A DNA stretch of 64,000 bases, taken from NCBI RefSeq assembly GCF_004123295.1, contig NZ_SDMK01000002.1, positions 764,784-828,783 on the forward strand, given 5' to 3'. The stretch is from Silvibacterium dinghuense. GTDB taxonomy: Bacteria; Acidobacteriota; Terriglobia; Terriglobales; Acidobacteriaceae. Position 1 is the first letter of the stretch, and each line of letters begins with the position of its first letter. A program made the position numbers and the translations under genes. Below the pieces are notes generated by a model that worked only from the letters and a program-made list of their open reading frames with translations, did no database searches and was not told the origin of the DNA. Below are positions 1-64,000 of the stretch, piece after piece.

Positions 1-34
1 ACCGGCGAGCACGTCAATCGAATCGTCCCCTCCG

Positions 35-160
35 TTACTTCTCTAGCAGCTCGGCAAAATCCTCAATAAAGCTGATGACTACCACCACGGCCGCACCTGC
101 CAGTCCCAGAAAAAATAAACCGGTCAGCAGATGCATCCCGAATTGAGCTACTGCAATCAT
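35..160 (-). CDS. Small single-span membrane protein, 41 aa, unknown function
   Basis: A 41-residue product with one hydrophobic helix (about residues 9-30, HLLTGLFFLGLAGAAVVVV) and an acidic tail ending FAELLEK. I chose the ATG at 160 because a longer reading from 250 would overlap the divergent lnt start at 238. An AGAGGT lies about 12 bases upstream, a slightly distant ribosome-binding site. It is transcribed away from lnt. Small one-helix proteins of this kind are often regulators or accessory subunits of membrane complexes, but nothing here points to a partner. It could be a chance reading frame, since high-GC DNA has many. Confidence 0.5.
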   Translation of the reverse strand: MIAVAQFGMHLLTGLFFLGLAGAAVVVVISFIEDFAELLEK

Positions 161-237
161 CTGTCTGATTGTACCTCTGCTTTCTGTCTTCGGCGTCCCA
201 TCTCCGGATACCCTCGGAGATGTTACACTCGCGCTGA

Positions 238-1932
238 ATGGCCGTGGCAACCGACACCAGCAAATCCAGCGTGCCGCAAGCCCTTCGCCGTAGCGGGAGA
301 TGGCCCTCCGTTACCGCTGTGGTGCTCGCCCTGCTCGCAGCCTGCCTGCTCGATCTCCCCTTCCCGATTGCCGGACCGCTGCCTCCATGGCGCGCCTCGT
401 TTGCGTGGATCGCGCTCATTCCGCTGATCGTTGCGATTCTCCGCCCCGCAGCTTCGGGAGCCGCGCACTTTCTGCGCCGCAGCGCTCTCACCGGGTACGT
501 CTGCGGCATTGCGTGGTATGCGCTCAATTCCTACTGGATCGAGCGCACCATGCATCTCTACGGCAATGTGCCGGTCCCTGGCGCCATCGGCATTCTCCTG
601 CTCTATGCGTTGATTCTCGGCCTGTACTTCGCGCTCTTTGGATTCCTGCTGGCGCTGGTGCGCTCCGTTACCCGCAGCATCGTCCCGGCACTGGGGCTCG
701 CGCCGTTTGCCTGGGCTGCAGTGGAACTGGCCGCTTCCCGCGTTACCTGTGTGCCATGGGATCAGTTCGGCTACTCGCAGGTGGACAACCTGCTCCTGAC
801 TCGACTGGCTCCCTTCACCGGCGTCTACGGCATCTCGTTTGTGCTGGTGGCCGTCAACGCAGTGCTCGCAGCCGGGTTTCTGGTGAAGCCGGTGCGCCTG
901 CGTCTTGCGCTGGCCGCGGCTGGCATCGCAGCGGCTGCATTATTGCAGGCCGGCACATGGATGCCTGTTGCCCCCGCGAAGACAGAAGCAACGGCCGTGC
1001 TGCTGCAGCCGGACTTCAGCGTGGATGAAGACCACGACTGGCCCGGCACCGAGTGGGACCAGAACATCGGCCGATTCCTGGCACAGAGCTCCAACACGCT
1101 GACCCCGTACTACACCGGCATGCCGAGTCCGGCGAAAACATTGCATGCGGCTCCCGCCGCGCCCGCTCCACCGATCTCGCTCATTGCCTGGCCGGAGGCG
1201 CCATCCCCCTTCGAAGAAACCGATCCGCGCTTCCTCACGGCCATGCACCAGCTCGCGGCGAATACCCACGCCGGCATCATTGTCGGCCTGCCCGCCGCCG
1301 ACTGGGCGACGGACAGCCGAGGACGGCAGTATGTCCAATATTTCAATTCGGCAACGATTTTCAACACAAGTGGCGACCGCATCGGGCGCTATGACAAGAT
1401 TCATCTCGTGCCCTGGGGTGAATACATCCCGTTCAAAGATCTCTTCTTCTTCGCGCACAAGCTCACACGCCAGGCCGGCAACTTTACGCACGGAAATCAT
1501 CGCAGCGTCTACTCACTGAATGGTCATCGCTACGGAGTTTTCATCTGCTATGAGTCGATCTTCGCGGATGAAGTCCGGCACTTTGCAGATAACGGCGCCG
1601 AAGTCTTCGTCAATATTTCCGATGACGGCTGGTACGGCGACACCAGCGCCCCGTGGCAGCACCTGAACATGGCCCGCATGCGCGCCATCGAGAACCACCG
1701 CTGGCTGGTGCGCGACACCAACACCGGCGTCACCAGCGTCATCGATCCCGAAGGCCGCCTGCTGACCAGCGCGCCGCGCGGCATCTTCACCTCGCTTGCC
1801 GTGCAGTACGGTTTCCGGAACGACGTGACCTTCTATACCCGCCACGGCGACCTCTTCGGTTACACGTGTGTGATAATCACACTGGGCGTGGTGCTGCTGC
1901 TGGGTAAGCGGCGCATCCGATTCCAGCCCTGA
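238..1932 (+). CDS. lnt: Apolipoprotein N-acyltransferase
   Basis: Inner-membrane enzyme that adds the third acyl chain to the N-terminal cysteine of lipoproteins, the last step of lipoprotein maturation before Lol export. The protein has 564 residues, somewhat longer than the roughly 510 of E. coli Lnt. The first 250 or so residues hold several membrane helices, and the nitrilase-like domain follows. The catalytic triad is readable: Glu about 320 in WPEAPSP, Lys about 387 in YDKIHLVPWGEY, and Cys about 437 in FICYESIF. An AG-rich stretch lies 18 bases before the ATG, so the start is reasonable but not certain. The prfB reading begins 17 bases after the stop, so the two genes are probably co-transcribed. 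The window also encodes lipoproteins with clear lipoboxes (Pal, a beta-propeller protein). Confidence 0.96.
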   Translation: MAVATDTSKSSVPQALRRSGRWPSVTAVVLALLAACLLDLPFPIAGPLPPWRASFAWIALIPLIVAILRPAASGAAHFLRRSALTGYVCGIAWYALNSYWIERTMHLYGNVPVPGAIGILLLYALILGLYFALFGFLLALVRSVTRSIVPALGLAPFAWAAVELAASRVTCVPWDQFGYSQVDNLLLTRLAPFTGVYGISFVLVAVNAVLAAGFLVKPVRLRLALAAAGIAAAALLQAGTWMPVAPAKTEATAVLLQPDFSVDEDHDWPGTEWDQNIGRFLAQSSNTLTPYYTGMPSPAKTLHAAPAAPAPPISLIAWPEAPSPFEETDPRFLTAMHQLAANTHAGIIVGLPAADWATDSRGRQYVQYFNSATIFNTSGDRIGRYDKIHLVPWGEYIPFKDLFFFAHKLTRQAGNFTHGNHRSVYSLNGHRYGVFICYESIFADEVRHFADNGAEVFVNISDDGWYGDTSAPWQHLNMARMRAIENHRWLVRDTNTGVTSVIDPEGRLLTSAPRGIFTSLAVQYGFRNDVTFYTRHGDLFGYTCVIITLGVVLLLGKRRIRFQP

Positions 1933-1949
1933 AGACAGGTCCCGATCTC

Positions 1950-3084
1950 GTGTTGAACGATCTCGAATTCGCCTACGCTCCGGTACGCGAAAAAGTCCGT
2001 GGCCTGCGGGAGTACCTTTGACCCCGCCCGCCTCAAGTCTGATCTAGCCGAGATCGAGCAGAAGCTCTCCGATCCCAGCCTCTGGTCGAACCCCCAGCTC
2101 TCACAGCCGCTCATGCGCGATCGCAAGCGTTTTGAAGCGCTGCTGGCCGATGACGCGGAACTAGAGCGCCGTTCCGGCGATGTCGATGCGTATTTCGATC
2201 TGGCCCGGGAAGGCGAATCTGTCGAAGCCGAGCTCAAGCGCGAAATCAATTCGCTGAACGAATTTGCCGAGGCCATGGAGGCCCGCACGCTCCTCTCCGG
2301 CGAAACCGATGCGCTCAACGCGATTGTGACCGTGCATCCCGGCGCCGGCGGCACCGAGAGCCAGGACTGGGCCGAAATGCTGATGCGCATGTACCTGCGC
2401 TGGGCCGAACAGCAGGGCTTCAAGACGGAAATGAACGACTACCAGGATGGCGAAGAGGCCGGCATCAAATCCGCGACCTTCACCATCACCGGGGAATACG
2501 CCTTCGGCATGCTTTCCGGTGAAACCGGCGTGCATCGCCTGGTCCGCATCTCGCCCTTCGATCAGGCGAAGCGGCGGCACACTTCATTCGCGTCGGTCTT
2601 CGTCTCGCCGGAAATCGACGACTCGATCCAGATCGACATCAAACCGGATGAACTTCGCACCGATACGTACCGCTCCGGCGGCAAGGGCGGCCAGCATGTG
2701 AACACCACGGACTCGGCTGTGCGCATCACGCATCTTCCCACCGGCATTGTGGTGCAATGCCAGAACGAGCGCTCGCAGCACAAGAACCGCGAGAAGGCAA
2801 TGAAGATGCTGCGCTCGCGCCTCTACGAGTACGAGCTCGAGAAGAAGAACGCAGAGACGAAGAAGCTCGAAGACTCGAAGCTGGACATCAACTTCGGCTC
2901 ACAGATTCGCTCGTATGTGCTGCAGCCCTATCGCATCGCTAAGGATCACCGCACCAAGGTTGAAGTGGGCGACGTGGACCGTGTGCTCGACGGCTATCTC
3001 GAGCCCTTCATCCGCGGGTACCTGCTGCTCCGCCGCAATGGCGGCGTGCCGTCGGTGGTCGATAGCGGCGACGATCTGGAGTAA
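1950..3084 (+). CDS. prfB: Peptide chain release factor 2 (programmed +1 frameshift)
   Basis: RF2 recognises UGA and UAA stop codons and releases the peptide. Translation begins at GTG 1950 (or TTG 1953) after an AGG at 1937-1939, runs 23 codons to CTT at 2016-2018, meets an in-frame TGA at 2019-2021 and must shift +1 to continue at GAC 2020. The shifted product is about 377 residues (E. coli RF2: 365). The main frame carries the SPF stop-codon-reading tripeptide (ISPFDQ) and the catalytic GGQ loop (GGKGGQHVN). The N-terminal piece ending LREYL, followed by DPARL, matches the family layout. A caller that ignores the shift would start at 1999 and give a wrong N-terminus. The gene follows lnt closely and precedes a CoA-binding protein by 5 bases. 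Confidence 0.96.
2008..2022 (+). other. Programmed +1 ribosomal frameshift site of prfB
   Basis: The order is GGGAG (2008-2012), TAC, CTT (2016-2018), TGA (2019-2021), C (2022). This is the classical RF2 autoregulation signal. An internal Shine-Dalgarno-like GGGAG sits three bases before the slippery CTT, and a slow TGA followed by C makes the weakest termination context. When RF2 is scarce the ribosome pauses and slips from CTT to TTT, making more RF2. The core CTTTGAC is the same as in E. coli. Confidence 0.96.
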
Positions 3085-3089
3085 TTGCG

Positions 3090-3518
3090 ATGAATGAGCC
3101 CCAGCTGATCCAGCAGATTCTCGAGACGACGAAAATCATCGCCGTGGTCGGCCTGAGCGACAATCCTGCGAAGGCCTCGCACGGGGTCTCGAAGTTCATG
3201 CAGTCGCGCGGCTACCGCATTGTCCCGGTCAATCCGGCGATCGAAAGTGCACTCGGCGAAAAGTCCTACCCTTCGCTCGAAGAGGCCGTCGTGGCACTCG
3301 CTGCGGAAGGCATGAAGGTCGATCTCGTGAATATCTTCCGGCTGCCGCAGCATCTTCCACCGATCATTGACGATGTGATTCGCCTCAATCTGTCTGCCAT
3401 CTGGATACAGGAAGGCATCGTGAATGAAGAGGCAGCGGCGAAAGCAGAGGCGCATGGCGTGAAGGTGGTGATGGACCGCTGCATTCTCAAAGACCGCATG
3501 GCTGCCGGATGGCAGTAG
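3090..3518 (+). CDS. CoA-binding domain protein, YccU family
   Basis: A 142-residue single-domain protein with a Rossmann-like CoA-binding fold. It has a glycine loop near the start ([17 protein letters not shown]), then VPVNPAIE and a C-terminal MDRCILKD segment typical of the YccU/CoA_binding_2 family. The family is widespread and cytoplasmic, and binds CoA in crystal structures, but its physiological role is not settled. The ATG lies 5 bases after the prfB stop, with GGAG about 10 bases upstream of it inside the prfB end, which suggests translational coupling. The next gene follows after 43 bases. Confidence 0.85.
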
Positions 3519-3561
3519 GACTGAGCACAGTCTCCGCACCATCTGCGACAATGTTGCTGCT

Positions 3562-4632
3562 ATGACCCAGAGCCATTCCTCGCAGCCTGTCCTTAAGCCA
3601 ATTCGCGCCGGCGTTATCGGCTTCGGTCTCGGCGGACGTATCTTTCATGCCGCCGTCATCGCCGCTACGCCTGGCCTTGAGCTTGCCGCTGTGGTGCAGC
3701 GCAGCAGTAAATCCGCGGCAGAAGTCTATCCTGACATCGCCATTGCTCATTCCCTCGATGAGCTGCTCGCGGACGATTCGATCCAGCTGGTTGCGGTCAG
3801 CTCACCCAGTGGCGACCACTACGCGCATGCGAAGCAGTGTCTCGAGGCGGGCCGGCACGTCATGGTCGATAAGCCCTTCACCCTGACCTCGGCCGAAGCA
3901 CGCGATCTGATCGATCTGGCAACAAGCAAGGGGCTGGTCCTCGCGCCGTATCAAAACCGCCGATGGGATGGCGACTTCGTCACGCTGAAGCAGGTCCTGG
4001 CCTCAGGCGCGCTTGGACGCATCGTCACTTACGAATCGCACTTCGACCGCTTCCGCCAGGAATCGCGCACCAACTGGAAGGAAAACGGTGTGCCCGGCGG
4101 CGGGCTGCTCCTCGACCTCGGCCCGCACCTCATCGATCAGGCTTGCTCGCTCTTTGGCAATCCTGAAAGCGTCTGGGCCGATGTGCGCATCGACCGCGAA
4201 GGCAGCATGGTCGTGGATGCTTTCGACATCGAATTGAAGTTTGCCCACGGCCTCTCGGCATGGCTGCGTTCTTCGCTCACCGCATGCTTCCGCGGACCGC
4301 GCTTCCTTGTTCATGGCACCCAAGGGAGCTTTGTAAAGTGGGGACTCGACCCACAGGAGCCGCAGCTTCTTGCGGGTATGGAGTTTACCGATGCGGGCTT
4401 CGGCGAAGAACCGGAATCCGACTGGGGCACACTCCACATCGACGGCAAAGCAGACGAGCGTGTCCCGACCGTGCGCGGCGACTACCGCAGTATTTATGCC
4501 AATCTCCGGGATGCCATCCTGGGCATCGCACCGCTCGAGGTTACGGCTGAGCATGCCTGGCGTACCGCACGCATCATCGAACTGGCCATCGAATCCAGCC
4601 AAACCGGCCGGCGTTTCACTTATCCGGATTGA
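3562..4632 (+). CDS. Gfo/Idh/MocA-family NAD(P)-dependent oxidoreductase (inositol-dehydrogenase-like)
   Basis: A 356-residue sugar or cyclitol dehydrogenase. The N-terminal dinucleotide fold shows GFGLGGRIFHA at residues 19-29, and the family's DKPF follows (EKPF variant; the lysine binds the nicotinamide side). The C-terminal beta-sheet domain has HGTQGSFVKWGLDPQE, and the substrate side carries GGGLLLDLGPHLIDQA with the catalytic His. The pattern is closest to the YdgJ/IolW branch (NADP-dependent scyllo-inositol dehydrogenases), judged from memory of the motif layout, so substrate is an inference. It is the last gene of the lnt-prfB-CoA run and converges on rarA with only 16 bases between. 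Confidence 0.88.
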   Translation: MTQSHSSQPVLKPIRAGVIGFGLGGRIFHAAVIAATPGLELAAVVQRSSKSAAEVYPDIAIAHSLDELLADDSIQLVAVSSPSGDHYAHAKQCLEAGRHVMVDKPFTLTSAEARDLIDLATSKGLVLAPYQNRRWDGDFVTLKQVLASGALGRIVTYESHFDRFRQESRTNWKENGVPGGGLLLDLGPHLIDQACSLFGNPESVWADVRIDREGSMVVDAFDIELKFAHGLSAWLRSSLTACFRGPRFLVHGTQGSFVKWGLDPQEPQLLAGMEFTDAGFGEEPESDWGTLHIDGKADERVPTVRGDYRSIYANLRDAILGIAPLEVTAEHAWRTARIIELAIESSQTGRRFTYPD

Positions 4633-4648
4633 GCCCTGCAGCAGGAAC

Positions 4649-5992
4649 CTACTGCGGGCCCTTAGCCTTCGCTTCTTTCAGGCGGCGGATCTCCTCCATC
4701 CGCTGCCCGAGAAGTTTTTCGCGGCCTTCCGCAGTCGGGTGATACCAGCGCCGTCCGCGCAGGCGATCAGGCAGGCACTCCATATCTGCCACCTTGCCCG
4801 CTTCGTCATGCGCATATTTATAACCGTGACCGTAGCCTAATGTTTTCATCAGGCCGGTTGGCGCGTTGCGAAGGTGCAGCGGAACAGGCTCAGCGCGGTT
4901 GTGCTCGATCTCATCGAGGATTTCGCCATAAGCCGTGTAGACAGCATTCGACTTCGGCGCCAGGGCAAGATAGACGACGGCCTGCGCCAGCGCCAGATCA
5001 CCCTCCGGCGAGCCGAGAAACTCCATCGCTTCCCGCGCAGACAGGGTCAGGTTCAACGCCTCGGGCGAGGCAAGGCCGATATCTTCGACGGCCATGCGCA
5101 CCACGCGGCGAGCAATGTACATCGGGTCTTCACCAGCCTGCATCATGCGCCCTAACCAATAGAGCGCCGCATCGGCATCGGAATTGCGCACCGACTTATG
5201 CAATGCAGAGATGAGGTTGTAGTGTTCCTCACCCTTCTTGTCATAGAGCAGTACACGCTGCTGCAATGCTTCGACAGCAAGATCCTTCGTGATGGTCTTC
5301 TCGCCGCGCGCCTCGGCCAGCTTTGCCGAGACTTCGAGAGCATTCAGCGCATTGCGCGCATCGCCGCTTGAGTACGACGCCAGCGTAATCAGCGCATCAT
5401 CCTCCGCGCCGATCTGCATCCGCCCGAGACCACGCTCTTCATTTTCGAGAGCGCGGCGCAACAGTGTGAGCAGTTCTTCTTCGCTCAGCGCCTGCAGCGT
5501 GTACACGCGGCAACGAGAAAGCAGCGCGCCGTTGATCTCGAACGAGGGGTTCTCGGTCGTCGCGCCGATGAGACGAATCGTCCCGTGCTCCACGTAAGGC
5601 AGAAAGGCATCCTGCTGCGCGCGGTTGAAGCGGTGAATCTCGTCGATAAAGAGGATGGTGCGCGAGCCGAACTGCGCGGCCTTCTCCGCATCGACCATCA
5701 CCTGCTTGATTTCCTTGATCCCCGACATGACCGCCGAGAACTCGATGAAGGTGGCATGCGTGGCATGGGCGATGATCTTGGCCAGAGTGGTCTTCCCTAC
5801 GCCGGGAGGCCCCCAGAAGATCATGGATGCAGGATCGTCGCGCTCGATCTGCACGCGCAGCGGTTTGCCCGGCGCAAGCAGATGCTTTTGCCCTACATAC
5901 TCTTCAAGATTGCGTGGACGCATGCGCTCGGCCAGCGGCGCAGCGAGATTGCCGGAAGAGGCCAGATCCGGTGTCGGTTGAAAGAGGCTCAT
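4649..5992 (-). CDS. rarA: Replication-associated recombination protein A (MgsA/WHIP-type AAA+ ATPase)
   Basis: A 447-residue AAA+ ATPase related to clamp-loader subunits that acts at stalled replication forks. Visible motifs are Walker A GPPGVGKTTLAK (about residues 60-71), Walker B FIDEIHRF (about 116) and sensor-1 region GATTENPSFEI. The C-terminal half has MARRVVRMAVEDIGLA and YPNAYGE-like segments, as in the family. Length matches E. coli RarA (447). Its ATG overlaps the stop of the upstream methyltransferase gene by four bases (5989-5992), so the two are translationally coupled. Confidence 0.96.
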   Translation of the reverse strand: MSLFQPTPDLASSGNLAAPLAERMRPRNLEEYVGQKHLLAPGKPLRVQIERDDPASMIFWGPPGVGKTTLAKIIAHATHATFIEFSAVMSGIKEIKQVMVDAEKAAQFGSRTILFIDEIHRFNRAQQDAFLPYVEHGTIRLIGATTENPSFEINGALLSRCRVYTLQALSEEELLTLLRRALENEERGLGRMQIGAEDDALITLASYSSGDARNALNALEVSAKLAEARGEKTITKDLAVEALQQRVLLYDKKGEEHYNLISALHKSVRNSDADAALYWLGRMMQAGEDPMYIARRVVRMAVEDIGLASPEALNLTLSAREAMEFLGSPEGDLALAQAVVYLALAPKSNAVYTAYGEILDEIEHNRAEPVPLHLRNAPTGLMKTLGYGHGYKYAHDEAGKVADMECLPDRLRGRRWYHPTAEGREKLLGQRMEEIRRLKEAKAKGPQ

Positions 5993-6780
5993 CGCGCACC
6001 TCCACGCTGGCGTGCTGCTTCATAGAGCAGCACGGAGCCCGCAACGGCTACGTTCAGCGATTCGACAGGACCAGGCATGGGAATAGTCACACGTGCATTT
6101 GCCCGCTCTACGAGCGAAGCTGCCAGGCCTGCGCCTTCGTTGCCCAGCAACAAAGCAGTTGGCTGCGTAAAATCCCAGCTTGTGGCAGAGCCGCCATCGA
6201 CTGCCACCGCGGCTACCGTCTTGATGCCCCGTGCTTCCAATGCTGCAAAGAATTCACTTTCCTTTGCCGTCACGCACGACAGACGGAAGGCTGACCCGGC
6301 TGATGCACGCAAAACTTTCTGATTAGCTACGCTCACGGTGCCTGGCAGCATGACAAATCCTGTAGCGCCAAATGCCTCCGCCGAGCGGATCAGAGTGCCG
6401 AGATTTCCCGGGTCCTGCAGACCACCCGAGACCATCACCAGCGCCGGTCCTCTACGATCGAGCACCTGGTTCAACGTCCAAAGCGGCAGCCGCACCAGCG
6501 CAGCCACGCCCTGTGGCGACTCAGTATGCACGGCGCTGGCAAAAACATCCGGAGCAACAGCCAGCAGTTCCGCATCCGTGGGCAGGTGCAGCCGTGCGAG
6601 CCTGGCCTCCTGCCCCTGCTCCACGAAAACAGTCGAAAACTTCAGCCCGCTTGCAGCGGCTTCGGCGAGCAGATGCTCGCCTTCGATTGCGATATCCCCG
6701 GCAGCCGACACGCCCGCGCGCAATTCCTTCACACGTGCATTCTGTCGGCTCTGGATCAATCGTGGCGCGGCCATGGGCAT
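5989..6780 (-). CDS. TrmH/SpoU-family RNA 2'-O-methyltransferase
   Basis: A 263-residue SPOUT methyltransferase. An N-terminal substrate-binding domain begins LIQSRQNARVKEL. The knotted C-terminal domain carries three family motifs: SGGLQDPGNLGTLIRSAEAFG (motif 1, with the conserved Asn and Arg), LLGNEGAGL (motif 2) and IPMPGPVESLNVAVA (motif 3). It transfers a methyl group from SAM to a ribose, most likely in 23S rRNA (RlmB/TrmH/AviRb group), but the exact site cannot be read from sequence. First gene of a two-gene unit with rarA, divergent from tsaC. Confidence 0.88.
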   Translation of the reverse strand: MPMAAPRLIQSRQNARVKELRAGVSAAGDIAIEGEHLLAEAAASGLKFSTVFVEQGQEARLARLHLPTDAELLAVAPDVFASAVHTESPQGVAALVRLPLWTLNQVLDRRGPALVMVSGGLQDPGNLGTLIRSAEAFGATGFVMLPGTVSVANQKVLRASAGSAFRLSCVTAKESEFFAALEARGIKTVAAVAVDGGSATSWDFTQPTALLLGNEGAGLAASLVERANARVTIPMPGPVESLNVAVAGSVLLYEAARQRGGAR

Positions 6781-6915
6781 TTATGGATTCTATCGCTCCC
6801 AGCCCCTGCCCCTCTGTGGACAGCCTGTGGCATAGAATTGACGTGTCGTACCTGTTCCGGACGGATGCCGTCCTCGAGAAGCCCAAGAACCGCCGGACAG
6901 CCATGTTTTCTTTGA

Positions 6916-7572
6916 ATGGGAGCCACCTTGTCTGCAGAGATTCTGCGCATCCATCCGGATGAGCCCGAGCCGGATCGCGTGCAATACATTGCTTCGTGCC
7001 TGAAAAGCGGCAAAGTTGTCGCCATGCCCACGGATACGTTCTACGGGCTGGCTGTCGACCCCGTGAACCTTCGCGCGGTCGAGCGTATTTACGAGATCAA
7101 ACGCCGGCTCAAGCACAAGCCTCTCTCTCTGCTCATCGCCAATGTGTCTCAAGCCTACGAACTGGCGAGAGAGACCGGCTCCACGCTTGACCGCCTTGCC
7201 GAGCGCTTCTGGCCTGGCCCGCTGACGCTGATCGTCAAGGCCGGCTCCAAGCTGCCGCTGCGCAGCACTGCCAACACCGGCAATGTGGCTATCCGCGTGC
7301 CCGATGCCGCTATCCCGCGTGCCGTGGTCGAGGCCTTCGGCCTGCCCATCACCGCGACCTCGGCCAATCTGCAAGGCATGCCCGAGTGCACCTACGCAGC
7401 AGGCGTCCGCGATCAGATCGGCGACCGCATTCCTGTCATCGTCGACGGCGGCCCGACCGGACGCAGCCTGCCCACCACCATCGTCGATCTTTCCGGCGGC
7501 GAAGGTACCTGGCAGATTCTCCGCGAAGGCGCCATCCCGACCCACGAGATCGCTCTCGCTCTACAAGCCTGA
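6916..7572 (+). CDS. tsaC: L-threonylcarbamoyladenylate synthase (Sua5/YrdC/TsaC)
   Basis: Makes threonylcarbamoyl-AMP from threonine, bicarbonate and ATP, the first step of the t6A37 modification of ANN-decoding tRNAs. The 218-residue protein spans the YrdC fold: PTDTFYGLAVD, KRRLKHKPLSLLI (the conserved KR...KxxPL), RFWPGPLTLI, and the C-terminal GRSLPTTIVDLS. It lacks the extra Sua5 C-terminal domain. The ATG at 6916 has no obvious ribosome-binding site. A TTG at 6928 is preceded by GGGAG with a 5-base gap and may be the real start, four residues shorter. Divergent from the methyltransferase/rarA unit. Confidence 0.93.
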   Translation: MGATLSAEILRIHPDEPEPDRVQYIASCLKSGKVVAMPTDTFYGLAVDPVNLRAVERIYEIKRRLKHKPLSLLIANVSQAYELARETGSTLDRLAERFWPGPLTLIVKAGSKLPLRSTANTGNVAIRVPDAAIPRAVVEAFGLPITATSANLQGMPECTYAAGVRDQIGDRIPVIVDGGPTGRSLPTTIVDLSGGEGTWQILREGAIPTHEIALALQA

Positions 7573-7598
7573 TCCACCCCGCGTCTTCGCATGATCGT

Positions 7599-7663
7599 CC
7601 CGGCTTCCAATCTTCGACATCTCCACTCGCCGGCGGGTTCAACCCGCCGGGGCCGAAGCCGGG
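7599..7663. repeat. Nested palindrome between tsaC and the ydcF-like gene
   Basis: An outer 9-bp inverted repeat, CCCGGCTTC (7599-7607) with GAAGCCGGG (7655-7663), encloses a perfect 10-bp palindrome CCGGCGGGTT-c-AACCCGCCGG (7630-7650). It lies entirely between the tsaC stop and the likely start of the next gene. There is no T-run after it, so it is a poor classical terminator. It may be a REP-like element, an mRNA-stabilising structure or an attenuator. Confidence 0.7.
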
Positions 7664-7668
7664 GCAAA

Positions 7669-8280
7669 ATGATTGCCCTGCTCCTCCTGCTGCTGTTCGT
7701 CGCAGCGCTGGGCTGGACTGCCTGGGTCTACAGCCAGGTTCTCAACTATGCTCACCGCGACGAGGCCCGTCCGGCCGACGCGATCGCCGTCTTCGGCGCA
7801 GCCGAGTATGACGGCCGGCCCTCGCCCGTGCTTAAAGCCCGCCTGGATCACGCTCTGGCGCTCTACCAGGAAAAACTCGCGCCCATCATCGTCACCCTCG
7901 GCGGAGGCGATCCCGCAGACCTTCATTCCGAAGGCGGAGTAGGCCATGATTACCTGCTGGGCCACGGCGTGCCGGAACGCGCCATCATCGCGGAAACCGA
8001 AAGCCGCAATACGGAACAATCCACCCGCCGTCTCGCTGTCATCGCCCGCGCAAACCAGTTGCACACGATCGTAGTGGTCAGCGACGGCACGCATCTCTTC
8101 CGCACCCATGCGTTGTGCGAGAGCCTTGGTCTCACCGTCTTCACTTCTCCCCGGAGCATGGGCAAAGGCCTGAGCCGGCAAGAAGAAGCGGAACGCATCG
8201 GGCACGAGGTTCTCAGCTATACGGCATGGCGTTTGCGGCGGATGATCGGCTTCGATCGCACTCCGCCGGGAGCACCCTAA
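7669..8280 (+). CDS. YdcF/SanA-like DUF218 membrane-anchored protein
   Basis: A 203-residue protein with one N-terminal membrane helix (residues 2-20, IALLLLLLFVAALGWTAWV) followed by a DUF218 domain facing the periplasm. The domain shows DAIAVFGAAEYDGRPSPVLKARLDHAL, TLGGG and then ESRNTEQSTRR and VVSDGTHLFRT, the usual DUF218 blocks. The family includes E. coli YdcF, SanA and ElyC; roles in envelope-barrier function are reported but the chemistry is not known. I placed the start at ATG 7669: a frame open from 7591 would read through the intergenic palindrome and lacks a signal-like N-terminus. Confidence 0.85.
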   Translation: MIALLLLLLFVAALGWTAWVYSQVLNYAHRDEARPADAIAVFGAAEYDGRPSPVLKARLDHALALYQEKLAPIIVTLGGGDPADLHSEGGVGHDYLLGHGVPERAIIAETESRNTEQSTRRLAVIARANQLHTIVVVSDGTHLFRTHALCESLGLTVFTSPRSMGKGLSRQEEAERIGHEVLSYTAWRLRRMIGFDRTPPGAP

Positions 8281-8316
8281 CTAAGACGTATCTACCTATA
8301 GCTACAAGAAAGGGTT

Positions 8317-8445
8317 GTCATTTCGACCGGAGCAGGACGGTTTTTGGTCCTGCGGAGTGGAGAAACCTGCAGTTCTGCCTGGGCCGGAGAAAACTGCAGG
8401 TTCCTCCGCTACGTTCGCCTTACGGCTCACTCCGGTCGGAATGAC
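8317..8445 (+). repeat. Acidobacterial palindromic intergenic repeat, copy A
   Basis: A 129-bp element with 16-bp imperfect terminal inverted repeats: GTCATTTCGACCGGAG at 8317-8332 and CTCCGGTCGGAATGAC at 8430-8445 (one mismatch). Inside are two more hairpins, GCAGGAC...GTCCTGC (8332-8353) and CCTGCAGTT...AACTGCAGG. It fills most of the gap between two convergent genes. A diverged copy in the opposite orientation is at 50503-50620. There is no transposase, so this would be a non-autonomous or REP-like element. Confidence 0.85.
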
Positions 8446-8500
8446 AATGCGCAATAAATATAAGTCGCTTATTTTCAGTCTGGATATAGGGGGATACGCC

Positions 8501-9382
8501 CTAAAACGAAAGCATCCCCGCCAGCAGGAATCCGGCCAGGGCCGCCGCGCAGGTGGAGAGAAAATTCACCGCATCGTTATTCAGCCGCCCTGCGCGCTCG
8601 AGCGTCGCACCGAGCAGGCTATCCACAAAGAGCCCCAGGATTCCTGCTCCGGCCGCAATCGCAGCCTCCAGCGGGCGCAGCGGCAGGACCAGACCCGCCA
8701 GCAGCGCGATCGCCATAGCTCCAAGGCAGCCTGCTAGCGTCCCTGCCACAGAAATCGCGCCGTCGGTGCCCGGAGCGACCCGCCTCCCGGTCGTGATCAT
8801 CAGTGGTTCGCCACCCAGCACAGCTCCCAGTTCCGAGGAAAGCGTGTCCGCCGTCGCCTCGGCCATCGCTGCGACCGAGGCCACCAGCAGCGGCCTCCCC
8901 AGGATCGCCAGTACCGGGACCGCACCACGTAACCAGACCACAGGCATCACCACCAGTGCGGCCATCCCCAGATTTGCCGCCACCTGCGAGGCCGAACGAC
9001 CACCATGGCCCTCGGCAACGGCCAGCTTTTCCTTCTTCGTTTTTCCAAACTTTGTCGCCGCAAAGGTCAATACAAAAAGCGCCGCCAGCGGCCACAGAAG
9101 CGTCCTCCAGCCTGGCTGAGCCAGGTAAAGTGTCACAGTAAACAGGCCGCCCGTCGCAGCCGCCCCGGGTGTCGCGGCCCGCAGCCCAAGCACCAGCAAC
9201 GCAAATCCGGCCCCAATGGCTACTGCCTGCCCGAAGAGCCATAAGCCGGCCGAATTCCGCGCTTCCAGCACACCCGGAACAGAGGCCAGCGTTCCCAGCA
9301 GGCACACCGCCAGCACTGCCCATGACTGCCAGCTCAGGGATTGCAACCCTGCTACCGTTCGCACCTGTTCCTGCTTCTCCAC
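8501..9382 (-). CDS. DUF92 integral membrane protein (TIGR00297 / VTE6-like)
   Basis: A 293-residue protein with about seven membrane helices. The DUF92 signature is clear: AEATADTLSSELG in the middle, GTDGAISVAGTLAG after it, and DSLLGATLERAGRLNNDAVNF near the end. Plant and cyanobacterial members (VTE6) are phytyl-phosphate kinases; in most bacteria the substrate is not known, so isoprenoid-phosphate kinase activity is only a possibility. The start is GTG 9382 with GAGG about 9 bases upstream. It converges on the YdcF-like gene, with repeat copy A between. Confidence 0.88.
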   Translation of the reverse strand: MEKQEQVRTVAGLQSLSWQSWAVLAVCLLGTLASVPGVLEARNSAGLWLFGQAVAIGAGFALLVLGLRAATPGAAATGGLFTVTLYLAQPGWRTLLWPLAALFVLTFAATKFGKTKKEKLAVAEGHGGRSASQVAANLGMAALVVMPVVWLRGAVPVLAILGRPLLVASVAAMAEATADTLSSELGAVLGGEPLMITTGRRVAPGTDGAISVAGTLAGCLGAMAIALLAGLVLPLRPLEAAIAAGAGILGLFVDSLLGATLERAGRLNNDAVNFLSTCAAALAGFLLAGMLSF

Positions 9383-9467
9383 GCGCTTTTACCTCTTATC
9401 GGAATCGCCGCCTGCTAACTTTTCGGCGGCCAGGATTTACCTTCTCAGCTTTCCTTCCCCCCTTCTG

Positions 9468-9496
9468 TTAAGTCAAACCCTACGGTGATTTACAAT
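9468..9496 (+). promoter_or_regulatory. Predicted sigma-70-type promoter for the beta-propeller lipoprotein
   Basis: TTAAGT (9468-9473), a 17-bp spacer and TACAAT (9491-9496). The -10 is good and the -35 weak. It would give an untranslated leader of roughly 90 bases before the ATG at 9590. Confidence 0.35.
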
Positions 9497-9589
9497 CGAA
9501 TTTCCATCGGGTTTCGCTCTTCTATTCACGGAAGGCGGCGGGCATCGATCCGGAACGATCGTGGAGTGAGGTATTTACGAGTGCAGAGT

Positions 9590-11092
9590 ATGAAATGGCT
9601 GGCAGCCGCGTCGCTGCTGGTTCTGGCCGGTCTCACGGGTTGCGGTAGCCAGTATCGTCCCGTTATCAATCAGGTAACCGGCACAGGTCCCGCGTCGGAG
9701 CCGACAGCCTATGCCGTGGTCGTTTCGCAGCCTGAGCTGACCCCTCCCAGCAGCCTGGCCACCACCAAGCCGCCCTGCCCGACCACGCAATATTCCGATG
9801 CGGGCATCGTCACTCTGTACGATTTCTCCGGCGACAGCGTCATGGCGCAGGCTCAGCTCGGCACAGGCCCGCTCGGCTTTGCCTTCAATGCCTCCGGCAG
9901 CGATGCCTATACGCTTAACTGCGACAACACGATGAGCACCATCCCCATCTCCCAATCGCTGCAGACGAAGAACGTGCTGAGCAGCACCTTCTTTTCCGGC
10001 GCCGCGCCGATCAATGCCCTTGCTGCCAGCGCCAGCGAGTATGTCGTCGAAGAGGCCCGCGACGCCGTCGCTGCCTACAGCGGCAGCCCTGCTGCGCTCG
10101 TCCAGGAAGTCACGGTTGCGCCCTCCGTGGTCAACGTCACCGGCATCAATTCCGGCGCCCGTATTTATGCCATCAGCCAGGGCAACAGCTCCAACAGCCT
10201 GGCCTGGGGAAGCTGCTCCGATCCGTCTTCCGTCTCGACGAACGGTGAGGCAGACGGCATCGAAGTCTCTACGAACACCGTCTCTTCGCAGCTCCAGCTC
10301 GGCATCTGCCCGGTCTACGCTGTTACTTCGGCGGACGGCCTGCGTACCTTTGTGCTGAACCGCGGCAGCGGCACGGTCACAGTCATCAATGCGCAGTCGA
10401 ATTCGCTCGATACGAATTCGAACTCCTCCTATCTCGGCTCGACTGCCACCATCAATCTCTGCAACACCTCTAATTCCACCAGCGGCATCACCGCTTCCTG
10501 CGGCGCACAGCCTGTCTACGCCGCCTTCTACACGCTCGGCGACCTGCTGGTGACTGCCAACTACGGCAACAACACCATGAGCGTCATCGATGTCTCCACG
10601 GATATCTACGGCAACGACAGCTCAACCTTCGGCAAGATTGTCGGCACGATCAGCACCGGCGCCAATCCCGCTGCTCTCACCATCCTCGGCGACGGCAGCA
10701 AGGTCTACTCGGCAAACGAGGGTGACGGCACGGTGACTGTCGGCAGCCTCACCAGCTACACGGCGCAGTCGACCATCACGCTGCTTGGAACAGCCACCTC
10801 CAACAACACCATCTCGGACACGGCCATCCTGCAGCCCCGAGTCATCGACTCGATCTACAACTACCCCTCCGGCCGCGTTTATGTCGGCGCTCCGAACAGC
10901 GAGTATCTGAACATCATCGATACGGAATCCGACACGATCACCGCCTACCCGGCGGTAGAAGGCCAGATCGTCGATCTGCACACGACCACGCAGTATGCCG
11001 GCGGCACCTGCACGGCAACTTCAACCACTGGCGCTGAAACCTATTGCAATCAGATCCTGACCAGCCATAGCTACGGCTCTGGTACTCCATAG
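9590..11092 (+). CDS. Secreted beta-propeller lipoprotein (YVTN/lactonase-like)
   Basis: A 500-residue exported protein. The signal peptide runs MKWLAAASLLVLAGLTGC with a lipobox LTGC (Cys about 18), so it should be lipidated by Lgt and then Lnt. The rest is Ser/Thr/Asn-rich with repeated blades such as TFVLNRGSGTVTVINAQS, LVTANYGNNTMSVIDVS and KVYSANEGDGTVTVGS, the YVTN-type beta-propeller pattern. Such proteins are abundant in Acidobacteria, and function is generally unknown. I chose ATG 9590 because the signal peptide starts there; an open frame extends upstream to 9485 without sensible sequence. A strong terminator follows the stop. Confidence 0.82.
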   Translation: MKWLAAASLLVLAGLTGCGSQYRPVINQVTGTGPASEPTAYAVVVSQPELTPPSSLATTKPPCPTTQYSDAGIVTLYDFSGDSVMAQAQLGTGPLGFAFNASGSDAYTLNCDNTMSTIPISQSLQTKNVLSSTFFSGAAPINALAASASEYVVEEARDAVAAYSGSPAALVQEVTVAPSVVNVTGINSGARIYAISQGNSSNSLAWGSCSDPSSVSTNGEADGIEVSTNTVSSQLQLGICPVYAVTSADGLRTFVLNRGSGTVTVINAQSNSLDTNSNSSYLGSTATINLCNTSNSTSGITASCGAQPVYAAFYTLGDLLVTANYGNNTMSVIDVSTDIYGNDSSTFGKIVGTISTGANPAALTILGDGSKVYSANEGDGTVTVGSLTSYTAQSTITLLGTATSNNTISDTAILQPRVIDSIYNYPSGRVYVGAPNSEYLNIIDTESDTITAYPAVEGQIVDLHTTTQYAGGTCTATSTTGAETYCNQILTSHSYGSGTP

Positions 11093-11114
11093 CCAGAAAC
11101 TTATGGAAAGAACA

Positions 11115-11138
11115 AAGGGCGGCCGAATGGCCGCCCTT
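11115..11138. terminator. Bidirectional intrinsic terminator between the lipoprotein gene and priA
   Basis: A perfect 10-bp stem AAGGGCGGCC (11115-11124) / GGCCGCCCTT (11129-11138) with a GAAT loop, followed by CTCTTTTCTCC on the plus side and preceded by an A-rich stretch for the minus side. It separates convergent genes ending at 11092 and 11164. Confidence 0.92.
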
Positions 11139-11163
11139 CTCTTTTCTCCGAAGTCGGGAGACT

Positions 11164-13629
11164 CTACATCAGGTTCACCGCATCCACATCCACAATCAGG
11201 TTTCGCCGTGGAACTCCAGCCGCATCGGCATGCGCCAGCATCATCCGCAAGGTGCGAGCCAGCGCTGAACGCTTCTCTGCCTTCAGCACCAGGTGAAAGC
11301 GGTAGATCCGCTTGATCCGCGCCAGCGGAGCCGTCGCAGGCCCAAGCACCCGCACACCGTCGAGTTGCGTCTTCTGGAACCACCGCCCCAGCGTCGCCGA
11401 CCAGCCGGCGGCCTCTTCCAGGTGTGGGCTCTGGATGATCACATTTGCCAACGCTGCGTAAGGCGGATAGTGCATCCAGCGCCGGTATTTCATCTCGCGC
11501 TCCACAAAACCATGAAAGTCATGCTTCGCCGCACACTGCACGGCATAGTGGTCGGGATGGTAGGTCTGCACCAGCACCGTACCGGGCAGTTCACCGCGTC
11601 CGGCGCGGCCTGATACCTGCGTCAGCAGCTGAAAGACCCGCTCCGCAGCACGAAAATCCGGCATCCCCAGCGCGTGATCGCAGCCAACTACGCCGACCAT
11701 CGTCACACCGTGAATATCGTGCCCCTTGGCGATCATCTGCGTGCCGACGAGGAGGTTGATTTCGCCTGAGTGCAGCCGCATCAGCAGCCGCTCCATGTCA
11801 TTGCGCCCGCGCACGGTATCGCGATCCATCCGTCCGATACGAGCACCGGGGAAAATCTCCTGCAGCCGCTCCTCGCCCTGCTGCGATCCCACGCCAAGAA
11901 AATATAGGTGCTCGCTCTCACATTTGGGGCAGCGCGGCGGCACGCCGGTTTTGTAACCGCAGTAGTGACATTCGAGGCGCTGGCCCACCGGCGCAATCCC
12001 GTCTTCACCCGTCACCTGCTTGTGATAGGTCAACGCGATCGAGCAGTTCTCGCACTCCAGCTTGTCGCCGCAGGAACGGCACATGACCACGAACGAATAC
12101 CCGCGCCGGTTCAGGAGAATGATCGCCTGCTCTCCACGCTCGAGCGTGGCCTGCGTTTTCTCGATCAGCGCTCGCGAAAAGATATGCTCCTGCCCGGTTT
12201 CCTGGAACTCCTGCCGCATATCCACCAGCTCGACCTTGGGCAGCGGACGATTCTGCACGCGCTCGTGCATCTCGATGCGCGCATACTTCCCTTCTTCCGC
12301 ATTTCTCCACGACTCAAGCGACGGCGTGGCCGAGCCCAGCACGACCGCCGCGCCGGCAAGCTTTGCGCGCACCACGGCCGTGTCCCGCGCGTGATAGCGC
12401 GGCATCGACTCCTGCTTGTAGCTCGAATCATGCTCCTCGTCGACAACGATCAGGCCGAGATTTTCAACCGGCGCAAAAACAGCAGAGCGCGTCCCCACCA
12501 CCACGCGCGCCTCGCCACGCCGGATACGATGCCATTGCTCGCTGCGCTCCTCCGGCGTGAGCGCGGAGTGCAGCAGAGCCACTTCGCGGCCAAAGGCATG
12601 ATGCAGCTGCGCGGCCATCTGCGGCGTGAGGCCGATCTCCGGCACCAGCAGAATCGCCGTACGCCCGCGATTCAGCGTCTCGCGCATCGCGGCAAGATAC
12701 ACCGCCGTTTTGCCCGAGCCGGTAACCCCATGCAATAAATGCGGCCGGAACTCGCCGGCATCGACCGCTGCCGTCATCACCGCCAGGGCACGCTGCTGCG
12801 CTTCATTCAGCTCGTAGGCTGCCTTCTTCATCAAAGAGAGATGCGTGAGGTGAAAGTCGGCTGGACGCTCCTCGATACGCACCAGTTCACGTTTGACAAG
12901 CGTGGCAAGCGTAGACTGCGGCACCTCGAGCTCACGCAGTTCGGCCACCGGAAGCTCGCCCCCGCTGCCTGCCAACTCCGCGAGGATAGCCTGCTGATTG
13001 TCATTGAGCTTCGGCAGTCGCGTCCCTTCGACCAGCACCGCGTAGCGCACCAGCCGACGCGCATCGCGCTGTGCCGCCGCAGTCTCGCGCACGATCCACT
13101 TCTTGCGCAGCATCCCGGCGAGGAGCTCGCGGCTGATGCCGGTAGCCGAACGCAGGGCCGTCGCCTTCGCTGCTTCACCGTTCTCCAGGTAATTCAGCGC
13201 CTTGTACTCGGTGTCCTGGTCTTCCGGAGAGAGCTTCGACCGGCGCGAGCTGCCGCAATCAGCGCCATCGAAAAGCGCGGCACGCCCCGCATCCGTGATG
13301 CGGTAGAGAATCTGCTTTTTGACCTCGCTCATCAGGGGAAGCATGGCCCGCAGCACCTCCCCGAGAGGCGCGACATAGTAGCCTGCGATCCACTGCGCAA
13401 GCTCCAGGAGCTCAGGCGAAACGATCGCCTCTTCGTCCATCACCGCGACCAGAGGCTTGGCCTCGACCGGCGGCGGCTCGTCATGCAGCCGCACCACGAC
13501 CCCGGCCATCTTCTCGTTGCGGAAGGGCACCAGAACCCGCCCACCAATCGGAGGATCAGCCGCGCCGACCGCATACGTAAAGACACGGTCCAAGGGCACG
13601 GGCAGGGCTACATCACAAAAGGCTGACAC
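11164..13629 (-). CDS. priA: Primosomal protein N' (replication restart helicase PriA)
   Basis: An 821-residue superfamily-2 helicase that recognises abandoned forks and starts replisome reloading. An N-terminal 3'-DNA-binding domain begins VALPVPLDRVFTYAV. Walker A (GVTGSGKTAVYL) is near residue 303, the DEEH box (VVDEEHDSSYKQE) near 396, and the zinc-binding cysteines lie between about 515 and 570 (CRSCGDKLECENC, CHYCGYKTG, CPKC). All eight zinc ligands are present, so it should be fully active. It sits 22 bases downstream of the uracil-DNA glycosylase gene, so repair and restart genes probably share a transcript, which ends at the terminator at 11115-11138. Confidence 0.97.
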   Translation of the reverse strand: MSAFCDVALPVPLDRVFTYAVGAADPPIGGRVLVPFRNEKMAGVVVRLHDEPPPVEAKPLVAVMDEEAIVSPELLELAQWIAGYYVAPLGEVLRAMLPLMSEVKKQILYRITDAGRAALFDGADCGSSRRSKLSPEDQDTEYKALNYLENGEAAKATALRSATGISRELLAGMLRKKWIVRETAAAQRDARRLVRYAVLVEGTRLPKLNDNQQAILAELAGSGGELPVAELRELEVPQSTLATLVKRELVRIEERPADFHLTHLSLMKKAAYELNEAQQRALAVMTAAVDAGEFRPHLLHGVTGSGKTAVYLAAMRETLNRGRTAILLVPEIGLTPQMAAQLHHAFGREVALLHSALTPEERSEQWHRIRRGEARVVVGTRSAVFAPVENLGLIVVDEEHDSSYKQESMPRYHARDTAVVRAKLAGAAVVLGSATPSLESWRNAEEGKYARIEMHERVQNRPLPKVELVDMRQEFQETGQEHIFSRALIEKTQATLERGEQAIILLNRRGYSFVVMCRSCGDKLECENCSIALTYHKQVTGEDGIAPVGQRLECHYCGYKTGVPPRCPKCESEHLYFLGVGSQQGEERLQEIFPGARIGRMDRDTVRGRNDMERLLMRLHSGEINLLVGTQMIAKGHDIHGVTMVGVVGCDHALGMPDFRAAERVFQLLTQVSGRAGRGELPGTVLVQTYHPDHYAVQCAAKHDFHGFVEREMKYRRWMHYPPYAALANVIIQSPHLEEAAGWSATLGRWFQKTQLDGVRVLGPATAPLARIKRIYRFHLVLKAEKRSALARTLRMMLAHADAAGVPRRNLIVDVDAVNLM

Positions 13630-13651
13630 TGTTTCAGGGTACTAGAGCCTG

Positions 13652-14518
13652 CTACTTCGCTGGCTTCAGCCCCAGTTCCTTCATCGCAATCTGCAGGTCC
13701 TTCCAGGCTTCTTTCTTCTGGTTGGGATCGCGCAGCAGGAAGGCGGGGTGATAGGTGACGATCAGCTTGGAGCCGCGCAGAGAATGGATTCGGCCGCGCC
13801 AGCTGGCGAGTGATGCCTTCTGCCCCATCAGGTACAGGATCGCCGTCGCGCCCAGCGCCACAATGACCTCAGGCCGAATGATGTCGATCTGCTGCCAGAG
13901 GAATGGCATGCAGGTATTCGCCTCTTCCGGTTCCGGCTGGCGATTCTTCGGCGGCCGGCATTTGACCACGTTTGCGATGTAGACCTCTTCGCGCTTCAGC
14001 CCCATGGCCGCGATCATGTTGTTCAACAGTTGGCCGGCCTTGCCCACGAAAGGCACCCCCTGTGCGTCTTCATCCGCGCCCGGGCCTTCGCCTACGAAGA
14101 GAATCCGCGCATTCGGATTGCCGTCACCGAAGACGATCTTGTGGCGTCCCTGGAAAGCCAGCGGGCACCGCGTACATTCGCCGATCTCGGCGCGGACCGC
14201 CTCGAGCGCCGCGGGGCGTGCGGCTGCGGGCAAAATCTCCGGCACAATCGCCGGCGGCTGTGGAAGGGGCTTGCGAGGAGGAATAGCAGACTCCGTTTCA
14301 GACAAAAGTTCAAATGCCGGCGCCAGCACCGGTTCGGCGGGAATTTCTTCCACCGCAGCGGCAACTTCCACCACCGTGGGAGCAGGCTCGGGTGCCATTT
14401 CTGTAACCACCGCAGGCACATACTCACCGCGACGATAGAAATCGTACACGCCCAGGTCGCGAAAATACCGCAACCGCGCAGCTAGCTCCAGCTCCTGTTC
14501 TGGCGTAAGAAAACTCAT
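13652..14518 (-). CDS. udg: Uracil-DNA glycosylase, family 4 (iron-sulfur type)
   Basis: Removes uracil from DNA to start base-excision repair. The C-terminal 190 residues hold the catalytic domain: GEGPGADEDAQGVPFVG (motif 1) and YHPAFLLR (motif 2). Four cysteines for a 4Fe-4S cluster are present: CTRC, then VVKC, and a last Cys 16 residues later in EEANTC. The first 90 or so residues are a Pro/Ala/Glu-rich linker after a short helix (MSFLTPEQELELAARL), an extension common in family-4 enzymes related to the SPO1 polymerase N-terminus. The start at ATG 14518 avoids an upstream in-frame stretch that would overlap the coaBC terminator. It is upstream of priA with a 22-base gap. Confidence 0.93.
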   Translation of the reverse strand: MSFLTPEQELELAARLRYFRDLGVYDFYRRGEYVPAVVTEMAPEPAPTVVEVAAAVEEIPAEPVLAPAFELLSETESAIPPRKPLPQPPAIVPEILPAAARPAALEAVRAEIGECTRCPLAFQGRHKIVFGDGNPNARILFVGEGPGADEDAQGVPFVGKAGQLLNNMIAAMGLKREEVYIANVVKCRPPKNRQPEPEEANTCMPFLWQQIDIIRPEVIVALGATAILYLMGQKASLASWRGRIHSLRGSKLIVTYHPAFLLRDPNQKKEAWKDLQIAMKELGLKPAK

Positions 14519-14573
14519 GCGTAGCAATGCTCCGAGGACATAGGCTCGAGGCAAATCCCAGTGTAAAAGCAAA

Positions 14574-14605
14574 CAGGGTGTGGATGTTCGTGCATCCACA
14601 CCCTG
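14574..14605 (-). terminator. Intrinsic terminator after coaBC
   Basis: A perfect 13-bp stem CAGGGTGTGGATG (14574-14586) / CATCCACACCCTG (14593-14605) with a 6-base loop. Read on the minus strand it is followed by TTTGCTTTT. It closes the msbA-yicC-gmk-rpoZ-coaBC unit before udg begins. Confidence 0.93.
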
Positions 14606-14626
14606 CTTCCAGGTCTGTTTCTTACT

Positions 14627-15862
14627 CTATTCAACCAGCGGCCCGGTCTCCGCGACCACCTGCTGCGGCCGACGCAGCCCGAGAACCTCTTCGAGAATTC
14701 GATCGGCAATATCCCGCTTGGCCATCTCCGGCAGATCCAGCGCCCGGTGCGGCGTGAGAAAGGTGACCGCGTTGCGGTCGGAGTCGAAGCCAATGCCCTC
14801 GCGGGAGACATCGTTGAGCACGATCGCATCCGCGCCCTTGCGCAGCAGCTTATCCCGCCCATGAGCAACGGCATTCTCGGTCTCTGCCGCGAAGCCGATG
14901 ATCAGCTGCCCCGGATGCCGGTGCGAAACCACTTCTGCGAGGATATCTTCCGTCGGTTCCAGTTCCAGAGACAGCGGCCCCACACGCTTCATCTTCTGCT
15001 CGGCCTGCTGCTTGGGGCGATAGTCCGCAACCGCGGCCGCCTTGATGACAATCGAAGCCTGATCGGTACGGTTGAGCACCTCGCGGCGCATCTCTTCCGT
15101 GGTGATCACCGGCACCAGCTCCACACCCGCCGGTGGCCGCAGCGCTGTAGGCGCCGAAACCAGAATGACTCGTGCACCGCGCCGTACCGCGGCTTCTGCC
15201 AGCGCGTAACCCATCTTGCCGCTCGAACGATTACCCAGGAAGCGCACCGGATCGAGCGCCTCACGCGTGCCGCCGGCGGTGATCAGCACAGTCTCGCCGC
15301 TCAGATCATTGCGATGGTGCAGCACGCCCAGCACTGCATCGACAATGCGCGGCATCTCGGCCAACCGGCCGCTGCCGGTCATGCCACAGGCCAGGTAGCC
15401 TGACTCCGGCTCCACGATGCGTACACCGCGGCTGGCCAGCGTCTCCAGGTTGGCGCGCGTCGCCGGATGGTTCCACATGTTCACATTCATGGCCGGAGCA
15501 ACGATGACGGGAGCCGTCGTCGCCAAGTAGAGCGTCGTCAGGAAGTCATCCGCAATGCCATTGGCAAACTTGGCAAGAATGTTTGCCGTTGCCGGTGCTA
15601 CGACGAGCGCGTCTGTCGACTGCGCGGCTTCGATGTGCTCAATCGCCGAAGAGAGGTTGTCGTCCGGAACCTCGGGCAGTGTCCACAGGCTGGTAATCAC
15701 CTTGTGTCCACTGAGCGCGGCAAACGTGACCGGCTGCACGAACTGCTGCGCCGATTCCGTCATGACCACATGCACATCCAGGGCCTGCTGCTGCAGGGCA
15801 CGGACCAGTTCCGCTGCCTTGTAGGCAGCGATGCCACCGGAGACTCCGACGGTAACCTTCAT
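14627..15862 (-). CDS. coaBC: Bifunctional phosphopantothenoylcysteine decarboxylase / phosphopantothenate-cysteine ligase
   Basis: Catalyses two steps of CoA synthesis: CTP-dependent addition of cysteine to 4'-phosphopantothenate, then FMN-dependent decarboxylation. The N-terminal CoaC half shows VSGGIAAYKAAEL, the catalytic His in IEHIEAAQ, the FMN-contacting PAMN and the active-site Cys in YLACGMTGSGRL. The CoaB half has ITAGGTREALDPVRFLGNRSSGKMG, the AAAVADYRP lysine region and GFAAET. About 411 residues, normal for the fusion. The start is ATG 15862; an in-frame TTG two codons earlier is less likely. Last gene of the msbA-gmk unit. Confidence 0.97.
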   Translation of the reverse strand: MKVTVGVSGGIAAYKAAELVRALQQQALDVHVVMTESAQQFVQPVTFAALSGHKVITSLWTLPEVPDDNLSSAIEHIEAAQSTDALVVAPATANILAKFANGIADDFLTTLYLATTAPVIVAPAMNVNMWNHPATRANLETLASRGVRIVEPESGYLACGMTGSGRLAEMPRIVDAVLGVLHHRNDLSGETVLITAGGTREALDPVRFLGNRSSGKMGYALAEAAVRRGARVILVSAPTALRPPAGVELVPVITTEEMRREVLNRTDQASIVIKAAAVADYRPKQQAEQKMKRVGPLSLELEPTEDILAEVVSHRHPGQLIIGFAAETENAVAHGRDKLLRKGADAIVLNDVSREGIGFDSDRNAVTFLTPHRALDLPEMAKRDIADRILEEVLGLRRPQQVVAETGPLVE

Positions 15863-15923
15863 AGTCAAATTCTAAAAGGAAAGCGCGCTCAGTCCGTGGA
15901 CAAATTTGGTCCTATTTTTCGGA

Positions 15924-15962
15924 CACAGGGAGACCCATCCGCCGCGAGCAGCGGGTCTCTCC
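15924..15962 (-). terminator. Weak hairpin between rpoZ and coaBC
   Basis: GAGACCC and GGGTCTC arms enclose a GC-rich loop in the 121-base gap. On the minus strand an A-rich rather than T-rich stretch follows at a distance. It may attenuate or simply punctuate the operon. I do not think it ends the transcript, because coaBC has no clear promoter of its own. Confidence 0.35.
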
Positions 15963-15983
15963 AGCCGATGACGAAAATGTAAG

Positions 15984-16217
15984 CTAGGAGGCGGCGAACT
16001 TCGGGATATCGGGAGCTGCAACTTCGGGCTTATGCACCGGAGAGCCCATGGTTACATAACCCACCTTGCCAGCGGCGATTTCATCCTGGGCGACCCGGCA
16101 GGCCTTGCGCGAGCGGGAGTCCACCAAGGGCTGCGAACCATTTTGAAGCTGACGGGCCCTGCGAGCGGCCACCATGACATAACGGAAATTGCTATCGAAT
16201 CCCTGCTCAACGCTCAT
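15984..16217 (-). CDS. rpoZ: RNA polymerase omega subunit
   Basis: A 77-residue omega subunit that helps assemble beta-prime into core polymerase. The conserved core is visible: FRYVMVAARRARQL, then SRSRKACRVAQDEI and AAGKVGYV. A GGAGAAG lies just before the ATG. It sits 14 bases downstream of gmk, the standard gmk-rpoZ-coaBC arrangement. Confidence 0.94.
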   Translation of the reverse strand: MSVEQGFDSNFRYVMVAARRARQLQNGSQPLVDSRSRKACRVAQDEIAAGKVGYVTMGSPVHKPEVAAPDIPKFAAS

Positions 16218-16231
16218 GGCTTCTCCTGAAG

Positions 16232-16963
16232 TTACCGATCCGCCAAGGCGCCCTCCACAGGTGCAGCCTCGGCATTCCCTACACCGAAGGCCTGAAGCAC
16301 CGGCTTGATCCGGACTTCAGAGTTTCGCTGCCGGCATCGTTCTGCAATTTCTTGTAGTCGTCGGTCTTCTTCGGTGACGGGGCCCGTACCGCGGCTGAGC
16401 CGCTCCGAGGAGACGATCGCTGACATCTCTTCTACTGCAATATCGAGGACGTCGTTGACGAGAATATATCCATATTCCCGGTAATTCTCAATCTCCAGCC
16501 GCGCCTTGGCCAGCCGCCGCCGGATAACCTCTTCATCTACTACGCCCTCGGCCCGGCTGCGGCCACGCAGCCGCGTCTCCAGAATCTGCGGCGAGGGGGG
16601 CATCAGAAAGATGCTCACCACCTCCGGCAGCCGTTCACGCACCTGCCGGGCACCCTGCACATCGATATCGAGCAGCAGATCGCGCCCCGCCCGGAAGGCG
16701 TCCTCGAGCGAATGCCGCGCCGTGCCGTAGTAATTACCGAAGACCTCGGCATGCTCCAGGAATGCGTCCTCGGCGATCATCTGCTCGAAGCGCTCCCTGG
16801 TAACAAAGTGATACTCCTGTCCATCGCGCTCCGAGCCGCGCGGTGCGCGGGTCGTGTACGACACCGAAAACTCGAGGTCCGTCACCAGCGAGTGCAGCCG
16901 GTTCACCACCGAAGACTTCCCCGAACCCGAGGGAGCTGAAATCAGAAATAAAATGCCGGCCAA
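16232..16963 (-). CDS. gmk: Guanylate kinase
   Basis: Phosphorylates GMP (and dGMP) to the diphosphate with ATP. Near the start is the P-loop APSGSGKSSVV, followed by SYTTRAPRGSERDGQEYHFV (the GMP-binding arginines and tyrosines), HAEVFGNYYGT and DIDVQGARQV. I place the start at TTG 16963 because a strong AAGGAGG lies 10 bases upstream at about 16976-16981. An in-frame TTG at 16987 would put that ribosome-binding site inside the gene. Length 243, with a C-terminal tail about 30 residues longer than in E. coli. It lies between yicC and rpoZ in the operon. Confidence 0.95.
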   Translation of the reverse strand: MAGILFLISAPSGSGKSSVVNRLHSLVTDLEFSVSYTTRAPRGSERDGQEYHFVTRERFEQMIAEDAFLEHAEVFGNYYGTARHSLEDAFRAGRDLLLDIDVQGARQVRERLPEVVSIFLMPPSPQILETRLRGRSRAEGVVDEEVIRRRLAKARLEIENYREYGYILVNDVLDIAVEEMSAIVSSERLSRGTGPVTEEDRRLQEIAERCRQRNSEVRIKPVLQAFGVGNAEAAPVEGALADR

Positions 16964-17033
16964 AACGCTGCCGCCTCCTTCATGCAAACTATCCGCTTCG
17001 CCTCGGACCGCGGCTCCTGCACAGGACCTGCGC

Positions 17034-18002
17034 TTACTCCAGATTCTGGATCTGCTCGCGCGCTTTTTCGATCTCCGCCTTCATGCCCAAGCCAATCTCG
17101 GTAACCCGCGCACCGTTGCCGGCCACGCCTCCTGTCTTCGAGAGCAGCGTGTTTGCCTCGCGGTTCATCTCCTGCAGCAGAAAATCCAGCTTCTTGCCGA
17201 TCTCTCCGCCTTGCGCCAGCAGCTCTCGGAAGTGCCCGATGTGCGCCCTGAGCCTCGCGACCTCTTCTTCGACATCACTCTTTTCGGCCAGCAGCGCCGC
17301 CTCCTGTAGCACCCGCTGCGGATCGAAGGCATCGCCCACCATTGCTTTCAATCGCTGCGCCACGCGTTCGAAGTAAGCCTGCTGCACATCTTCGCGCAGA
17401 GCTGCGGCTTCGGCAACCAGGGCCTCCAGGCGATCGAGTCCGGCGCGAAGCTCCGCAGCGAGCACACCGCCTTCGCGGGCACGCATCTCATTCAATGCTT
17501 CCACCAGAGCAGGGAGTTCGGCCAGCACCGCTACTTCCATCGCCTTGGCCTCTTCTTCTGAATTGCGTTCTCCCTGCGCCCGCTCGCCGCGGTTTTCTCC
17601 GAACACACCCGGCATGCGAAAGATCTCATTCAGGTCCGGCTCGCACACCAGCCCGTGCTCCGCCGCTGTCTTGCGAAAGATTTCCAGGTACGCTGCGACC
17701 TGCGACGCATCGTAGGCCAGCTCGCTCTTGATCGTGCGGTCCAGATTCAGCGTCACTTCGACGTGCCCACGGGAAAGCCGCGCCTTCAGCTCGCGCCGCA
17801 GCTCCATCTCCAACGCGTCTGTATTCGAAGGCAGGCGCAGATGCAAATCGAGAAAGCGGTGATTGACACTCTTCAGGCTCAGCGTAAACCCCAGCAGGTC
17901 GGAGACACGCCCGTTGCGCCGAGCGAAGCCGGTCATCGAATACACAGGGGGGACCTGGCCGTTCTGGGAAGCCGCAGCAGCGGCCTGCTTGGCAGTCTTC
18001 AT
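17034..18002 (-). CDS. yicC: YicC-family endoribonuclease-like protein
   Basis: A 322-residue YicC protein. The family start MTGFA is at residue 23, the middle has SVNHRFLDLHLRLP (conserved KSVNHRxLDxxxRLP box), and the C-terminal DUF1732 region ends GKKLDFLLQEMNREANTLLSK and KAEIEKAREQIQNLE. E. coli YicC was recently assigned RNase activity; in this lineage the role is inferred. Its ATG overlaps the stop of the upstream ABC transporter (ATGA), so the 22-residue N-terminal extension relative to other YicC proteins may be real. Next gene gmk, 70 bases on. Confidence 0.9.
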   Translation of the reverse strand: MKTAKQAAAAASQNGQVPPVYSMTGFARRNGRVSDLLGFTLSLKSVNHRFLDLHLRLPSNTDALEMELRRELKARLSRGHVEVTLNLDRTIKSELAYDASQVAAYLEIFRKTAAEHGLVCEPDLNEIFRMPGVFGENRGERAQGERNSEEEAKAMEVAVLAELPALVEALNEMRAREGGVLAAELRAGLDRLEALVAEAAALREDVQQAYFERVAQRLKAMVGDAFDPQRVLQEAALLAEKSDVEEEVARLRAHIGHFRELLAQGGEIGKKLDFLLQEMNREANTLLSKTGGVAGNGARVTEIGLGMKAEIEKAREQIQNLE

Positions 18003-19858
18003 GAGTCAGTCCTCACGCTCAGCACAGGCTCATGTGCCTCGGGAGTCGAGGCATCCATAAACTGCAGCCTGTAGAGCTTCTGGTAGGTCGGCGAAATCTG
18101 CAGCAGCTCTTCATGAGAACCAATCGCCGTGATACGGCCACGCTCGAGCACCGCAATCCGATTGGCACGCCGCACGGTTGAGAGCCGGTGCGCAATCACA
18201 AAGCTGGTGCGGTCCTGCATCAGGTTATTCAAGGCACCCTGCACCAGCGACTCGCTTTCGGCATCGAGCGAGGAGGTCGCCTCATCGAGGATCAGGATCG
18301 GCGCATCTTTCAGGATGGCCCGGGCAATGGCGAGGCGTTGACGCTCGCCGCCCGAGAGCCGAAATCCCTTCTCTCCGATCACCGTGTCGTAGCCCTCCGG
18401 CAGCCGCTCGATGAAGTCATGCGCCAGCGCCGCTTTTGCCGCTTCGATCACCCTGGCCAGCGGCACATCCGGCTGCCCATAGGCAATATTGTTGCGCACT
18501 GTGTCGTTGAAGAGAATGATTTCCTGCGTCACCTTGCCGATCTGGTCGCGCAGCGAGCGCAGACTCACATCGCGCAAGTCGTGGCCATCGATGAGAATCC
18601 GTCCCGAGGTCGCATCAAAGAAGCGCGGAATAAGATTGACGAATGTTGACTTGCCAGCGCCGCTGGGACCCACCAGCGCCAGCACTTCGCCACGCGGCAC
18701 GGTGAGGTCGATATCGTGCAGCACCTGGCTTTCACCCTCATCGCTTCGATAAGCAAAACCCACATGCTCGAAGCGAATGGATTCCTTGAAGCTCTTGATC
18801 TGGTGCGGATGTTTTTTCTCCTGCACCTCGTCACGATCGTCCATGAAGTCGAAGACCGCCTGGGATGCACCCATCGCCTGCTGAAAGCTGTTGTAGTACA
18901 CGGCCGAGCGACGGATCGGATCATACATCTTGAACAGCGCGATGATGAAGGTGAAAAACATGCCCGACGTCATGCGATGTGAGTTGATGGCATTACGGCC
19001 CACAAGCAGCAGCAGCGCGATGGCGATAGCGCCGATCAGGTCCATCAGCGGCGAGCTGATAGCCTGCGCGCGCACCGAGTTCAGGTTTGCACGGAACAGG
19101 CGCCTGGCCGCCTTGCGGAAGCGCAGCAGCTCCCAGAACTCCATGTTGAAGGCTTTCACGATGCGATTGCCCGTGATCGTTTCATGCAGGATGTTCTGGA
19201 TCTCGGCCAGCTTGTCCTGGCCCTTCCGCGTCGTCTGGCGCACACCGCGGCCAATCTTGCGGATCGACCCGGCAACCACGGGCACAAAGATTAGCAGGAT
19301 CCAGGCCAGGTTGCCGCCGATCTTGATCACCACAGCCGCAGTGAAGGCCAGCGTGAAGATTTGCTGCAGAAAATCGGAGAGTACGGACGACATGGCCGAT
19401 TGCATCCGCTCGATGTCATTAATCAGCGCGGAAAGCAGCGTGCCGGTGGCGTGCTTCTGAAAGAAGGAGATCGAACGGCGCAGGATGACCTCGTAGAGGT
19501 CATCGCGCAGGTCCGTGATGATTCCGAAACCTGCATAGTTGGCCAGGTAGGTCCCGACGTAATCGCACAGGCCCTTGAGCAGCGTGGAAAAGACGAACGC
19601 AAATGCCACCACACTCCACGGATTGTGGAGATGCGAGGGCACCAGCTTCATGAGATAGTCCTGCAAATGAGCGCTGAAGGCAGAGAAGTTGCCCTGGCTG
19701 TGCTGCTCGCCGGGGCTCAACACGGTATCGAAGATCGGGCCAATCAGCAGTACGCGGAACGCGTCGAAGAAGCCGACGCCAGCTGCCAGCAACACGGAGG
19801 TGATCACCTGCAGCCAGTACCGCCGTGCATAGTAGAGGAGTCGCCCTACGCGCTTCAT
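17999..19858 (-). CDS. msbA: MsbA-type lipid-flipping ABC exporter
   Basis: A 619-residue half-transporter of the lipid A exporter class: membrane domain (about residues 1-330, six helices) followed by a nucleotide-binding domain. The NBD has Walker A GPSGAGKST (near 398), signature LSGGERQRLAIARAI, Walker B ILILDEATSSLD and the H-loop VIAHRLS. It works as a homodimer in the inner membrane. The organism encodes LPS transport genes in the same window, so lipid A-core is the likely cargo, but multidrug or other lipid export cannot be excluded from sequence. First gene of the yicC-gmk-rpoZ-coaBC unit. Confidence 0.9.
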   Translation of the reverse strand: MKRVGRLLYYARRYWLQVITSVLLAAGVGFFDAFRVLLIGPIFDTVLSPGEQHSQGNFSAFSAHLQDYLMKLVPSHLHNPWSVVAFAFVFSTLLKGLCDYVGTYLANYAGFGIITDLRDDLYEVILRRSISFFQKHATGTLLSALINDIERMQSAMSSVLSDFLQQIFTLAFTAAVVIKIGGNLAWILLIFVPVVAGSIRKIGRGVRQTTRKGQDKLAEIQNILHETITGNRIVKAFNMEFWELLRFRKAARRLFRANLNSVRAQAISSPLMDLIGAIAIALLLLVGRNAINSHRMTSGMFFTFIIALFKMYDPIRRSAVYYNSFQQAMGASQAVFDFMDDRDEVQEKKHPHQIKSFKESIRFEHVGFAYRSDEGESQVLHDIDLTVPRGEVLALVGPSGAGKSTFVNLIPRFFDATSGRILIDGHDLRDVSLRSLRDQIGKVTQEIILFNDTVRNNIAYGQPDVPLARVIEAAKAALAHDFIERLPEGYDTVIGEKGFRLSGGERQRLAIARAILKDAPILILDEATSSLDAESESLVQGALNNLMQDRTSFVIAHRLSTVRRANRIAVLERGRITAIGSHEELLQISPTYQKLYRLQFMDASTPEAHEPVLSVRTDS

Positions 19859-19937
19859 GCGCGCACCGGGAGAGTCGGCAGTTGCCGGTCTTGCTGGGCC
19901 ATCGTTCTATTTTAGACGGTCTCTCCCCGGTGGAAGT

Positions 19938-20573
19938 TCAGTGCCGGCCTTCGAGCGATGCGGCGATGTTGGCCTCGTCCGCGTTGCAGTCCTTCACGCC
20001 CATCTGCGGAATGATCCACACCACGGTGACCACGGAATTCAACGCCAGGGAAATCCATGGACGATAGTAGGCCACGGCAATCGAAACGAGATAAAGCAGG
20101 AGGCTGAGACGGTGCTTCCAGAATTCGTTCCGGTCGCCGACGGTCAAGACTCCGATCCTCGCTTGCATTTTCAATATCGTCCAGCGCAGAACGTAGAAGG
20201 CAAAGCCCGCAAACAGCATCGCAATCTCGTAAAGCACGGTTGCAAATGAGCTGAACTGCTTGTCGTCCAGGTAGTCGACAAAATATGGGATCAGAGACAG
20301 GGCGAAGAGGAAGACCAGATTTGCCCAGAGCATGGGGTAATCGGCCTGCTCGGTGCGGCGCAGCAGCTCGTGATGGTTAATCCAGTAGATACCTACAGCC
20401 AGGAAGCTCAGCAGATAAATACCCAGCCGCGGTGCTACCGACCATAGGCCGGCAATGCCGTCCTGATGCGGAACGTGCAGCTCGAGCACCATGATGGTGA
20501 TAATCACGGCGATCACACCATCGGAAAATGCCTCCAGCCGCGAGGTCTTCATCGCTGAATTCTCTGCCGTCAC
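19938..20573 (-). CDS. TMEM175-family potassium channel protein (DUF1211)
   Basis: A 211-residue, six-helix membrane protein. Helix 1 has the family signature RLEAFSDGVIAVIITIMVLEL (the FSDG block forms the selectivity constriction in structures), and helix 3 region has WINHHELLRR. Bacterial members form tetramers and conduct K+ when reconstituted. The gene is alone on the minus strand, divergent from the radical SAM gene across a gap of about 180 bases. Confidence 0.9.
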   Translation of the reverse strand: MTAENSAMKTSRLEAFSDGVIAVIITIMVLELHVPHQDGIAGLWSVAPRLGIYLLSFLAVGIYWINHHELLRRTEQADYPMLWANLVFLFALSLIPYFVDYLDDKQFSSFATVLYEIAMLFAGFAFYVLRWTILKMQARIGVLTVGDRNEFWKHRLSLLLYLVSIAVAYYRPWISLALNSVVTVVWIIPQMGVKDCNADEANIAASLEGRH

Positions 20574-20753
20574 CCTGTCCTCCTAGCGTCTGAGCTTATC
20601 GCGCTCTGCTACGAAAGAAGAAGCCGGTCGGCCATTTCCTGCGTCTACTGATTCATAGGCATTTATTTTTCGGGGTTGCGCCTGCCCGCGACTGACGCCG
20701 CCCGATCCTTCTGTCGCCGGAATCCTTCCGGCCCGAACATGACCGGAGAGCCG

Positions 20754-21779
20754 ATGAAGACATCGGAGCTGCTGCAGGCCTGGTCTCGTATCCTCACAGG
20801 CCGAGCCCCCTCGCTTTCGATTGAAATTACCAAGGAATGCCCGCTGCGCTGCCCAGGCTGCTATGCCTTCGACGACGATCACCTGGGCACAGGCACCAGC
20901 ATCCGCTCCCTCGCCGACTACAAAGGCGAAGAACTCATTCAACGTGTCCTTGCCCTGGTCGATGAAAAGAAGCCGGTGCATCTCTCCATCGTGGGCGGCG
21001 ACCCTCTGGTCCGCTATCGCGAGCTCGACTCGCTGCTGCCCCAGCTCGGTGCGCGCGGCATCCACGTGCAGCTCGTCACCAGCGCCTTCCGCGTCATCCC
21101 CAAAGAATGGATGGAGATTCCCGGGCTCTATGTGGTTGTCTCCATCGACGGCCTGCAGCCCGAGCATGATGCCCGCCGCAAGCCGGCTACCTACGAGCGC
21201 ATTCTGAAGAGCATTGCCGACGCGCGGGTAACCATTCACTCGACCATCACGGCGCAGATCGCAGGCCGCCCCGGCTATCTCGAAAAGTTCCTGCGCTTCT
21301 GGAGCGCCCAGCCGCAGATTCAGCGGGTCTGGTTCAGCCTCTTTACCCCGCAGCGCGGCGCGACCGACCCCGAAATCCTCTCCCCCGCCCAGCGTGCCGA
21401 GGTCGCAGTCGAGCTCAAGCGCCTGCGCCGCCTCTTCCCGATCCTCGAAATGGGCGATCAGCTCATCGACGAGATCCATACCCCGCCTTCAAGCCCTGAC
21501 CAGTGCATCTTCGCCCGCACCACCGAGACCATCTCCGCGGATCTCAAGACCCGGATCACCCCCTGCCAGTTCGGTGGCGACCCCGACTGCTCGCAGTGCG
21601 GCTGCATTGCTTCGATGGGCCTCGCGGCAGTCGGTCATCACGGACTGGTCAGCAGCCTCACCGTCGGTGATCTCTTCCTCGCCTCTGACCGGGTCGGCCA
21701 GGCCTGGAAAAGAGTGCAGGAATGGTTCCAACCCGCCCCCACAAATCAACCTGAGCTTTCTCCATTCAAAATCCTGTAA
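20754..21779 (+). CDS. Radical SAM protein with a C-terminal cysteine cluster, unknown product
   Basis: A 341-residue radical SAM enzyme. The 4Fe-4S-binding cysteines are C29, C33 and C36 in KECPLRCPGCYAF. The GGDP segment (IVGGDPLVRY) matches the GGEP SAM-contact motif, with Glu replaced by Asp. A second set, C251, C271, C279, C282 and C284, probably binds an auxiliary cluster, resembling SPASM/twitch layouts but with its own spacing. I placed the start at ATG 20754, preceded by GGAGAG with a 5-base gap; another ATG at 20739 is possible. The aldolase gene starts 41 bases downstream, so both probably work on one pathway. I do not recognise the subfamily and assign no substrate. Confidence 0.85.
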   Translation: MKTSELLQAWSRILTGRAPSLSIEITKECPLRCPGCYAFDDDHLGTGTSIRSLADYKGEELIQRVLALVDEKKPVHLSIVGGDPLVRYRELDSLLPQLGARGIHVQLVTSAFRVIPKEWMEIPGLYVVVSIDGLQPEHDARRKPATYERILKSIADARVTIHSTITAQIAGRPGYLEKFLRFWSAQPQIQRVWFSLFTPQRGATDPEILSPAQRAEVAVELKRLRRLFPILEMGDQLIDEIHTPPSSPDQCIFARTTETISADLKTRITPCQFGGDPDCSQCGCIASMGLAAVGHHGLVSSLTVGDLFLASDRVGQAWKRVQEWFQPAPTNQPELSPFKIL

Positions 21780-21820
21780 AGTATCGCCGGGGTTCCCCGG
21801 TGCACCATAAAGGAACGTAC

Positions 21821-22540
21821 ATGGAAGATCGCAGCGAAGCCTCCCACGATGCCGCTCTGCCCGGCTCGTTCTTCCCCGCCGAGTCCTCTGCTCGGTATGA
21901 AGCTACCGTGCGCCGGGATATCGTCCGTTTCGGACGCTGGCTTGCACGCCTCGGCTATACTCCCGGCACCTCGGGTAACCTTTCTGTCCGCATGCCTGGC
22001 GGAAACATCCTCGTCACGCCTACCGGGGTGAGCAAAGCGCTCCTGCGCTCCGCCGACATGGTCCTCGTCGATCCGGAAGGCCGTCATCTCGCCGGCAAGC
22101 GCAAGGCGACCAGCGAGCTCGGCATGCATCTCGCGGTCTACCATCTGCGGGAAGACGTCCGCGCCGTCGTCCATGCCCATCCGCCGCTGGCCACCGCCTT
22201 TGCCTGTACGGGCCGGGCACTCGACGAGATGCTCTGCCAGGAAGCGGCTATGGCTCTCGGACCAGTTCCCCTCGCGGTCTATGCCACGACCGGCACGGCC
22301 GAGGTCGCGGCCAGCCTCGAACCGCTCATCCCTGGTCACCAGGCGATTTTGATGGCCAACCATGGGGCAGTGAGCTACGGCACATCGGTCGCAGACGCCT
22401 TCTACAAGATGGAGACCGTCGAGCACCTCGCCCAAATCCGCCTCGCGGTTCACCAGCTTGGCACCCCGCAGCCGCTCACCCAGCGTCAGCTCGAGCAGCT
22501 CGTCTTCGCCCGTCACCGATATATGCAGAATGCGGGCTGA
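21821..22540 (+). CDS. Class II aldolase/adducin-family protein
   Basis: A 239-residue protein of the L-fuculose-phosphate aldolase fold. Zinc ligands are readable: HAHPP (two His), the middle NHGAVSYG and the third His in ETVEHLAQI. A catalytic Glu candidate is in TSELGMHLAVY, and the N-terminal GTSGNLSVRM and TPTGVSK phosphate-binding blocks are intact. It probably cleaves or forms a sugar-phosphate C-C bond, or dehydrates methylthioribulose-1-phosphate; the substrate is not readable. The start is ATG 21821, with AAGGA 6 bases upstream. A 14-bp CCGGGG-tt-CCCCGG palindrome (21787-21800) separates it from the radical SAM gene. It converges on the next gene with a 3-base gap. Confidence 0.88.
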   Translation: MEDRSEASHDAALPGSFFPAESSARYEATVRRDIVRFGRWLARLGYTPGTSGNLSVRMPGGNILVTPTGVSKALLRSADMVLVDPEGRHLAGKRKATSELGMHLAVYHLREDVRAVVHAHPPLATAFACTGRALDEMLCQEAAMALGPVPLAVYATTGTAEVAASLEPLIPGHQAILMANHGAVSYGTSVADAFYKMETVEHLAQIRLAVHQLGTPQPLTQRQLEQLVFARHRYMQNAG

Positions 22541-22543
22541 GGG

Positions 22544-23872
22544 CTACTGCAGCCGCAGAGCCCTCCCCGTCTGCTCCGTGATCTTCACATCGACCCTCGT
22601 AAAGCGCGGGAACTCCACTTCCCTCCCGCGCCGCAACCAGCGGCGGTAGACTGAGACAGCCGCGCCGTAAAATCCGATGCCCGCAGCCAAATTGCGCGAG
22701 GCCGAGGCCATCCCCACCACGCGGCCAATGAGCCCGATCCCGTTCGAGCCGACCGTCGCTCCGGCCAATTGATTTCCGTCTGAATCGAGCGGCCGGCTGG
22801 CCAGAAAAACCATGGCCAGCGGCACAATCACCCTGCTCGGAGCCTGAGGCTTCACTTGTCCCTCTCCATCTAATTGGAGGCTCCCTGACGCGGTTGTCTC
22901 CACGCCGGTCAGCGAACCGGTCACGGCCTTCCGCTCGCCCTCCGGCAGCCTCAGCTCCCGGAAATCGAAGCGCAGCACTCCCGCCCGTCCGAACGACTTC
23001 GCGGGGCGGGCGCGAGTCACCATACCGACCAGCACCGATCCCTGCGGCACCAGGGCCTTACCTCCTTCGGCCACAGGCTGCGTCAGTGTCGCCTCAAACG
23101 TGCTCCCCGCTTTTGCATCCTTGGAACTCAGAGCCCGGTCAAGATATGCATGGAGCAGCATCGTCTTACCCGAAGCGCCTACGGTGGACGGCGTGCCGGA
23201 GGCCGAATCAGAAGGGGTATGGGAGAGTGACGGTACTGGAGCTGCAGGCTTCGCGGGCAAAGAGATATCCACCGGCTGCGTCAATTCGACACTCCAGCTC
23301 GTTCCGGCCTGCAACCGCTCCGGATGATACGGAAGCTGGCTGTAGAGAAGCTGCTTCAGCCGTTCTCCCTTGCCCGGCGCAGTCAGCTCTTCTCCCGCAC
23401 CGCGCAGGATGCCGATCCCCGCGTCCCATTCCTGATGAATGATTCCGCCGTGCTGCGGAGCCGGTGCCAGACTCAACAAAGGAGCGCCGTCATTTGCCGT
23501 TGCCGTCACCAGCGGCACGGCTGCGCCATCAGCCGTCCAGAGCTCGTCCAGCTGCACTACCGCCTTGTGAAACGGCGTGAAGTCTCCGTTGAGCCGCGCA
23601 TCCACTCTGCGCGAATGGTCAGGAGGAAGCTCTACGATCCGTCCATGCACGCGCGTACCTGCTGGCAGCACCAGAGCCCCATCCACATACACTGGGAAGA
23701 CCAGCGTAGTTGCCAGATCCTCGCCCTGCCGCACTGGAACAGCCCGGACCAGCCTGACCTGCAAAGGTGTCCCCGCGGGAATCGTCGTGTGCATTCCCAC
23801 CTGCCCCATGCAGGGCCATGATGCCGCGCATCCGGCCAGCGGAAGCATCAGCCATCGAGCATTTTTAGACAT
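22544..23872 (-). CDS. Exported protein of unknown function with a duplicated beta module
   Basis: A 442-residue protein with an N-terminal signal-like hydrophobic stretch (LMLPLAGCAASWPCMG); a Cys in it could be a lipobox, but the fit is poor. Two segments look alike: residues about 33-85 (AGTPLQVRLVRAVPVRQG ... LPAGTRVHGRIVE) and about 240-295 (LLHAYLDRALSSKDAKAG ... LVPQGSVLVGMVT). Both follow the order RL/RA, G, TL.xPV, G, (L/V)P.G, G.V. The layout recalls the TrbI/VirB10-like LPAGT modules, but no conjugation genes are near. A weakly hydrophobic stretch is at about 370-405. I do not recognise the family. Confidence 0.75.
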   Translation of the reverse strand: MSKNARWLMLPLAGCAASWPCMGQVGMHTTIPAGTPLQVRLVRAVPVRQGEDLATTLVFPVYVDGALVLPAGTRVHGRIVELPPDHSRRVDARLNGDFTPFHKAVVQLDELWTADGAAVPLVTATANDGAPLLSLAPAPQHGGIIHQEWDAGIGILRGAGEELTAPGKGERLKQLLYSQLPYHPERLQAGTSWSVELTQPVDISLPAKPAAPVPSLSHTPSDSASGTPSTVGASGKTMLLHAYLDRALSSKDAKAGSTFEATLTQPVAEGGKALVPQGSVLVGMVTRARPAKSFGRAGVLRFDFRELRLPEGERKAVTGSLTGVETTASGSLQLDGEGQVKPQAPSRVIVPLAMVFLASRPLDSDGNQLAGATVGSNGIGLIGRVVGMASASRNLAAGIGFYGAAVSVYRRWLRRGREVEFPRFTRVDVKITEQTGRALRLQ

Positions 23873-24018
23873 CTGAATCCTCGAAGAGCCGACGCTATCG
23901 AGAGCGACAGCAGAACATCCGCACCTGGCCCTTTCTCAAAATCTAGCGATGCCTCCTGAAGACAGCCTTAAGACCTGCTTACGATTCTTCAGCATGCCCG
24001 CGTTACCCTGAAGACAGC

Positions 24019-24609
24019 ATGAAACTCACCGTCGCCATTACCGGTGCCAGCGGCTCGGTTTTTGCCCGCGAACTTTTGCGCGCGCTCGACGCCGATCCGC
24101 GCGTCGTACACATGGACTTCGTCGCCTCGCAAAGCGCCCTGCGCGTCGCCGCAGAAGAACTCGCATTCAGCGGGCGCAATGATTTTGTCGAGAAGCTGCT
24201 CGGACACGCCTCGGAGAAGATCGTCCAGCACAATGACTCCGACATCGGAGCCTCGATCGCCAGCGGCAGCTATCCTTCCGACGGCATGATCGTACTGCCT
24301 TGCAGCATGGGCACACTGGCCTCGATTGCCAACGGCCTCGCGCAGTCACTCATCGAGCGAGCCGCAGACGTTGTCCTCAAGGAGCGCCGGCCGCTCATCC
24401 TCTGTGTGCGCGAGACACCTTTCAACAAGATTCATCTGCGCAACATGACTCTGGCCGCCGATGCCGGAGCCACAATCTTCCCGGTGATCCCTTCGTTCTA
24501 CAACCAGCCTGTCGACTCGGATGAGATGGCGCGCCAGTTCGTCTACCGCGTCCTGGCCCATCTTGGACTCCCTCAATCCGATGCCTATATATGGAAAGGG
24601 ACGCCGTAA
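24019..24609 (+). CDS. ubiX: UbiX-type flavin prenyltransferase
   Basis: Joins dimethylallyl phosphate to FMN to make the prenylated FMN cofactor of UbiD-type decarboxylases. The 196-residue protein begins with the FMN-binding ITGASGSVFARELL, and has IASGSYPSDGMIVLPCSMGTLASIANG and RRPLILCVRETPFNKIHLRNM, the latter with the conserved arginine and glutamate region. No ubiD is in the window, so the client decarboxylase lies elsewhere. It converges on a 26-residue membrane peptide. Confidence 0.95.
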   Translation: MKLTVAITGASGSVFARELLRALDADPRVVHMDFVASQSALRVAAEELAFSGRNDFVEKLLGHASEKIVQHNDSDIGASIASGSYPSDGMIVLPCSMGTLASIANGLAQSLIERAADVVLKERRPLILCVRETPFNKIHLRNMTLAADAGATIFPVIPSFYNQPVDSDEMARQFVYRVLAHLGLPQSDAYIWKGTP

Positions 24610-24620
24610 CGGTGCATGTT

Positions 24621-24701
24621 CTACCGCCGCAAAAAACGGCGCCGCACCAGCACCAGTACAACCACCACGGCAAACAACAGCAACACTGGCCGAAGCCGCA
24701 T
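24621..24701 (-). CDS. 26-residue membrane microprotein
   Basis: Reading ATG 24701 to TAG 24621 gives 26 residues: a short MRLRP head, a helix of LLLFAVVVVLVLV and a tail of RRRFLRR. The ATG is preceded by AAGGGGAG about 6 bases away, and the gene begins 13 bases after the stop of the anchored protein upstream, so coupling is likely. The arginine-rich ends frame a single membrane helix that would sit C-terminus in the cytoplasm, if the positive-inside rule holds. It may help the upstream anchored protein, but there is no homology to go on. It is short enough to be a chance frame; the ribosome-binding site is the best argument for it. Confidence 0.5.
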   Translation of the reverse strand: MRLRPVLLLFAVVVVLVLVRRRFLRR

Positions 24702-24714
24702 CTCTCACTCCCCT

Positions 24715-25227
24715 TTACATTCCCGGCTCGCGCAATTCCTGCAGGTGGAACAGCATGCTGCCGGGCGGTGCCGTTTCATCCTGAACACCGGGCTTCAACA
24801 CGACATTCACCTTACCGGTACCTGCAGATACATGGTTCACCAGCACCTGCGCACTCTGCGCCTGCAGATACACCAGATCTAACTCGCTATTGCCCGACCA
24901 GCGGAGATCCACGCCATAGGCACGGTCGTTACGCATGGCTCCGGCCAGGTGCGCCACAAGCTCTGTCTGCCCACCGCTCCTCAGCAGGACATCGTAGAGA
25001 AACGAGGCTGAGCCCTTTCCTTCCGCCTCATAGAGCAATGCCGTCGCCTTCCCATCCGGCGACTCCAATCTCGCAACTTCATTCCGTGCCAGCGGCTCAT
25101 GCCTGTATTGCTCGCGGATCAGCACGGCCAGCACCAGCGCTGCCAACAAACCTAATCCAGTGAGAACAACGGAAAGACGGTAAAAGCTGGATGGCCGCTT
25201 CACAACACACTCTGTGACAGAGTACAT
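24715..25227 (-). CDS. Membrane-anchored protein of unknown function
   Basis: A 170-residue protein with one N-terminal membrane helix (about residues 18-36, LSVVLTGLGLLAALVLAVLI) and a soluble domain, presumably periplasmic: LESPDGKATALLYEAEG, SFLYDVLLRSGG, VDLRWSGNSELDLVYL. I do not recognise the family; the domain resembles small beta-rich proteins that follow lipoprotein-like anchors. It is followed at 13 bases by the 26-residue peptide and preceded by rapZ's downstream end, with which it shares no overlap. Confidence 0.68.
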   Translation of the reverse strand: MYSVTECVVKRPSSFYRLSVVLTGLGLLAALVLAVLIREQYRHEPLARNEVARLESPDGKATALLYEAEGKGSASFLYDVLLRSGGQTELVAHLAGAMRNDRAYGVDLRWSGNSELDLVYLQAQSAQVLVNHVSAGTGKVNVVLKPGVQDETAPPGSMLFHLQELREPGM

Positions 25228-25265
25228 ATGCGCGCCTTGCTCCTCTCATCAGCAAACCCGACGGG

Positions 25266-26255
25266 TCAGCGCGGCATATCGCGATGATGCGCCTTCACGC
25301 GATATCCCTCGCGCACAAGACGCTTTTTCATCTCCTCGGCAATCATCACCGAGCGATGCTGCCCGCCTGTACAGCCAAAAGCCACCGTCAGGTAGCTCTT
25401 GCCCTCGTGGATGTAATGGGGGAGCAGAAACAACAACAGGTCCGTTACCTTGTCCAGGAACTCCCGCGTTTGCGGGAATTGGCCCACATATCCGATGACC
25501 TTGGGATGACGCCCGGTTAACTTGCGAAACTCTGGCACAAAATGGGGATTTGGGAGGAAGCGTACATCAAAAACCAGGTCCGCCTCAAGCGGAATCCCAT
25601 TCTTGTAACCGAAACTTAGCGTAGAGATCAGCAGCCCCTTGCCGTCGCTCTCCCGCTTGAACTGGTTCTGCACATACGCCCGCAACTCGTGCACATTGAA
25701 GCGCGAAGTGTCGATGAGAATATCTGCGACATTGCGCACAGGGTCCAGCAGCTTGCGCTCCGCGCGAATGGCCTCGCCCACGCGCTCCTCGCGTCCCAGC
25801 GGATGCGGCCGCCGTGTCTCCGAGAAGCGGCGCAGCAGCACGGGCTCCGAGGCCTCGAGATAGACAACCGTCGTATCCAGCTGCTGTCGCAGGTCCTTGA
25901 GTGTTGCTGGAAACCGCTCCAGCCGCTGCCCCTCGCGCACGTCCACGACCAGCGCAGCACGCGTGATCTCCATCGACTGCGCGACCAGCGCAGCAAAATG
26001 CGGCAACAGTTCCAGCGGCAGATTGTCCACCGCGTAGTAGCCAAGGTCTTCAAAGGCCTTCAGCGCCGAAGCCTTGCCCGAGCCGGAAAGCCCGGTCAGA
26101 ATCACCAGCTCGCGCTTCGCCTCGCCATGCGCCGGTAAGACTACTGACGCGGCAACGGCGCTCTCCGGCTTCTGCTCGCTGTTCTGCTTCCTGCTCTGCT
26201 TTGCAGCCAGCCGTGGCTGGCGCCTCACAACAGCCTTCTTCGGAGGACGGGCCAT
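25266..26255 (-). CDS. rapZ: RapZ/YvcJ-family nucleotide-binding protein
   Basis: A 329-residue member of the RapZ family (RNase E adapter in enterics, GTPase/ATPase YvcJ in Bacillus). The P-loop reads GLSGSGKASALKAFED, where the usual Ser/Thr after GK is Ala with a Ser one place on. The rest is well kept: YYAVDNLP, DVREG, TSRFNVHEL, FGYKNGIP, and the C-terminal ligand-sensing GCTGGQHRSV with His. The N-terminal 45 residues are a basic extension not found in E. coli RapZ. It follows hpf after a strong terminator and lies at the end of the lptB-rpoN cluster, its usual place. Confidence 0.93.
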   Translation of the reverse strand: MARPPKKAVVRRQPRLAAKQSRKQNSEQKPESAVAASVVLPAHGEAKRELVILTGLSGSGKASALKAFEDLGYYAVDNLPLELLPHFAALVAQSMEITRAALVVDVREGQRLERFPATLKDLRQQLDTTVVYLEASEPVLLRRFSETRRPHPLGREERVGEAIRAERKLLDPVRNVADILIDTSRFNVHELRAYVQNQFKRESDGKGLLISTLSFGYKNGIPLEADLVFDVRFLPNPHFVPEFRKLTGRHPKVIGYVGQFPQTREFLDKVTDLLLFLLPHYIHEGKSYLTVAFGCTGGQHRSVMIAEEMKKRLVREGYRVKAHHRDMPR

Positions 26256-26301
26256 GCAAAAATCCTAGCAGCAACCAGGCAACTCATCACAGAAAGAGCA
26301 A

Positions 26302-26326
26302 GGGCGCGAACCCGGCGTTCGCGCCC
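26302..26326 (-). terminator. Intrinsic terminator between hpf and rapZ
   Basis: A perfect 10-bp stem GGGCGCGAAC (26302-26311) / GTTCGCGCCC (26317-26326) with a 5-base loop, followed on the minus strand by TTGCTCTTTCT. It should end most of the lpt/rpoN/hpf transcript, so rapZ probably needs readthrough or its own promoter. Confidence 0.85.
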
Positions 26327-26366
26327 GTTGCCCTGCCCCTTGATTCCCTGATCTGTCTGCCTGCTT

Positions 26367-27035
26367 TTACGGCTCTTCGATCAGCTCCATCTTGCCGTCC
26401 CGTTTGCGGTGCAGCACCTTGACGTGCCCCTTGTTATCGCGGAAGACGAAGACCTCGCGATCGCGGAACTCCGCCTCCTTCACCGCCTCCTCCAGCGTCA
26501 TCGGACGCAGCGCGACGCCATCGGTCGAGCGCACGATGTGCGGCTCGTGGATCGGCGTGCGCGAGGGGAAGCTGTGCACCGTCACCGGAACCGTCACACT
26601 GGACGCTCTCCGGCCGTTGCGAGTGCCATTCACCACTGCAGGCACCTCATCCAGATCCTCCACAGACCGCGGCACCAGCTTGGCCGCCTTACGCGCCGGA
26701 CGAAGCAGCTGGGTCTCGGCCGTCACCTTCTCCACCTTGGGCGTGCGTTTCTTCGCCTCCAGTTTCTTCTTGCACTTGATCGCCTGGGTCTCGGCCTTGT
26801 CGAGCGCTTCGCGCAAGGCCGTCTCCATATTGGTTGACTCCGAGATTCCAAGGAACTCGTGCAGCCGCGTCTTAATGGTCACCTCCGCCGTCTGCCGGTA
26901 TTTCTCGGCGCTGAGGGTCACATGCACACTGGTAATCCGCGGGAAGAGCTTGGCGATACGCTCCACGCCCTCCTCGGCCAGCGTTCGAAAAGTACTGCTG
27001 ATGGTCACCTGCCTGCCGGTGTACTCAACCTGCAT
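26367..27035 (-). CDS. hpf: Ribosome hibernation-promoting factor, long form
   Basis: A 222-residue long HPF. The N-terminal domain (about residues 1-100, MQVEYTGRQVTISS ... ARGRISESTN region) binds the 30S decoding centre in resting cells. After an acidic linker, the C-terminal domain (PHIVRSTDGVALRPMTLEEAVKEAEFRDREVFVFRD) dimerises to join two 70S ribosomes into 100S particles. I chose ATG 27035, which has AAGGGAG 8 bases upstream; an in-frame TTG at 27041 is less likely. It follows rpoN at 275 bases and precedes rapZ, the standard order. Confidence 0.95.
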   Translation of the reverse strand: MQVEYTGRQVTISSTFRTLAEEGVERIAKLFPRITSVHVTLSAEKYRQTAEVTIKTRLHEFLGISESTNMETALREALDKAETQAIKCKKKLEAKKRTPKVEKVTAETQLLRPARKAAKLVPRSVEDLDEVPAVVNGTRNGRRASSVTVPVTVHSFPSRTPIHEPHIVRSTDGVALRPMTLEEAVKEAEFRDREVFVFRDNKGHVKVLHRKRDGKMELIEEP

Positions 27036-27309
27036 GGTCAAAGCTCCCTTCTGTCACAACAGGGTAAAAAAATCGCGATTCGGTACTGCGGCCCGCTGCC
27101 GGAAACAGGTCGCCCTTCAGGAAGAAAAGAGGCATATCCCTGTAAGAAGACACAGGAACAAAAGAGGATGGTTGGAGAGTTGGTTCAGAGCAGGAATCTG
27201 GACAGGGATCGGGGAAGGATCGAGGGGAAAGCGTCGGAACCGTGCTGGCGCTCAGTTCGGAAATAGGAGAAGCTCCCGTACTTCGGCTCCGGAAAGAACC
27301 GTTGAGACA
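27036..27309. other. Gap between hpf and rpoN with no gene seen
   Basis: About 270 bases with no convincing frame, hairpin with a T-run, or RNA gene. Purine-rich on the plus strand. It probably holds the hpf leader and possibly a promoter, but I could not pick out convincing boxes. Confidence 0.5.
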
Positions 27310-29031
27310 TTATCCTCGCACACGACGCTGATGTGTGCTCGGAATTCTCATATCTTCGCGATATTTTGCCACCGTACGTCGCGTCACCTCAATGCCCTGC
27401 CCCTGCAGCATCAGGGCGATCTGGTCGTCGGTGAGCGGTTTGCGGGGGTCTTCCTCTTCAATCATCTTCTTCACCTTGCGTTTGAGCAGCATCAGAGGCG
27501 TCGCCGCGCCCTCGCGGCCATTCACACCCTCGGAGAAGAAGAAGCGCAGCTCATAGACACCCTGCGACGTGTGCACATACTTGTTCGAGACAGCCCGGCT
27601 TACCGTCGAAGGATGCACGCCGATCTCCTCGGCCACTTCCTTGATCATCATCGGCCGCAGGGCCTCGACCCCCTGCTCGAGAAAGTCATACTGGCGGCGG
27701 ACGATGGCCTCGCAGGTGCGCAGGATCGTGTTCTTCCGCTGCTCGATGTTGCGCATCAGCTGGAGCGCCGATCGGTAGCGCTCCTTCACATAATCCTTGA
27801 CCTCTTTTTCCGCGCCTTCCTGGGTCAGCATGCGCCGGTAGCCCTGGTTCAGGCGGAGATTCGGCAGGTCCTCCTCGTTCATCACCACGACGTATTCGTC
27901 GCCGCGCTTCACGAAGACCACGTCCGGCTCGATCAGCCGGGCATCCGAACGATTAAAGCGTTGCCCCGGACGTGGATCGAGCGTGCGAATGAAATCAATG
28001 GCCAGCTGCACCGCATCCGCCGGCCGGCCGATAGCCCGTGAGAGTTCACGCGGATCGCGCTTCTGCAGCAGGATCAGGTGCTTATCGACAATTTTTTCCG
28101 CGTTCTCGAAGAGCTCCACCCGCGGATCGGGCGGAGGGGCAGCTGCGGCATCGGAGGCTGAAGAATCCGTATGAGGATCGGCAGTAGCCTGCGCTTTCGT
28201 CCCCTCTTCGGGGGCAACCAGCTCATCTTCGTCTTCCGCAGAGGCTGCTTCGGCCTGGCGTGCCGCCAGCCTCTGGCTCATCTGCTCGTATTCGTTGCGA
28301 TGCGCCTCGATCTGCACCAGCAGGCACTCGCGCAGATCCCGTGTCCCGACGCCGATGGGATCGAGCTGCCGCACGATCGAGAGTCCGGCCTCAAGGTGCG
28401 CACGCGCCCGGCTGAGCATCGGCGCAGGCAGGGCTGCCAGCGCGGCATGAAGCTCCCCATTGCGCAGCTCTGCACCACCCGACGGAGAAAGCTGCTCGCG
28501 CAGATAACCTTCAAGCAACTCTTCTTCAGTCGCGGTTAAATACCCGTCTTCATTGAGGTTACCAATAATATACTCGGCCGCGTCCCGGACCGCGGGCGTC
28601 ACACTTATCGACCCCAGCTGCCAGGACAGGTGATCGCTCAGCGTCCCCGGGGCGGTGAGGTAGTTCTCAATCGACGGCGCCTCGGTAATCTCAAAACTGT
28701 TCGGCGAGCGGAAACCCGGATCGAGGTACTCCTGGAAGTACGAACCGAAATCGATCTCCTCGAAGGGATCGGTTTTCTTCTCCGGCTCAGCCTCGGCAGC
28801 CCGCAACTCGATGGCACGATCATGCTCGATTTCCTGGCTCGTCACCTCGTCGAGCATCGGCACCGATTCTTCAATCTCCTCGAGTATTGGATTCTCGGTG
28901 ATCTCGGCGTTGATCATCTCCTTCAGCTCAAGCTTGTTCAACGCCAGCACGCTGACCATCTGCATGAGGCCAGGGGTCAGGATCTGCCGTTGGGCGACCT
29001 TCAAGCTCAGCTTGGGTTGAAGAAGTGCCAT
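27310..29031 (-). CDS. rpoN: RNA polymerase sigma-54 factor
   Basis: A 573-residue sigma-54. The Q/L-rich activator-interacting region I is at residues 1-50 (KLSLKVAQRQILTPGLMQM). An acidic region II follows, then the core-binding domain with TRDLRECLLVQIEA and the RpoN box near the C-terminus (TRRTVAKYREDMRIPS), preceded by the helix-turn-helix VHPSTVSRAVSNKYV. It directs transcription of enhancer-dependent genes, each with a bEBP activator; none is encoded in this window. I saw no -24/-12 promoter in the intergenic gaps. The protein is longer than E. coli RpoN (477), mostly in an Ala/Glu-rich stretch around residues 250-305. Confidence 0.96.
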   Translation of the reverse strand: MALLQPKLSLKVAQRQILTPGLMQMVSVLALNKLELKEMINAEITENPILEEIEESVPMLDEVTSQEIEHDRAIELRAAEAEPEKKTDPFEEIDFGSYFQEYLDPGFRSPNSFEITEAPSIENYLTAPGTLSDHLSWQLGSISVTPAVRDAAEYIIGNLNEDGYLTATEEELLEGYLREQLSPSGGAELRNGELHAALAALPAPMLSRARAHLEAGLSIVRQLDPIGVGTRDLRECLLVQIEAHRNEYEQMSQRLAARQAEAASAEDEDELVAPEEGTKAQATADPHTDSSASDAAAAPPPDPRVELFENAEKIVDKHLILLQKRDPRELSRAIGRPADAVQLAIDFIRTLDPRPGQRFNRSDARLIEPDVVFVKRGDEYVVVMNEEDLPNLRLNQGYRRMLTQEGAEKEVKDYVKERYRSALQLMRNIEQRKNTILRTCEAIVRRQYDFLEQGVEALRPMMIKEVAEEIGVHPSTVSRAVSNKYVHTSQGVYELRFFFSEGVNGREGAATPLMLLKRKVKKMIEEEDPRKPLTDDQIALMLQGQGIEVTRRTVAKYREDMRIPSTHQRRVRG

Positions 29032-29181
29032 GGTATGGTTTGCTGCGCTAAATCCTTAAAAGTATGCTCCAGTGTACATGCGAAGAGGAATGCCCCATCC
29101 TCGCGCCGCCGCTCCCGGCAACCACCCCGGAACACCGCAGCCACCAGTATTCCGGCTCGCTCCCCTGCTCTGCTACCCGGG

Positions 29182-29910
29182 CTAGTTGAGCGTAAAGCCC
29201 TCGCCGAAGTACAACCGCTTCACATCCGGGTTGCTTGCGAGAGCATCCGGCGTGCCATCAGCAAAGATTCGGCCTTCGCTGATCACGTATGCCCGGTCGG
29301 TTACGGAAAGAGTCTCACGAACATTATGGTCCGTAATCAGGACACCGATACCACTCGATTTCAGATTCGAAATGATCTCCTGAAGATCGATGACCGCAAT
29401 GGGATCAATTCCCGAAAAAGGTTCGTCGAGGAGAATAAACGATGGCTGGATGCACAGGCAGCGTGCAATTTCCACGCGCCGGCGCTCGCCGCCTGAGAGC
29501 GCAAACCCATTCGTTTTGCGAATATGCCCCAGGTTCAGCTGCTCGATCAGCTTTTCCGTTCGCGCCCTGCGCACCTGCGGCGGCAGATTCTGCACCTCAA
29601 GCACGGCGAGAATGTTCTCTTCGACCGTCAGCTTGCGGAAGACCGAGGGCTCCTGCGGCAGATAACTGATTCCAAACTGGCGCGCCCGCAGGTACATGGG
29701 CACCCGCGTGATGTCTTCGCCATCGGCCAAGATGCGCCCCGAATCCGGCGTCACCAGTCCTACGATCATGTAGAAGCTCGTCGTCTTGCCGGCGCCGTTC
29801 GGGCCCAGAAGCCCGACCACCTCACCCTGGCTGACGTGCACGCTGACGCCGCGAACCACCTGGCGCCCCTTGTATGACTTGCCTATTTCGTCCGTAGAAA
29901 GCTTCTGCAT
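29182..29910 (-). CDS. lptB: LPS export ABC ATPase LptB
   Basis: The cytoplasmic motor of the Lpt machine that pulls LPS from the inner membrane. 242 residues with Walker [11 protein letters not shown]-loop [10 protein letters not shown], signature [15 protein letters not shown], Walker [14 protein letters not shown] and H-loop ITDHNV. LptF and LptG, its membrane partners, are not in the window. Its ATG begins right after the stop of the lptCA fusion (TAA then ATG, no gap), so the pair is tightly coupled. rpoN follows after about 150 bases. Confidence 0.97.
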
Positions 29911-32475
29911 TTACTTGGGTGCGCGCGTGTCGGTAACGGCCCCGGACGGCCCCCCGCTCACCACGACGCTATCATCCTGACTATGGAAAATCAATCGAGC
30001 CCCGGTCGTCGTACCCTTTAACTGATCGTATACATGCGGCAATTTTGTTGCATTTCCAGTTAACACATACTGACCATCTTCCGCGGTATAAACGAGCCGC
30101 TCGCCCTCGGCCTTCCGGCCAGGCTGCGTCATCACGACGTTGCCTGTCGCCACGATGTGATCAATCTGAGTTTGGCCGTTCTGCGTCTCGCCATTTTGGG
30201 TCTGGACGCTCGTCTGCGGCTGCCCGTTCTGGGTACCGGTCTTTGCCGCCGGTTTCGGCGTAAGGAAGACCTCCGCCTGATCGGAATGAATGATGCCGTC
30301 CGGCTCCTCGGCTACGACCGAACCTTTAAAGACTCCTCGCCTCTCGGCATCCGCATAATCGAGGGTCTTCGAGTGGATACGCACCACGCTCGGCTGATGC
30401 TTCGCGCCCAGGTTCGAGGTCAAATTGGCTGAGACGGGTGTTCCCGTGCTGCCCGGTGCGCCATAAGCCTTCAGTGTCTGCGGATTCTGCGACAGCTCGA
30501 GCACCGGTGCCGCAATGGCATGATCGCCCTGCCACATCCGCGCCGGAACGGACGGTGTTCCATAGAAGTAGCTGATATTCTCAGCGTGCTTCAGGTTCGC
30601 ATGGTCCGCTGTGATCGATACCGGCCCATTGCCTCCGAGGTCCGGACCCGGGTTCACAGGCGGATTCTTCGCCTGTGCCTGCTGCGTATTCTGATTCTGC
30701 GTCTGCCGGTAGACAGCCTTCACCGCGCCGGTAGCCGTCGCGTCGCCTGAATCCTTGTGATAGTCGATCAGCCCGGCCGAGAGCTGCATCGAATCGCCGT
30801 CTTTGAGCCGAGGGCTGCCGGTCAGATGCAGAATCTGGTCCACTGCATGATATTCCGCATGATTGGCCCACGCCGTGAGCGTATCCGGATCGGTCTTCGC
30901 GCCGGGCTTCTTTGCCGGAGTCTGCGTCATGATGACGTGGCCGTCCTGAATCGCGGTTTCGATCTGCGACACCTCGGAATCGTTGCCCTTCTTCGCAGGC
31001 TTAGCAGCAGGCTTCGCGCCGGCCGTCCTGTCGCTCTTCGCGGGCTTGGCCTGCGGCGCAAACACGACATGCAGCGTGTCACCCGAGCTGGTATTGTGCG
31101 AGCCGTCCTTGGCAAGATCGGTGACCTTCGTATGTCCGGTACCGTCCAGCGTCTTGATCGCCGTTCCCGAATCATCCATGATCGCCAGCAGCTGATCGCC
31201 CTTGATGTTCGTCAGCTCCTGACCACCGGTCGACGGAATCGTATGCAGGTTTACTTCGGCTGAGCCGGTACCCAGCGCCTTCTGCGCCACAGCTTTTTTT
31301 CCGTCCGGACCAGGCACGAAGTCCACATCCAGCTGCGAAGCCTGCACCTGACGTGAAGCCGTTCCCTTCGGGTCGTCCGCCAGGCTGAGGATCTGCTCCA
31401 CGAAGTTCACCGCGTCATTGCAGCGCGCATGCTTCAGCATCTCCTTCGGCCCATAGGTCAGCGAGCAGCGAACAGCGGTCCCGTGCATGCTGGAGTTATC
31501 GCCATTCGAAACGAAGTTCACACCTCCGCCAGCATCGGTCTGCGTCGGCTGGCTCTTCGCGTCCATCTGGGTGAGCGTATTCTCCGCCGTCAGGACAGCG
31601 CCGCTGTCCGTGGTCATGTGCACATGACCCTGCGCATGAATCTGCGAGGTCGAGCCATCCTTGCGGAAATAAACCGTCGCCTGATCTGCCGAACTCTTCT
31701 CGCTCTGATAATCAGTCACGGGATTCAGAAGAAAAGCCTGCATCGAGCTGCGCAGCAGCGTGGCATGCGTGGCGTGCACCACCGCCTGGTTGCCGTCACT
31801 GCTGGTCGTCAGCACCACATCCTTGTCCAGCACCAGCAGGCCGGTCTTCGAGTTGTAGTTCGCACCGGTCGAGCTCCCGGCCGCGCGCGGGAAGGTGAAC
31901 TCCGTATGCTCGCTGGTAACCGCATCACCCGTCTTCTGATTGAAGGTAAGGCCGCTGGTCTTGATATGCACATCGCCCTGACGTGCAGCGGCAGTCTCGT
32001 CATCCGCCTGCGGTGAGGAAGCGGGGGGCGTCTGTGCCGGCTTCGCGGCCGGATTGTTGTTGGCGCCGTTGTCGCCATTCAGGCTCGAAAGATCAATCTG
32101 GACATCGCCCTTTGCCGTCACAATCCCGGCTTCTTTGTCGTAGTCGAATTCCGAGCCATAAATATGGTCCTGCCGGTTCGAACCTGGCGCGCCATAAAGG
32201 GTGATCTCGACATTGTGCAGCGTCGCATGACCGCCTGACTTGTACTGGAAGAGCTTCGAGGCGTGGATGGTGTACAGCGTGTGCCCCTGGCTCGACTGCG
32301 AATACGTGAAACCGTCCGCCGTCTGCTCGATGTTGACTCCGAGACGCCCCGGAAGATCCTTTTCGATGTGCCGGAAGCGATTGCGCGCGTAAAAGAAGAA
32401 CCCCGCCAGAATCACAAACAAAAGGCAGGCCAACACCACAATTCCCTGGCGAAGCCTCGCCACCGTCACGCGCAT
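29911..32475 (-). CDS. LptC-LptA (OstA-like) fusion protein of LPS transport
   Basis: An 854-residue protein. Residues about 10-32 are a membrane helix (IVVLACLLFVILAGFFFYARN), followed by an LptC-like domain (VNIEQTADGFTYSQSSQGHTLYTIHASK ...), and then several OstA/LptA jellyroll repeats recognisable by recurring patterns such as GNVVMTQPG, GHVHMTTDSG, GDVQIDLSS and DQAEVFLTP. Two linkers are Ala/Lys/Thr-rich. E. coli LptC is 191 and LptA 185 residues, so several LptA units are strung together, as in a pre-built periplasmic bridge. First gene of the lpt-rpoN cluster. Domain boundaries are my estimate. Confidence 0.88.
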   Translation of the reverse strand: MRVTVARLRQGIVVLACLLFVILAGFFFYARNRFRHIEKDLPGRLGVNIEQTADGFTYSQSSQGHTLYTIHASKLFQYKSGGHATLHNVEITLYGAPGSNRQDHIYGSEFDYDKEAGIVTAKGDVQIDLSSLNGDNGANNNPAAKPAQTPPASSPQADDETAAARQGDVHIKTSGLTFNQKTGDAVTSEHTEFTFPRAAGSSTGANYNSKTGLLVLDKDVVLTTSSDGNQAVVHATHATLLRSSMQAFLLNPVTDYQSEKSSADQATVYFRKDGSTSQIHAQGHVHMTTDSGAVLTAENTLTQMDAKSQPTQTDAGGGVNFVSNGDNSSMHGTAVRCSLTYGPKEMLKHARCNDAVNFVEQILSLADDPKGTASRQVQASQLDVDFVPGPDGKKAVAQKALGTGSAEVNLHTIPSTGGQELTNIKGDQLLAIMDDSGTAIKTLDGTGHTKVTDLAKDGSHNTSSGDTLHVVFAPQAKPAKSDRTAGAKPAAKPAKKGNDSEVSQIETAIQDGHVIMTQTPAKKPGAKTDPDTLTAWANHAEYHAVDQILHLTGSPRLKDGDSMQLSAGLIDYHKDSGDATATGAVKAVYRQTQNQNTQQAQAKNPPVNPGPDLGGNGPVSITADHANLKHAENISYFYGTPSVPARMWQGDHAIAAPVLELSQNPQTLKAYGAPGSTGTPVSANLTSNLGAKHQPSVVRIHSKTLDYADAERRGVFKGSVVAEEPDGIIHSDQAEVFLTPKPAAKTGTQNGQPQTSVQTQNGETQNGQTQIDHIVATGNVVMTQPGRKAEGERLVYTAEDGQYVLTGNATKLPHVYDQLKGTTTGARLIFHSQDDSVVVSGGPSGAVTDTRAPK

Positions 32476-32644
32476 ATCGTTATTTTCTCAGACCAATCGC
32501 AACAAAGATTCAGGGAACGCAGAACAGATCCAGATACAGGAGGGACAGGCGAGCCTCCCTGGAGACACAGGAAGACTCTCGCCGCTCAAACCCGGTTTCT
32601 ACGGCAATGTTTCGCAGCCCGCCAGTACGGTAGACGGCAAAGCC

Positions 32645-33268
32645 TCAATTCACGCTCTGCAGACGCGCAATCAGCTTCTGCGCCAGCGTTTCCCCGGACT
32701 CCGACCAGAGCAGCCGGCTGGAGATGCCTCCCTGCTGCTGCACCGCGTTTGTGAAATCCACCAGCATCTGCACATTCTGCTTCACACGATCGGCAGCTTC
32801 CGAGTCCAGATCCACATCCTCCTGCAGAAAGTACGTATCGGAACCAAAATCAATGCGGACGTGTCCGTTCTGCTCGTATGCGCCCTCGTCGAACTCCGGC
32901 CCGAAGCCGATGATCCGCACCACCGAGGGCGTCTTCTTCCACGCCGTCTCGAGGCCGCCGCCGCTTTCAGGCGTCCACAGCTCCCAGGCCAGCTCGAACT
33001 CGTAGGCAAAATCGTCGTGGATGCTCTCCATGGCGTCGGCAATCGCGTTACGCGGCTCGGAGGCCTCGAGATCCGGCGCGTGCTCCTCGTCGTAGACACG
33101 CTGGTAGGCCGCCGGCTCATGCCAGGAGATGGGGTAGACAGTGACGGCGCGCACATGCGCCGATCCGGCGACACGGCCGAACAGCTCCATGACCTTGTCG
33201 AGCGCCGCAGGCAACGCGGCCAGTCGGAAGTTCGGATACCAGAGACTCAAATACAGCTGATCAGACAT
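32645..33268 (-). CDS. Conserved hypothetical protein, 207 aa
   Basis: A soluble cytoplasmic-looking protein without signal or helices, rich in Trp, Tyr and acidic residues (LSLWYPNFRLAALPAAL, EPAAYQRVYDEEHAPDLEA, FAYEFELAWELWTP). No catalytic motif stands out and I do not recognise the family. It lies alone between the lpt cluster and the oxidoreductase genes. Its start at ATG 33268 is simple. The alpha/beta pattern is regular and codon use matches its neighbours, so it is a real gene. Confidence 0.75.
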   Translation of the reverse strand: MSDQLYLSLWYPNFRLAALPAALDKVMELFGRVAGSAHVRAVTVYPISWHEPAAYQRVYDEEHAPDLEASEPRNAIADAMESIHDDFAYEFELAWELWTPESGGGLETAWKKTPSVVRIIGFGPEFDEGAYEQNGHVRIDFGSDTYFLQEDVDLDSEAADRVKQNVQMLVDFTNAVQQQGGISSRLLWSESGETLAQKLIARLQSVN

Positions 33269-33406
33269 AACAAACCATTAGACGCCAAATCCCCCGGCGA
33301 ACGATTCTCAGAGGGAAGATTTTTCTATCGTCAAAACCCGAAGGTGGCCCATCCAAGCCTCTTTTACCTGGGTAATGAGCACACAGCACTCCGCATCCGT
33401 TCTCAA

Positions 33407-33444
33407 AATGACAAGCCCCACGCTCACGCGCGGGGCTTGTCATT
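33407..33444 (-). terminator. Intrinsic terminator after the oxidoreductase beta gene
   Basis: A perfect 13-bp stem AATGACAAGCCCC (33407-33419) / GGGGCTTGTCATT (33432-33444) with a 12-base loop, 18 bases past the minus-strand stop at 33462. The tail on the minus strand is TTTGAG, a short T-run. Confidence 0.85.
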
Positions 33445-33461
33445 CTCTTCAGAAACAGGGC

Positions 33462-34502
33462 TTACTGCATGCGGGCCATGATCTCGTCCAGCACCTGCTT
33501 CGAGGGGCGGGTGCGCTCCTCGGGCAGCGTGGCGAGGGGCTCGTCCACCGTGTTCAGCATGTCCGTGAAGCTGGGCTTCTCGGTATCGAGATAGAAGATG
33601 CCGGTCAGGACTTCGCCCTTCTCATGCGCTTCCATCAACTGCTTCACGGCGGTCACGCGGTCGGTCGGGTTGTAGTCCTCGCGCAGCTTGCGCAGGCGCA
33701 GCTGCGAGCCGTCGTGCATGCGCACGTCGTAGCTCGTACCCTCTTCGTAATCCACGGCGATGTCTTCGAAGTGGGGAACGAAGCCGATCTCGTTGATCGC
33801 CTCTTCGTGCTCCTGCATGTACTTGTAGCTCTTGGTCGAGCCTTCGTGATCGTTGAAGGTCACGCAAGGCGAGATGACGTCGAGCATCACCGTGCCCTTG
33901 TGGGCAATCGCGGCCTTGAGCATCGCGAGCAGCTGCTTCTTATCGCCCGAGAAAGAGCGGCCGACGAAGGTCGCGCCCAGCTGGATGGCGAGCGAGCAGG
34001 TATCGATCGCGGGCAGGTCGTTGATGACACCCGTCTTCAGCTTCGAGCCGAGATCGGCGGTGGCCGAGAACTGGCCCTTGGTCAGGCCGTACACGCCGTT
34101 GTCCTCGATGATGTAGATCAGCGGCAGGTTGCGGCGCATCAGGTGCACGAACTGGCCCATGCCGATTGACGCGGTGTCGCCGTCGCCGGAGACGCCGATG
34201 GCCTGCATGGTCTTGTTCGCGAGCAGCGCGCCGGTGGCGACCGCGGGCATGCGGCCGTGCACCGAGTTGAAGCTGTGCGAGCGCGAAAGGAAGTACGCCG
34301 GGCTCTTCGACGAGCATCCGATGCCGGAGAGCTTCATGATGCGCTCGGGCTGGACACCCATCTCGTAGAAGGCATCGATGATGCGCTCGGAGATGGCGTT
34401 GTGGCCGCAGCCGGCGCAGAGAGTGGTCTTGCCGCCGCGGTAGTCGAGGATCGGCAGGCCCAGGCGATTGACCTTGGGCGCGGGAGTCGAAGTCGTTGCC
34501 AT
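33462..34502 (-). CDS. korB: 2-oxoacid:ferredoxin oxidoreductase, beta (TPP-binding) subunit
   Basis: A 346-residue subunit binding thiamine diphosphate and a 4Fe-4S cluster. Cluster cysteines are C29 and C32 (LCAGCGHN), one in GIGCSS, and one in SPCVTFND. The TPP signature is GVSGDGDTASIGMG with the downstream EDNGVYGLTKGQ. With the alpha subunit it oxidises 2-oxoglutarate (or another 2-oxoacid) with CoA and passes electrons to ferredoxin; the substrate is inferred from the closest family layout (Kor). The start is 2 bases downstream of the alpha stop, so the pair is co-translated. Confidence 0.88.
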   Translation of the reverse strand: MATTSTPAPKVNRLGLPILDYRGGKTTLCAGCGHNAISERIIDAFYEMGVQPERIMKLSGIGCSSKSPAYFLSRSHSFNSVHGRMPAVATGALLANKTMQAIGVSGDGDTASIGMGQFVHLMRRNLPLIYIIEDNGVYGLTKGQFSATADLGSKLKTGVINDLPAIDTCSLAIQLGATFVGRSFSGDKKQLLAMLKAAIAHKGTVMLDVISPCVTFNDHEGSTKSYKYMQEHEEAINEIGFVPHFEDIAVDYEEGTSYDVRMHDGSQLRLRKLREDYNPTDRVTAVKQLMEAHEKGEVLTGIFYLDTEKPSFTDMLNTVDEPLATLPEERTRPSKQVLDEIMARMQ

Positions 34503-34504
34503 GA

Positions 34505-36364
34505 TTAGATTCCCTCCTGCAGCACGAGCTCGTCGGTGACGGAACGCGCATCGATGGGCAGGCCGTTGTAGTGGCGGATGCTGCGCAGCTTGAGGGTCTC
34601 CCCGGCGGGCAGATCGAGCTTGAGCAGGCTCAGCAGCTGAGCGTCGCGGTTCTGCTCGACGACATACACACGCTCATGCGAAGCCACGAAGTCCTGCACT
34701 TCCTTCGAGAACGGGAAGGCGCGGATACGCAGATAGTCCGTATCGAACTGGTACTCGTTCTTCAGCTGATCGCGGCTCTCCGTGATAGCGAAGTCCGAAG
34801 TACCGAAGGCCAGGATGCCGATCTTCGAGGTGCCGTTCGCAACCACGACCGGCGCCGGAACCAGCGTGCGCGCCGTTTCGAACTTGCGGTCGAGACGCTC
34901 CATCATGTTCTGGTAATCGTCCGGCTTTTCGGTGTAGAGAGCCTTCTCGTTGTGACCCGAACCACGCGTGAAGTACGCAGCCTGCGGATGATCGGTGCCC
35001 GGCAGCGTACGGTACGGAATCGCGTCACCGTCCACGTCCTTGTAGCGGGCAAAGCCGCCCAGACGGGTGAGGTCTTCGGCCGTCAGCACCTTGCCGCGAT
35101 CGAGCGGCTTCGTCGGATACTCGAAGGGCTCGGACATCCAGTTGTTCATGCCGAGATCGAGGTCGGAGACCACGAAGACCGGCGTCTGCAGGCGTTCCGT
35201 CAGATCGAAAGCAGCTGCGCTGAACTCGTAGCACTCCTTCACCGATCCCGGCAGCAGCATAACGTGCTTGGTGTCGCCGTGCGAGAGGTAGGCGATCGAG
35301 AGCAGGTCGGCCTGCGCGGTACGAGTCGGCAAGCCGGTCGAAGGACCGACACGCTGAATGTCGAAGATCACGCCCGGCAGCTCGGCCCAGTAGCCAAGAC
35401 CGGCGAATTCGGCCATCAGCGAGATGCCAGGGCCTGAAGTTGCGGTCATCGAACGGGCACCAGCCCAGCCGGCGCCGAGCACCATGCCCACGGCAGCCAG
35501 CTCATCTTCTGCCTGAACGACAGCAAACGAAGCCTTGCCATCCGGCTCGATGCGGTACTTCTTGAGCAGATCGATCAGCGACTCGACCACCGAGGACGAC
35601 GGGGTGATCGGATACCAGGTGACGACCGTGACACCGGCGAAGAGCGCGCCCAGCGCGCAGGCGGCGTTGCCGTCAATGATGATCTTTCCGTCGGTCGCGT
35701 GCATCGGCTCGAGCACGAACGGATCCTGCTTGGTGAAGGTCTCGGAGGCGTAGTTGTAACCGGCCTCAACGGCGGCCCAGTTCAGGTCGGCAGCCTTCTG
35801 CTTCTTGGCGAACTGCTTGCGCAGCGCCTTCTCGACGGCCTTCATGTCCAGACCGATGATCTTCGCGACAACGCCGACGTAGATCATGTTCTTGACCAGC
35901 TTGCGCAGGCGCGCTTCAGGGCACACAGCGGCGGTCAGCTTGTCGAAGGGTACGGGATAACAGGTAACGTCGGAGCGGTACTGCTCGAGCGCGAACGAAG
36001 CCTCGTAAACAGCCACGCCGCCGGTGGGCAGCGAGAGGATGTCGTCCTTGGCCGTCTCGGCGTTCATCGCCACGACGATGTCGATATCCTTCTTGCGCGC
36101 GACGTAGCCGTTCTTGCTGGCGCGGATGGTGTACCAGGTTGGCAGGCCGGCAATGTTGGACGGAAAGAGGTTCTTACCGCTCACCGGAATGCCCATGCCG
36201 AAGATGCTGCGCAGCAGGATGCTGTTGGCCGACTGTGATCCGGAGCCGTTGACCGTGGCTACCTGGATGCTGAAGTCGTTAATAACGGGCTTGCGCCCGG
36301 AAAGATCGCTATTCGTGCCTGTACTGGGCTCTGGATTGCCCAAGGCAACGTCGCCTGTCGCCAT
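34505..36364 (-). CDS. korA: 2-oxoacid:ferredoxin oxidoreductase, fused gamma-alpha subunit
   Basis: A 619-residue subunit. The N-terminal 220 residues are the gamma domain (NDFSIQVATVNGSGSQSANSILLRSIFGMGIPVSGKNLFPSN ... start); the rest is the alpha domain, recognisable by GALFAGVTVVTWYPITPSSSVVESL and TATSGPGISLMAEFAG. The fusion is typical of the two-subunit Kor/For-type enzymes. No ferredoxin-like delta subunit is present; electrons leave through a separate ferredoxin. A good TATAAT lies about 60 bases upstream. Two-gene operon with korB. Confidence 0.88.
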   Translation of the reverse strand: MATGDVALGNPEPSTGTNSDLSGRKPVINDFSIQVATVNGSGSQSANSILLRSIFGMGIPVSGKNLFPSNIAGLPTWYTIRASKNGYVARKKDIDIVVAMNAETAKDDILSLPTGGVAVYEASFALEQYRSDVTCYPVPFDKLTAAVCPEARLRKLVKNMIYVGVVAKIIGLDMKAVEKALRKQFAKKQKAADLNWAAVEAGYNYASETFTKQDPFVLEPMHATDGKIIIDGNAACALGALFAGVTVVTWYPITPSSSVVESLIDLLKKYRIEPDGKASFAVVQAEDELAAVGMVLGAGWAGARSMTATSGPGISLMAEFAGLGYWAELPGVIFDIQRVGPSTGLPTRTAQADLLSIAYLSHGDTKHVMLLPGSVKECYEFSAAAFDLTERLQTPVFVVSDLDLGMNNWMSEPFEYPTKPLDRGKVLTAEDLTRLGGFARYKDVDGDAIPYRTLPGTDHPQAAYFTRGSGHNEKALYTEKPDDYQNMMERLDRKFETARTLVPAPVVVANGTSKIGILAFGTSDFAITESRDQLKNEYQFDTDYLRIRAFPFSKEVQDFVASHERVYVVEQNRDAQLLSLLKLDLPAGETLKLRSIRHYNGLPIDARSVTDELVLQEGI

Positions 36365-36421
36365 TTGGCGGTGTTCCCTTCAGAAAGTAGATGGAAAGAA
36401 ATCGGTTCTCTCTGAGTGACT

Positions 36422-36450
36422 ATTATAGCGACGCTTACAGCCAGCGTAGA
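36422..36450 (-). promoter_or_regulatory. Predicted sigma-70-type promoter for korAB
   Basis: On the minus strand, a perfect TATAAT (36427-36422) with a 17-bp spacer from a weak TCTACG -35 (36450-36445). It would start transcription about 50 bases before the korA ATG. Confidence 0.5.
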
Positions 36451-36594
36451 CCTGAGCGGCGCGAACGGGCACTCAGCCCCGCTCAGCGGCGCAAATGCGT
36501 CGCCGAACGGAGATACATTGGTTGTATACATTGCAGAAATTATTTTATTGGGGCGAATATACCCCATTGATCCAATGTGTTGCGCCGACATACC

Positions 36595-37281
36595 TCAGTC
36601 TGTTTCCAGGTACATCCATCCCACGCGCAGCATGATGTTGTGCTGCTGCGGATTGGCAAAAGTCCAGTAGTCGCGAAGCTCGATGCGCAGGCTGTTACCC
36701 AGAGCACTCTGCTTGGCGGAGCGAGGCAGAGCCAAAGCAATGCCATAATCCAGCGCATGCCCGGTTTCAAAGAGGCGGCTATAGCCTGCGATTGCGATGG
36801 GCACATATTTGGCCGAACTCTTGAAGAGAGGAACGTTCACGTCCGCGCTCATATAGCCGGTCAGATAACTTCGGTTAGCCTGAGGACCCATCAGGCCGAA
36901 CTCTACAAATACAGGTAAGGGCACAAAGCTCATACCAGCCCCACAGCCAACAGCCGGTTTCTTCCCCACCGGGGAATTACTCGCTCCCATTCCGCACAAG
37001 ACACCGATATGCGTGAGATAGCTTGCACTCGCTGCGTCAGTCCATGCCTTCGGAGCCGATGGCGGCTGGGCTTGGGGAGCATCGGGAATGGACACGCTCG
37101 TAGAGGAGCTTTGAGACTGGTTCTCAGGCGTCGAGGTTTGCGCGGCGGCACAGGCAGGCAGACCAGAAGAAAGCGCAGTAATGAGCACCAGAAGAAAGCA
37201 GCGTTTCGCCGCTCTCCTGACCGAGCAGCCACGGAGCAAGAATAAAACCGCGAAAGTAGCATGGACGATTTGGCTGAACAT
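36595..37281 (-). CDS. Exported protein of unknown function, possible outer-membrane barrel
   Basis: A 228-residue protein with a signal peptide (CFLLVLITALSSGLPACAAAQ; the first 28 residues are an unusually long basic n-region, so an internal start is possible). A Ser/Pro/Gln-rich linker follows, then about 150 residues rich in alternating aromatic and small residues (YLTGYMSADVNVPLF, YGIALALPR, LRIELRDYWTF, IMLRVGWMYLETD) that could be beta-strands of a small outer-membrane barrel or lipocalin-like domain. I do not recognise the family. GC is visibly lower than in neighbouring genes. Divergent from the winged-helix regulator. Confidence 0.68.
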   Translation of the reverse strand: MFSQIVHATFAVLFLLRGCSVRRAAKRCFLLVLITALSSGLPACAAAQTSTPENQSQSSSTSVSIPDAPQAQPPSAPKAWTDAASASYLTHIGVLCGMGASNSPVGKKPAVGCGAGMSFVPLPVFVEFGLMGPQANRSYLTGYMSADVNVPLFKSSAKYVPIAIAGYSRLFETGHALDYGIALALPRSAKQSALGNSLRIELRDYWTFANPQQHNIMLRVGWMYLETD

Positions 37282-37446
37282 GGAGGCATCCTGTCACAGT
37301 TCGTGGCAGCCTAACCATGCAACGCCGCTCGAATTCGCCTCAAACCTGGCTCACCGTACAAGTCGCTTTGCTCCAACGAGTTAGCACCCTCTCTCCAATG
37401 TTTTTTGGAAGCACTTTTGAGCATTCTTTCGATACACTGGGCGATT

Positions 37447-38328
37447 ATGGGCGGCTCTGGCACGACATTCCATTATCGATTCGGCGAATTTGAGGTGTCC
37501 GTAGAGGCAGGAGAACTGCGCCGGCGCGGTGCGCTGATCAAGCTGCACACTCAACCCTTCCAAGTTTTACTTCTCATGCTGAAGCAACCGGGCGAGACTG
37601 TCACGAGAGAAGAGATCAGCCGTGTGCTCTGGCCCGATGGCGTCTTCGTCGACTTCGACCACGGCATCCACTCTGCGATCAATCGGCTACGAGCAGCTTT
37701 AGGCGATCAGGCGGCACGCCCACGCTACATTGAGACCGTCGCACGGCGTGGATATCGATTTCTCGGACCGGTTGAGGCAAAAGGCACCGCCACAATCACA
37801 AATAGCCTCCGGGCCTACTCACCGCCTGCAGCCGAGCAGGAAATTCCATCCTTGCGAAGATCGATACTTGCGACCCAAGCCGATCTGCCGAAGACACCAC
37901 AAAGAGTCGTCTCTATCCTTTTCCTGCTCCTACAAGGCATGTACCTCGGCTTCTATGTCGGAGCGCTCACCAATCTCGATGAGATCCGGCAGTTGTTTGT
38001 CGAGTATGGGCTGGATTCTCGACTATGGCTCATTGTGATGACCACGGCAGCGTTGCTAATACCAGTAAGAGCATTCCTGATATGTGGAACCCTGTTTCGT
38101 GCTCCTCGCATGCAGGAGCATTATCTGCGGGCCTGGTGGGCTCTGATGATCTTCGACTGTGGCTGGGCGCTCTCGCCGTTCCTTCTGCTCCATCACATCC
38201 AGTATGGTCTTGCTGTGGCTTGCATGGCACCCCTTGTCTATGCGCCGTTCGCCCAGCGCTCGCTCATGCTGATGGGCGCAGCGAGCCAGCCCAGGCCCGA
38301 AGTAGAGGCAGACCTCGGCCTGCTCTAA
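37447..38328 (+). CDS. OmpR/CadC-type winged-helix regulator with a membrane tail
   Basis: A 293-residue protein with an N-terminal DNA-binding wing (residues about 8-105: YRFGEFEVSVEAGELRRRG, KQPGETVTREEISRVLWPDGVFVDFDHGI, RYIETVARRGYRFLGPV). It lacks the receiver domain of two-component regulators. A linker leads to four predicted membrane helices (SILFLLLQGMYLGFYVGAL, LWLIVMTTAALLIPVRAFLI, AWWALMIFDCGWALSPFLLL, IQYGLAVACMAPLVYAPF). CadC-like proteins of this layout are very common in Acidobacteria, but no ligand is known for most. I chose ATG 37447 where the family starts; a TTG at 37405 would extend it. Divergent from the exported protein, so it may control it. Confidence 0.83.
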   Translation: MGGSGTTFHYRFGEFEVSVEAGELRRRGALIKLHTQPFQVLLLMLKQPGETVTREEISRVLWPDGVFVDFDHGIHSAINRLRAALGDQAARPRYIETVARRGYRFLGPVEAKGTATITNSLRAYSPPAAEQEIPSLRRSILATQADLPKTPQRVVSILFLLLQGMYLGFYVGALTNLDEIRQLFVEYGLDSRLWLIVMTTAALLIPVRAFLICGTLFRAPRMQEHYLRAWWALMIFDCGWALSPFLLLHHIQYGLAVACMAPLVYAPFAQRSLMLMGAASQPRPEVEADLGLL

Positions 38329-38363
38329 CCTGTTGCCTTACCTGGGCCACATCCCGCAGTGGC

Positions 38364-39443
38364 TCAATTCCGCAGGTCGCGCATCACCTCGGCCACCTTT
38401 GCTTTCGTCTCCGCGTCGAGCGGCAGCATGGGCAGGCGCGGCACGCCTCCATAGAAGCCGTTCAGATCGCAGGCGTGCTTGATGGCGGGCACACCGAGTT
38501 TTGCTACGACATACTGTGTTGCCGCTACTAGACGCTTCTGCTTGAGCGCGGCCAGTGCAGGATCGCGATCCTTCCACGCCATCTGCACCTCGAGGCAGGC
38601 CTGCGGCGCGCAGGCGGCCAGACCGAGGATCGATCCGCTTGCACCGGCTTCGAGCGAGGGCAGAATCTGGTCCGAGGCTCCGCTCAGCACCTGGAAACCG
38701 ATCGACTTCTTGCGTGAAGGCCGTTGCGGAATCACCGGCAGCGTCGTGAACATCGACGTGCCTGTCAGGATCTCAGCCGAGATCATATTCTCCGCAGCAA
38801 ACACCGGCTCCATCAGCATGCGCCCGGTCATCGCCTCGAAGGTAGGCGTCACCGTCACCTCGCGCCTGGGTGCATTTGCGGTGGCCGCCACCAGTTCGCG
38901 GATGCGCTCCACGCTGCCGCTCGAATCCTTAATGCCGATGATATTCGGATGCTGTGCCAGTTCCCCGACGAGCGCGGGCGACAGGTCATAATGCGTGTAC
39001 TTCGGAATGCTGTAGAGGATCACCGGCAGCGGCGAGCGGTCGGCCAGCGTGCGGTAGTAGGTCAGCAGACCCAGCGAATCCTCGCGCTCGCCATTGCTCG
39101 AAGCATATTGCGGTGTGTAGTAGTGCGGTGTGCGCACCAGCACCGCATCGTAGTCATGCGACGCGGCGAATTCGGCCAGCCGCAGTGTCTCGACGAGGCT
39201 CTCCCGGCCAATCCCCGCGATCAGCACCTTTTCATCCAAAGCACTGTTGCGCGCGTGGCGCAGCACATCGCGCGTCTCGTCATCGCTCAGCATCACAGCC
39301 TCGCCCGTCGAACCGAGCACGGTCAGTCCGCTCAGCGGTGTGCGGGAATAATGCTCTCCATTCTCTTCGAGTTTGTGCAGATAGAGGCGGCCATCGGTGT
39401 GAAAAGGCGTCGTGATTGCGGCAAAGATTCCTTCGAGCAGCAT
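38364..39443 (-). CDS. DapA-family aldolase/lyase
   Basis: A 359-residue class I lyase of the dihydrodipicolinate synthase/N-acetylneuraminate lyase fold. The GSTGE loop (LTVLGSTGEAVMLS), the Tyr in YSIP and the Schiff-base lysine in GIKDSSG are present. It is about 60 residues longer than DapA because of an extra segment after the lysine (about residues 195-245, TVTPTFEAMTGRML ... SRKKSIGFQVLSG). That feature, and the lack of a lysine operon, argues against true DapA; a 4-hydroxy-2-oxoglutarate aldolase or sugar-acid aldolase is more likely. Converges on the winged-helix gene at 35 bases. Confidence 0.83.
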   Translation of the reverse strand: MLLEGIFAAITTPFHTDGRLYLHKLEENGEHYSRTPLSGLTVLGSTGEAVMLSDDETRDVLRHARNSALDEKVLIAGIGRESLVETLRLAEFAASHDYDAVLVRTPHYYTPQYASSNGEREDSLGLLTYYRTLADRSPLPVILYSIPKYTHYDLSPALVGELAQHPNIIGIKDSSGSVERIRELVAATANAPRREVTVTPTFEAMTGRMLMEPVFAAENMISAEILTGTSMFTTLPVIPQRPSRKKSIGFQVLSGASDQILPSLEAGASGSILGLAACAPQACLEVQMAWKDRDPALAALKQKRLVAATQYVVAKLGVPAIKHACDLNGFYGGVPRLPMLPLDAETKAKVAEVMRDLRN

Positions 39444-39596
39444 GGCTCGATTGTACGGCGCAATGACGCAGCGGAGCAGCCTCCCACGAAAGAGGGAGCC
39501 TGCTCCTCTTTTTCCTGGCGGGCAGATTCGCTACCCTATAGGCCTGGGTTGGCAGATCGGCGCCTCGGTGCCAAAATCGTGTGCAGGAGCAACGAG

Positions 39597-40121
39597 ATGG
39601 CAGGCATTCAGCCCGAACGGATCAACCTGAGCAGCGCGGAAATGGTGCGCCAGGCAGCGTGGTTTCTGCTCCATTCGCTCTTCGGGCTGCTGGCCTGGGC
39701 CGTGATGATGGGCGTGGTAACGCTCTTCCATCCGGAATCCGTACCAGCGATCGTCACGCTCGCGCTTTCCTTCCTCATACCGCTCGCTGCGGGCTTCCTC
39801 ATCGTCAGGATGCGGGCCAGCAACGTCGCCACCCTGACCTGGCTGGCCGGGCTGGTGTGGTTCATGATCGTAGGACTGTGGGTTCTCGATATGCCCACGG
39901 GACCGGATGCCTGCTATCGCTGCGGGCCGGGCGACAAGCTGTGGTTCACTTTCTTCAGCCTGCACTGGGATAGCGGCATGGCCGATGGGCAGGGGCGTTT
40001 CCTGGGCACCTGGCCGGCCACCGCCATGCTGGCCTACTCCATCGGAGCGAAGCTGGCCATGCGAGAGCATGCGCCGGAAGAAGTGGTTCCGCTCGAAGAA
40101 GACATCCCTCAGCTGCAGTAG
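39597..40121 (+). CDS. Integral membrane protein of unknown function, 174 aa
   Basis: A 174-residue protein with four predicted helices (AWFLLHSLFGLLAWAVMMGVV, AIVTLALSFLIPLAAGFLIV, VATLTWLAGLVWFMIVGLWVL, TWPATAMLAYSIGAKLAM). Between helices 3 and 4 is a CYRCG loop and a soluble turn (KLWFTFFSLHWDSGMADG). AGGAG lies 7 bases before ATG 39597, which fixes the start; the frame stays open far upstream but without sense. Converges on the diguanylate cyclase gene. Confidence 0.7.
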   Translation: MAGIQPERINLSSAEMVRQAAWFLLHSLFGLLAWAVMMGVVTLFHPESVPAIVTLALSFLIPLAAGFLIVRMRASNVATLTWLAGLVWFMIVGLWVLDMPTGPDACYRCGPGDKLWFTFFSLHWDSGMADGQGRFLGTWPATAMLAYSIGAKLAMREHAPEEVVPLEEDIPQLQ

Positions 40122-40139
40122 AGCGGAATCACCACGCAG

Positions 40140-41702
40140 TCACCGCGCAACGGAGAGTGGAATCTCCGGCAGCTCCTGCCAGCAGACACGGTTTCTGCCG
40201 CCGCGCTTAGCCTCGTAGAGCGCCTGATCTGCAGCTTCGAGCAGCATTCCTGAAGCAACTCCTGCTACCGGCGTCATCGTTGCCACCCCGATACTCACCG
40301 TCAGGCGTTTGGCGTAGGGAGAATCGAGATTCACGATGGACGCCATGCCCACCGCGCGATGCATGCGCTCGGCAACGATACGGGCGCCTTCAAGATCTGT
40401 ATCCGGCAAAAGCAGCACGAACTCCTCACCTCCATAACGCGCCAGATAATCTCCGGCTCGCGCTCCCTGCAGCAGCAGGATACGGGCGACCGATGCCAGG
40501 CATTCGTCTCCATAGGTGTGACCATGACGGTCATTGACCGCCTTGAACCAATCAAGATCGATCATCAGCAAGGACACCGGGCACTGCTCGCGGACAGAGT
40601 GCGCCCAAGTATCCTCTAACGCCTCGGAGAAACCACGCCGGTTGGCGACGCCGGTCAGCGGATCGATATGCGAGAGATGCAGGAGTCCGGCATTCTCCTC
40701 CTCAAGCCGCTGCTCGCGCTCAAGCAGCAACTGCTGCCCGGAGTGATAATTCATCTGCACCACCCCGGCATGCAGCCCCTGCAAGACCAGCAGCCCGAGA
40801 ATGGAATATCGCGCCAGCAGCGGATGGGAGCCAAGCAGCATCGCGGCCAGCACAAACAGAGCAATCGTAACCAGCATGGGGCAGAGGCTCTGCAGCAGGC
40901 GCGCCGTACGAGGCGACAGGATATTCTTCTCCGTCCTGCTTGCATCAACAGGAATGCTGAGCGCTCGCCAGCCCGCAAAGGCAAACGGCAAACTCCACAG
41001 GAGATCCAGCAGGGTTCCCGTGCGCAGGTGCCAGTGTGCCGTGGCGTAATCCATGCCGAACTCGATGGGCGCATAGCTCCAGACAGTTACCACCATCCAT
41101 TTCATACGTTTCCGCTCTTCACGGGAGATCCAGCAGAAGAGGCGCAGCGTGGAGGCGAGCACAAGAAACACACATTCCCAGGCGTAAATCGCGAGCATCA
41201 CGCTCGACGCCATACTGTTACTCTGCGGCACACGGAAGACGCGGTAGTAAATCAGCAGAACAGCCAGTCCGAACTGCACGAGGTTGAGATACAGAACGCC
41301 TGGAACAGCCTCGTTCTCGGCCGTATTGCTGACGGCCAGCAGTACCGGCAGCGCAGCGCTCAGGTAAAAGAGATCAGAAGCATCGACGCTGAGATTGCTC
41401 GCCGCGGCAGCACCGGGCATGAGCGTCTCAACAACCTGTCCCAGCGCCCAGAGCAGCAGGGCCAGCGCCATCCAGCGCCAGGAGACGCGCTCACGCGCTT
41501 CGAGCAACCTGCTTCGCCAGAGCACGCAGATCGCAGCTATCACCGGCACCGCAGCGGTAAACAGGCGCGAGATGCTGATAGCATGGCCGGCAAAAAGCAG
41601 CTGGATTGTATGCAGGAAGAGCACCAGCAGAAGCGCCCACAGGAGCGGAGTCCCACCGGGAATCAGAACAGAGCGGTGCTTGCGATCGACATCCGATGCC
41701 AT
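40140..41702 (-). CDS. Membrane diguanylate cyclase (GGEEF)
   Basis: A 520-residue protein: about eight membrane helices (residues about 17-300), then a C-terminal GGDEF domain. The active-site loop reads RYGGEEF. The substrate-binding segment is LMIDLDWFKAVNDRHGHTYGDECL, and a product-inhibition I-site RAGD sits five residues before GGEEF, so it should make cyclic di-GMP and be feedback-inhibited. The sensor helices are of an unassigned type. I chose ATG 41702 over a GTG at 41723 because only the former has purine-rich sequence at the right distance. It converges on the small membrane protein. Confidence 0.88.
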   Translation of the reverse strand: MASDVDRKHRSVLIPGGTPLLWALLLVLFLHTIQLLFAGHAISISRLFTAAVPVIAAICVLWRSRLLEARERVSWRWMALALLLWALGQVVETLMPGAAAASNLSVDASDLFYLSAALPVLLAVSNTAENEAVPGVLYLNLVQFGLAVLLIYYRVFRVPQSNSMASSVMLAIYAWECVFLVLASTLRLFCWISREERKRMKWMVVTVWSYAPIEFGMDYATAHWHLRTGTLLDLLWSLPFAFAGWRALSIPVDASRTEKNILSPRTARLLQSLCPMLVTIALFVLAAMLLGSHPLLARYSILGLLVLQGLHAGVVQMNYHSGQQLLLEREQRLEEENAGLLHLSHIDPLTGVANRRGFSEALEDTWAHSVREQCPVSLLMIDLDWFKAVNDRHGHTYGDECLASVARILLLQGARAGDYLARYGGEEFVLLLPDTDLEGARIVAERMHRAVGMASIVNLDSPYAKRLTVSIGVATMTPVAGVASGMLLEAADQALYEAKRGGRNRVCWQELPEIPLSVAR

Positions 41703-41892
41703 GCTGCACTTCTTCGCCGTCACCGTTGAAAGAGCGGAATCAGAGAACCGTTCACCAAAAATCAGAAAGACAATCGCCTCAACAACCTGGCAACCAGAGC
41801 GCCCAATGAAAAACGGGTGCGGTCCGTACCTCGATTATTGCCAGTCCTCAGGCTTCTGCAAACAAAATTCTGGGCCGGCCATGCAGAGCGGC

Positions 41893-42693
41893 CTACGGCT
41901 TCTCTCCGGGAAACGGCGTGGTCTGCTGCGTGATCACGCTGACCACCTGCGCGCGGATCAGGTCGTAGTCCGGCAGCCCGGAAAACATGTGGTAGTCGGT
42001 GTGTACATCCGTATCCTCACCCACGATCTGAAACTGCCGCTTTCCTTGTGCGGCTTCTTCGGGATGCGCCCCGGCCCAGGACTTCTGATCGAAGTCATTG
42101 CTCTCGGCGTCGATCTGCCAGACGCGGCGGCCTTCCGCATTACGGATCACGAAACGATAGTAGACATGGAAACGACCGACCGGCGTGAAGTATTCGACCG
42201 CATCGACGTGATACTGCTTCACCGGAAACATCTCCACCAGGAAGCCCGAGGTCTGCATGGCTTCGGGCGCGTGCGGGTCGGCGTGCAGCTTGCGCAGAAT
42301 ATCGCGCTCCTGGTCCCGCTGCTGCGTCTTCCCTGCCTCCGCATACGCGGCCACCAGCGCGGTGTGCACCTTCCAGTTGTCGGGTTGGAGCTGGCGTGCC
42401 TTTTCGGCATACTGGACGGCGAGATCACTCTTGTAGAGACTGAGCGCGGCAGTTGCGGCCAGAAGGTTTGCAGCCGGGTCATCCGCATTCAACGCAAGAG
42501 CCTTCTGGAAGGCGTCGAGCGCCTGCTGCGGCTGGTTCTCTTTGAGTGCAGCCAATCCCTGATGTTCGAGATCATCTACGGAAGGAGCAGAGGCTGTGGG
42601 CGCAGGCGTAGGAGCTGGTGCAGATTGCGCAAAAGCAGAAGCGGAGAGTGTGGCGGCAAGCAAAAGAATCGCGGAGCGGAGCGACGGAATCAT
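41893..42693 (-). CDS. Secreted TPR-repeat protein of unknown function
   Basis: A 266-residue exported protein. Signal peptide (SAILLLAATLSASAFAQ), Pro/Ala linker, then about three TPR units (HQGLAALKENQPQQALDAFQKALALNADDP, AAALSLYKSDLAVQYAEKARQLQPDNW, HTALVAAYAEAGKTQQ). The C-terminal 130 residues form an uncharacterised domain (YHVDAVEYFTPVGRFHVYYRFVI, VWQIDAESND, HTDYHMFSGLPDYDLIRAQVVSVI). The start at ATG 42693 keeps the signal peptide; a longer frame is open upstream. It is followed by nothing obvious on its strand. Confidence 0.75.
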   Translation of the reverse strand: MIPSLRSAILLLAATLSASAFAQSAPAPTPAPTASAPSVDDLEHQGLAALKENQPQQALDAFQKALALNADDPAANLLAATAALSLYKSDLAVQYAEKARQLQPDNWKVHTALVAAYAEAGKTQQRDQERDILRKLHADPHAPEAMQTSGFLVEMFPVKQYHVDAVEYFTPVGRFHVYYRFVIRNAEGRRVWQIDAESNDFDQKSWAGAHPEEAAQGKRQFQIVGEDTDVHTDYHMFSGLPDYDLIRAQVVSVITQQTTPFPGEKP

Positions 42694-42733
42694 CACCTCT
42701 GCAGTGTAAGGTCTGCGCGTAGCGCTCGAAAAC

Positions 42734-42770
42734 AAAGCCGCCGCCCGGATGGCTCCGGCGCGGCGGCTTT
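42734..42770 (-). terminator. Intrinsic terminator after the 68-aa gene
   Basis: An 11-bp stem AAAGCCGCCGC (42734-42744) / GCGGCGGCTTT (42760-42770) with a 15-base loop, ending on the minus strand in TTTGTTTTC, directly after the stop at 42775. It supports the small gene being real. Confidence 0.88.
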
Positions 42771-42774
42771 GCGG

Positions 42775-42981
42775 TTACTGGTGCTGTCCGCTGTGCTCCG
42801 GGGTTGCCCCCGGTTCAGGAAAGTCGGAGTCCGCACCGTCCAGATCTTCAGACTTCCGATGTGGAAGCTGATCGGCGAGCGTGCTGTGCAGATCGGGACG
42901 AGGGGGCGTGTCGTTCGGAGACTGGCTCTCGACGGCGCCCTTCTGCGCGTCGGCGTCGGGATGGCGAAGCTTGTCGGTCAT
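42775..42981 (-). CDS. 68-aa hydrophilic protein, unknown function
   Basis: A short, disorder-prone, acidic protein rich in Asp, Pro, Ser and His (KLRHPDADAQKG ... ADSDFPEPGATPEHSGQHQ). No helix, signal or motif. AAGGAAAG lies just before ATG 42981 and a textbook terminator begins 5 bases after the stop, so it is a self-contained gene. Function unknown; small charged proteins of this sort may be stress or desiccation related, but that is only a guess. Confidence 0.68.
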   Translation of the reverse strand: MTDKLRHPDADAQKGAVESQSPNDTPPRPDLHSTLADQLPHRKSEDLDGADSDFPEPGATPEHSGQHQ

Positions 42982-43063
42982 GGCTGCTTTCCTTCGATGC
43001 GACTTGCTGCATGCGCGTACGCAGTTCGGAGCGAAATTTACCGTTCGGCTGCCGGCTCCGCAG

Positions 43064-43993
43064 TCAGCGATAAGCCGAGGGCTTGGCGGCTACGATCCGG
43101 ACCCCCATGCCGTTCAGACGGCTGCGGGCCTGCGCGGCTTCCGGAGTCTGAGGATAGCGCTGAATCAGGCTCCGCAAATCACGGATGCCAGCATCCTTCT
43201 GATTCGCGGCAATCTCGGCCAAGCCCTTCCGCAACTGTGCCGCCGGCGCCTTGGAGCTTCCCGAGAACTGCTCGAGAACCGCATCGTAGTTCTGGATCGC
43301 GGTCGGGTAATCACCCTTGCGATAGGAGATCTCGCCGAGGTAGAAGTAGGCGTTCCCAGCCATATCGTCCTGCGGGTAGTACTTGATCACGTCGCCGAAC
43401 TCGCCGCTGGCCAGGTCATAGCGGGCGCTGGTGTAGTCACGCAGCGCGGACTGGTAAAGCTGGTCCACGGGCGGAGCCTGGGGCTGCTGCGGTGCCGGAG
43501 CAGCGCCCATGGCCTGCGGCTGACCTGGCTGCGCATTCCCAGGCTGCGCGCCGGGCTGTCCCGGCTGCCCTGCGGGCTGCTGACCGGCTGGCTGTGACTG
43601 GATGTTCTGCAGCTGCGACTGGATATCCTGCAGCGTCTTGTCGAGCTTCGCCATCCGGGTTTTCATCTCGTCGATGGAATCATTGACGCCCTGAATCTGG
43701 CCGGAGAGCTGGTCCACCTTGCCACCCTGTCCGTTCTGCGCCTCAACCTGCTGCTGAAGGGTGTTGAGCGTCTGCGACATGCGGTTGACGCTATCGGCGG
43801 TCTGTTCCACAAGGTGCTGCAGAACTCCCATGCTCTGGTCGTTCGAGGTTTGCAGATGCTGGATCATGTCCTGCAGCTGTTGAACCTGGGTCTGGAGCTG
43901 GACCATCTCCTTGGAGACGGCATGCGCCGGCGGCGCGGGGAGCATCAGCGCCAAGGCGGCCACGGCAGGAAGCGGAATCAGGGACTTGCGCAT
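43064..43993 (-). CDS. cpoB: Tol-Pal system protein CpoB/YbgF
   Basis: A 309-residue periplasmic protein linking Tol-Pal activity to peptidoglycan synthesis in the division septum. Signal peptide (IPLPAVAALALMLPAPPAHA), then an N-terminal trimeric coiled coil (residues about 28-135, heptads of Leu/Gln: QLQTQVQQLQDMIQHLQ ... DKTLQDIQSQLQNIQS), a Gln/Pro/Gly linker and three TPR units (LYQSALRDYTSARYDLASGEF, AYFYLGEISYRKGDYPTAIQNYDAVL, LIQRYPQTPEAAQARSRL). I chose ATG 43993; an upstream ATG at 44002 is too close to its GGAG. Last gene of the Tol-Pal cluster. Confidence 0.93.
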   Translation of the reverse strand: MRKSLIPLPAVAALALMLPAPPAHAVSKEMVQLQTQVQQLQDMIQHLQTSNDQSMGVLQHLVEQTADSVNRMSQTLNTLQQQVEAQNGQGGKVDQLSGQIQGVNDSIDEMKTRMAKLDKTLQDIQSQLQNIQSQPAGQQPAGQPGQPGAQPGNAQPGQPQAMGAAPAPQQPQAPPVDQLYQSALRDYTSARYDLASGEFGDVIKYYPQDDMAGNAYFYLGEISYRKGDYPTAIQNYDAVLEQFSGSSKAPAAQLRKGLAEIAANQKDAGIRDLRSLIQRYPQTPEAAQARSRLNGMGVRIVAAKPSAYR

Positions 43994-44080
43994 AGGAATC
44001 ATTCTCCGGAATCCGCTCCCCGATGACACGTTTCGTATCGCTCAGCCGTGGCGGGAAGCGGTGGTGCTGGTAAGACAAAG

Positions 44081-44110
44081 GGCAGCACCGCGATACTTTG
44101 CGGTGCTGCC
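44081..44110 (-). terminator. Intrinsic terminator after pal
   Basis: A perfect 11-bp stem GGCAGCACCGC (44081-44091) / GCGGTGCTGCC (44100-44110), loop of 8, tail CTTTGTCTT on the minus strand. It lies between pal and cpoB, so cpoB may need readthrough. Confidence 0.85.
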
Positions 44111-44135
44111 GGTAGTTGCGCGGAAGATCCGCGGT

Positions 44136-44903
44136 TTAGCGATCGAGCGAGAACTGCGCGCGACGGTTCTGCTGCCAGCAGGCCTCGTCGTGATCGGTGC
44201 AGAACTGCTTCTCCTTACCATAGCTGACGGTGCGCAGGCGCGATGGGCTCACACCCGCTGCCACCAGGGCCTGCTTGGCAGCGTTGGCGCGGTTCTCGCC
44301 GAGGGCCAGGTTGTACTCCACCGAGCCACGCTCGTCGCAGTAGCCGCCGATGACCACCTTCAGCTCCGGATGCTGGTTCAGGAAGCTCGCATCCTGTGAG
44401 ATCACCGACTGCGACTGCGCATTCACGTCGTAGCTGTCGTAGTCATAGAAGATGTCCTTCACGTTCTGGTGGAAGGTCGCATCGTCGATGTTCGACTCGG
44501 CCGGAGCACTCGGAGCCGAAGGCGCTGCCACGGTAACGGTTGCGGTCGCATCGGTCGAGCCGCCTTCGCCACGGGCAATCAGGTGATAGCTGGTCGTCTG
44601 TGTGGGACGAACCGACTGGGTGCCCGAGCTCGGAACTTCGCCAATGCCTTCGATCTGAATGTTGTTCGCGTTCGAGGTGTGCCAGGTCAGCACTACGCTG
44701 TCGCCGGGCGCAATCTGCGTTGGTGTCGCGGTAAGATCGGCCGTCGGTGCGGCGGCGCTGCTGGTGAGCGGCGGAGGCGGCGGAGGCGGCGAAGTCTTCT
44801 TATGGCACCCGGCCACAAACAGCAGGGTGGACACGCCGGCGACAAGAGCAAGCGTCCGGCTGCGGGATTGACGATTGAGAGCAGTACGAAGTTGGAAAGA
44901 CAC
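44136..44903 (-). CDS. pal: Peptidoglycan-associated lipoprotein
   Basis: A 255-residue outer-membrane lipoprotein that binds peptidoglycan. The lipobox is FVAGC (Cys about 33), followed by a run of eight prolines. Residues about 55-125 form an Ig-like insert (LTATPTQIAPGDSVVLTWHTSNANNIQIEGIG ... ARGEGGSTDATATVTVAAP) not found in E. coli Pal. The C-terminal OmpA-like domain has VVIGGYCDERGSVEYNLALGENRANAAKQAL, with the Asp and Arg that hold diaminopimelate. GTG start with AGGAGG 6 bases upstream. Expression ends mostly at the terminator before cpoB. Confidence 0.95.
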   Translation of the reverse strand: MSFQLRTALNRQSRSRTLALVAGVSTLLFVAGCHKKTSPPPPPPPLTSSAAAPTADLTATPTQIAPGDSVVLTWHTSNANNIQIEGIGEVPSSGTQSVRPTQTTSYHLIARGEGGSTDATATVTVAAPSAPSAPAESNIDDATFHQNVKDIFYDYDSYDVNAQSQSVISQDASFLNQHPELKVVIGGYCDERGSVEYNLALGENRANAAKQALVAAGVSPSRLRTVSYGKEKQFCTDHDEACWQQNRRAQFSLDR

Positions 44904-44967
44904 GATCTCCTCCTCGGGAGCTTTTGTTGTATGGCCTTACGGCCATTGGGTGGTTCAACCAAGGCAA

Positions 44968-44987
44968 CAGGCGGAAAACTCCGCCTG
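44968..44987 (-). terminator. Hairpin between tolB and pal
   Basis: An 8-bp stem CAGGCGGA (44968-44975) / TCCGCCTG (44980-44987) with a 4-base loop, 17 bases past the tolB stop. The tail is TTGCC, so it may only attenuate. A second short stem (ATGGCC/GGCCAT) follows at about 44930-44945. Confidence 0.6.
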
Positions 44988-45003
44988 CCTTACAGCAAAC
45001 TCG

Positions 45004-46362
45004 TTATTTCCAGCTCCAGTTCGGCATCGAGTTGCTACCACGATGCGTGAGCTGTTGCTGTTCTGTTCCATCGGCCAGCATCGACCAGATCTGCGTACCG
45101 CTCTCGTCTTCGCGCTGAAAGACGATATGGCGGCCATCCGGAGACCAGGATGGAAAATCATTACGGCCGGCATCGTGGGTCAACTGCGTCCAGCGCTTGC
45201 TGGCAATGTCCATGATGTAAATATCCTGCCCGCCCGGAGCGCCGGGACCGTACTTGCGGTTCCAGGCAAACGCCAGAAACTGTCCATTGGGCGACCAGGA
45301 GGGCGAAGTCGCGTAGCCGCCGTCCGTCATGCGCATGACGTTGGCACCGTCGGAATCCATGATGTAAATCTGCGGCAGGCCGGTGCGTCCGCTCACCCAG
45401 GCGATCTGCGAGTTCGACTTCGGGTTCCAGGTCGGCGAAACGTCGGGACCGCGGAACGCAGTAATACGATGGGCTCCGCCGCCGCTGGCGTCTGCGGTGT
45501 AAATTTCCGGATCGCCGCTGATGCTCGACGAGTAGGCAACCTTGCTGCCGTCACTCGACCATGCCGGGGAAAGCGTGGTGCCGCCCGGCGCATTGAAGTT
45601 CACCATGCGGTTGAGCACCAGCGAATACATCTTGATCGTCCAGCCGTTGCGGCCGAGCGAGGAGAAGGCTACGCGAGTGTTATCGGGCGAGACGCGCGGA
45701 GAGAGCGAGATGCTGCCCAGATGTGTCACGGCGTGCGGAGCAGCACCGTCATAATCCATCGCCCAGATTTCCTTGTTGCCGTCACCGCTGCGGGCCACGA
45801 AGTAGATCTTCGTCTCGCAGATGCCGTTGATGCCACCGCCCAGCTGGGTAATGATCTCATCGGCGAAGCGATGCGCGATCTGCCGCGCATTCTCATCGTT
45901 TGCATTATCGGAATACTGTTTGCCGAGAATCTGCGGGCTCTCGGTATTGTGGGTGTCGAAGACAAAGCCACGAACATTGATGCGGCCGCCATCCACCGAA
46001 AACGATCCGAAGACCACCATCTGCGCACTCGCCGGAGCCGCGGCCCACTGCGCGAGGTTGATCTCCTGTGGACCACCGGGCGTGGCCTCGGGCGCCATGC
46101 TCTTGGCCACCATATCGAAGACACCGGCATTCTTCAGATCGCTGAAGAGTACCGTGTTGAAGGTCGCGCGCAACGGCACGGCCTGCGGATCGCCGGACGC
46201 CAGCTTGAAGTCGGCGGCAGCAATACGGATGCGTTGCACGCCGAGATTCGTGCCGGTACGGACCCAGTCCTGCGCGCGGGCCATAGGGGCAGCAAGGATG
46301 AAAAGAACGAGGAGAGAAAAAACGTACAGGGAGGTCGGATACTTCTGATACTTACCGGTCAT
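45004..46362 (-). CDS. tolB: Tol-Pal system beta-propeller protein TolB
   Basis: A 452-residue periplasmic protein that shuttles between TolA and Pal. Signal peptide (SLYVFSLLVLFILAAPMARAQ), an N-terminal alpha/beta domain (RIRIAAADFKL, NTVLFSDLKNAGVFDMVAKSM) and five PD40 blades (SLSPRVSPDNTRVAFSS, LSPAWSSDGSKVAYSS, VSPTWNPKSNSQIAWVS, TSPSWSPNGQFLAFAW, DFPSWSPDGRHIVFQ). I start it at ATG 46362, which has AGAGG 5 bases upstream; an in-frame ATG at 46422 overlaps the tonB stop and is unlikely. It follows the TolA/TonB-like gene. Confidence 0.95.
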   Translation of the reverse strand: MTGKYQKYPTSLYVFSLLVLFILAAPMARAQDWVRTGTNLGVQRIRIAAADFKLASGDPQAVPLRATFNTVLFSDLKNAGVFDMVAKSMAPEATPGGPQEINLAQWAAAPASAQMVVFGSFSVDGGRINVRGFVFDTHNTESPQILGKQYSDNANDENARQIAHRFADEIITQLGGGINGICETKIYFVARSGDGNKEIWAMDYDGAAPHAVTHLGSISLSPRVSPDNTRVAFSSLGRNGWTIKMYSLVLNRMVNFNAPGGTTLSPAWSSDGSKVAYSSSISGDPEIYTADASGGGAHRITAFRGPDVSPTWNPKSNSQIAWVSGRTGLPQIYIMDSDGANVMRMTDGGYATSPSWSPNGQFLAFAWNRKYGPGAPGGQDIYIMDIASKRWTQLTHDAGRNDFPSWSPDGRHIVFQREDESGTQIWSMLADGTEQQQLTHRGSNSMPNWSWK

Positions 46363-46418
46363 CGTGCCTCTGCGCTTGCATCGGTGGCAAATGAATGAAC
46401 TGGTGAACGATCGGCGGC

Positions 46419-47228
46419 TCATTTTGCCTGCTGATCGTAGGTAAAAGTGTACTCCACGGAGACACTCGACTTGTTGTATCCCGGGGGCAGCGGCCCAAAG
46501 CTCTCGATGCGCTGAACAGCACGAACAGCAGAAGTATCAAGAGTCGGCGAACCGCTGCTATGGGAGATGCGGATATCGCTGGGCGTGCCGTCCCGGGCAA
46601 TGGTGAAAGTTACGTGCGCCTGGCTGCCCATCGGCGTCGAAGGCGAAACCTCGTAGAGGTACCAGGCCTGCTGCACTTTACGCTGGATAATCCCCACGTA
46701 ATACGGGTAGTTGAAGCCCTCCCCGCCGCCGGTGACATTCACCGGAGTGGGAGGACCGGGATTATTCACCATCGAGCGCGGCACCTGGGCGGGCGCAGCC
46801 TCACCATACTGGGCGCGGTGCTCCGCCGGGGTCGGCTGCACGTGCTTCGGAGTCTCTGGCTGCGGCTTCTTCTCTACCTTCTGCTTGGGCGGCGGTGGCT
46901 GCTTGACCGGGATGGGTACGGCATCCGGCGGTGGCGCAACCGGCTTCGGCTGAGGCTTGGGCGGCGCGGGCGAAGGCTGCTCGGTGGCCAGTACATTCGG
47001 CGTCGGCGGCTGATCCTGCGGCAGCGGAATGGCCGGCGCAGAGCTTACCAGTGTGGCCTGAATTGCGCCCGGAGCCTTGTTGTCGCCCCACTCCTGCCCA
47101 TGAAAGCGCCCGGAGAAATACGTATAGGCCGCGAGCAGCACCACAATCAGCACATGCAGGCCAAAAGACTTGGCCATGGGCGTGCCGAGCGGCTCGCGCT
47201 CCAGATCGATTGTCGTCCGCTGCGCCAT
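46419..47228 (-). CDS. TolA/TonB-family energy transducer of the Tol-Pal system
   Basis: A 269-residue protein with one N-terminal helix (LHVLIVVLLAAYTYFSG), a long Pro/Lys-rich periplasm-spanning region (PPKPQPKPVAPPPDAVPIPV ...), and a C-terminal TonB-C domain (YPYYVGIIQRKVQQAWYLYEV, VTFTIARDGTPSDIRISHSSG, VQRIESFGPLPPGY). It takes the place of TolA between TolR and TolB; a TonB-type C-terminal domain instead of the helical TolA domain III is the usual solution outside Proteobacteria. I start it at ATG 47228. It is 16 bases after the exbD/tolR gene. Confidence 0.9.
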   Translation of the reverse strand: MAQRTTIDLEREPLGTPMAKSFGLHVLIVVLLAAYTYFSGRFHGQEWGDNKAPGAIQATLVSSAPAIPLPQDQPPTPNVLATEQPSPAPPKPQPKPVAPPPDAVPIPVKQPPPPKQKVEKKPQPETPKHVQPTPAEHRAQYGEAAPAQVPRSMVNNPGPPTPVNVTGGGEGFNYPYYVGIIQRKVQQAWYLYEVSPSTPMGSQAHVTFTIARDGTPSDIRISHSSGSPTLDTSAVRAVQRIESFGPLPPGYNKSSVSVEYTFTYDQQAK

Positions 47229-47244
47229 CTCCCGATTCCCCGCC

Positions 47245-47670
47245 CTACCGTGCTCGGCCGTTCTGCATGGGCTGGGTGACAATGCTGATATTGGTGATGC
47301 CGGCCTGTTTGACCGCATCCATCACCGAGGCAAACGCACCGAAGGGCACTTTCTCATCCGCCTCGAGATAAATCACCTGGTGTGCGGGGTCCTTGCCCGA
47401 GCTCAGCAGCCTGCTGGTGAGATCGTTCAGGTTAATCGGCTTGTCCTGATAGAAGATCTCCGAGTCGCGGTTGATCGTGACGACCACGCGCTGCTCGGTG
47501 ATCTCCTTCACTGTCTTGGTTTTCGGGACATTGACCTCGATCCCCGACTGCAACACCGGAGCCGTCAGCATGAAGATGACGAGCAGCACCAGCACCACGT
47601 CGACCAGCGGCGTGATATTGATTTCCGACAGCGAGGTCTGAGTCCGCCCGTTGTTACTGGTGAAGGCCAC
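47245..47670 (-). CDS. tolR: TolR/ExbD-type proton-channel subunit
   Basis: A 141-residue protein with one helix (about residues 20-41, ITPLVDVVLVLLVIFMLTAP) containing the proton-carrying Asp24, and a periplasmic dimer domain (VPKTKTVKEITEQRVVVTINRDSEIFYQ ...). With TolQ it uses the proton gradient to energise TolA/TonB. GTG start; its first bases overlap the end of the tolQ gene by 17, so the two are coupled. Confidence 0.93.
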   Translation of the reverse strand: MAFTSNNGRTQTSLSEINITPLVDVVLVLLVIFMLTAPVLQSGIEVNVPKTKTVKEITEQRVVVTINRDSEIFYQDKPINLNDLTSRLLSSGKDPAHQVIYLEADEKVPFGAFASVMDAVKQAGITNISIVTQPMQNGRAR

Positions 47671-48436
47671 GCGCGGCCTCCCTCTCGACAGGATCCTGCC
47701 CAGGCCGGAGCGAAACCTCTTCCATGCTGTTCAGCAGTTCACGCGCAAAGTCGTCGTTGCGCGCAGCGAAGTCACGGCAGCGTGCCGTGAACTGGTTGTA
47801 GGCCACCACAGCCGGCACTGCGACCAGCAGGCCCGCAGCGGTTGTGATCAGCGCTTCCGAGACACCCGGCGCGACGGCACGCAGTGTGGCCGTTCCCGCC
47901 TGGCCAAGACCGTGGAAGGCCTCGACGATGCCCATCACGGTGCCGAACAATCCGACGAACGGCGAGATCGACGCAATCGTGGCCAGCCATGTCAGCCGGC
48001 TCTCCAGCGTCGTCAGCGATTCACTCGAAGCGGTCTGCGCAGCACGCTCAAGCGCGGTGATATTCCGCGGAGCGCCATAGCCGCCTGTCTGGCGCTTGTA
48101 GGTCTCATAGACCTCGTCGAAGACGCCGACCAGCGGACTGGGCTTGAATTGTTCACTCACCGTGGCAATTTCCTGCAGGCGCGTCGCTTTGCGGAAAGCA
48201 CGCAGGAATTTGCGGCTTTGCGTCGCGGCACGGCGGAAGCTGCTCCACTTGCCGAGGATGATGGCCCACGACCAGATACTGGCAATGAGCAAAATTCCGA
48301 GCACGGCAAGAGCGAGCGGGCCGCTATTGCGGAGCATCTCGAGGATGGCGCTTCCGCTATTGGTAACCGGAGGCGCGCCGGCATCGGCGTCGGATTGAAG
48401 AAGGAAGAAGGCTACTGTCGCAAACAGGGGTGTCAT
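47654..48436 (-). CDS. tolQ: TolQ/ExbB-type proton-channel subunit
   Basis: A 260-residue three-helix membrane protein (about residues 35-55 LALAVLGILLIASIWSWAIIL, 150-175 TWLATIASISPFVGLFGTVMGI, 195-215 ALITTAAGLLVAVPAVVAYNQF). The GLFGTVMGIVEAFHGL and TTAAGLLVAVPAVVAYN blocks are the MotA/TolQ/ExbB hallmark. Five copies surround a TolR dimer. Being next to tolA/tonB-like, tolB, pal and cpoB, it belongs to Tol-Pal rather than to iron transport. First gene of the cluster. Confidence 0.93.
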   Translation of the reverse strand: MTPLFATVAFFLLQSDADAGAPPVTNSGSAILEMLRNSGPLALAVLGILLIASIWSWAIILGKWSSFRRAATQSRKFLRAFRKATRLQEIATVSEQFKPSPLVGVFDEVYETYKRQTGGYGAPRNITALERAAQTASSESLTTLESRLTWLATIASISPFVGLFGTVMGIVEAFHGLGQAGTATLRAVAPGVSEALITTAAGLLVAVPAVVAYNQFTARCRDFAARNDDFARELLNSMEEVSLRPGQDPVEREAARGLHQ

Positions 48437-48718
48437 CGCGCTCTTATATGTCCACGTTACCAGACGCGGAGAAGCCAGACCAAGTTGTCTCCGGCGCGGT
48501 CCACGATTGATTAACAGCGACGGAAGCGGGCAGAAAATACAGCAGAAAAATTACAAAAAAGTGATATTAGGCCACGTCAACGCAGCCTGTAGTCCGTGTC
48601 GAAAACGACACAGCTACGCTGTTCGATTAGACGCAGTTACCTTGCAAAGGATAGCAGTTGTTACAGATATGTACACGCTCGCCTGCTATGCTGAGCGAGG
48701 ATTCACCTCAAGTCACCT
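48437..48718. other. Divergent gap between tolQ and recN with no gene seen
   Basis: About 280 bases, markedly AT-richer than its surroundings. It should hold the promoters of both genes. I found one clean dyad (48596-48611, listed separately) but no convincing promoter pair, SOS box, or RNA gene. Confidence 0.5.
48596..48611. promoter_or_regulatory. Inverted repeat upstream of recN
   Basis: GTGTCG-aaaa-CGACAC, perfect 6-bp arms, about 108 bases before the recN ATG. It could be an operator. It is not the E. coli (CTGT-N8-ACAG) or Bacillus (GAAC-N4-GTTC) LexA box. Confidence 0.4.
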
Positions 48719-50404
48719 ATGCTGCTGGAATTGCGCGCGGAAAACTATGCGGTGATCGATCATGCGGTCGCCGTCTTCGGGCCGGGCTTGAACCTGCTGA
48801 CAGGCGAAACAGGCGCCGGAAAATCCATCCTTGTCGATGCCCTGGCGCTGCTGCTCGGCAGCAAAGCGTCGAGCGATGTCGTTCGCCACGGCGCGGACCG
48901 GGCAGTCGTCTCCTGTGTCTTCGAAAGCACACCCGCCGCCGAGGCCGTCCTCGATGCCAACGGCCTTGACGCCGAAGGCACGGAAATTATCCTGCGCCGT
49001 GAAATCCTCGAAAGCGGGAAGGCGCGCGTCTACGTCAACAATCAGCCGGCAACCGTCGCTGTCCTCCGGCAGCTGGCACCGGAACTCGCGCTCGTCCATG
49101 CGCAAAACGAGACCATGGGCGCCTTCGACCAGCTGCAGCAGCGCCTGCTCCTCGACCGTTTTGGCGTCCTCAGTACCGATGCCGTCACAACCGCCTATGC
49201 GCGCTGGAAACAAACGCTCGAGAAGCTCGAAGAACTCGAACGCGACGAGCAGGACCGCCTCAAGATGCTCGACCTGTGGAGCTTTCAGCATCGCGAAATT
49301 GAAGGCATAAAGCCCGAACCTGGCGAAGACGAAGCCCTCGAGACCGAGCGCCGCGTGCTCTCGAATGCGGAAAAACTCTATGCCGCGTCCATGAGCGCCT
49401 ACGATCTACTCTACGACGGCACAGGCTCAGCCGAGGCCACACTCCGCGCCGCACTGAAGCAGGTGGAGGAGCTGTCTCGCTACGACACGAAATTCACGGA
49501 GGCGGTGCAGCAGCTGACCTCGACGCTCGCGGTCGTGGAAGATGTAGGCGCAACCGTGCGCGATTACGCAGAAGGGATTCAGGCCTCGCCCGATCGCCTC
49601 GCTGAAATCGAGGACCGCCTTGCGGCGCTGGGTCGCCTGAAGCGCAAGTACGGAGCCACGCTCGCCGAGGTCATCGCCTACGGCGAAGAGGTGCGCCGCA
49701 GACTCGACGAGATCGAGAATCGCGACGAAATGCTCAAATCGCTCCGCGAAGAGCTGGCAGGCGAAGCGGCCGCCTATCGCAAGGCTGCGGCTGCCCTGCA
49801 CCAGGAGCGCGCCGCCGCGGCAAAACAGCTCGAGAAACTCGCCGAAGCACAGATCAACGATCTCGCCATGCGCGTACGCTTCTCCATCGCCGTCACCGCC
49901 AACGAAAACGAGCCTGCCTGGTCCGCACACGGCTGGGACACGGTTGAATACCGCATTGCCACCAATGCCGGCGAGCCTCTGAAGCCGCTCGAAGAGATCG
50001 CCTCCGGCGGCGAAATGTCGCGTGTGCTGCTGGCGCTCAAGGTGAGCGTGGAAGAGGGTGCGGCACGCGGCAAGAAGAAGACCCAGGTGCCGCGCACACT
50101 GGTCTTCGACGAAATCGACATCGGCATCGGCGGCCGCGCCGCGGAAGCCGTCGGGCAGAAGCTCAAAGCGCTCTCGCGCGCGCAACAAGTGCTCTGCGTC
50201 ACCCACCTCCCGCAGATTGCCGCCTTCGCCGACCAGCACTTTCTCATCGAAAAGAACGAAAAGCAGGGCCGCACGCGCACCTCGGTCCGGCTCATCGGCG
50301 ATAAGGAGCGCACCGAGGAGATCGCCCGCATGCTCTCCGGCGCCAAACTCACCGACACCTCGATCAGGCACGCGGAACAAATGCTCAAAGCCAGCCGGGA
50401 CTGA
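48719..50404 (+). CDS. recN: DNA repair protein RecN
   Basis: A 561-residue SMC-like ATPase that gathers broken DNA ends. Head domain halves are at both ends: Walker A GETGAGKSILVDAL (about residues 30-43) at the N-terminus, and EIASGGEMSRVLLALK (signature) with TLVFDEIDIGIGG (Walker B) at the C-terminus. Between them is a long antiparallel coiled coil (about residues 150-400) rich in Glu, Lys and Leu. Start ATG 48719 gives the family's usual beginning (MLLELRAENYAVID). No neighbours on its strand. Confidence 0.96.
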   Translation: MLLELRAENYAVIDHAVAVFGPGLNLLTGETGAGKSILVDALALLLGSKASSDVVRHGADRAVVSCVFESTPAAEAVLDANGLDAEGTEIILRREILESGKARVYVNNQPATVAVLRQLAPELALVHAQNETMGAFDQLQQRLLLDRFGVLSTDAVTTAYARWKQTLEKLEELERDEQDRLKMLDLWSFQHREIEGIKPEPGEDEALETERRVLSNAEKLYAASMSAYDLLYDGTGSAEATLRAALKQVEELSRYDTKFTEAVQQLTSTLAVVEDVGATVRDYAEGIQASPDRLAEIEDRLAALGRLKRKYGATLAEVIAYGEEVRRRLDEIENRDEMLKSLREELAGEAAAYRKAAAALHQERAAAAKQLEKLAEAQINDLAMRVRFSIAVTANENEPAWSAHGWDTVEYRIATNAGEPLKPLEEIASGGEMSRVLLALKVSVEEGAARGKKKTQVPRTLVFDEIDIGIGGRAAEAVGQKLKALSRAQQVLCVTHLPQIAAFADQHFLIEKNEKQGRTRTSVRLIGDKERTEEIARMLSGAKLTDTSIRHAEQMLKASRD

Positions 50405-50738
50405 TTATCCCGATATACTCCTTCGGCTGCTCCGCGCAGGGCGAACCGCCTTCGGTCTCCGATCCCTTCGGTCGCGATCAAGGAACAACGCTCCCGCCAG
50501 TTGTCATCCCGACCGGCACGAAGTGAAGTGGAGGGACCTGCGGTTTTCACCAGTACAGACGGGAAAAACAGGTTTCTCCGCTTCGCAGGACGACAGCAGT
50601 CCTGCTCAGGTCGAAATGACAAGTTGGTTTAGGGCTCAATCAAAAACCAGGCGGCCCATCTTGATCGCGACCAGTGGGAGCGCCGGGGGAGCGTAGCGGC
50701 AGCAATGCGCCGAAGGGAATTCGCTCTGAGCGCAGCAG
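50405..50738. other. Gap after recN, mostly repeat, no gene seen
   Basis: About 330 bases between convergent genes. A weak stem CGGGA/TCCCG (50396-50412) overlaps the recN stop and may act as terminator. The middle (50503-50620) is repeat copy B. The rest (50621-50738) has no convincing frame or hairpin with a T-run. Confidence 0.6.
50503..50620 (-). repeat. Acidobacterial palindromic intergenic repeat, copy B
   Basis: A 118-bp element that, read on the minus strand, begins GTCATTTCGACC, then GAGCAGGAC...GTCCTGCG, then GGAGAAACCTG, matching copy A (8317-8445) block by block in opposite orientation. The far end is GGTCGGGATGAC, again as in copy A. The terminal repeats are less perfect than in copy A. 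Like copy A, it fills a gap between convergent genes. Confidence 0.82.
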
Positions 50739-51512
50739 TCAGCCCTTCGGATAAGCCTCCGCAATTTTCGCCGCACGCAGCATCATCATCTGCGCGGCCA
50801 TGTCGTGGAGGAGATAGAGATCACGCCGCCGCGTCCACGGCTGTCCGGACTCCGCATCATACTCGACCGGGAGCGACACCTCTTTCGCTACCCACGCGTC
50901 CATACCCCGTCCGCGTGAGGTGAGCACGCAGCGCTTGGCATGATCGCGATGCCCTACGACCGCAACCGGTCCTATCGCCGCAGTACCGCCTGCCCGCTTG
51001 ACCGCAGCCTCAGCCACGCCATCCGTGCTCAGGTACGTCACCGTGCCATCGGCTGCAATCACCGGCTCGATGCTGACTACATCCTTAAAGCCATATTTCG
51101 CAGTGAGAAAGTGCGCGATCTCCCACTGCGCATAAATACGGGAGCCGGATGGCAATAGCTTATGCACGCGAACCACGGTATCGGCCAATACCTCATTCAC
51201 GGGGCCAGGCTCAGGCTGAGCCTTCGGATCTGCCGCAAGCCGATTGCCAAAGCTATAGGCGATTACAGCGCGCAGATCCGCGGCCGGACGCATTGGTGAT
51301 GTCCATTCGAAACCGACGTTGAGGATGGAAGGAGCCAGCGTGGCAGCGAGGGCAGGATCATCCAGCTCCCGCGCCAGTCTGGTTCGCATCGATGAAAGAA
51401 GCTCAGGATCGGAATCGCTCGAGGATGGAACCTTCTGTGCGTGGATCACAGCAGGCATGGCGGCAGCAGTAAGAACGATGGAGCGGGCTAGGAATCTACG
51501 ACGGTCGACCAT
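50739..51512 (-). CDS. Secreted protein with a possible Tat signal, unknown function
   Basis: A 257-residue protein. The N-terminus MVDRRRFLARSIVLTAAAMPAVIHAQ has an RR-x-F-L core and an AxA-like cleavage site, as in Tat substrates. The body has no motif I can place: DPALAATLAPSILNVGFEW, YAQWEIAHFLTAKYGFKDVVSIEP, and a HRDHAKRCVLTSRGRGMDAWV segment with His and Cys that might bind a metal or cofactor, a reasonable fit to a Tat substrate folded before export. ATG 51512 is chosen because the signal starts there; the open frame extends 7 residues upstream. Confidence 0.7.
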   Translation of the reverse strand: MVDRRRFLARSIVLTAAAMPAVIHAQKVPSSSDSDPELLSSMRTRLARELDDPALAATLAPSILNVGFEWTSPMRPAADLRAVIAYSFGNRLAADPKAQPEPGPVNEVLADTVVRVHKLLPSGSRIYAQWEIAHFLTAKYGFKDVVSIEPVIAADGTVTYLSTDGVAEAAVKRAGGTAAIGPVAVVGHRDHAKRCVLTSRGRGMDAWVAKEVSLPVEYDAESGQPWTRRRDLYLLHDMAAQMMMLRAAKIAEAYPKG

Positions 51513-51637
51513 GCCCTTTATTCTGCCGGGCACAGATCAATTTCCTGTTATCCGCTGCTCTTGCCGGCAAAAACAGAGAGCGGTGGAGAGCGCAAGAAGA
51601 ACGCTTTCTCCACCGCTGCATTCTGGTGCAAGTAGAG

Positions 51638-53044
51638 TTAGTTGCTCGATGGCGGTGGGGGTGGCGGAGGCCCCGCAGGACCATCAGCCAAGGTATAGAT
51701 CACATGGATCTGGGTTTCTACTTGCACCGGATCGCCGTTGAGCAGATATGGCTTGTAGGTCCAGTCCTTGACAGCATCCAAGGCTGACGACTGCAGTTCC
51801 TTCGGGCCTGATACTACTTTCAAGCCTTCGATCTTGCCATCCTTGCCGATAACCGCCTTGAGCACGACTGTGCCTTGAATCCTCTCCTTCTTTGCCTCTT
51901 CCGGATACTTCGGCTGGGTTCCGTTGATCTTGTTTCCGGCCATGACACCAGGTGCAACTGCAATCTTCTTCGGCGTTTTCGTCGGAGCCGCATCCTCGCT
52001 CTGCGCCGATATGGTGCTCCCATGCATCCCCAGCGCCAGGGCCGATCCGCACACGCCGACACCAAATGTTGCACAGGTGAGAACAATGGCCAGCCGCCGC
52101 GATCCGCGGATCTCATCGCGCTTTGCTGTCAATTTCATAAGTCTCCTTTCGAGAACGTTGGCATCGAAGAGCCCGATGGCGTGAGGGATAGGCAGCGGTG
52201 CGCCTTCGAGCAGAAGGGCAGCCAGCCGCAGGAGCGATCGCGCGTAATCCTTCGGCCCCGCAATCCCGGCGGCCATGGCATCGCAGACCATCTCCCGGGT
52301 CTCGGCAAGCCGCGTCCGGGTGAGAGCTGCGAGCGGGTGATAGCTCACCGGCAGCGCAACCAGCTGTAGAAGCAGGTTCACGAGGTAATCGTTGCGGCGC
52401 AGGTGCGCACACTCGTGCGCAAGTACCGCACGAAGGTCGCTTGATGGCAGATCAGAGAGCATTCCAGGAGGCAGAAGCACCCACCCGCGCCGTCCGCCGA
52501 GCGCCACCGGACCGTAGACCTTCGCAGATACCGCGATGGTCGCGTCTGTAACCTCGAAACGACCGGTACAGAGCGCCCAGGCCGAAGCCGCCTCGTCTCT
52601 AAGCTCGACGGGCGTGGCATCATGGCGGACACCCTCCAGCTTCCACCAGCTCCAGAGGAAACGGGCCGCGAACCACGCCATCGCCAGCGTATAGACAGCC
52701 AGCACCGTAGACAGCAGCGTTAACGAGAGGTGAGGCCCTCTGAGGATGGTCCCCGGCCCCTGCTCCACCGTGACCGCTGCCCCAAGCCGCACATTGCTGC
52801 CGCTCCAGAGCATCAGCCGATGCAGCCACTGCCACTCCTGCTGCCCGATATGCTCCCAGGGCAACATGGTCAGCGCCGGCAGCATGGTCTGGAGGAGCAC
52901 CACGCACAACCAGACGGCATGCTCCGCCGCGGCTCCGATGCGTCTCGCCAGCCGCGCCGCCACCCAGCCTGCACCGAGCAGCAGCGGCACCTGCCACAGC
53001 GAGTTCACGAGGTAGATCAGAATCCAGGATTCCACGCTCTTCAT
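51638..53044 (-). CDS. BlaR1-like M56 metallopeptidase with a TonB C-terminal domain
   Basis: A 468-residue membrane sensor-peptidase. The N-terminal half has about four helices (SLWQVPLLLGAGWVAARLARRI, HAVWLCVVLLQTMLPALTML ...) and the zinc motif HECAH (near residue 210, AVLAHECAHLRRNDYL). A helix (LAIVLTCATFGVGVCGSALAL, about 310-330) leads to a TonB-C domain (residues about 375-455, YPEEAKKERIQGTVVLKAVIGKDG, WTYKPYLLNGDPV), ending in a Pro-rich tail. The penicillin-sensing domain of BlaR1 is missing, so the signal is something else. Its ATG overlaps the blaI stop by one base (TGATG), so the two form one unit. Confidence 0.9.
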   Translation of the reverse strand: MKSVESWILIYLVNSLWQVPLLLGAGWVAARLARRIGAAAEHAVWLCVVLLQTMLPALTMLPWEHIGQQEWQWLHRLMLWSGSNVRLGAAVTVEQGPGTILRGPHLSLTLLSTVLAVYTLAMAWFAARFLWSWWKLEGVRHDATPVELRDEAASAWALCTGRFEVTDATIAVSAKVYGPVALGGRRGWVLLPPGMLSDLPSSDLRAVLAHECAHLRRNDYLVNLLLQLVALPVSYHPLAALTRTRLAETREMVCDAMAAGIAGPKDYARSLLRLAALLLEGAPLPIPHAIGLFDANVLERRLMKLTAKRDEIRGSRRLAIVLTCATFGVGVCGSALALGMHGSTISAQSEDAAPTKTPKKIAVAPGVMAGNKINGTQPKYPEEAKKERIQGTVVLKAVIGKDGKIEGLKVVSGPKELQSSALDAVKDWTYKPYLLNGDPVQVETQIHVIYTLADGPAGPPPPPPPSSN

Positions 53045-53436
53045 CAGGCTTCCTCCTCGCTGTCCAGCTCGCGGTGGAACTTCTCTGTCAGCTCGGCCAG
53101 CTTTTTCGCGTCGATCTGCCGGTTCTTGAGCAGGCTCATCACCAGCTCTTCGCTCGAGCCGCCGAACATGCGGTCTACCAGGTCGCGCACGCTCTGCCCC
53201 AGCGCCTTGGTCTCGGTCACGCGCGCCGAATACACATAAGCGCGCCCCTCGAGCTCGCGCTTCAGCTTGCCCTTGCGCTCGAGAATGTTCAGCATGGTCT
53301 GCACCGTGGTGTAGGCCAGCGGCGGCTCGAGCTCCGCCTGCACAGCACTGACCGTGCTCGCGCCCAACCGCCAGATCACCTGCATGATCCTCAACTCCAG
53401 CCGCGTCAGCTCCGCCTTCTTTGCCTCTTTCGTCAC
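53044..53436 (-). CDS. BlaI/MecI/CopY-family repressor
   Basis: A 130-residue winged-helix repressor. The DNA-binding part is residues about 8-75 (LTRLELRIMQVIWRLGASTVSAVQAEL, YTTVQTMLNILERKGKLKREL), and the C-terminal helices form the dimer (VRDLVDRMFGGSSEELVMSLL). In BlaI and MecI the partner peptidase cleaves the repressor near its middle when a signal arrives. GTG start with AGGAGG upstream. Two CTAA-N4-TTAG dyads flank the predicted promoter, so the unit probably represses itself. Confidence 0.9.
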   Translation of the reverse strand: MTKEAKKAELTRLELRIMQVIWRLGASTVSAVQAELEPPLAYTTVQTMLNILERKGKLKRELEGRAYVYSARVTETKALGQSVRDLVDRMFGGSSEELVMSLLKNRQIDAKKLAELTEKFHRELDSEEEA

Positions 53437-53442
53437 GACACC

Positions 53443-53458
53443 TCCTAACGAATTAGGA
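53443..53458 (-). promoter_or_regulatory. Predicted BlaI operator 1 (downstream of the promoter)
   Basis: Perfect dyad TCCTAA-cgaa-TTAGGA. It covers the ribosome-binding site of the blaI gene (AGGAGG on the minus strand lies at 53441-53446) and lies just downstream of the predicted -10. A third TTAGG half-site is at 53461-53465. The CTAA-N4-TTAG core recurs at 53488-53499. Confidence 0.65.
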
Positions 53459-53487
53459 CATTAGGCGCGGACAGCAGCCCCTGTCAA
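53458..53487 (-). promoter_or_regulatory. Predicted promoter of the blaI/M56 unit
   Basis: On the minus strand, a perfect -35 TTGACA (53487-53482) and a -10 candidate TAATGT (53463-53458) with an 18-bp spacer, or CTAATG with 17. It is flanked by the two dyads. Confidence 0.6.
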
Positions 53488-53499
53488 CTAAATTCTTAG
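53488..53499 (-). promoter_or_regulatory. Predicted BlaI operator 2 (upstream of the promoter)
   Basis: CTAA-attc-TTAG dyad directly next to the -35. Centre-to-centre it is 43 bp from operator 1, close to four helical turns, so two dimers could bind the same face of the DNA. Confidence 0.6.
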
Positions 53500-53586
53500 G
53501 ACTTATTGAAACAGGAGCAAAGCGAAACGCTCTCGCGGACGGAAAGAACCGGGAAAATCCTCGCATCCCGGCGCCGGGGCGAACCA

Positions 53587-53615
53587 TTTTCACGCCTTTT
53601 TCACCCTGCTATACT
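53587..53615 (+). promoter_or_regulatory. Predicted promoter of yebC
   Basis: TTTTCA (53587-53592), 17-bp spacer, TATACT (53610-53615). A perfect 8-bp inverted repeat CTTTGGAG (53614-53621) / CTCCAAAG (53634-53641) begins in the -10 and would form a hairpin at the very start of the leader. Confidence 0.55.
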
Positions 53616-53701
53616 TTGGAGTTGCGGGAGTAGCTCCAAAGCAGCAATGTTTTCCAGCACTTCGCGGCAAAAATCAATCTACACAGACTCCTGAGGTCCC
53701 T

Positions 53702-54451
53702 ATGTCCGGCCATTCCAAATGGGCGACAATCAAGCATAAGAAGGGCGCACTGGACGCCAAGCGCGGCAAGATTTTTACCCGCCTGATCAAGGAAATCACC
53801 ATCGCGGCACGCGCCGGCGGCGGCGACCCGGACGGCAATCCCCGTCTGCGCACCGCCATTGCCGCGGCCAAGGCCGAGAACATGCCGGCCGACAACATCA
53901 AGCGCGGTATCCAGCGCGGCACTGGTGAAATCCCCGGCCTGCAGTACGAGGAGATCTCCTTCGAGGGCTACGGTCCTGGCGGTGTAGCCGTCATTGTGGA
54001 CTGCACCACCGACAACCGTAACCGCGCGGTAAGCGAAATCCGCCATGCCTTCTCGAAGAACGGCGGCAACCTGGGCGAGCCGAACTCGGTGCGCTTCATG
54101 TTCTCGAAGAAGGGCGTCATCGCCATCGCCAAGGAAGCGGCGAACGAAGAGCAGCTGATGAACATCGTGCTCGAGGCCGGCGGCGACGACCTGAACGACG
54201 AAGGCGAAAACTGGGAGATCATCACCGAGCCCTCGGCGTATGAAGCGGTGGCGCAGGCGGTGAAGGATGCCAAGATCGAAACTGTGATGTCCGAGGTGAC
54301 CATGATTGCCTCGACCTACACCAAGCTCGAAGGCGCAACCGCTGCCCAGATGCTTCGCCTGCTCGACGCACTCGAAGATCACGACGATGTGCAGAATGTC
54401 TACTCGAACTTCGATATGGACGCCAACCAGCTCGAAGAGATCGCAGGCTAA
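53702..54451 (+). CDS. yebC: YebC/TACO1-family protein
   Basis: A 249-residue, three-domain protein. It begins MSGHSKWATIKHKKGALDAKRGKIFTRL, the family signature, and continues with NIKRGIQRGTG, YGPGGVAVIVDCTTDNRNR and the C-terminal MIASTYTKL, DALEDHDDVQNVYSNFD. Members were long called transcription regulators; recent work ties them to relief of ribosome stalls at prolines. GAGG lies 6 bases before ATG. A terminator follows the stop. Confidence 0.95.
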   Translation: MSGHSKWATIKHKKGALDAKRGKIFTRLIKEITIAARAGGGDPDGNPRLRTAIAAAKAENMPADNIKRGIQRGTGEIPGLQYEEISFEGYGPGGVAVIVDCTTDNRNRAVSEIRHAFSKNGGNLGEPNSVRFMFSKKGVIAIAKEAANEEQLMNIVLEAGGDDLNDEGENWEIITEPSAYEAVAQAVKDAKIETVMSEVTMIASTYTKLEGATAAQMLRLLDALEDHDDVQNVYSNFDMDANQLEEIAG

Positions 54452-54478
54452 GTTCGGCTTAACTCGGATGAAAAGGTG

Positions 54479-54501
54479 GGCCGCCGCTCAGGCGGCCTCA
54501 C
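54479..54501 (+). terminator. Intrinsic terminator after yebC
   Basis: A 7-bp stem GGCCGCC (54479-54485) / GGCGGCC (54491-54497), loop of 5, extended by a GTG/CAC pair and followed by TTTTG. Confidence 0.85.
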
Positions 54502-54559
54502 TTTTGCCGGAGGCCAGTAGGGCCGGCGCATTTTTTAAAAGAGAGAAGATACGATTCGG

Positions 54560-55306
54560 ATGCGGATGCAATGGATGTGTGCCCTGGGTGCAGCGCTGCT
54601 GGCTGCGACCACGCTGAACGCGCAGACTTCGACACCCCAGAGCCAGACGCAGAGCCAGATCCTGGCCAACGATGCGCCGGCAAAGGCAGCCCTGGCTTCG
54701 CGGCCCTGGGAATTCGGCCCCTTCCTGCAGGGCGGCATCGGCGAAGGCGACCGCGACGACTTCAAGTTCCTCTCCGGAGGCGTGCGTCTGGGCAAGGTCA
54801 TCACCGACCCGCATCTGGGCAGCATCTTCCGCGGCCAGTTTGAATACGCCGGCGAGATCATGCCCTACTGGCAGGCCTTCACTCCCGCGCCGCACACCCA
54901 GCTGACCAAGGTCTACAGCCAGACGGGCCAGTATCTCTATTCCGCCTACCTGCCCTACGGCGGCGGCACCTACACCGGTGTCAGCATCACGCCCATCATC
55001 CTGCGCTGGAATTTCACCCCGACGAGAAAGTTCGCTCCCTGGGTTCAGGGCGCCGGCGGCCTGATCTACACCACGCACAAGTTTCCGCCGGACATTCTGG
55101 TTGAGCATGGCCAGCCGGGCGGCACGAGCGTCTTTAACTTCACGCCGCAGTTTGGCGTCGGCTTCCACTATTTTGTGAAGCCAGGCCAAGCCATTGACTT
55201 CGCCGCGAACGCGATTCATATTTCGAGCGCCTCTCTTGGCGACCGCAACCCCGGAGTGAATGCCAGCGTGCAGTTCCAGATTGGCTATTCCTGGTGGAAG
55301 AAGTAA
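54560..55306 (+). CDS. PagL-like acyloxyacyl hydrolase (lipid A deacylase family)
   Basis: A 248-residue outer-membrane barrel with a signal peptide (ALGAALLAATTLNAQ). The body has alternating strands (WEFGPFLQGGIGEG, VRLGKVITDPHLGSIFRGQFEY, GVGFHYFVKPGQAIDFAANAIHI). The PagL motif H-x-S is H220-S222 (IHISSAS), followed by NPG at about 230-232. The Glu that completes the triad in Pseudomonas PagL is replaced by Asn at about 234. That leaves activity uncertain, though NPGxN is frequent in non-proteobacterial members. If active it would remove a 3-O-acyl chain from lipid A. No partner genes. Start ATG 54560; ATGs at 54566 and 54575 are close. Confidence 0.78.
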   Translation: MRMQWMCALGAALLAATTLNAQTSTPQSQTQSQILANDAPAKAALASRPWEFGPFLQGGIGEGDRDDFKFLSGGVRLGKVITDPHLGSIFRGQFEYAGEIMPYWQAFTPAPHTQLTKVYSQTGQYLYSAYLPYGGGTYTGVSITPIILRWNFTPTRKFAPWVQGAGGLIYTTHKFPPDILVEHGQPGGTSVFNFTPQFGVGFHYFVKPGQAIDFAANAIHISSASLGDRNPGVNASVQFQIGYSWWKK

Positions 55307-55396
55307 GCAGGCGGCATTGCGGGGACAAGGTGTACTGTATTCATCGCGTCCCCGGCGCTGCTGCATCCGTCAAGGTACCTGACGCACTGTTTTCTT

Positions 55397-56332
55397 ATGC
55401 CTGAGCCCCTGATCGAATGTGTTCCGAACTTCTCCGAAGGCCAGCGGCCGAAGATCGTTGAGGCGATCGTCGCAGCCATGCAGGTGGAGGGCGTTTCCCT
55501 GCTCGACTACTCGCTGGATGCAGATCACAACCGTTCGGTCGTCACCATCGTCGGACCGCCGGCGGCAGTCGTCGAATCGGCAGTACGCGGAGCGGGCAAG
55601 GCAGCGCAGCTCATCGATCTCACGCAGCAGGAAGGCGTCCATCCCCGTATTGGTGCCGCAGACGTTATCCCGTTCGTGCCCGTACAGGGAATCTCCCTCG
55701 AGCAATGTGTCCTTTTCGCCCGGCAGGCTGGCCGCCAGCTCTGGGACCGTTATGGCATCCCTGTCTACTACTACGAAGCAGCGGCTGCACGGCCGGACCG
55801 CGCCCTGCTCGAAGATGTCCGCCGTGGCCAGTTTGAGGGACTGCGGGACACCGTGCGCAAGGAAACGGCGCGCCAGCCTGATGTAGGCGGCCCGGATCTG
55901 CACCCAACGGCCGGGGCTTCGGCAGTCGGAGCGCGACGCTTCCTGATTGCCTATAACCTCTATCTGAATACCGCCGATGTGGCCAAGGCGCGCGCCATTG
56001 CCCGAGAAATTCGTGCCTCCGGCGGTGGCCTGACCGGGGTAAAAGCCATGGGAGTACTGGCACACGGCGAAGCCCAGATCTCCATGAATATCACTGACTT
56101 CCGCCAGACTCCGGTCAGCGAGGTCTACGCGGCGGTGCGCGACAAAGCGGCCCGCTTCGGGGTTGAGATTAACCGTGGCGAACTGATTGGTCTGATCCCG
56201 GAAGCCGCAGCTGAGCAGGAAAGCGAATGGATGCGTCTTTTCCATGAGTTCGATCCGGAAGAGAAGATTCTGGAACGCAAACTGGAACATCCTCGACCGT
56301 GGCCGGGACCAACAAAAGGCTCACGAGTCTAA
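55397..56332 (+). CDS. ftcD: Glutamate formimidoyltransferase
   Basis: A 311-residue formiminotransferase. It transfers the formimino group between formiminoglutamate and tetrahydrofolate in histidine breakdown. IECVPNFSEGQRPKIVEAI at the start, YSLDADHNRSVVTIVG, the catalytic His in EGVHPRIGAADVIPFVPV, and GGLTGVKAMGVLA all match. It lacks the cyclodeaminase domain of the mammalian bifunctional protein. No hut genes are near. A secreted unknown follows at 112 bases. Confidence 0.94.
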   Translation: MPEPLIECVPNFSEGQRPKIVEAIVAAMQVEGVSLLDYSLDADHNRSVVTIVGPPAAVVESAVRGAGKAAQLIDLTQQEGVHPRIGAADVIPFVPVQGISLEQCVLFARQAGRQLWDRYGIPVYYYEAAAARPDRALLEDVRRGQFEGLRDTVRKETARQPDVGGPDLHPTAGASAVGARRFLIAYNLYLNTADVAKARAIAREIRASGGGLTGVKAMGVLAHGEAQISMNITDFRQTPVSEVYAAVRDKAARFGVEINRGELIGLIPEAAAEQESEWMRLFHEFDPEEKILERKLEHPRPWPGPTKGSRV

Positions 56333-56444
56333 GATAGAAGCGCGCACCAGAGACGCGCATGCGTGGAAGCCCGCAGCAGGCGGGTATGGAAGATCAGGCC
56401 GAGCGGAATGCTGTGAAAGAAGCGCCGGCTGAAGGAGTGAAACG

Positions 56445-57413
56445 ATGAGGCTTAGTAAGCAGGTCAAACGGCTAACAATGGCAGCGCTTCTGGCAGTGGG
56501 CACAGCGGCTCTGGCCCCGATGGCGGCCATGGCCGCGCAGCTCGATAACGACGCACGCTCGGTGATCCCGAAGAATGTGCAGCAGATCATTGTGGTGGAT
56601 TACCGCGCCATGCAAAATTCGCAGGCCGCCATGGATCTGAAGGCACGTGTTCTGCCGCCGCCGCTCAAGCAACTCGAAGAGGCGATGAAGAACTCGGGTT
56701 TCAATGAGAACCATGATGTCGAAGAGCTGGCTTTCGCGGCTTTCCGGGTGAGCGAGCAGGACACCAAGACCATCGGCATCGCACAGGGACAGTTCGATCT
56801 GCCTGACATCATGGCGACCTTGAAGAAAAACAAGATCAAGCCGCAGGTCGTCCGCGACAACAAACTCTACCCGATGGGCAAGAGCGGCATGCTGGTCGTC
56901 TTCCTGAACCCGACGACCATGGTCTTTGGCTCGAGCGACTCGCTCAAGCTGGCGATGGATGTGCGCGACGGCCTGGCGCCGAGCCTGCTGACCAATAGCT
57001 CCATGCTGCAGCAGATGACCTCCGTGGACACGGAGCCGCTGTGGAGCATCATGGACGACCAGGGCACGCAGTTCATGATGCACGGCCTGCTGGGTGAGGC
57101 TTCGCAGCTCACCGACTACAACTCCATCAAGAAGCGGCTGCTCGGCTCGCGCTATACGATGAACTTCCAGAACGGCGTGAAATTCAACCTGGTCGTCTCG
57201 ACGCCCGATACCTTCACCGCAGCGACGATGTCTTCCCTGCTGAACGCCGCCGCGATGTACAAGAAGGTGAGCGGCACGGCGGTTGAGAAATCCGCCATCG
57301 ACGACACCACCATCGACTCGAGCGCCGGCGATCTCGAGGTGAGCTTTGCCGCCTCTGACAGCCAGTTCTCTACCCTGCTGCAGTCACCGCTCTTCCATTC
57401 CGTGGTTCAGTAA
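56445..57413 (+). CDS. Exported protein of unknown function, 322 aa
   Basis: A signal peptide (LTMAALLAVGTAALAPMAAMAAQ) and a mature part with a mixed alpha/beta pattern: VIPKNVQQIIVVDYRAMQNS, LAFAAFRV, IGIAQGQFDLPDIMATLKKNKI, VVFLNPTTMVFGSSDSLKLAMDVRDG, LWSIMDDQGTQFMMHGL. Short inner repeats are absent. I do not recognise it; similar proteins occur in Acidobacteria only, as far as I recall. It ends at a strong terminator. Confidence 0.75.
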   Translation: MRLSKQVKRLTMAALLAVGTAALAPMAAMAAQLDNDARSVIPKNVQQIIVVDYRAMQNSQAAMDLKARVLPPPLKQLEEAMKNSGFNENHDVEELAFAAFRVSEQDTKTIGIAQGQFDLPDIMATLKKNKIKPQVVRDNKLYPMGKSGMLVVFLNPTTMVFGSSDSLKLAMDVRDGLAPSLLTNSSMLQQMTSVDTEPLWSIMDDQGTQFMMHGLLGEASQLTDYNSIKKRLLGSRYTMNFQNGVKFNLVVSTPDTFTAATMSSLLNAAAMYKKVSGTAVEKSAIDDTTIDSSAGDLEVSFAASDSQFSTLLQSPLFHSVVQ

Positions 57414-57441
57414 CACACTAGCGCTGAGGCCATACAAATAG

Positions 57442-57467
57442 AAAGGCTCCCCTTTGGGGGAGCCTTT
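57442..57467. terminator. Bidirectional intrinsic terminator
   Basis: A perfect 11-bp stem AAAGGCTCCCC (57442-57452) / GGGGAGCCTTT (57457-57467) with a 4-base loop, T-rich on the plus side and A-rich before it. It separates the exported protein from the convergent M16 genes. Confidence 0.93.
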
Positions 57468-57487
57468 TACTTGTCCGCAGTATTGAG

Positions 57488-58903
57488 TCAATTGGAGCCG
57501 GCGGTAAAGCTAGCAAGCTGTGGTTTCACAACTGCCGGGTCACCCACCACCACCAGCGTCATGCCTTCGATATGCAGATACTTTTTCGCCATCTCCTGCA
57601 CCTGCCCGGGAGTCACCGCGTTGATACGGTCTACGTACCCGGTCAGGTAGGAATCCTTGAGATGATGAAAGTCTACGAAGCTGAGGTTCGAGAGAATCCC
57701 CTGCCGCGAAGAGTTTCGCAGGATGAAGACACCATCCTCGTAACGCTGAATATTCTGGAGCTCGGTGGCCGAAGGCGGTTCATCCTGCAGCCGCTTGATC
57801 TCCTTCTGGATTTCGGTGATCGCCGGACCAGTGGAAACCGTGGTGATCGCAGCCGACTCAGCCCAGATATTCGTGCCGTATCCCTGCGACAGAGAACTGT
57901 AAGGCGAATAGGTGTAGCCCTTCTGCTCGCGAATATTCGCCGTGATGCGCGAACCGAATGATCCGCCGAGCAGTGAGTTCATCACTTCCAGCTGAGTCGC
58001 GTCCGGCGAGTCGACATTCGCGACCGGGATACCGTAGATGACATTGCTTTGTGCTGCGCCCGGCTGATCGATGAAGGCAAAGTGTGCACCGCTCGCCGCC
58101 TTCTGATCGGGCCACGCAACGGCCGGACCACGCTCCCACCCCTTGAAAGCCTTCTCGATCGCAGCGCGCACGGCCTTCTCATCGAAATGCCCCACCACGT
58201 AGATCGTAGTGCGCTGCGCGCCGAAGTTAGCCTTATAGAAACCGTGCACGTCGTCGAGCGTGTAGCTCTTCAACATCGCCTCGCTCGCTACAAGGCGTCC
58301 GTAGGCCTGGTCGCCGTACATGATCTCGGCAAACTTCTGGCGACCGAGGAAGCCGGGATTCGCCAGCGCCGTCGCACGCTGACGCAGCGCATCGGTACGG
58401 TGACGCTCGAAATCTTTCTCTGGGAAGGCCGGATGCTCGAGCACATCGCCGAGCAGTCCGATGGCCTCTGCCGCGTTATTGCTGAGCACATCCATCGCGA
58501 AAGAAGATTGATAAGCGCCGCCGCTGGCCGAGAGCGTCGAACCCATGTCGCCGGCGCGCTGCGCGATCTGCTCGCCGGTAAGGCTGGTCGTGCCCTCGGA
58601 CATCAGCTCCGCCGTAAGCACCGAAAGATTGGTGTGCTGCGGGTCCTCGTTCACTTTGCCGGCCGCTACATCAACATCGATATAGACCTTCGGCACCGTG
58701 CCGTATTCGAGCAGGTTTACCGTAAACCCGTTGGGCAACGTGTAGCGCGTGCGCGGCGCGAGGTGAAAGGGGCGTGCCGGTGCGGGTGCGGGCGGCTGCT
58801 CTTTGATGTGCGCAGGAGCAGCTTCCTGAGCGATAGCCGAAGGCAGCACCGGAGCAGCGAAAAGGGCGAGCGAAAGCGGAAGAGTCAGAGCGCGGACGTG
58901 CAT
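57488..58903 (-). CDS. M16-family peptidase-like subunit without a zinc motif
   Basis: A 471-residue exported protein (signal peptide LTLPLSLALFAAPVLPSAIAQ, then a Pro-rich linker). The M16 scaffold is clear (TLPNGFTVNLLEYG, SVLTAELMSEGT, YGDQAYGRLVAS, GGSFGSRITANIREQKGYTYSPYSS), but the HxxEH zinc motif is missing: its place reads LTAELMSEG. It keeps the R/Y pair that holds substrate in the other lobe. With the next gene upstream it would form a heterodimer like the mitochondrial processing peptidase or PqqL-type pairs. Its ATG overlaps the stop of that gene. Confidence 0.9.
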   Translation of the reverse strand: MHVRALTLPLSLALFAAPVLPSAIAQEAAPAHIKEQPPAPAPARPFHLAPRTRYTLPNGFTVNLLEYGTVPKVYIDVDVAAGKVNEDPQHTNLSVLTAELMSEGTTSLTGEQIAQRAGDMGSTLSASGGAYQSSFAMDVLSNNAAEAIGLLGDVLEHPAFPEKDFERHRTDALRQRATALANPGFLGRQKFAEIMYGDQAYGRLVASEAMLKSYTLDDVHGFYKANFGAQRTTIYVVGHFDEKAVRAAIEKAFKGWERGPAVAWPDQKAASGAHFAFIDQPGAAQSNVIYGIPVANVDSPDATQLEVMNSLLGGSFGSRITANIREQKGYTYSPYSSLSQGYGTNIWAESAAITTVSTGPAITEIQKEIKRLQDEPPSATELQNIQRYEDGVFILRNSSRQGILSNLSFVDFHHLKDSYLTGYVDRINAVTPGQVQEMAKKYLHIEGMTLVVVGDPAVVKPQLASFTAGSN

Positions 58904-60291
58904 CAGTTGCCTCCCTTGGCGCCGGCGGGCGCTGCGGCTTGCTTCGCAACGGTGATCTCGAGAACCGTACGGTTCTGTGGACGAAGATACTTTGCGGCTG
59001 TCGCCTGCAGATCGGCCGGCGTCAGCTTGTCGAAGTTCGCAACCAGCGTATTGATCTTGCCTGGATCGTCGTCAAAGAGCGCGAAGCTCGCAAACAGGTC
59101 TACCTTGCCAAGGCCAAGATTGCCTTCGTCGTCATAGAGCGAGGAAACCAGCTTGGTCTGAGCGCGGCGCAGCGTCGTCTCGTCCACCGGCTTGTCGATG
59201 ACGCCCTGCACCACCTTGTCGACCGCGCCCATGATCTGCTCTGTCGATACGTTATCGTCGTGGATCAGGCTCGCCGTGAAGAGCATCGGCCCGCGATAGT
59301 CGTACATGTTGCCGAGCTCATTGATGCCGCCATCCACCGAAGCGGCATAGCCGTCTTTTTTCACCAGTTCCTGCACCAGCAGGCTGTCATCGCCCTGCAG
59401 AAGAATCTGGTTGAGCAGACCCATCGCGTACCAGTCTTTGCTGAGGCGCGGAGGCATGTGATAGGCAAAGGCCAGCGCCGGCTTCTTCGCCAGCTTGTCT
59501 TCTTTGCTGGCGTGCTTCTCCGCTGTCTGCTCCGGCTCCGTCAGGTCCGGCAGCGGTGGAACATTGGCTGACGGAATGGAGGCGAAATACTTCTCGATCC
59601 AGCTCTTTGCCTGCGCGGTCTCGAAGTCGCCGACCACCACCAGCACCGCATTGTTCGGCGCGTAGTAGGTCTTGAAGAAATTTTTCACATCTTCGAGCGT
59701 TGCCGCCTGGATATCCGCCAGATCACCATAGAAGTTATGGGCGTTATACCAGTTGGTATTCGCATACTGCGGCATGTCGAGCCATGGGAAACCGCCGTAG
59801 GGCTGGTTGATCACATTAACCTTGACCTCGTTCGTCACCACCCCCTTCTGATTGGTCAGGTTGGCCTCGGTGATGTCGAGGCCGCGCATGCGATCGGCCT
59901 CCGCCCACAGCACCGTCTCGAGCGTGTTCGAAGGCAGCACCTCGAAGTAGTTGGTGAAGTCAAAGCGCGTCGAGCCGTTGAGGATGCCGCCGTTTTTCTG
60001 GATGAGCTGAATGAACTGCATCTTGCCCAGGTTCTGCGAGCCCTGGAACATCATGTGCTCGAAGAGATGAGCGAACCCGGTCCGGTCCTTCGGTTCAATG
60101 CGGAAGCCGATCTGGTAGTAGACACCGACGGCAACGGTAGGCGCCGTGGAGTCCTGCGAGAGAACGACCTTCAACCCATTGGGCAACTTGTAATAGGTGT
60201 AAGGCACCTTCTCTCCGGCGGTCTGAGCGCCGGCGGTTACAGCAGCCATACCGAGGGCGACGGCCGCGGTCCAGCGTTTCCAAAGCCTCAT
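58903..60291 (-). CDS. M16-family zinc metallopeptidase, catalytic subunit
   Basis: A 462-residue exported protease. Signal peptide (WTAAVALGMAAVTAGAQ), then YKLPNGLKVVLSQD and the inverted zinc motif H75-L-F-E-H79 in GFAHLFEHMMFQG, with the third ligand Glu about 75 residues on in the VTNEVKVN area. The second lobe carries MYDYRGPMLFTASL. Works outside the cytoplasm on small peptides or transit segments; substrate unknown. First gene of a two-gene unit; divergent from xylB. Confidence 0.93.
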   Translation of the reverse strand: MRLWKRWTAAVALGMAAVTAGAQTAGEKVPYTYYKLPNGLKVVLSQDSTAPTVAVGVYYQIGFRIEPKDRTGFAHLFEHMMFQGSQNLGKMQFIQLIQKNGGILNGSTRFDFTNYFEVLPSNTLETVLWAEADRMRGLDITEANLTNQKGVVTNEVKVNVINQPYGGFPWLDMPQYANTNWYNAHNFYGDLADIQAATLEDVKNFFKTYYAPNNAVLVVVGDFETAQAKSWIEKYFASIPSANVPPLPDLTEPEQTAEKHASKEDKLAKKPALAFAYHMPPRLSKDWYAMGLLNQILLQGDDSLLVQELVKKDGYAASVDGGINELGNMYDYRGPMLFTASLIHDDNVSTEQIMGAVDKVVQGVIDKPVDETTLRRAQTKLVSSLYDDEGNLGLGKVDLFASFALFDDDPGKINTLVANFDKLTPADLQATAAKYLRPQNRTVLEITVAKQAAAPAGAKGGN

Positions 60292-60424
60292 CGTGCGTGC
60301 TCCATTCCGTGTAAGTTACTGCGGGTGTACGACAGTGTATAAGCTGCTACGTTGCCTGCGATCCCCCTGTTCCCGTGTCTGCAGGATTTCGGTCGCGAAG
60401 CCTGCACCGGGGAGTGTAGAGTAA

Positions 60425-61933
60425 ATGGGCAGCTATATCGATTTATCAGCCTGGAGTAATGGCGTGTTTCTTGGTCTGGATATTGGAACGGGTGGCACCC
60501 GCGCGGTGCTGGTGGATGAACGTGGACGGGTTGTGGCATCAGCCTCGGAAGAGCATGTCCCTTTTGCCAGTCCCCAGCCCGGCTGGGCCGAGCAGGATCC
60601 CGAAGACTGGTGGCGGGCGGCCCAGAAGGCGATCCGCGAGGTGATTGCCGCTGTACCCGGCGCCAAGATCGAAGCCGTCGGCCTTACCGGCCAGATGCAT
60701 GGCGCGGTCCTGCTCGACGAAAATGGCAAAGTCCTCCGCCCATCCCTGATCTGGTGCGATCAGCGCACCGATGCGCAGTGCGACTGGCTGCATCGCGAGA
60801 TCGGACGCGAGCGCCTCATCGAGCTCACCGCCAACCCGGCACTGCCCAACTTTACGCTCACCAAACTTCTCTGGGTGAAGGAACACGAGCCGGAGATCTT
60901 CGCGAAGACCCGGCACATCCTCTGCCCCAAGGATTACGTCCGCCTCCGTCTCACCGGAACCTACGCCATCGATGTGCAGGAAGCCTCGGGCACGCTGCTG
61001 CTGGACGTCGCCAACCGTCGCTGGTCCTCGGAAGTCGCGCGCATTGCCGGCATCCCCGAGTCCTGGCTGCCGGAGCTCTTCGAATCGCCCGAAATCTGCG
61101 CTCGCATCTCGCCTGAAGCCGCATCCATCACCGGCCTCACCGCAGGAACGCCTGTCGCTGCCGGAGCCGGCGATCAGGGCGCCGGAGCAGTGGGCATGGG
61201 CATCCTCCAGCCAGGCTCGGTCTCGGCCACCATCGGCACCTCGGGCGTGGTCTTCGCCGCGACAGCGGCACCGACCAAAGATCCGCTGGGCCGCATGCAC
61301 ACCTTCTGCCATGCCGTTCCGGGACGCTGGCACGTCATGGGAGTCACACAAGCCGCAGGGCTCTCGCTGCGCTGGCTGCGGGAGACGATCGCGGCCGGCG
61401 AGTCTTACGACCAGCTCACCGCGGAAGCGGCAAAGATTGCAGCCGGCAGCGATGGTCTGCTCTGGACGCCTTATCTGCTCGGCGAACGTACGCCGCACCT
61501 CGACTCGCAGGCTCGCGCGGCCTTTGTCGGACTCACCGCTGGACACACGCGTAGCCATCTCGTGCGCGCCGTACTCGAAGGCGTAGCCTATTCGCTGAAG
61601 GATACCTTCACCCTCTTTGCCGAGCTCGGCATTCCAGTCAAGGGTGTGCGCCTTGGCGGCGGCGGAGCCCGCAGTCCGCTCTGGCGCTCGATCCAGGCCT
61701 CGGTCTACGGCTACCCGGTCGACGTACTCACTGCAGAAGAAGGTGGAGCCTTCGGAGCGGCCCTGCTGGCCGGCGTGGGCGCTGGCGCGTGGCGGGACAC
61801 CGACGCGGCCTGCGCGGCAGCGATCGAAGTGGCAGAGCAGATTTCGCCTGACGCCGCAGCATCTGAGCGGTATGCTGAAGGCTATCAAGGCTTCCGGCAG
61901 GTGTATCCGGCGCTTCGCAACATTCGGGGATAA
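60425..61933 (+). CDS. xylB: Xylulokinase
   Basis: A 502-residue FGGY kinase. VFLGLDIGTGGTRAVLVDERG (P-loop), GLTGQMHGAVLLD (MHG is typical of xylulokinase), WCDQRTDAQC, the catalytic Asp in GAGDQGAGAVG, and GGGARSPLWRSIQAS. It phosphorylates D-xylulose to feed the pentose phosphate pathway. No xylose isomerase or transporter is in the window. GGGGAG lies 10 bases before ATG. A strong terminator follows. Confidence 0.94.
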   Translation: MGSYIDLSAWSNGVFLGLDIGTGGTRAVLVDERGRVVASASEEHVPFASPQPGWAEQDPEDWWRAAQKAIREVIAAVPGAKIEAVGLTGQMHGAVLLDENGKVLRPSLIWCDQRTDAQCDWLHREIGRERLIELTANPALPNFTLTKLLWVKEHEPEIFAKTRHILCPKDYVRLRLTGTYAIDVQEASGTLLLDVANRRWSSEVARIAGIPESWLPELFESPEICARISPEAASITGLTAGTPVAAGAGDQGAGAVGMGILQPGSVSATIGTSGVVFAATAAPTKDPLGRMHTFCHAVPGRWHVMGVTQAAGLSLRWLRETIAAGESYDQLTAEAAKIAAGSDGLLWTPYLLGERTPHLDSQARAAFVGLTAGHTRSHLVRAVLEGVAYSLKDTFTLFAELGIPVKGVRLGGGGARSPLWRSIQASVYGYPVDVLTAEEGGAFGAALLAGVGAGAWRDTDAACAAAIEVAEQISPDAAASERYAEGYQGFRQVYPALRNIRG

Positions 61934-61940
61934 GAGCCTC

Positions 61941-61972
61941 CGGTGTGCGGCCGGTACGCAGGCCGCACACCG
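61941..61972 (+). terminator. Intrinsic terminator after xylB
   Basis: A perfect 12-bp stem CGGTGTGCGGCC (61941-61952) / GGCCGCACACCG (61961-61972) with an 8-base loop, 8 bases past the xylB stop. The tail is only TTCCG, so efficiency may be moderate. Confidence 0.75.
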
Positions 61973-61992
61973 TTCCGAGGCGAGTCACTTTC

Positions 61993-62328
61993 GTGTTGAG
62001 CGAATTAGGCAAATTCGCTTCCCTGCTGCTCAGCCTCCTCTCACTGGAGTCGCTGCTGGGGAGCGCCTTTCTCGTGCCTGGAATGGGATGGGAAGACCGG
62101 CTGCTTCGCTCGCTGGGACGGATCGTTCTGGCAGGATGCGTCTGTTTTGCCAGCGGACTTCTTTTCGAACAACGGCCACCGGGGCATGGCCCCGGTGCAG
62201 GGATTCTGCGCACTCTGCCAGTCCGGCTCTATCTCTGGTCTCTTGCCGGAATGGCAATCCTGTTCGTCCTGAGCTGGTATCTTGTGACCTATTATTTGCC
62301 CACGATATGGAAAAATCAGCCATACTAA
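61993..62328 (+). CDS. Small integral membrane protein of unknown function
   Basis: A 111-residue protein from GTG 61993 with three predicted helices (FASLLLSLLSLESLLGSAFLV, IVLAGCVCFASGLLFEQ, LYLWSLAGMAILFVLSWYLVTYYL). There is no clean ribosome-binding site, and no motif. It comes after the xylB terminator and before the cyclic di-GMP gene. A longer frame starting at 61945 would read through the terminator stem and is unlikely. Confidence 0.6.
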   Translation: MLSELGKFASLLLSLLSLESLLGSAFLVPGMGWEDRLLRSLGRIVLAGCVCFASGLLFEQRPPGHGPGAGILRTLPVRLYLWSLAGMAILFVLSWYLVTYYLPTIWKNQPY

Positions 62329-62482
62329 TTCGCTCACTTCTGCCCAATGCAGCACCGCACCACGCTGCGTCATCGTAGAAACGTTCGATCCACAAAAGGA
62401 GGCTCTGCCTACATAGAGAAGATGGCGACTTCAAATTGGATTTTTCTGCAGAACCGCTTCATCGACACAAGCAGGGGCAGGG

Positions 62483-64000
62483 ATGGAAGCAAAACAGCTG
62501 ACGCTCATGCGTGATTTAGTCCGGCTTGCTTTTCTGCTGATCCTGGCAGATCTCGCTGCTTCCCTGGTGAACCTGGCGAGCTGGCATGCAGGCGGCGTCA
62601 CCGTTCTCTGGCCGACCAATGCCCTGTTGGCAGCATATCTGCTGAGCTCGCCCCGGGGATGGAAGCACGCATCGGCCTGTCTCGCACTGGGCTTCAGCAT
62701 CGACCTCGCAGAGAATCTGGTGCTCGGCTGGCACCTGGAATCATCGTTTTATCTTGCCTGCTGCAATCTCATGGAAGTCGTCGTGGCATGGCTGCTGATC
62801 CGCCGGGTCACGGGTTCGCGGCCGGATCTCACCAACCTGCGGCATCTGTTGGCCATGCTCCTCTATGGGGTGGGATTGGCCTCCGCCGCAACCGCCATAG
62901 CAGCATCCTTCCTCACCAGCCCCCCATCGAGCACCCTCGCGACGCTGGTCACCGTGCGCAACTGGTATATGCCGGACATGCTGGGCATGGCGACGGTGCT
63001 GCCGCTTTATCTAAGCTACCGGCTGCGCACCGGCCTGCGACTCTGGTCCTGGACAGAAGCAGCCGGCCTGTTCTCACTGGTCATCGCGGCCACCCTCTTC
63101 GTCTTCGGGCAGAACCGGTATCCGCTGCTTTTCCTGCTGACGCCGGTACTGCTGTTCGTCGGAGTACGCATGGGACTGGCCGGATCGGCGATGGCCCTGC
63201 TGCTGATTGCCGTCATTGGAGGCATCCTCACCTCGCGCGGTCACGGGCCAACCATGCTGATCCATGGCGCCACCATCGCGCAGCGGGACATGGCGCTGCA
63301 AGCCTTCATTGCGCTCACCATGCTGACCCTCTATATCCTCGATGTCGTGGTGGTCAGCAGGCTGCGCCTGCAACAGAATCTCGATGTCAACGAGACCCGG
63401 TTCCGCATGCTGGCCGAATCCTCGCGCGACATCATCGTGCTCACCGATCTCGCAGGGAATCGGCAGTATGTCTCGCCCGCAGCGCTCGAAGTTCTCGGCT
63501 GGTCGCCCGAAGAGCTCATCGGCGGCTCTTACCAGGAACTGGTGCACACCGAAGACATAGAACTGTTCCAAAGGATGCTCGAGGATTGCCGGGAAGGTCG
63601 TCCCATGCCGCCTACGACCTATCGCCAGCGTGCGAAAAACGGAAGCTATCGCTGGCTGGAATCGAACCCGCGCCTGCTGCTCGATCCGGCAACCGGAGAA
63701 GCCACCGGCTATGTAGCCGTCGTGCGCGACATCACCGACCGCAAAAAAGTGGAAGAAGAACTGGCGCGAGCCTTTTCCCTGGTGGAGACACTGGCCAGCG
63801 TGGACGGCCTGACAGGATTGGCCAATCGGCGGCGTTTCGATGAAGTTCTGGAACAGGAGTGGCTGCGCACCGTACGGGAAGGCGGCCAGCTCTCGCTGCT
63901 CATGCTCGATGTCGATCACTTCAAGCATTACAACGATCTATACGGTCACCTCTCCGGCGATGAATGTCTGCGGCAGGTCGCCGAGGCCATCCAGGAGACC
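62483..64000 (+). CDS. MASE1-PAS-GGDEF diguanylate cyclase (cut by the window edge)
   Basis: The first 506 residues of a longer protein; no stop before base 64000. Residues about 10-300 are an eight-helix MASE1-type sensor ([54 protein letters not shown]). A PAS domain follows (about 310-430: [34 protein letters not shown], then RDITDRKK). Then comes the beginning of a GGDEF domain ([44 protein letters not shown]). The GGDEF loop itself lies beyond the edge. The start is ATG 62483, with AGGGG 5 bases upstream. Confidence 0.9.

Follow-up and report, generated by a model that had tools for sequence, protein, structure and literature searches.

What is sensed by a BlaR1-like protease when the C-terminal domain of TonB, and not a penicillin-binding domain, occupies its sensor slot? 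The question is raised by a two-gene switch of the soil bacterium Silvibacterium dinghuense (Acidobacteriaceae), which recalls the staphylococcal penicillin alarm but may monitor the import of nutrients through the outer membrane rather than drugs. BlaR1 is usually treated as a drug-resistance device, and automatic annotation of this unit as BlaR1 or as a resistance gene would mislead. The window, i.e. the whole stretch of DNA analysed, comprises 64,000 nt (NZ_SDMK01000002.1, 764,784-828,783). The features of the unit are given in Table 1.

Table 1. Features of the blaI-m56 unit and of its promoter; coordinates are window positions, and residues are those of the M56 protein.
Feature	Position	Strand	Basis
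M56 metallopeptidase with C-terminal TonB domain, 468 aa	51638..53044	-	ORF list, Pfam, alignment, model
TonB_C domain, residues 376-452 (Pfam 376-451)	51689..51919	-	Pfam, comparison with host TonB
Fourth predicted transmembrane helix, residues 314-337	52034..52105	-	structure model
EMVCD (EXXXD third-ligand motif), residues 251-255	52280..52294	-	alignment; BlaR1-like spacing
HECAH zinc-binding motif, residues 210-214	52403..52417	-	H210, E211, H214 invariant, 21/21
BlaI/MecI-type repressor, 130 aa, GTG start	53044..53436	-	ORF list, Pfam, alignment
Putative operator 2, TCCTAATTCGTTAGGA, over start region and ribosome-binding site	53443..53458	-	palindrome search, conserved in relatives
-10-like hexamer TAATGT	53458..53463	-	by eye
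-35 hexamer TTGACA, 18 bp from -10	53482..53487	-	sequence reading, pattern search
Putative operator 1, TCCTAAGAATTTAGTT, immediately upstream of/touching -35	53486..53501	-	palindrome and pattern search

The blaI and m56 open reading frames share one base (at 53044). The repressor matches Pfam Penicillinase_R (E 5.6e-30), and the 468-aa protein matches Peptidase_M56 (residues 30-277, E 8.6e-21) and TonB_C (E 5.1e-21), each above the curated cut-off. When the protein is aligned with 20 acidobacterial M56-TonB_C relatives, all of which keep the architecture, the residues H210, E211, H214, D219 (the conserved aspartate nine positions past H210), E251 (37 residues past H214) and D255 are invariant in 21/21 sequences, as are the hallmark residues of the TonB fold (P378, Y380, P381, G391, G403). 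A chance ORF or an artefact is therefore rejected. An earlier, sequence-only reading of this DNA had described a BlaR1-like M56 protease, paired with BlaI, in which a TonB-C domain follows a helix in the sensor slot. The Pfam matches and the 21-sequence conservation agree with this domain order, the helix corresponds to the fourth predicted transmembrane helix (TM4), and the pairing is borne out by the adjoining Penicillinase_R gene and the intact M56 site.

An AlphaFold model of moderate quality (10 sequences; mean pLDDT 71.7, pTM 0.58) predicts helices at residues 3-33, 38-57, 108-142 and 314-337; an alpha/beta domain follows the last of them. Its top Foldseek match is BlaR1 (8exs, E 2.3e-6), followed by the TonB chains of BtuB:TonB (2gsk) and FoxA-TonB (6i97), with TM 0.81-0.83 by target length. 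With a 21-sequence profile, the N-terminal part matches S. aureus BlaR1 (8exs, E 2.1e-15, aligned with its residues 30-316) and the C-terminal part matches solved TonB domains (2k9k, E 1.7e-14; 6i97; 2gsk). According to an excerpt of PMC3356374, BlaR1 has EXXXD 37 residues past the second His of HEXXH, its protease loop in the cytoplasm and its C-terminus on the outside. Because of this topology and of the four predicted helices, the C-terminus of the M56 protein is placed outside; we infer a cytoplasmic protease loop and a TonB_C domain on the predicted periplasmic side. A TonB domain facing the cytoplasm, which the sequence-only reading had held to be incompatible with its proposal, is unsupported by the four-helix prediction.

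No penicillin-binding (class D-like) sensor was found in the M56 protein with Pfam, TonB_C standing in its place, and the protein scores 51 bits with NCBIfam blaR1_generic, whose cut-off is 400; a beta-lactam sensor is rejected for these reasons. As the defining sensor is missing and the score is that low, the unit is not a BlaR1 member in the strict sense; from its sequence, it appears to act like one. No beta-lactamase gene was recognised beside it. The residues of the window BlaI aligned with the cut site of S. aureus BlaI, N101-F102, are S-L.

Two palindromes (TCCTAAN4TTAG; core CTAA-N4-TTAG), 43 bp apart, flank the blaI promoter; operator 2 touches the -10-like hexamer and overlaps the ribosome-binding site. 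In the window 0.15 cores are expected, and 0/100 shuffles had two. The whole 5.1-Mb genome contains 7 cores, two exact TCCTAAN4TTAGGA sites plus one with one mismatch, and one op1-TTGACA site even when 2 mismatches are allowed. Among 37 acidobacterial/verrucomicrobial blaI promoters (21 fetched by the operator pattern; 16, i.e. the window and 15 others, by protein similarity alone), 29 have two exact cores, 7 have one and 1 has one-mismatch copies only; the 29 pairs are spaced by 42-47 bp, except one at 58. The 16 promoters fetched by similarity include 11 with two exact cores, 4 with one exact core and a one-mismatch second, and 1 with two one-mismatch cores. Since the palindromes frame the blaI promoter, are kept by relatives and have a core found only 7 times in the genome, the unit is very probably self-repressed by BlaI through these two putative operators.

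The pattern was also searched in 150 genomes of the family, 19 of which hold a full-length M56-TonB_C relative (hand count of matches spanning both domains). TCCTAAN4TTAGGA (operator 2) is present in 17/19 genomes with the fusion vs 9/131 without (Fisher, 4e-14). By itself this strict pattern is no rarer than its backward control (37 vs 33 places, hand count); 24 of the 37 places are upstream of blaI (hand count). The signal lies in the location of the sites, not in their number. Operator 1 with the -35 (TCCTAAN4TTAGTTGAC) was found at 28 places in 26 genomes, vs 1 for the backward control; 25 of these places precede a blaI-M56 pair. Some genomes, including G020, G066 and G141, gave no full-length fusion, yet have the operator at a sister blaI-M56 pair. 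The exact core is absent from five paralogous blaI promoters of the S. dinghuense genome (L008-L012). It is found in 3/8 Bacteroidota blaI promoters (L042, L045, L067), and the regions upstream of blaI in L042 and L067 have two cores 20 bp apart; the presence in these two loci extends the core past Acidobacteriota. Two operator copies in inverted order, located between a parB-like ORF and a 257-aa ORF (L106:4015-4052, L108:3966-4003), may represent a hairpin and not a site of control.

A single exact extended site lies outside the unit in the S. dinghuense genome; it precedes the gene of an exported 467-aa protein (C1:716095) without Pfam match. This protein is found in 2/9 genomes of the genus, S. 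dinghuense and G066; in the latter, where no full-length fusion was found, no core lies within 7 kb around its gene. At other loci, the operator is found, together with a TTGACA box, ahead of the gene of a DUF3738-like stand-alone protein (named by eye; L103:3697-4542, G020), and also ahead of small exported ORFs (L181, L184). A wider regulon in the host genome is rejected in view of the 7 cores, few extended sites and single op1-TTGACA site. A conserved operon partner is also rejected: no gene neighbour is kept among 28 loci, one 7-locus family running antisense to blaI. As neighbours are not conserved and further targets are almost absent, the output appears to be mostly the unit itself, with few other targets visible. 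Read by eye, the ORFs that surround the unit gave no recognisable ECF sigma or anti-sigma gene.

The genome contains 15 TonB_C matches in various settings; the domain alone therefore names no ligand. Residues 358-452 of the M56 protein are 71% identical, over 95 positions, to one stand-alone TonB of the same genome, the similarity starting at residue 358; the gene of this TonB directly precedes ExbB/TolQ-type and ExbD/TolR-type genes (TonB-ExbB-ExbD-type operon). A TonB_2/ExbD/ExbB (or Tol-like) cluster is located at window positions 46419-48436, some 3 kb away from the unit. A tree was built of 108 TonB domains (84 columns, many open forks; row L027, labelled stand-alone, is an M56 gene with a broken frame). 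The M56-linked and the stand-alone domains of Acidobacteriota are found on one side of a 100/99 branch, and those of Bacteroidota (plus one Ignavibacteriota) on the other. The acidobacterial side includes the Verrucomicrobia row, and its stand-alone TonBs are nested among M56-linked domains. This grouping suggests that the M56-linked domain stayed near the TonB of each lineage or was exchanged with it.

The domain differs from TonB in its attachment. The linker that separates the predicted helix from the TonB domain has a median of 29 residues (range 12-41) in 33 acidobacterial M56 rows, which include repeats of a few genomes and in which both values of 12 are miscalled helices (L109, L112), vs 115 (111-122) in 12 stand-alone acidobacterial TonBs; the median is 65.5 in 26 Bacteroidota rows. 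There are 3 prolines in the 32-residue linker of the window protein vs 26 in 115 in the host TonB. The D-box (ExbD) pattern was found in 0/21 M56 linkers, but likewise in 0/5 stand-alone TonBs. The spacer of TonB is considered to stretch across the periplasm (excerpt of PMC10907165). With a linker about a quarter as long as that of stand-alone TonB, the fused domain probably works near the inner membrane, and it is doubtful that it simply reaches the outer membrane as TonB does. This length bears on the proposal of the sequence-only reading that a state of the outer membrane or of a transporter, rather than a drug, is sensed: a plain reach to the outer membrane is weakened, whereas the absence of a penicillin-binding domain agrees with the proposal and a Ton-related ligand is likely because of the identity to the host TonB, the Plug pieces described below pointing the same way.

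Held near the inner membrane, the TonB domain could alternatively report envelope stress by catching the exposed N-terminal strands of receptors that fail to reach, or to assemble in, the outer membrane. The short linker and the many receptors of the genome (47 Plug matches) are consistent with this, and the PDZ domain of DegS, which catches OMP tails, is a precedent (excerpt of PMC7593790); with no recognisable envelope-repair gene carrying the extended operator in the S. dinghuense genome, it is nevertheless unlikely.

Other evidence on the ligand comes from Bacteroidota. In two Pedobacter proteins (L045, 3588-5531; L047, 3585-5546), TonB_C is followed by the C-terminal half of the Plug domain of TonB-dependent receptors, the match passing the cut-off in L045 (E 1.9e-5) and falling short of it in L047 (E 8.7e-4). 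In L045, L047, L056 and L062, a strand such as LNEVTVVGY, similar to the start of SusC plugs, is placed behind TM4 and ahead of the last or next-to-last TonB_C. Of 26 M56 proteins counted in 7 Bacteroidota genomes, ten without TonB_C were scanned for Plug: two have two stretches each of its C-terminal half (L214, 1057-2598, E 2.5e-10; L224, 568-2268, E 1.4e-10), one has a single such stretch just below the cut-off (L218, 733-2283, E 8e-5), two have a weak (L222, E 0.002) or very weak (L219, E 0.12) match, and five have none. Judging from these TonB_C and Plug matches, the sensor slot in M56 proteins of Bacteroidota is occupied either by the TonB half or by the receptor half, or by the two together. 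No M56 protein with Plug was seen in the S. dinghuense genome; of the independent hints at a signal tied to the Ton interaction, the Plug pieces are the best, although they come from another phylum. They also favour the receptor side over a domain that pairs with the TonB or ExbD of the host and reports the state of the motor. Such pairing would accord with the near identity to the host TonB and with the heterodimers formed by the periplasmic domains of TonB and ExbD (excerpt of PMC11658791); as the membrane-near proline-rich spacer is also missing from the M56 protein, it is quite unlikely.

The architecture is not restricted to this locus. A genome scan returned 56 loci, 31 of which hold an ORF with HExxH then TonB_C; 28 of the 33 such ORFs (those identical between loci being counted once) adjoin BlaI. 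In one of the 33, L063:5332, EXXXD is missing, and this ORF probably does not encode an M56 protein. A Pfam scan of nine of the Bacteroidota ORFs and of L109, which belongs to the family of the host, gave M56 plus TonB_C in all ten. BlaR1-like logic is coupled to Ton-system domains in Acidobacteriota, Verrucomicrobiota (one locus) and Bacteroidota, and M56-TonB_C is a widespread form of BlaR1 logic with another sensor. Domain databases list this architecture; no recognisable description of an M56-TonB_C protein was found in the open-access literature searched. It is possible but somewhat unlikely that M56 proteases form a broad class of sensors of the Ton system, taking TonB_C or Plug from the Ton system of their own host as periplasmic sensor and converting Ton traffic close to the inner membrane into destruction of a repressor; TonB-dependent receptors would then have a second route to transcription besides cell-surface signalling.

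Variants of the unit were also found. The S. dinghuense genome encodes a second M56-TonB_C protein (L011:6319-7899), with a more distant TonB domain and without an operator of this type. Its other M56 proteins include three with DUF3738 in the sensor slot (L008:5961-7697, L010:4712-6550, L010:6560-8365), the two of L010 being encoded in tandem beside a 980-aa receptor-like ORF, and one without known sensor (L009:6438-9599); about 50 bp past the gene of the latter begins that of a trypsin-PDZ protease, with a CTAAN4TTAG core right past its start codon. The verrucomicrobial copy (L029:4986-6334) consists of two ORFs, one for M56 and one for TM4-TonB_C, which overlap at ATGA; this is a real split or an assembly frameshift. 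Tandem M56-TonB_C genes follow one blaI in L021:3630-6341, and two TonB_C domains are found in the proteins of L025:4965-6647 and L119:4466-6205.

The preferred reading, held tentatively and at slightly less than an even chance, is a self-repressed BlaR1-like signalling unit with a TonB C-terminal domain as sensor. BlaI would occupy both palindromes and hold down expression of the operon. Lying in the periplasm close to the inner membrane, the TonB domain would bind the partners of TonB: TonB-box/plug strands of TonB-dependent receptors, which might be in transit or unprotected (the 47 Plug matches are possible partners), or TonB/ExbD. Altered binding would shift TM4, which would switch on the cytoplasmic M56 protease; its activity would remove BlaI, and the unit and a few other genes would rise. 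We infer each of these elements, i.e. the periplasmic position, the repression by BlaI, the activation by a change in binding to the TonB domain and the removal of BlaI. The short linker, the S-L at the BlaI cut, the near absence of targets and the origin of the Plug pieces in another phylum argue against this reading. With the TonB domain as sensor, bacteria would have an unstudied means of monitoring transport across the outer membrane or the assembly of receptors, and the operators allow a simple reporter test.

Two further explanations are very unlikely. Peptidoglycan binding is reported for a TonB tip, a point in favour of a domain that senses, or anchors to, the cell wall, which would be nearer to the theme of BlaR1. 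An excerpt of PMC3356374, citing another reference, states that BlaI systems may respond to wall fragments; against this, the extended operator precedes no recognisable wall gene of the genome and nothing in the sequence favours such a sensor. It is equally improbable that TonB_C is only a docking or dimerisation module of an M56 protein otherwise triggered, or not acting on BlaI: sister M56 proteins with coiled-coil-like tails (L030, L031) behind the same operators imply that the circuit needs no TonB domain, and the BlaI cut site is not kept, but the hallmarks of the TonB fold are invariant in 21/21.

The preferred reading may be compared with four known systems. BlaR1/MecR1 with BlaI/MecI (MEROPS M56) share with the unit the gene pair, the four predicted helices, the HEXXH-37-EXXXD spacing, the repressor family and a C-terminal sensor placed after TM4; they differ in having a penicillin-binding domain where the window protein has TonB_C and an N-F cut where the window BlaI has S-L, and the classical BlaI/MecI operator differs from the CTAA-N4-TTAG of the unit. 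The TonB energy transducer has the same TonB_C fold and hallmark residues, with the 71% identity over 95 aa given above; in the M56 fusion, the N-terminal TonB anchor and the proline-rich spacer are missing, and the domain is fused to a protease by a linker of about 30 instead of about 115 residues. Cell-surface signalling (TonB-dependent transducer, anti-sigma, ECF sigma; FoxA/FoxR) would likewise tie the periplasmic part of a receptor to proteolysis and transcription; the window unit uses the TonB half, not the receptor half, as sensor and a repressor, not a sigma factor, sigma and anti-sigma genes not being seen by eye. In a case described in the abstract of PMC11637429, the receptor signalling domain protects the anti-sigma factor from proteolysis as long as the signal is absent, which is a precedent for the coupling of receptor state to proteolysis. 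DegS/RseA also combines an inner-membrane protease with a periplasmic peptide-binding domain; in the window unit the protease site is predicted to be cytoplasmic, the repressor is soluble and the domain is TonB_C, not PDZ.
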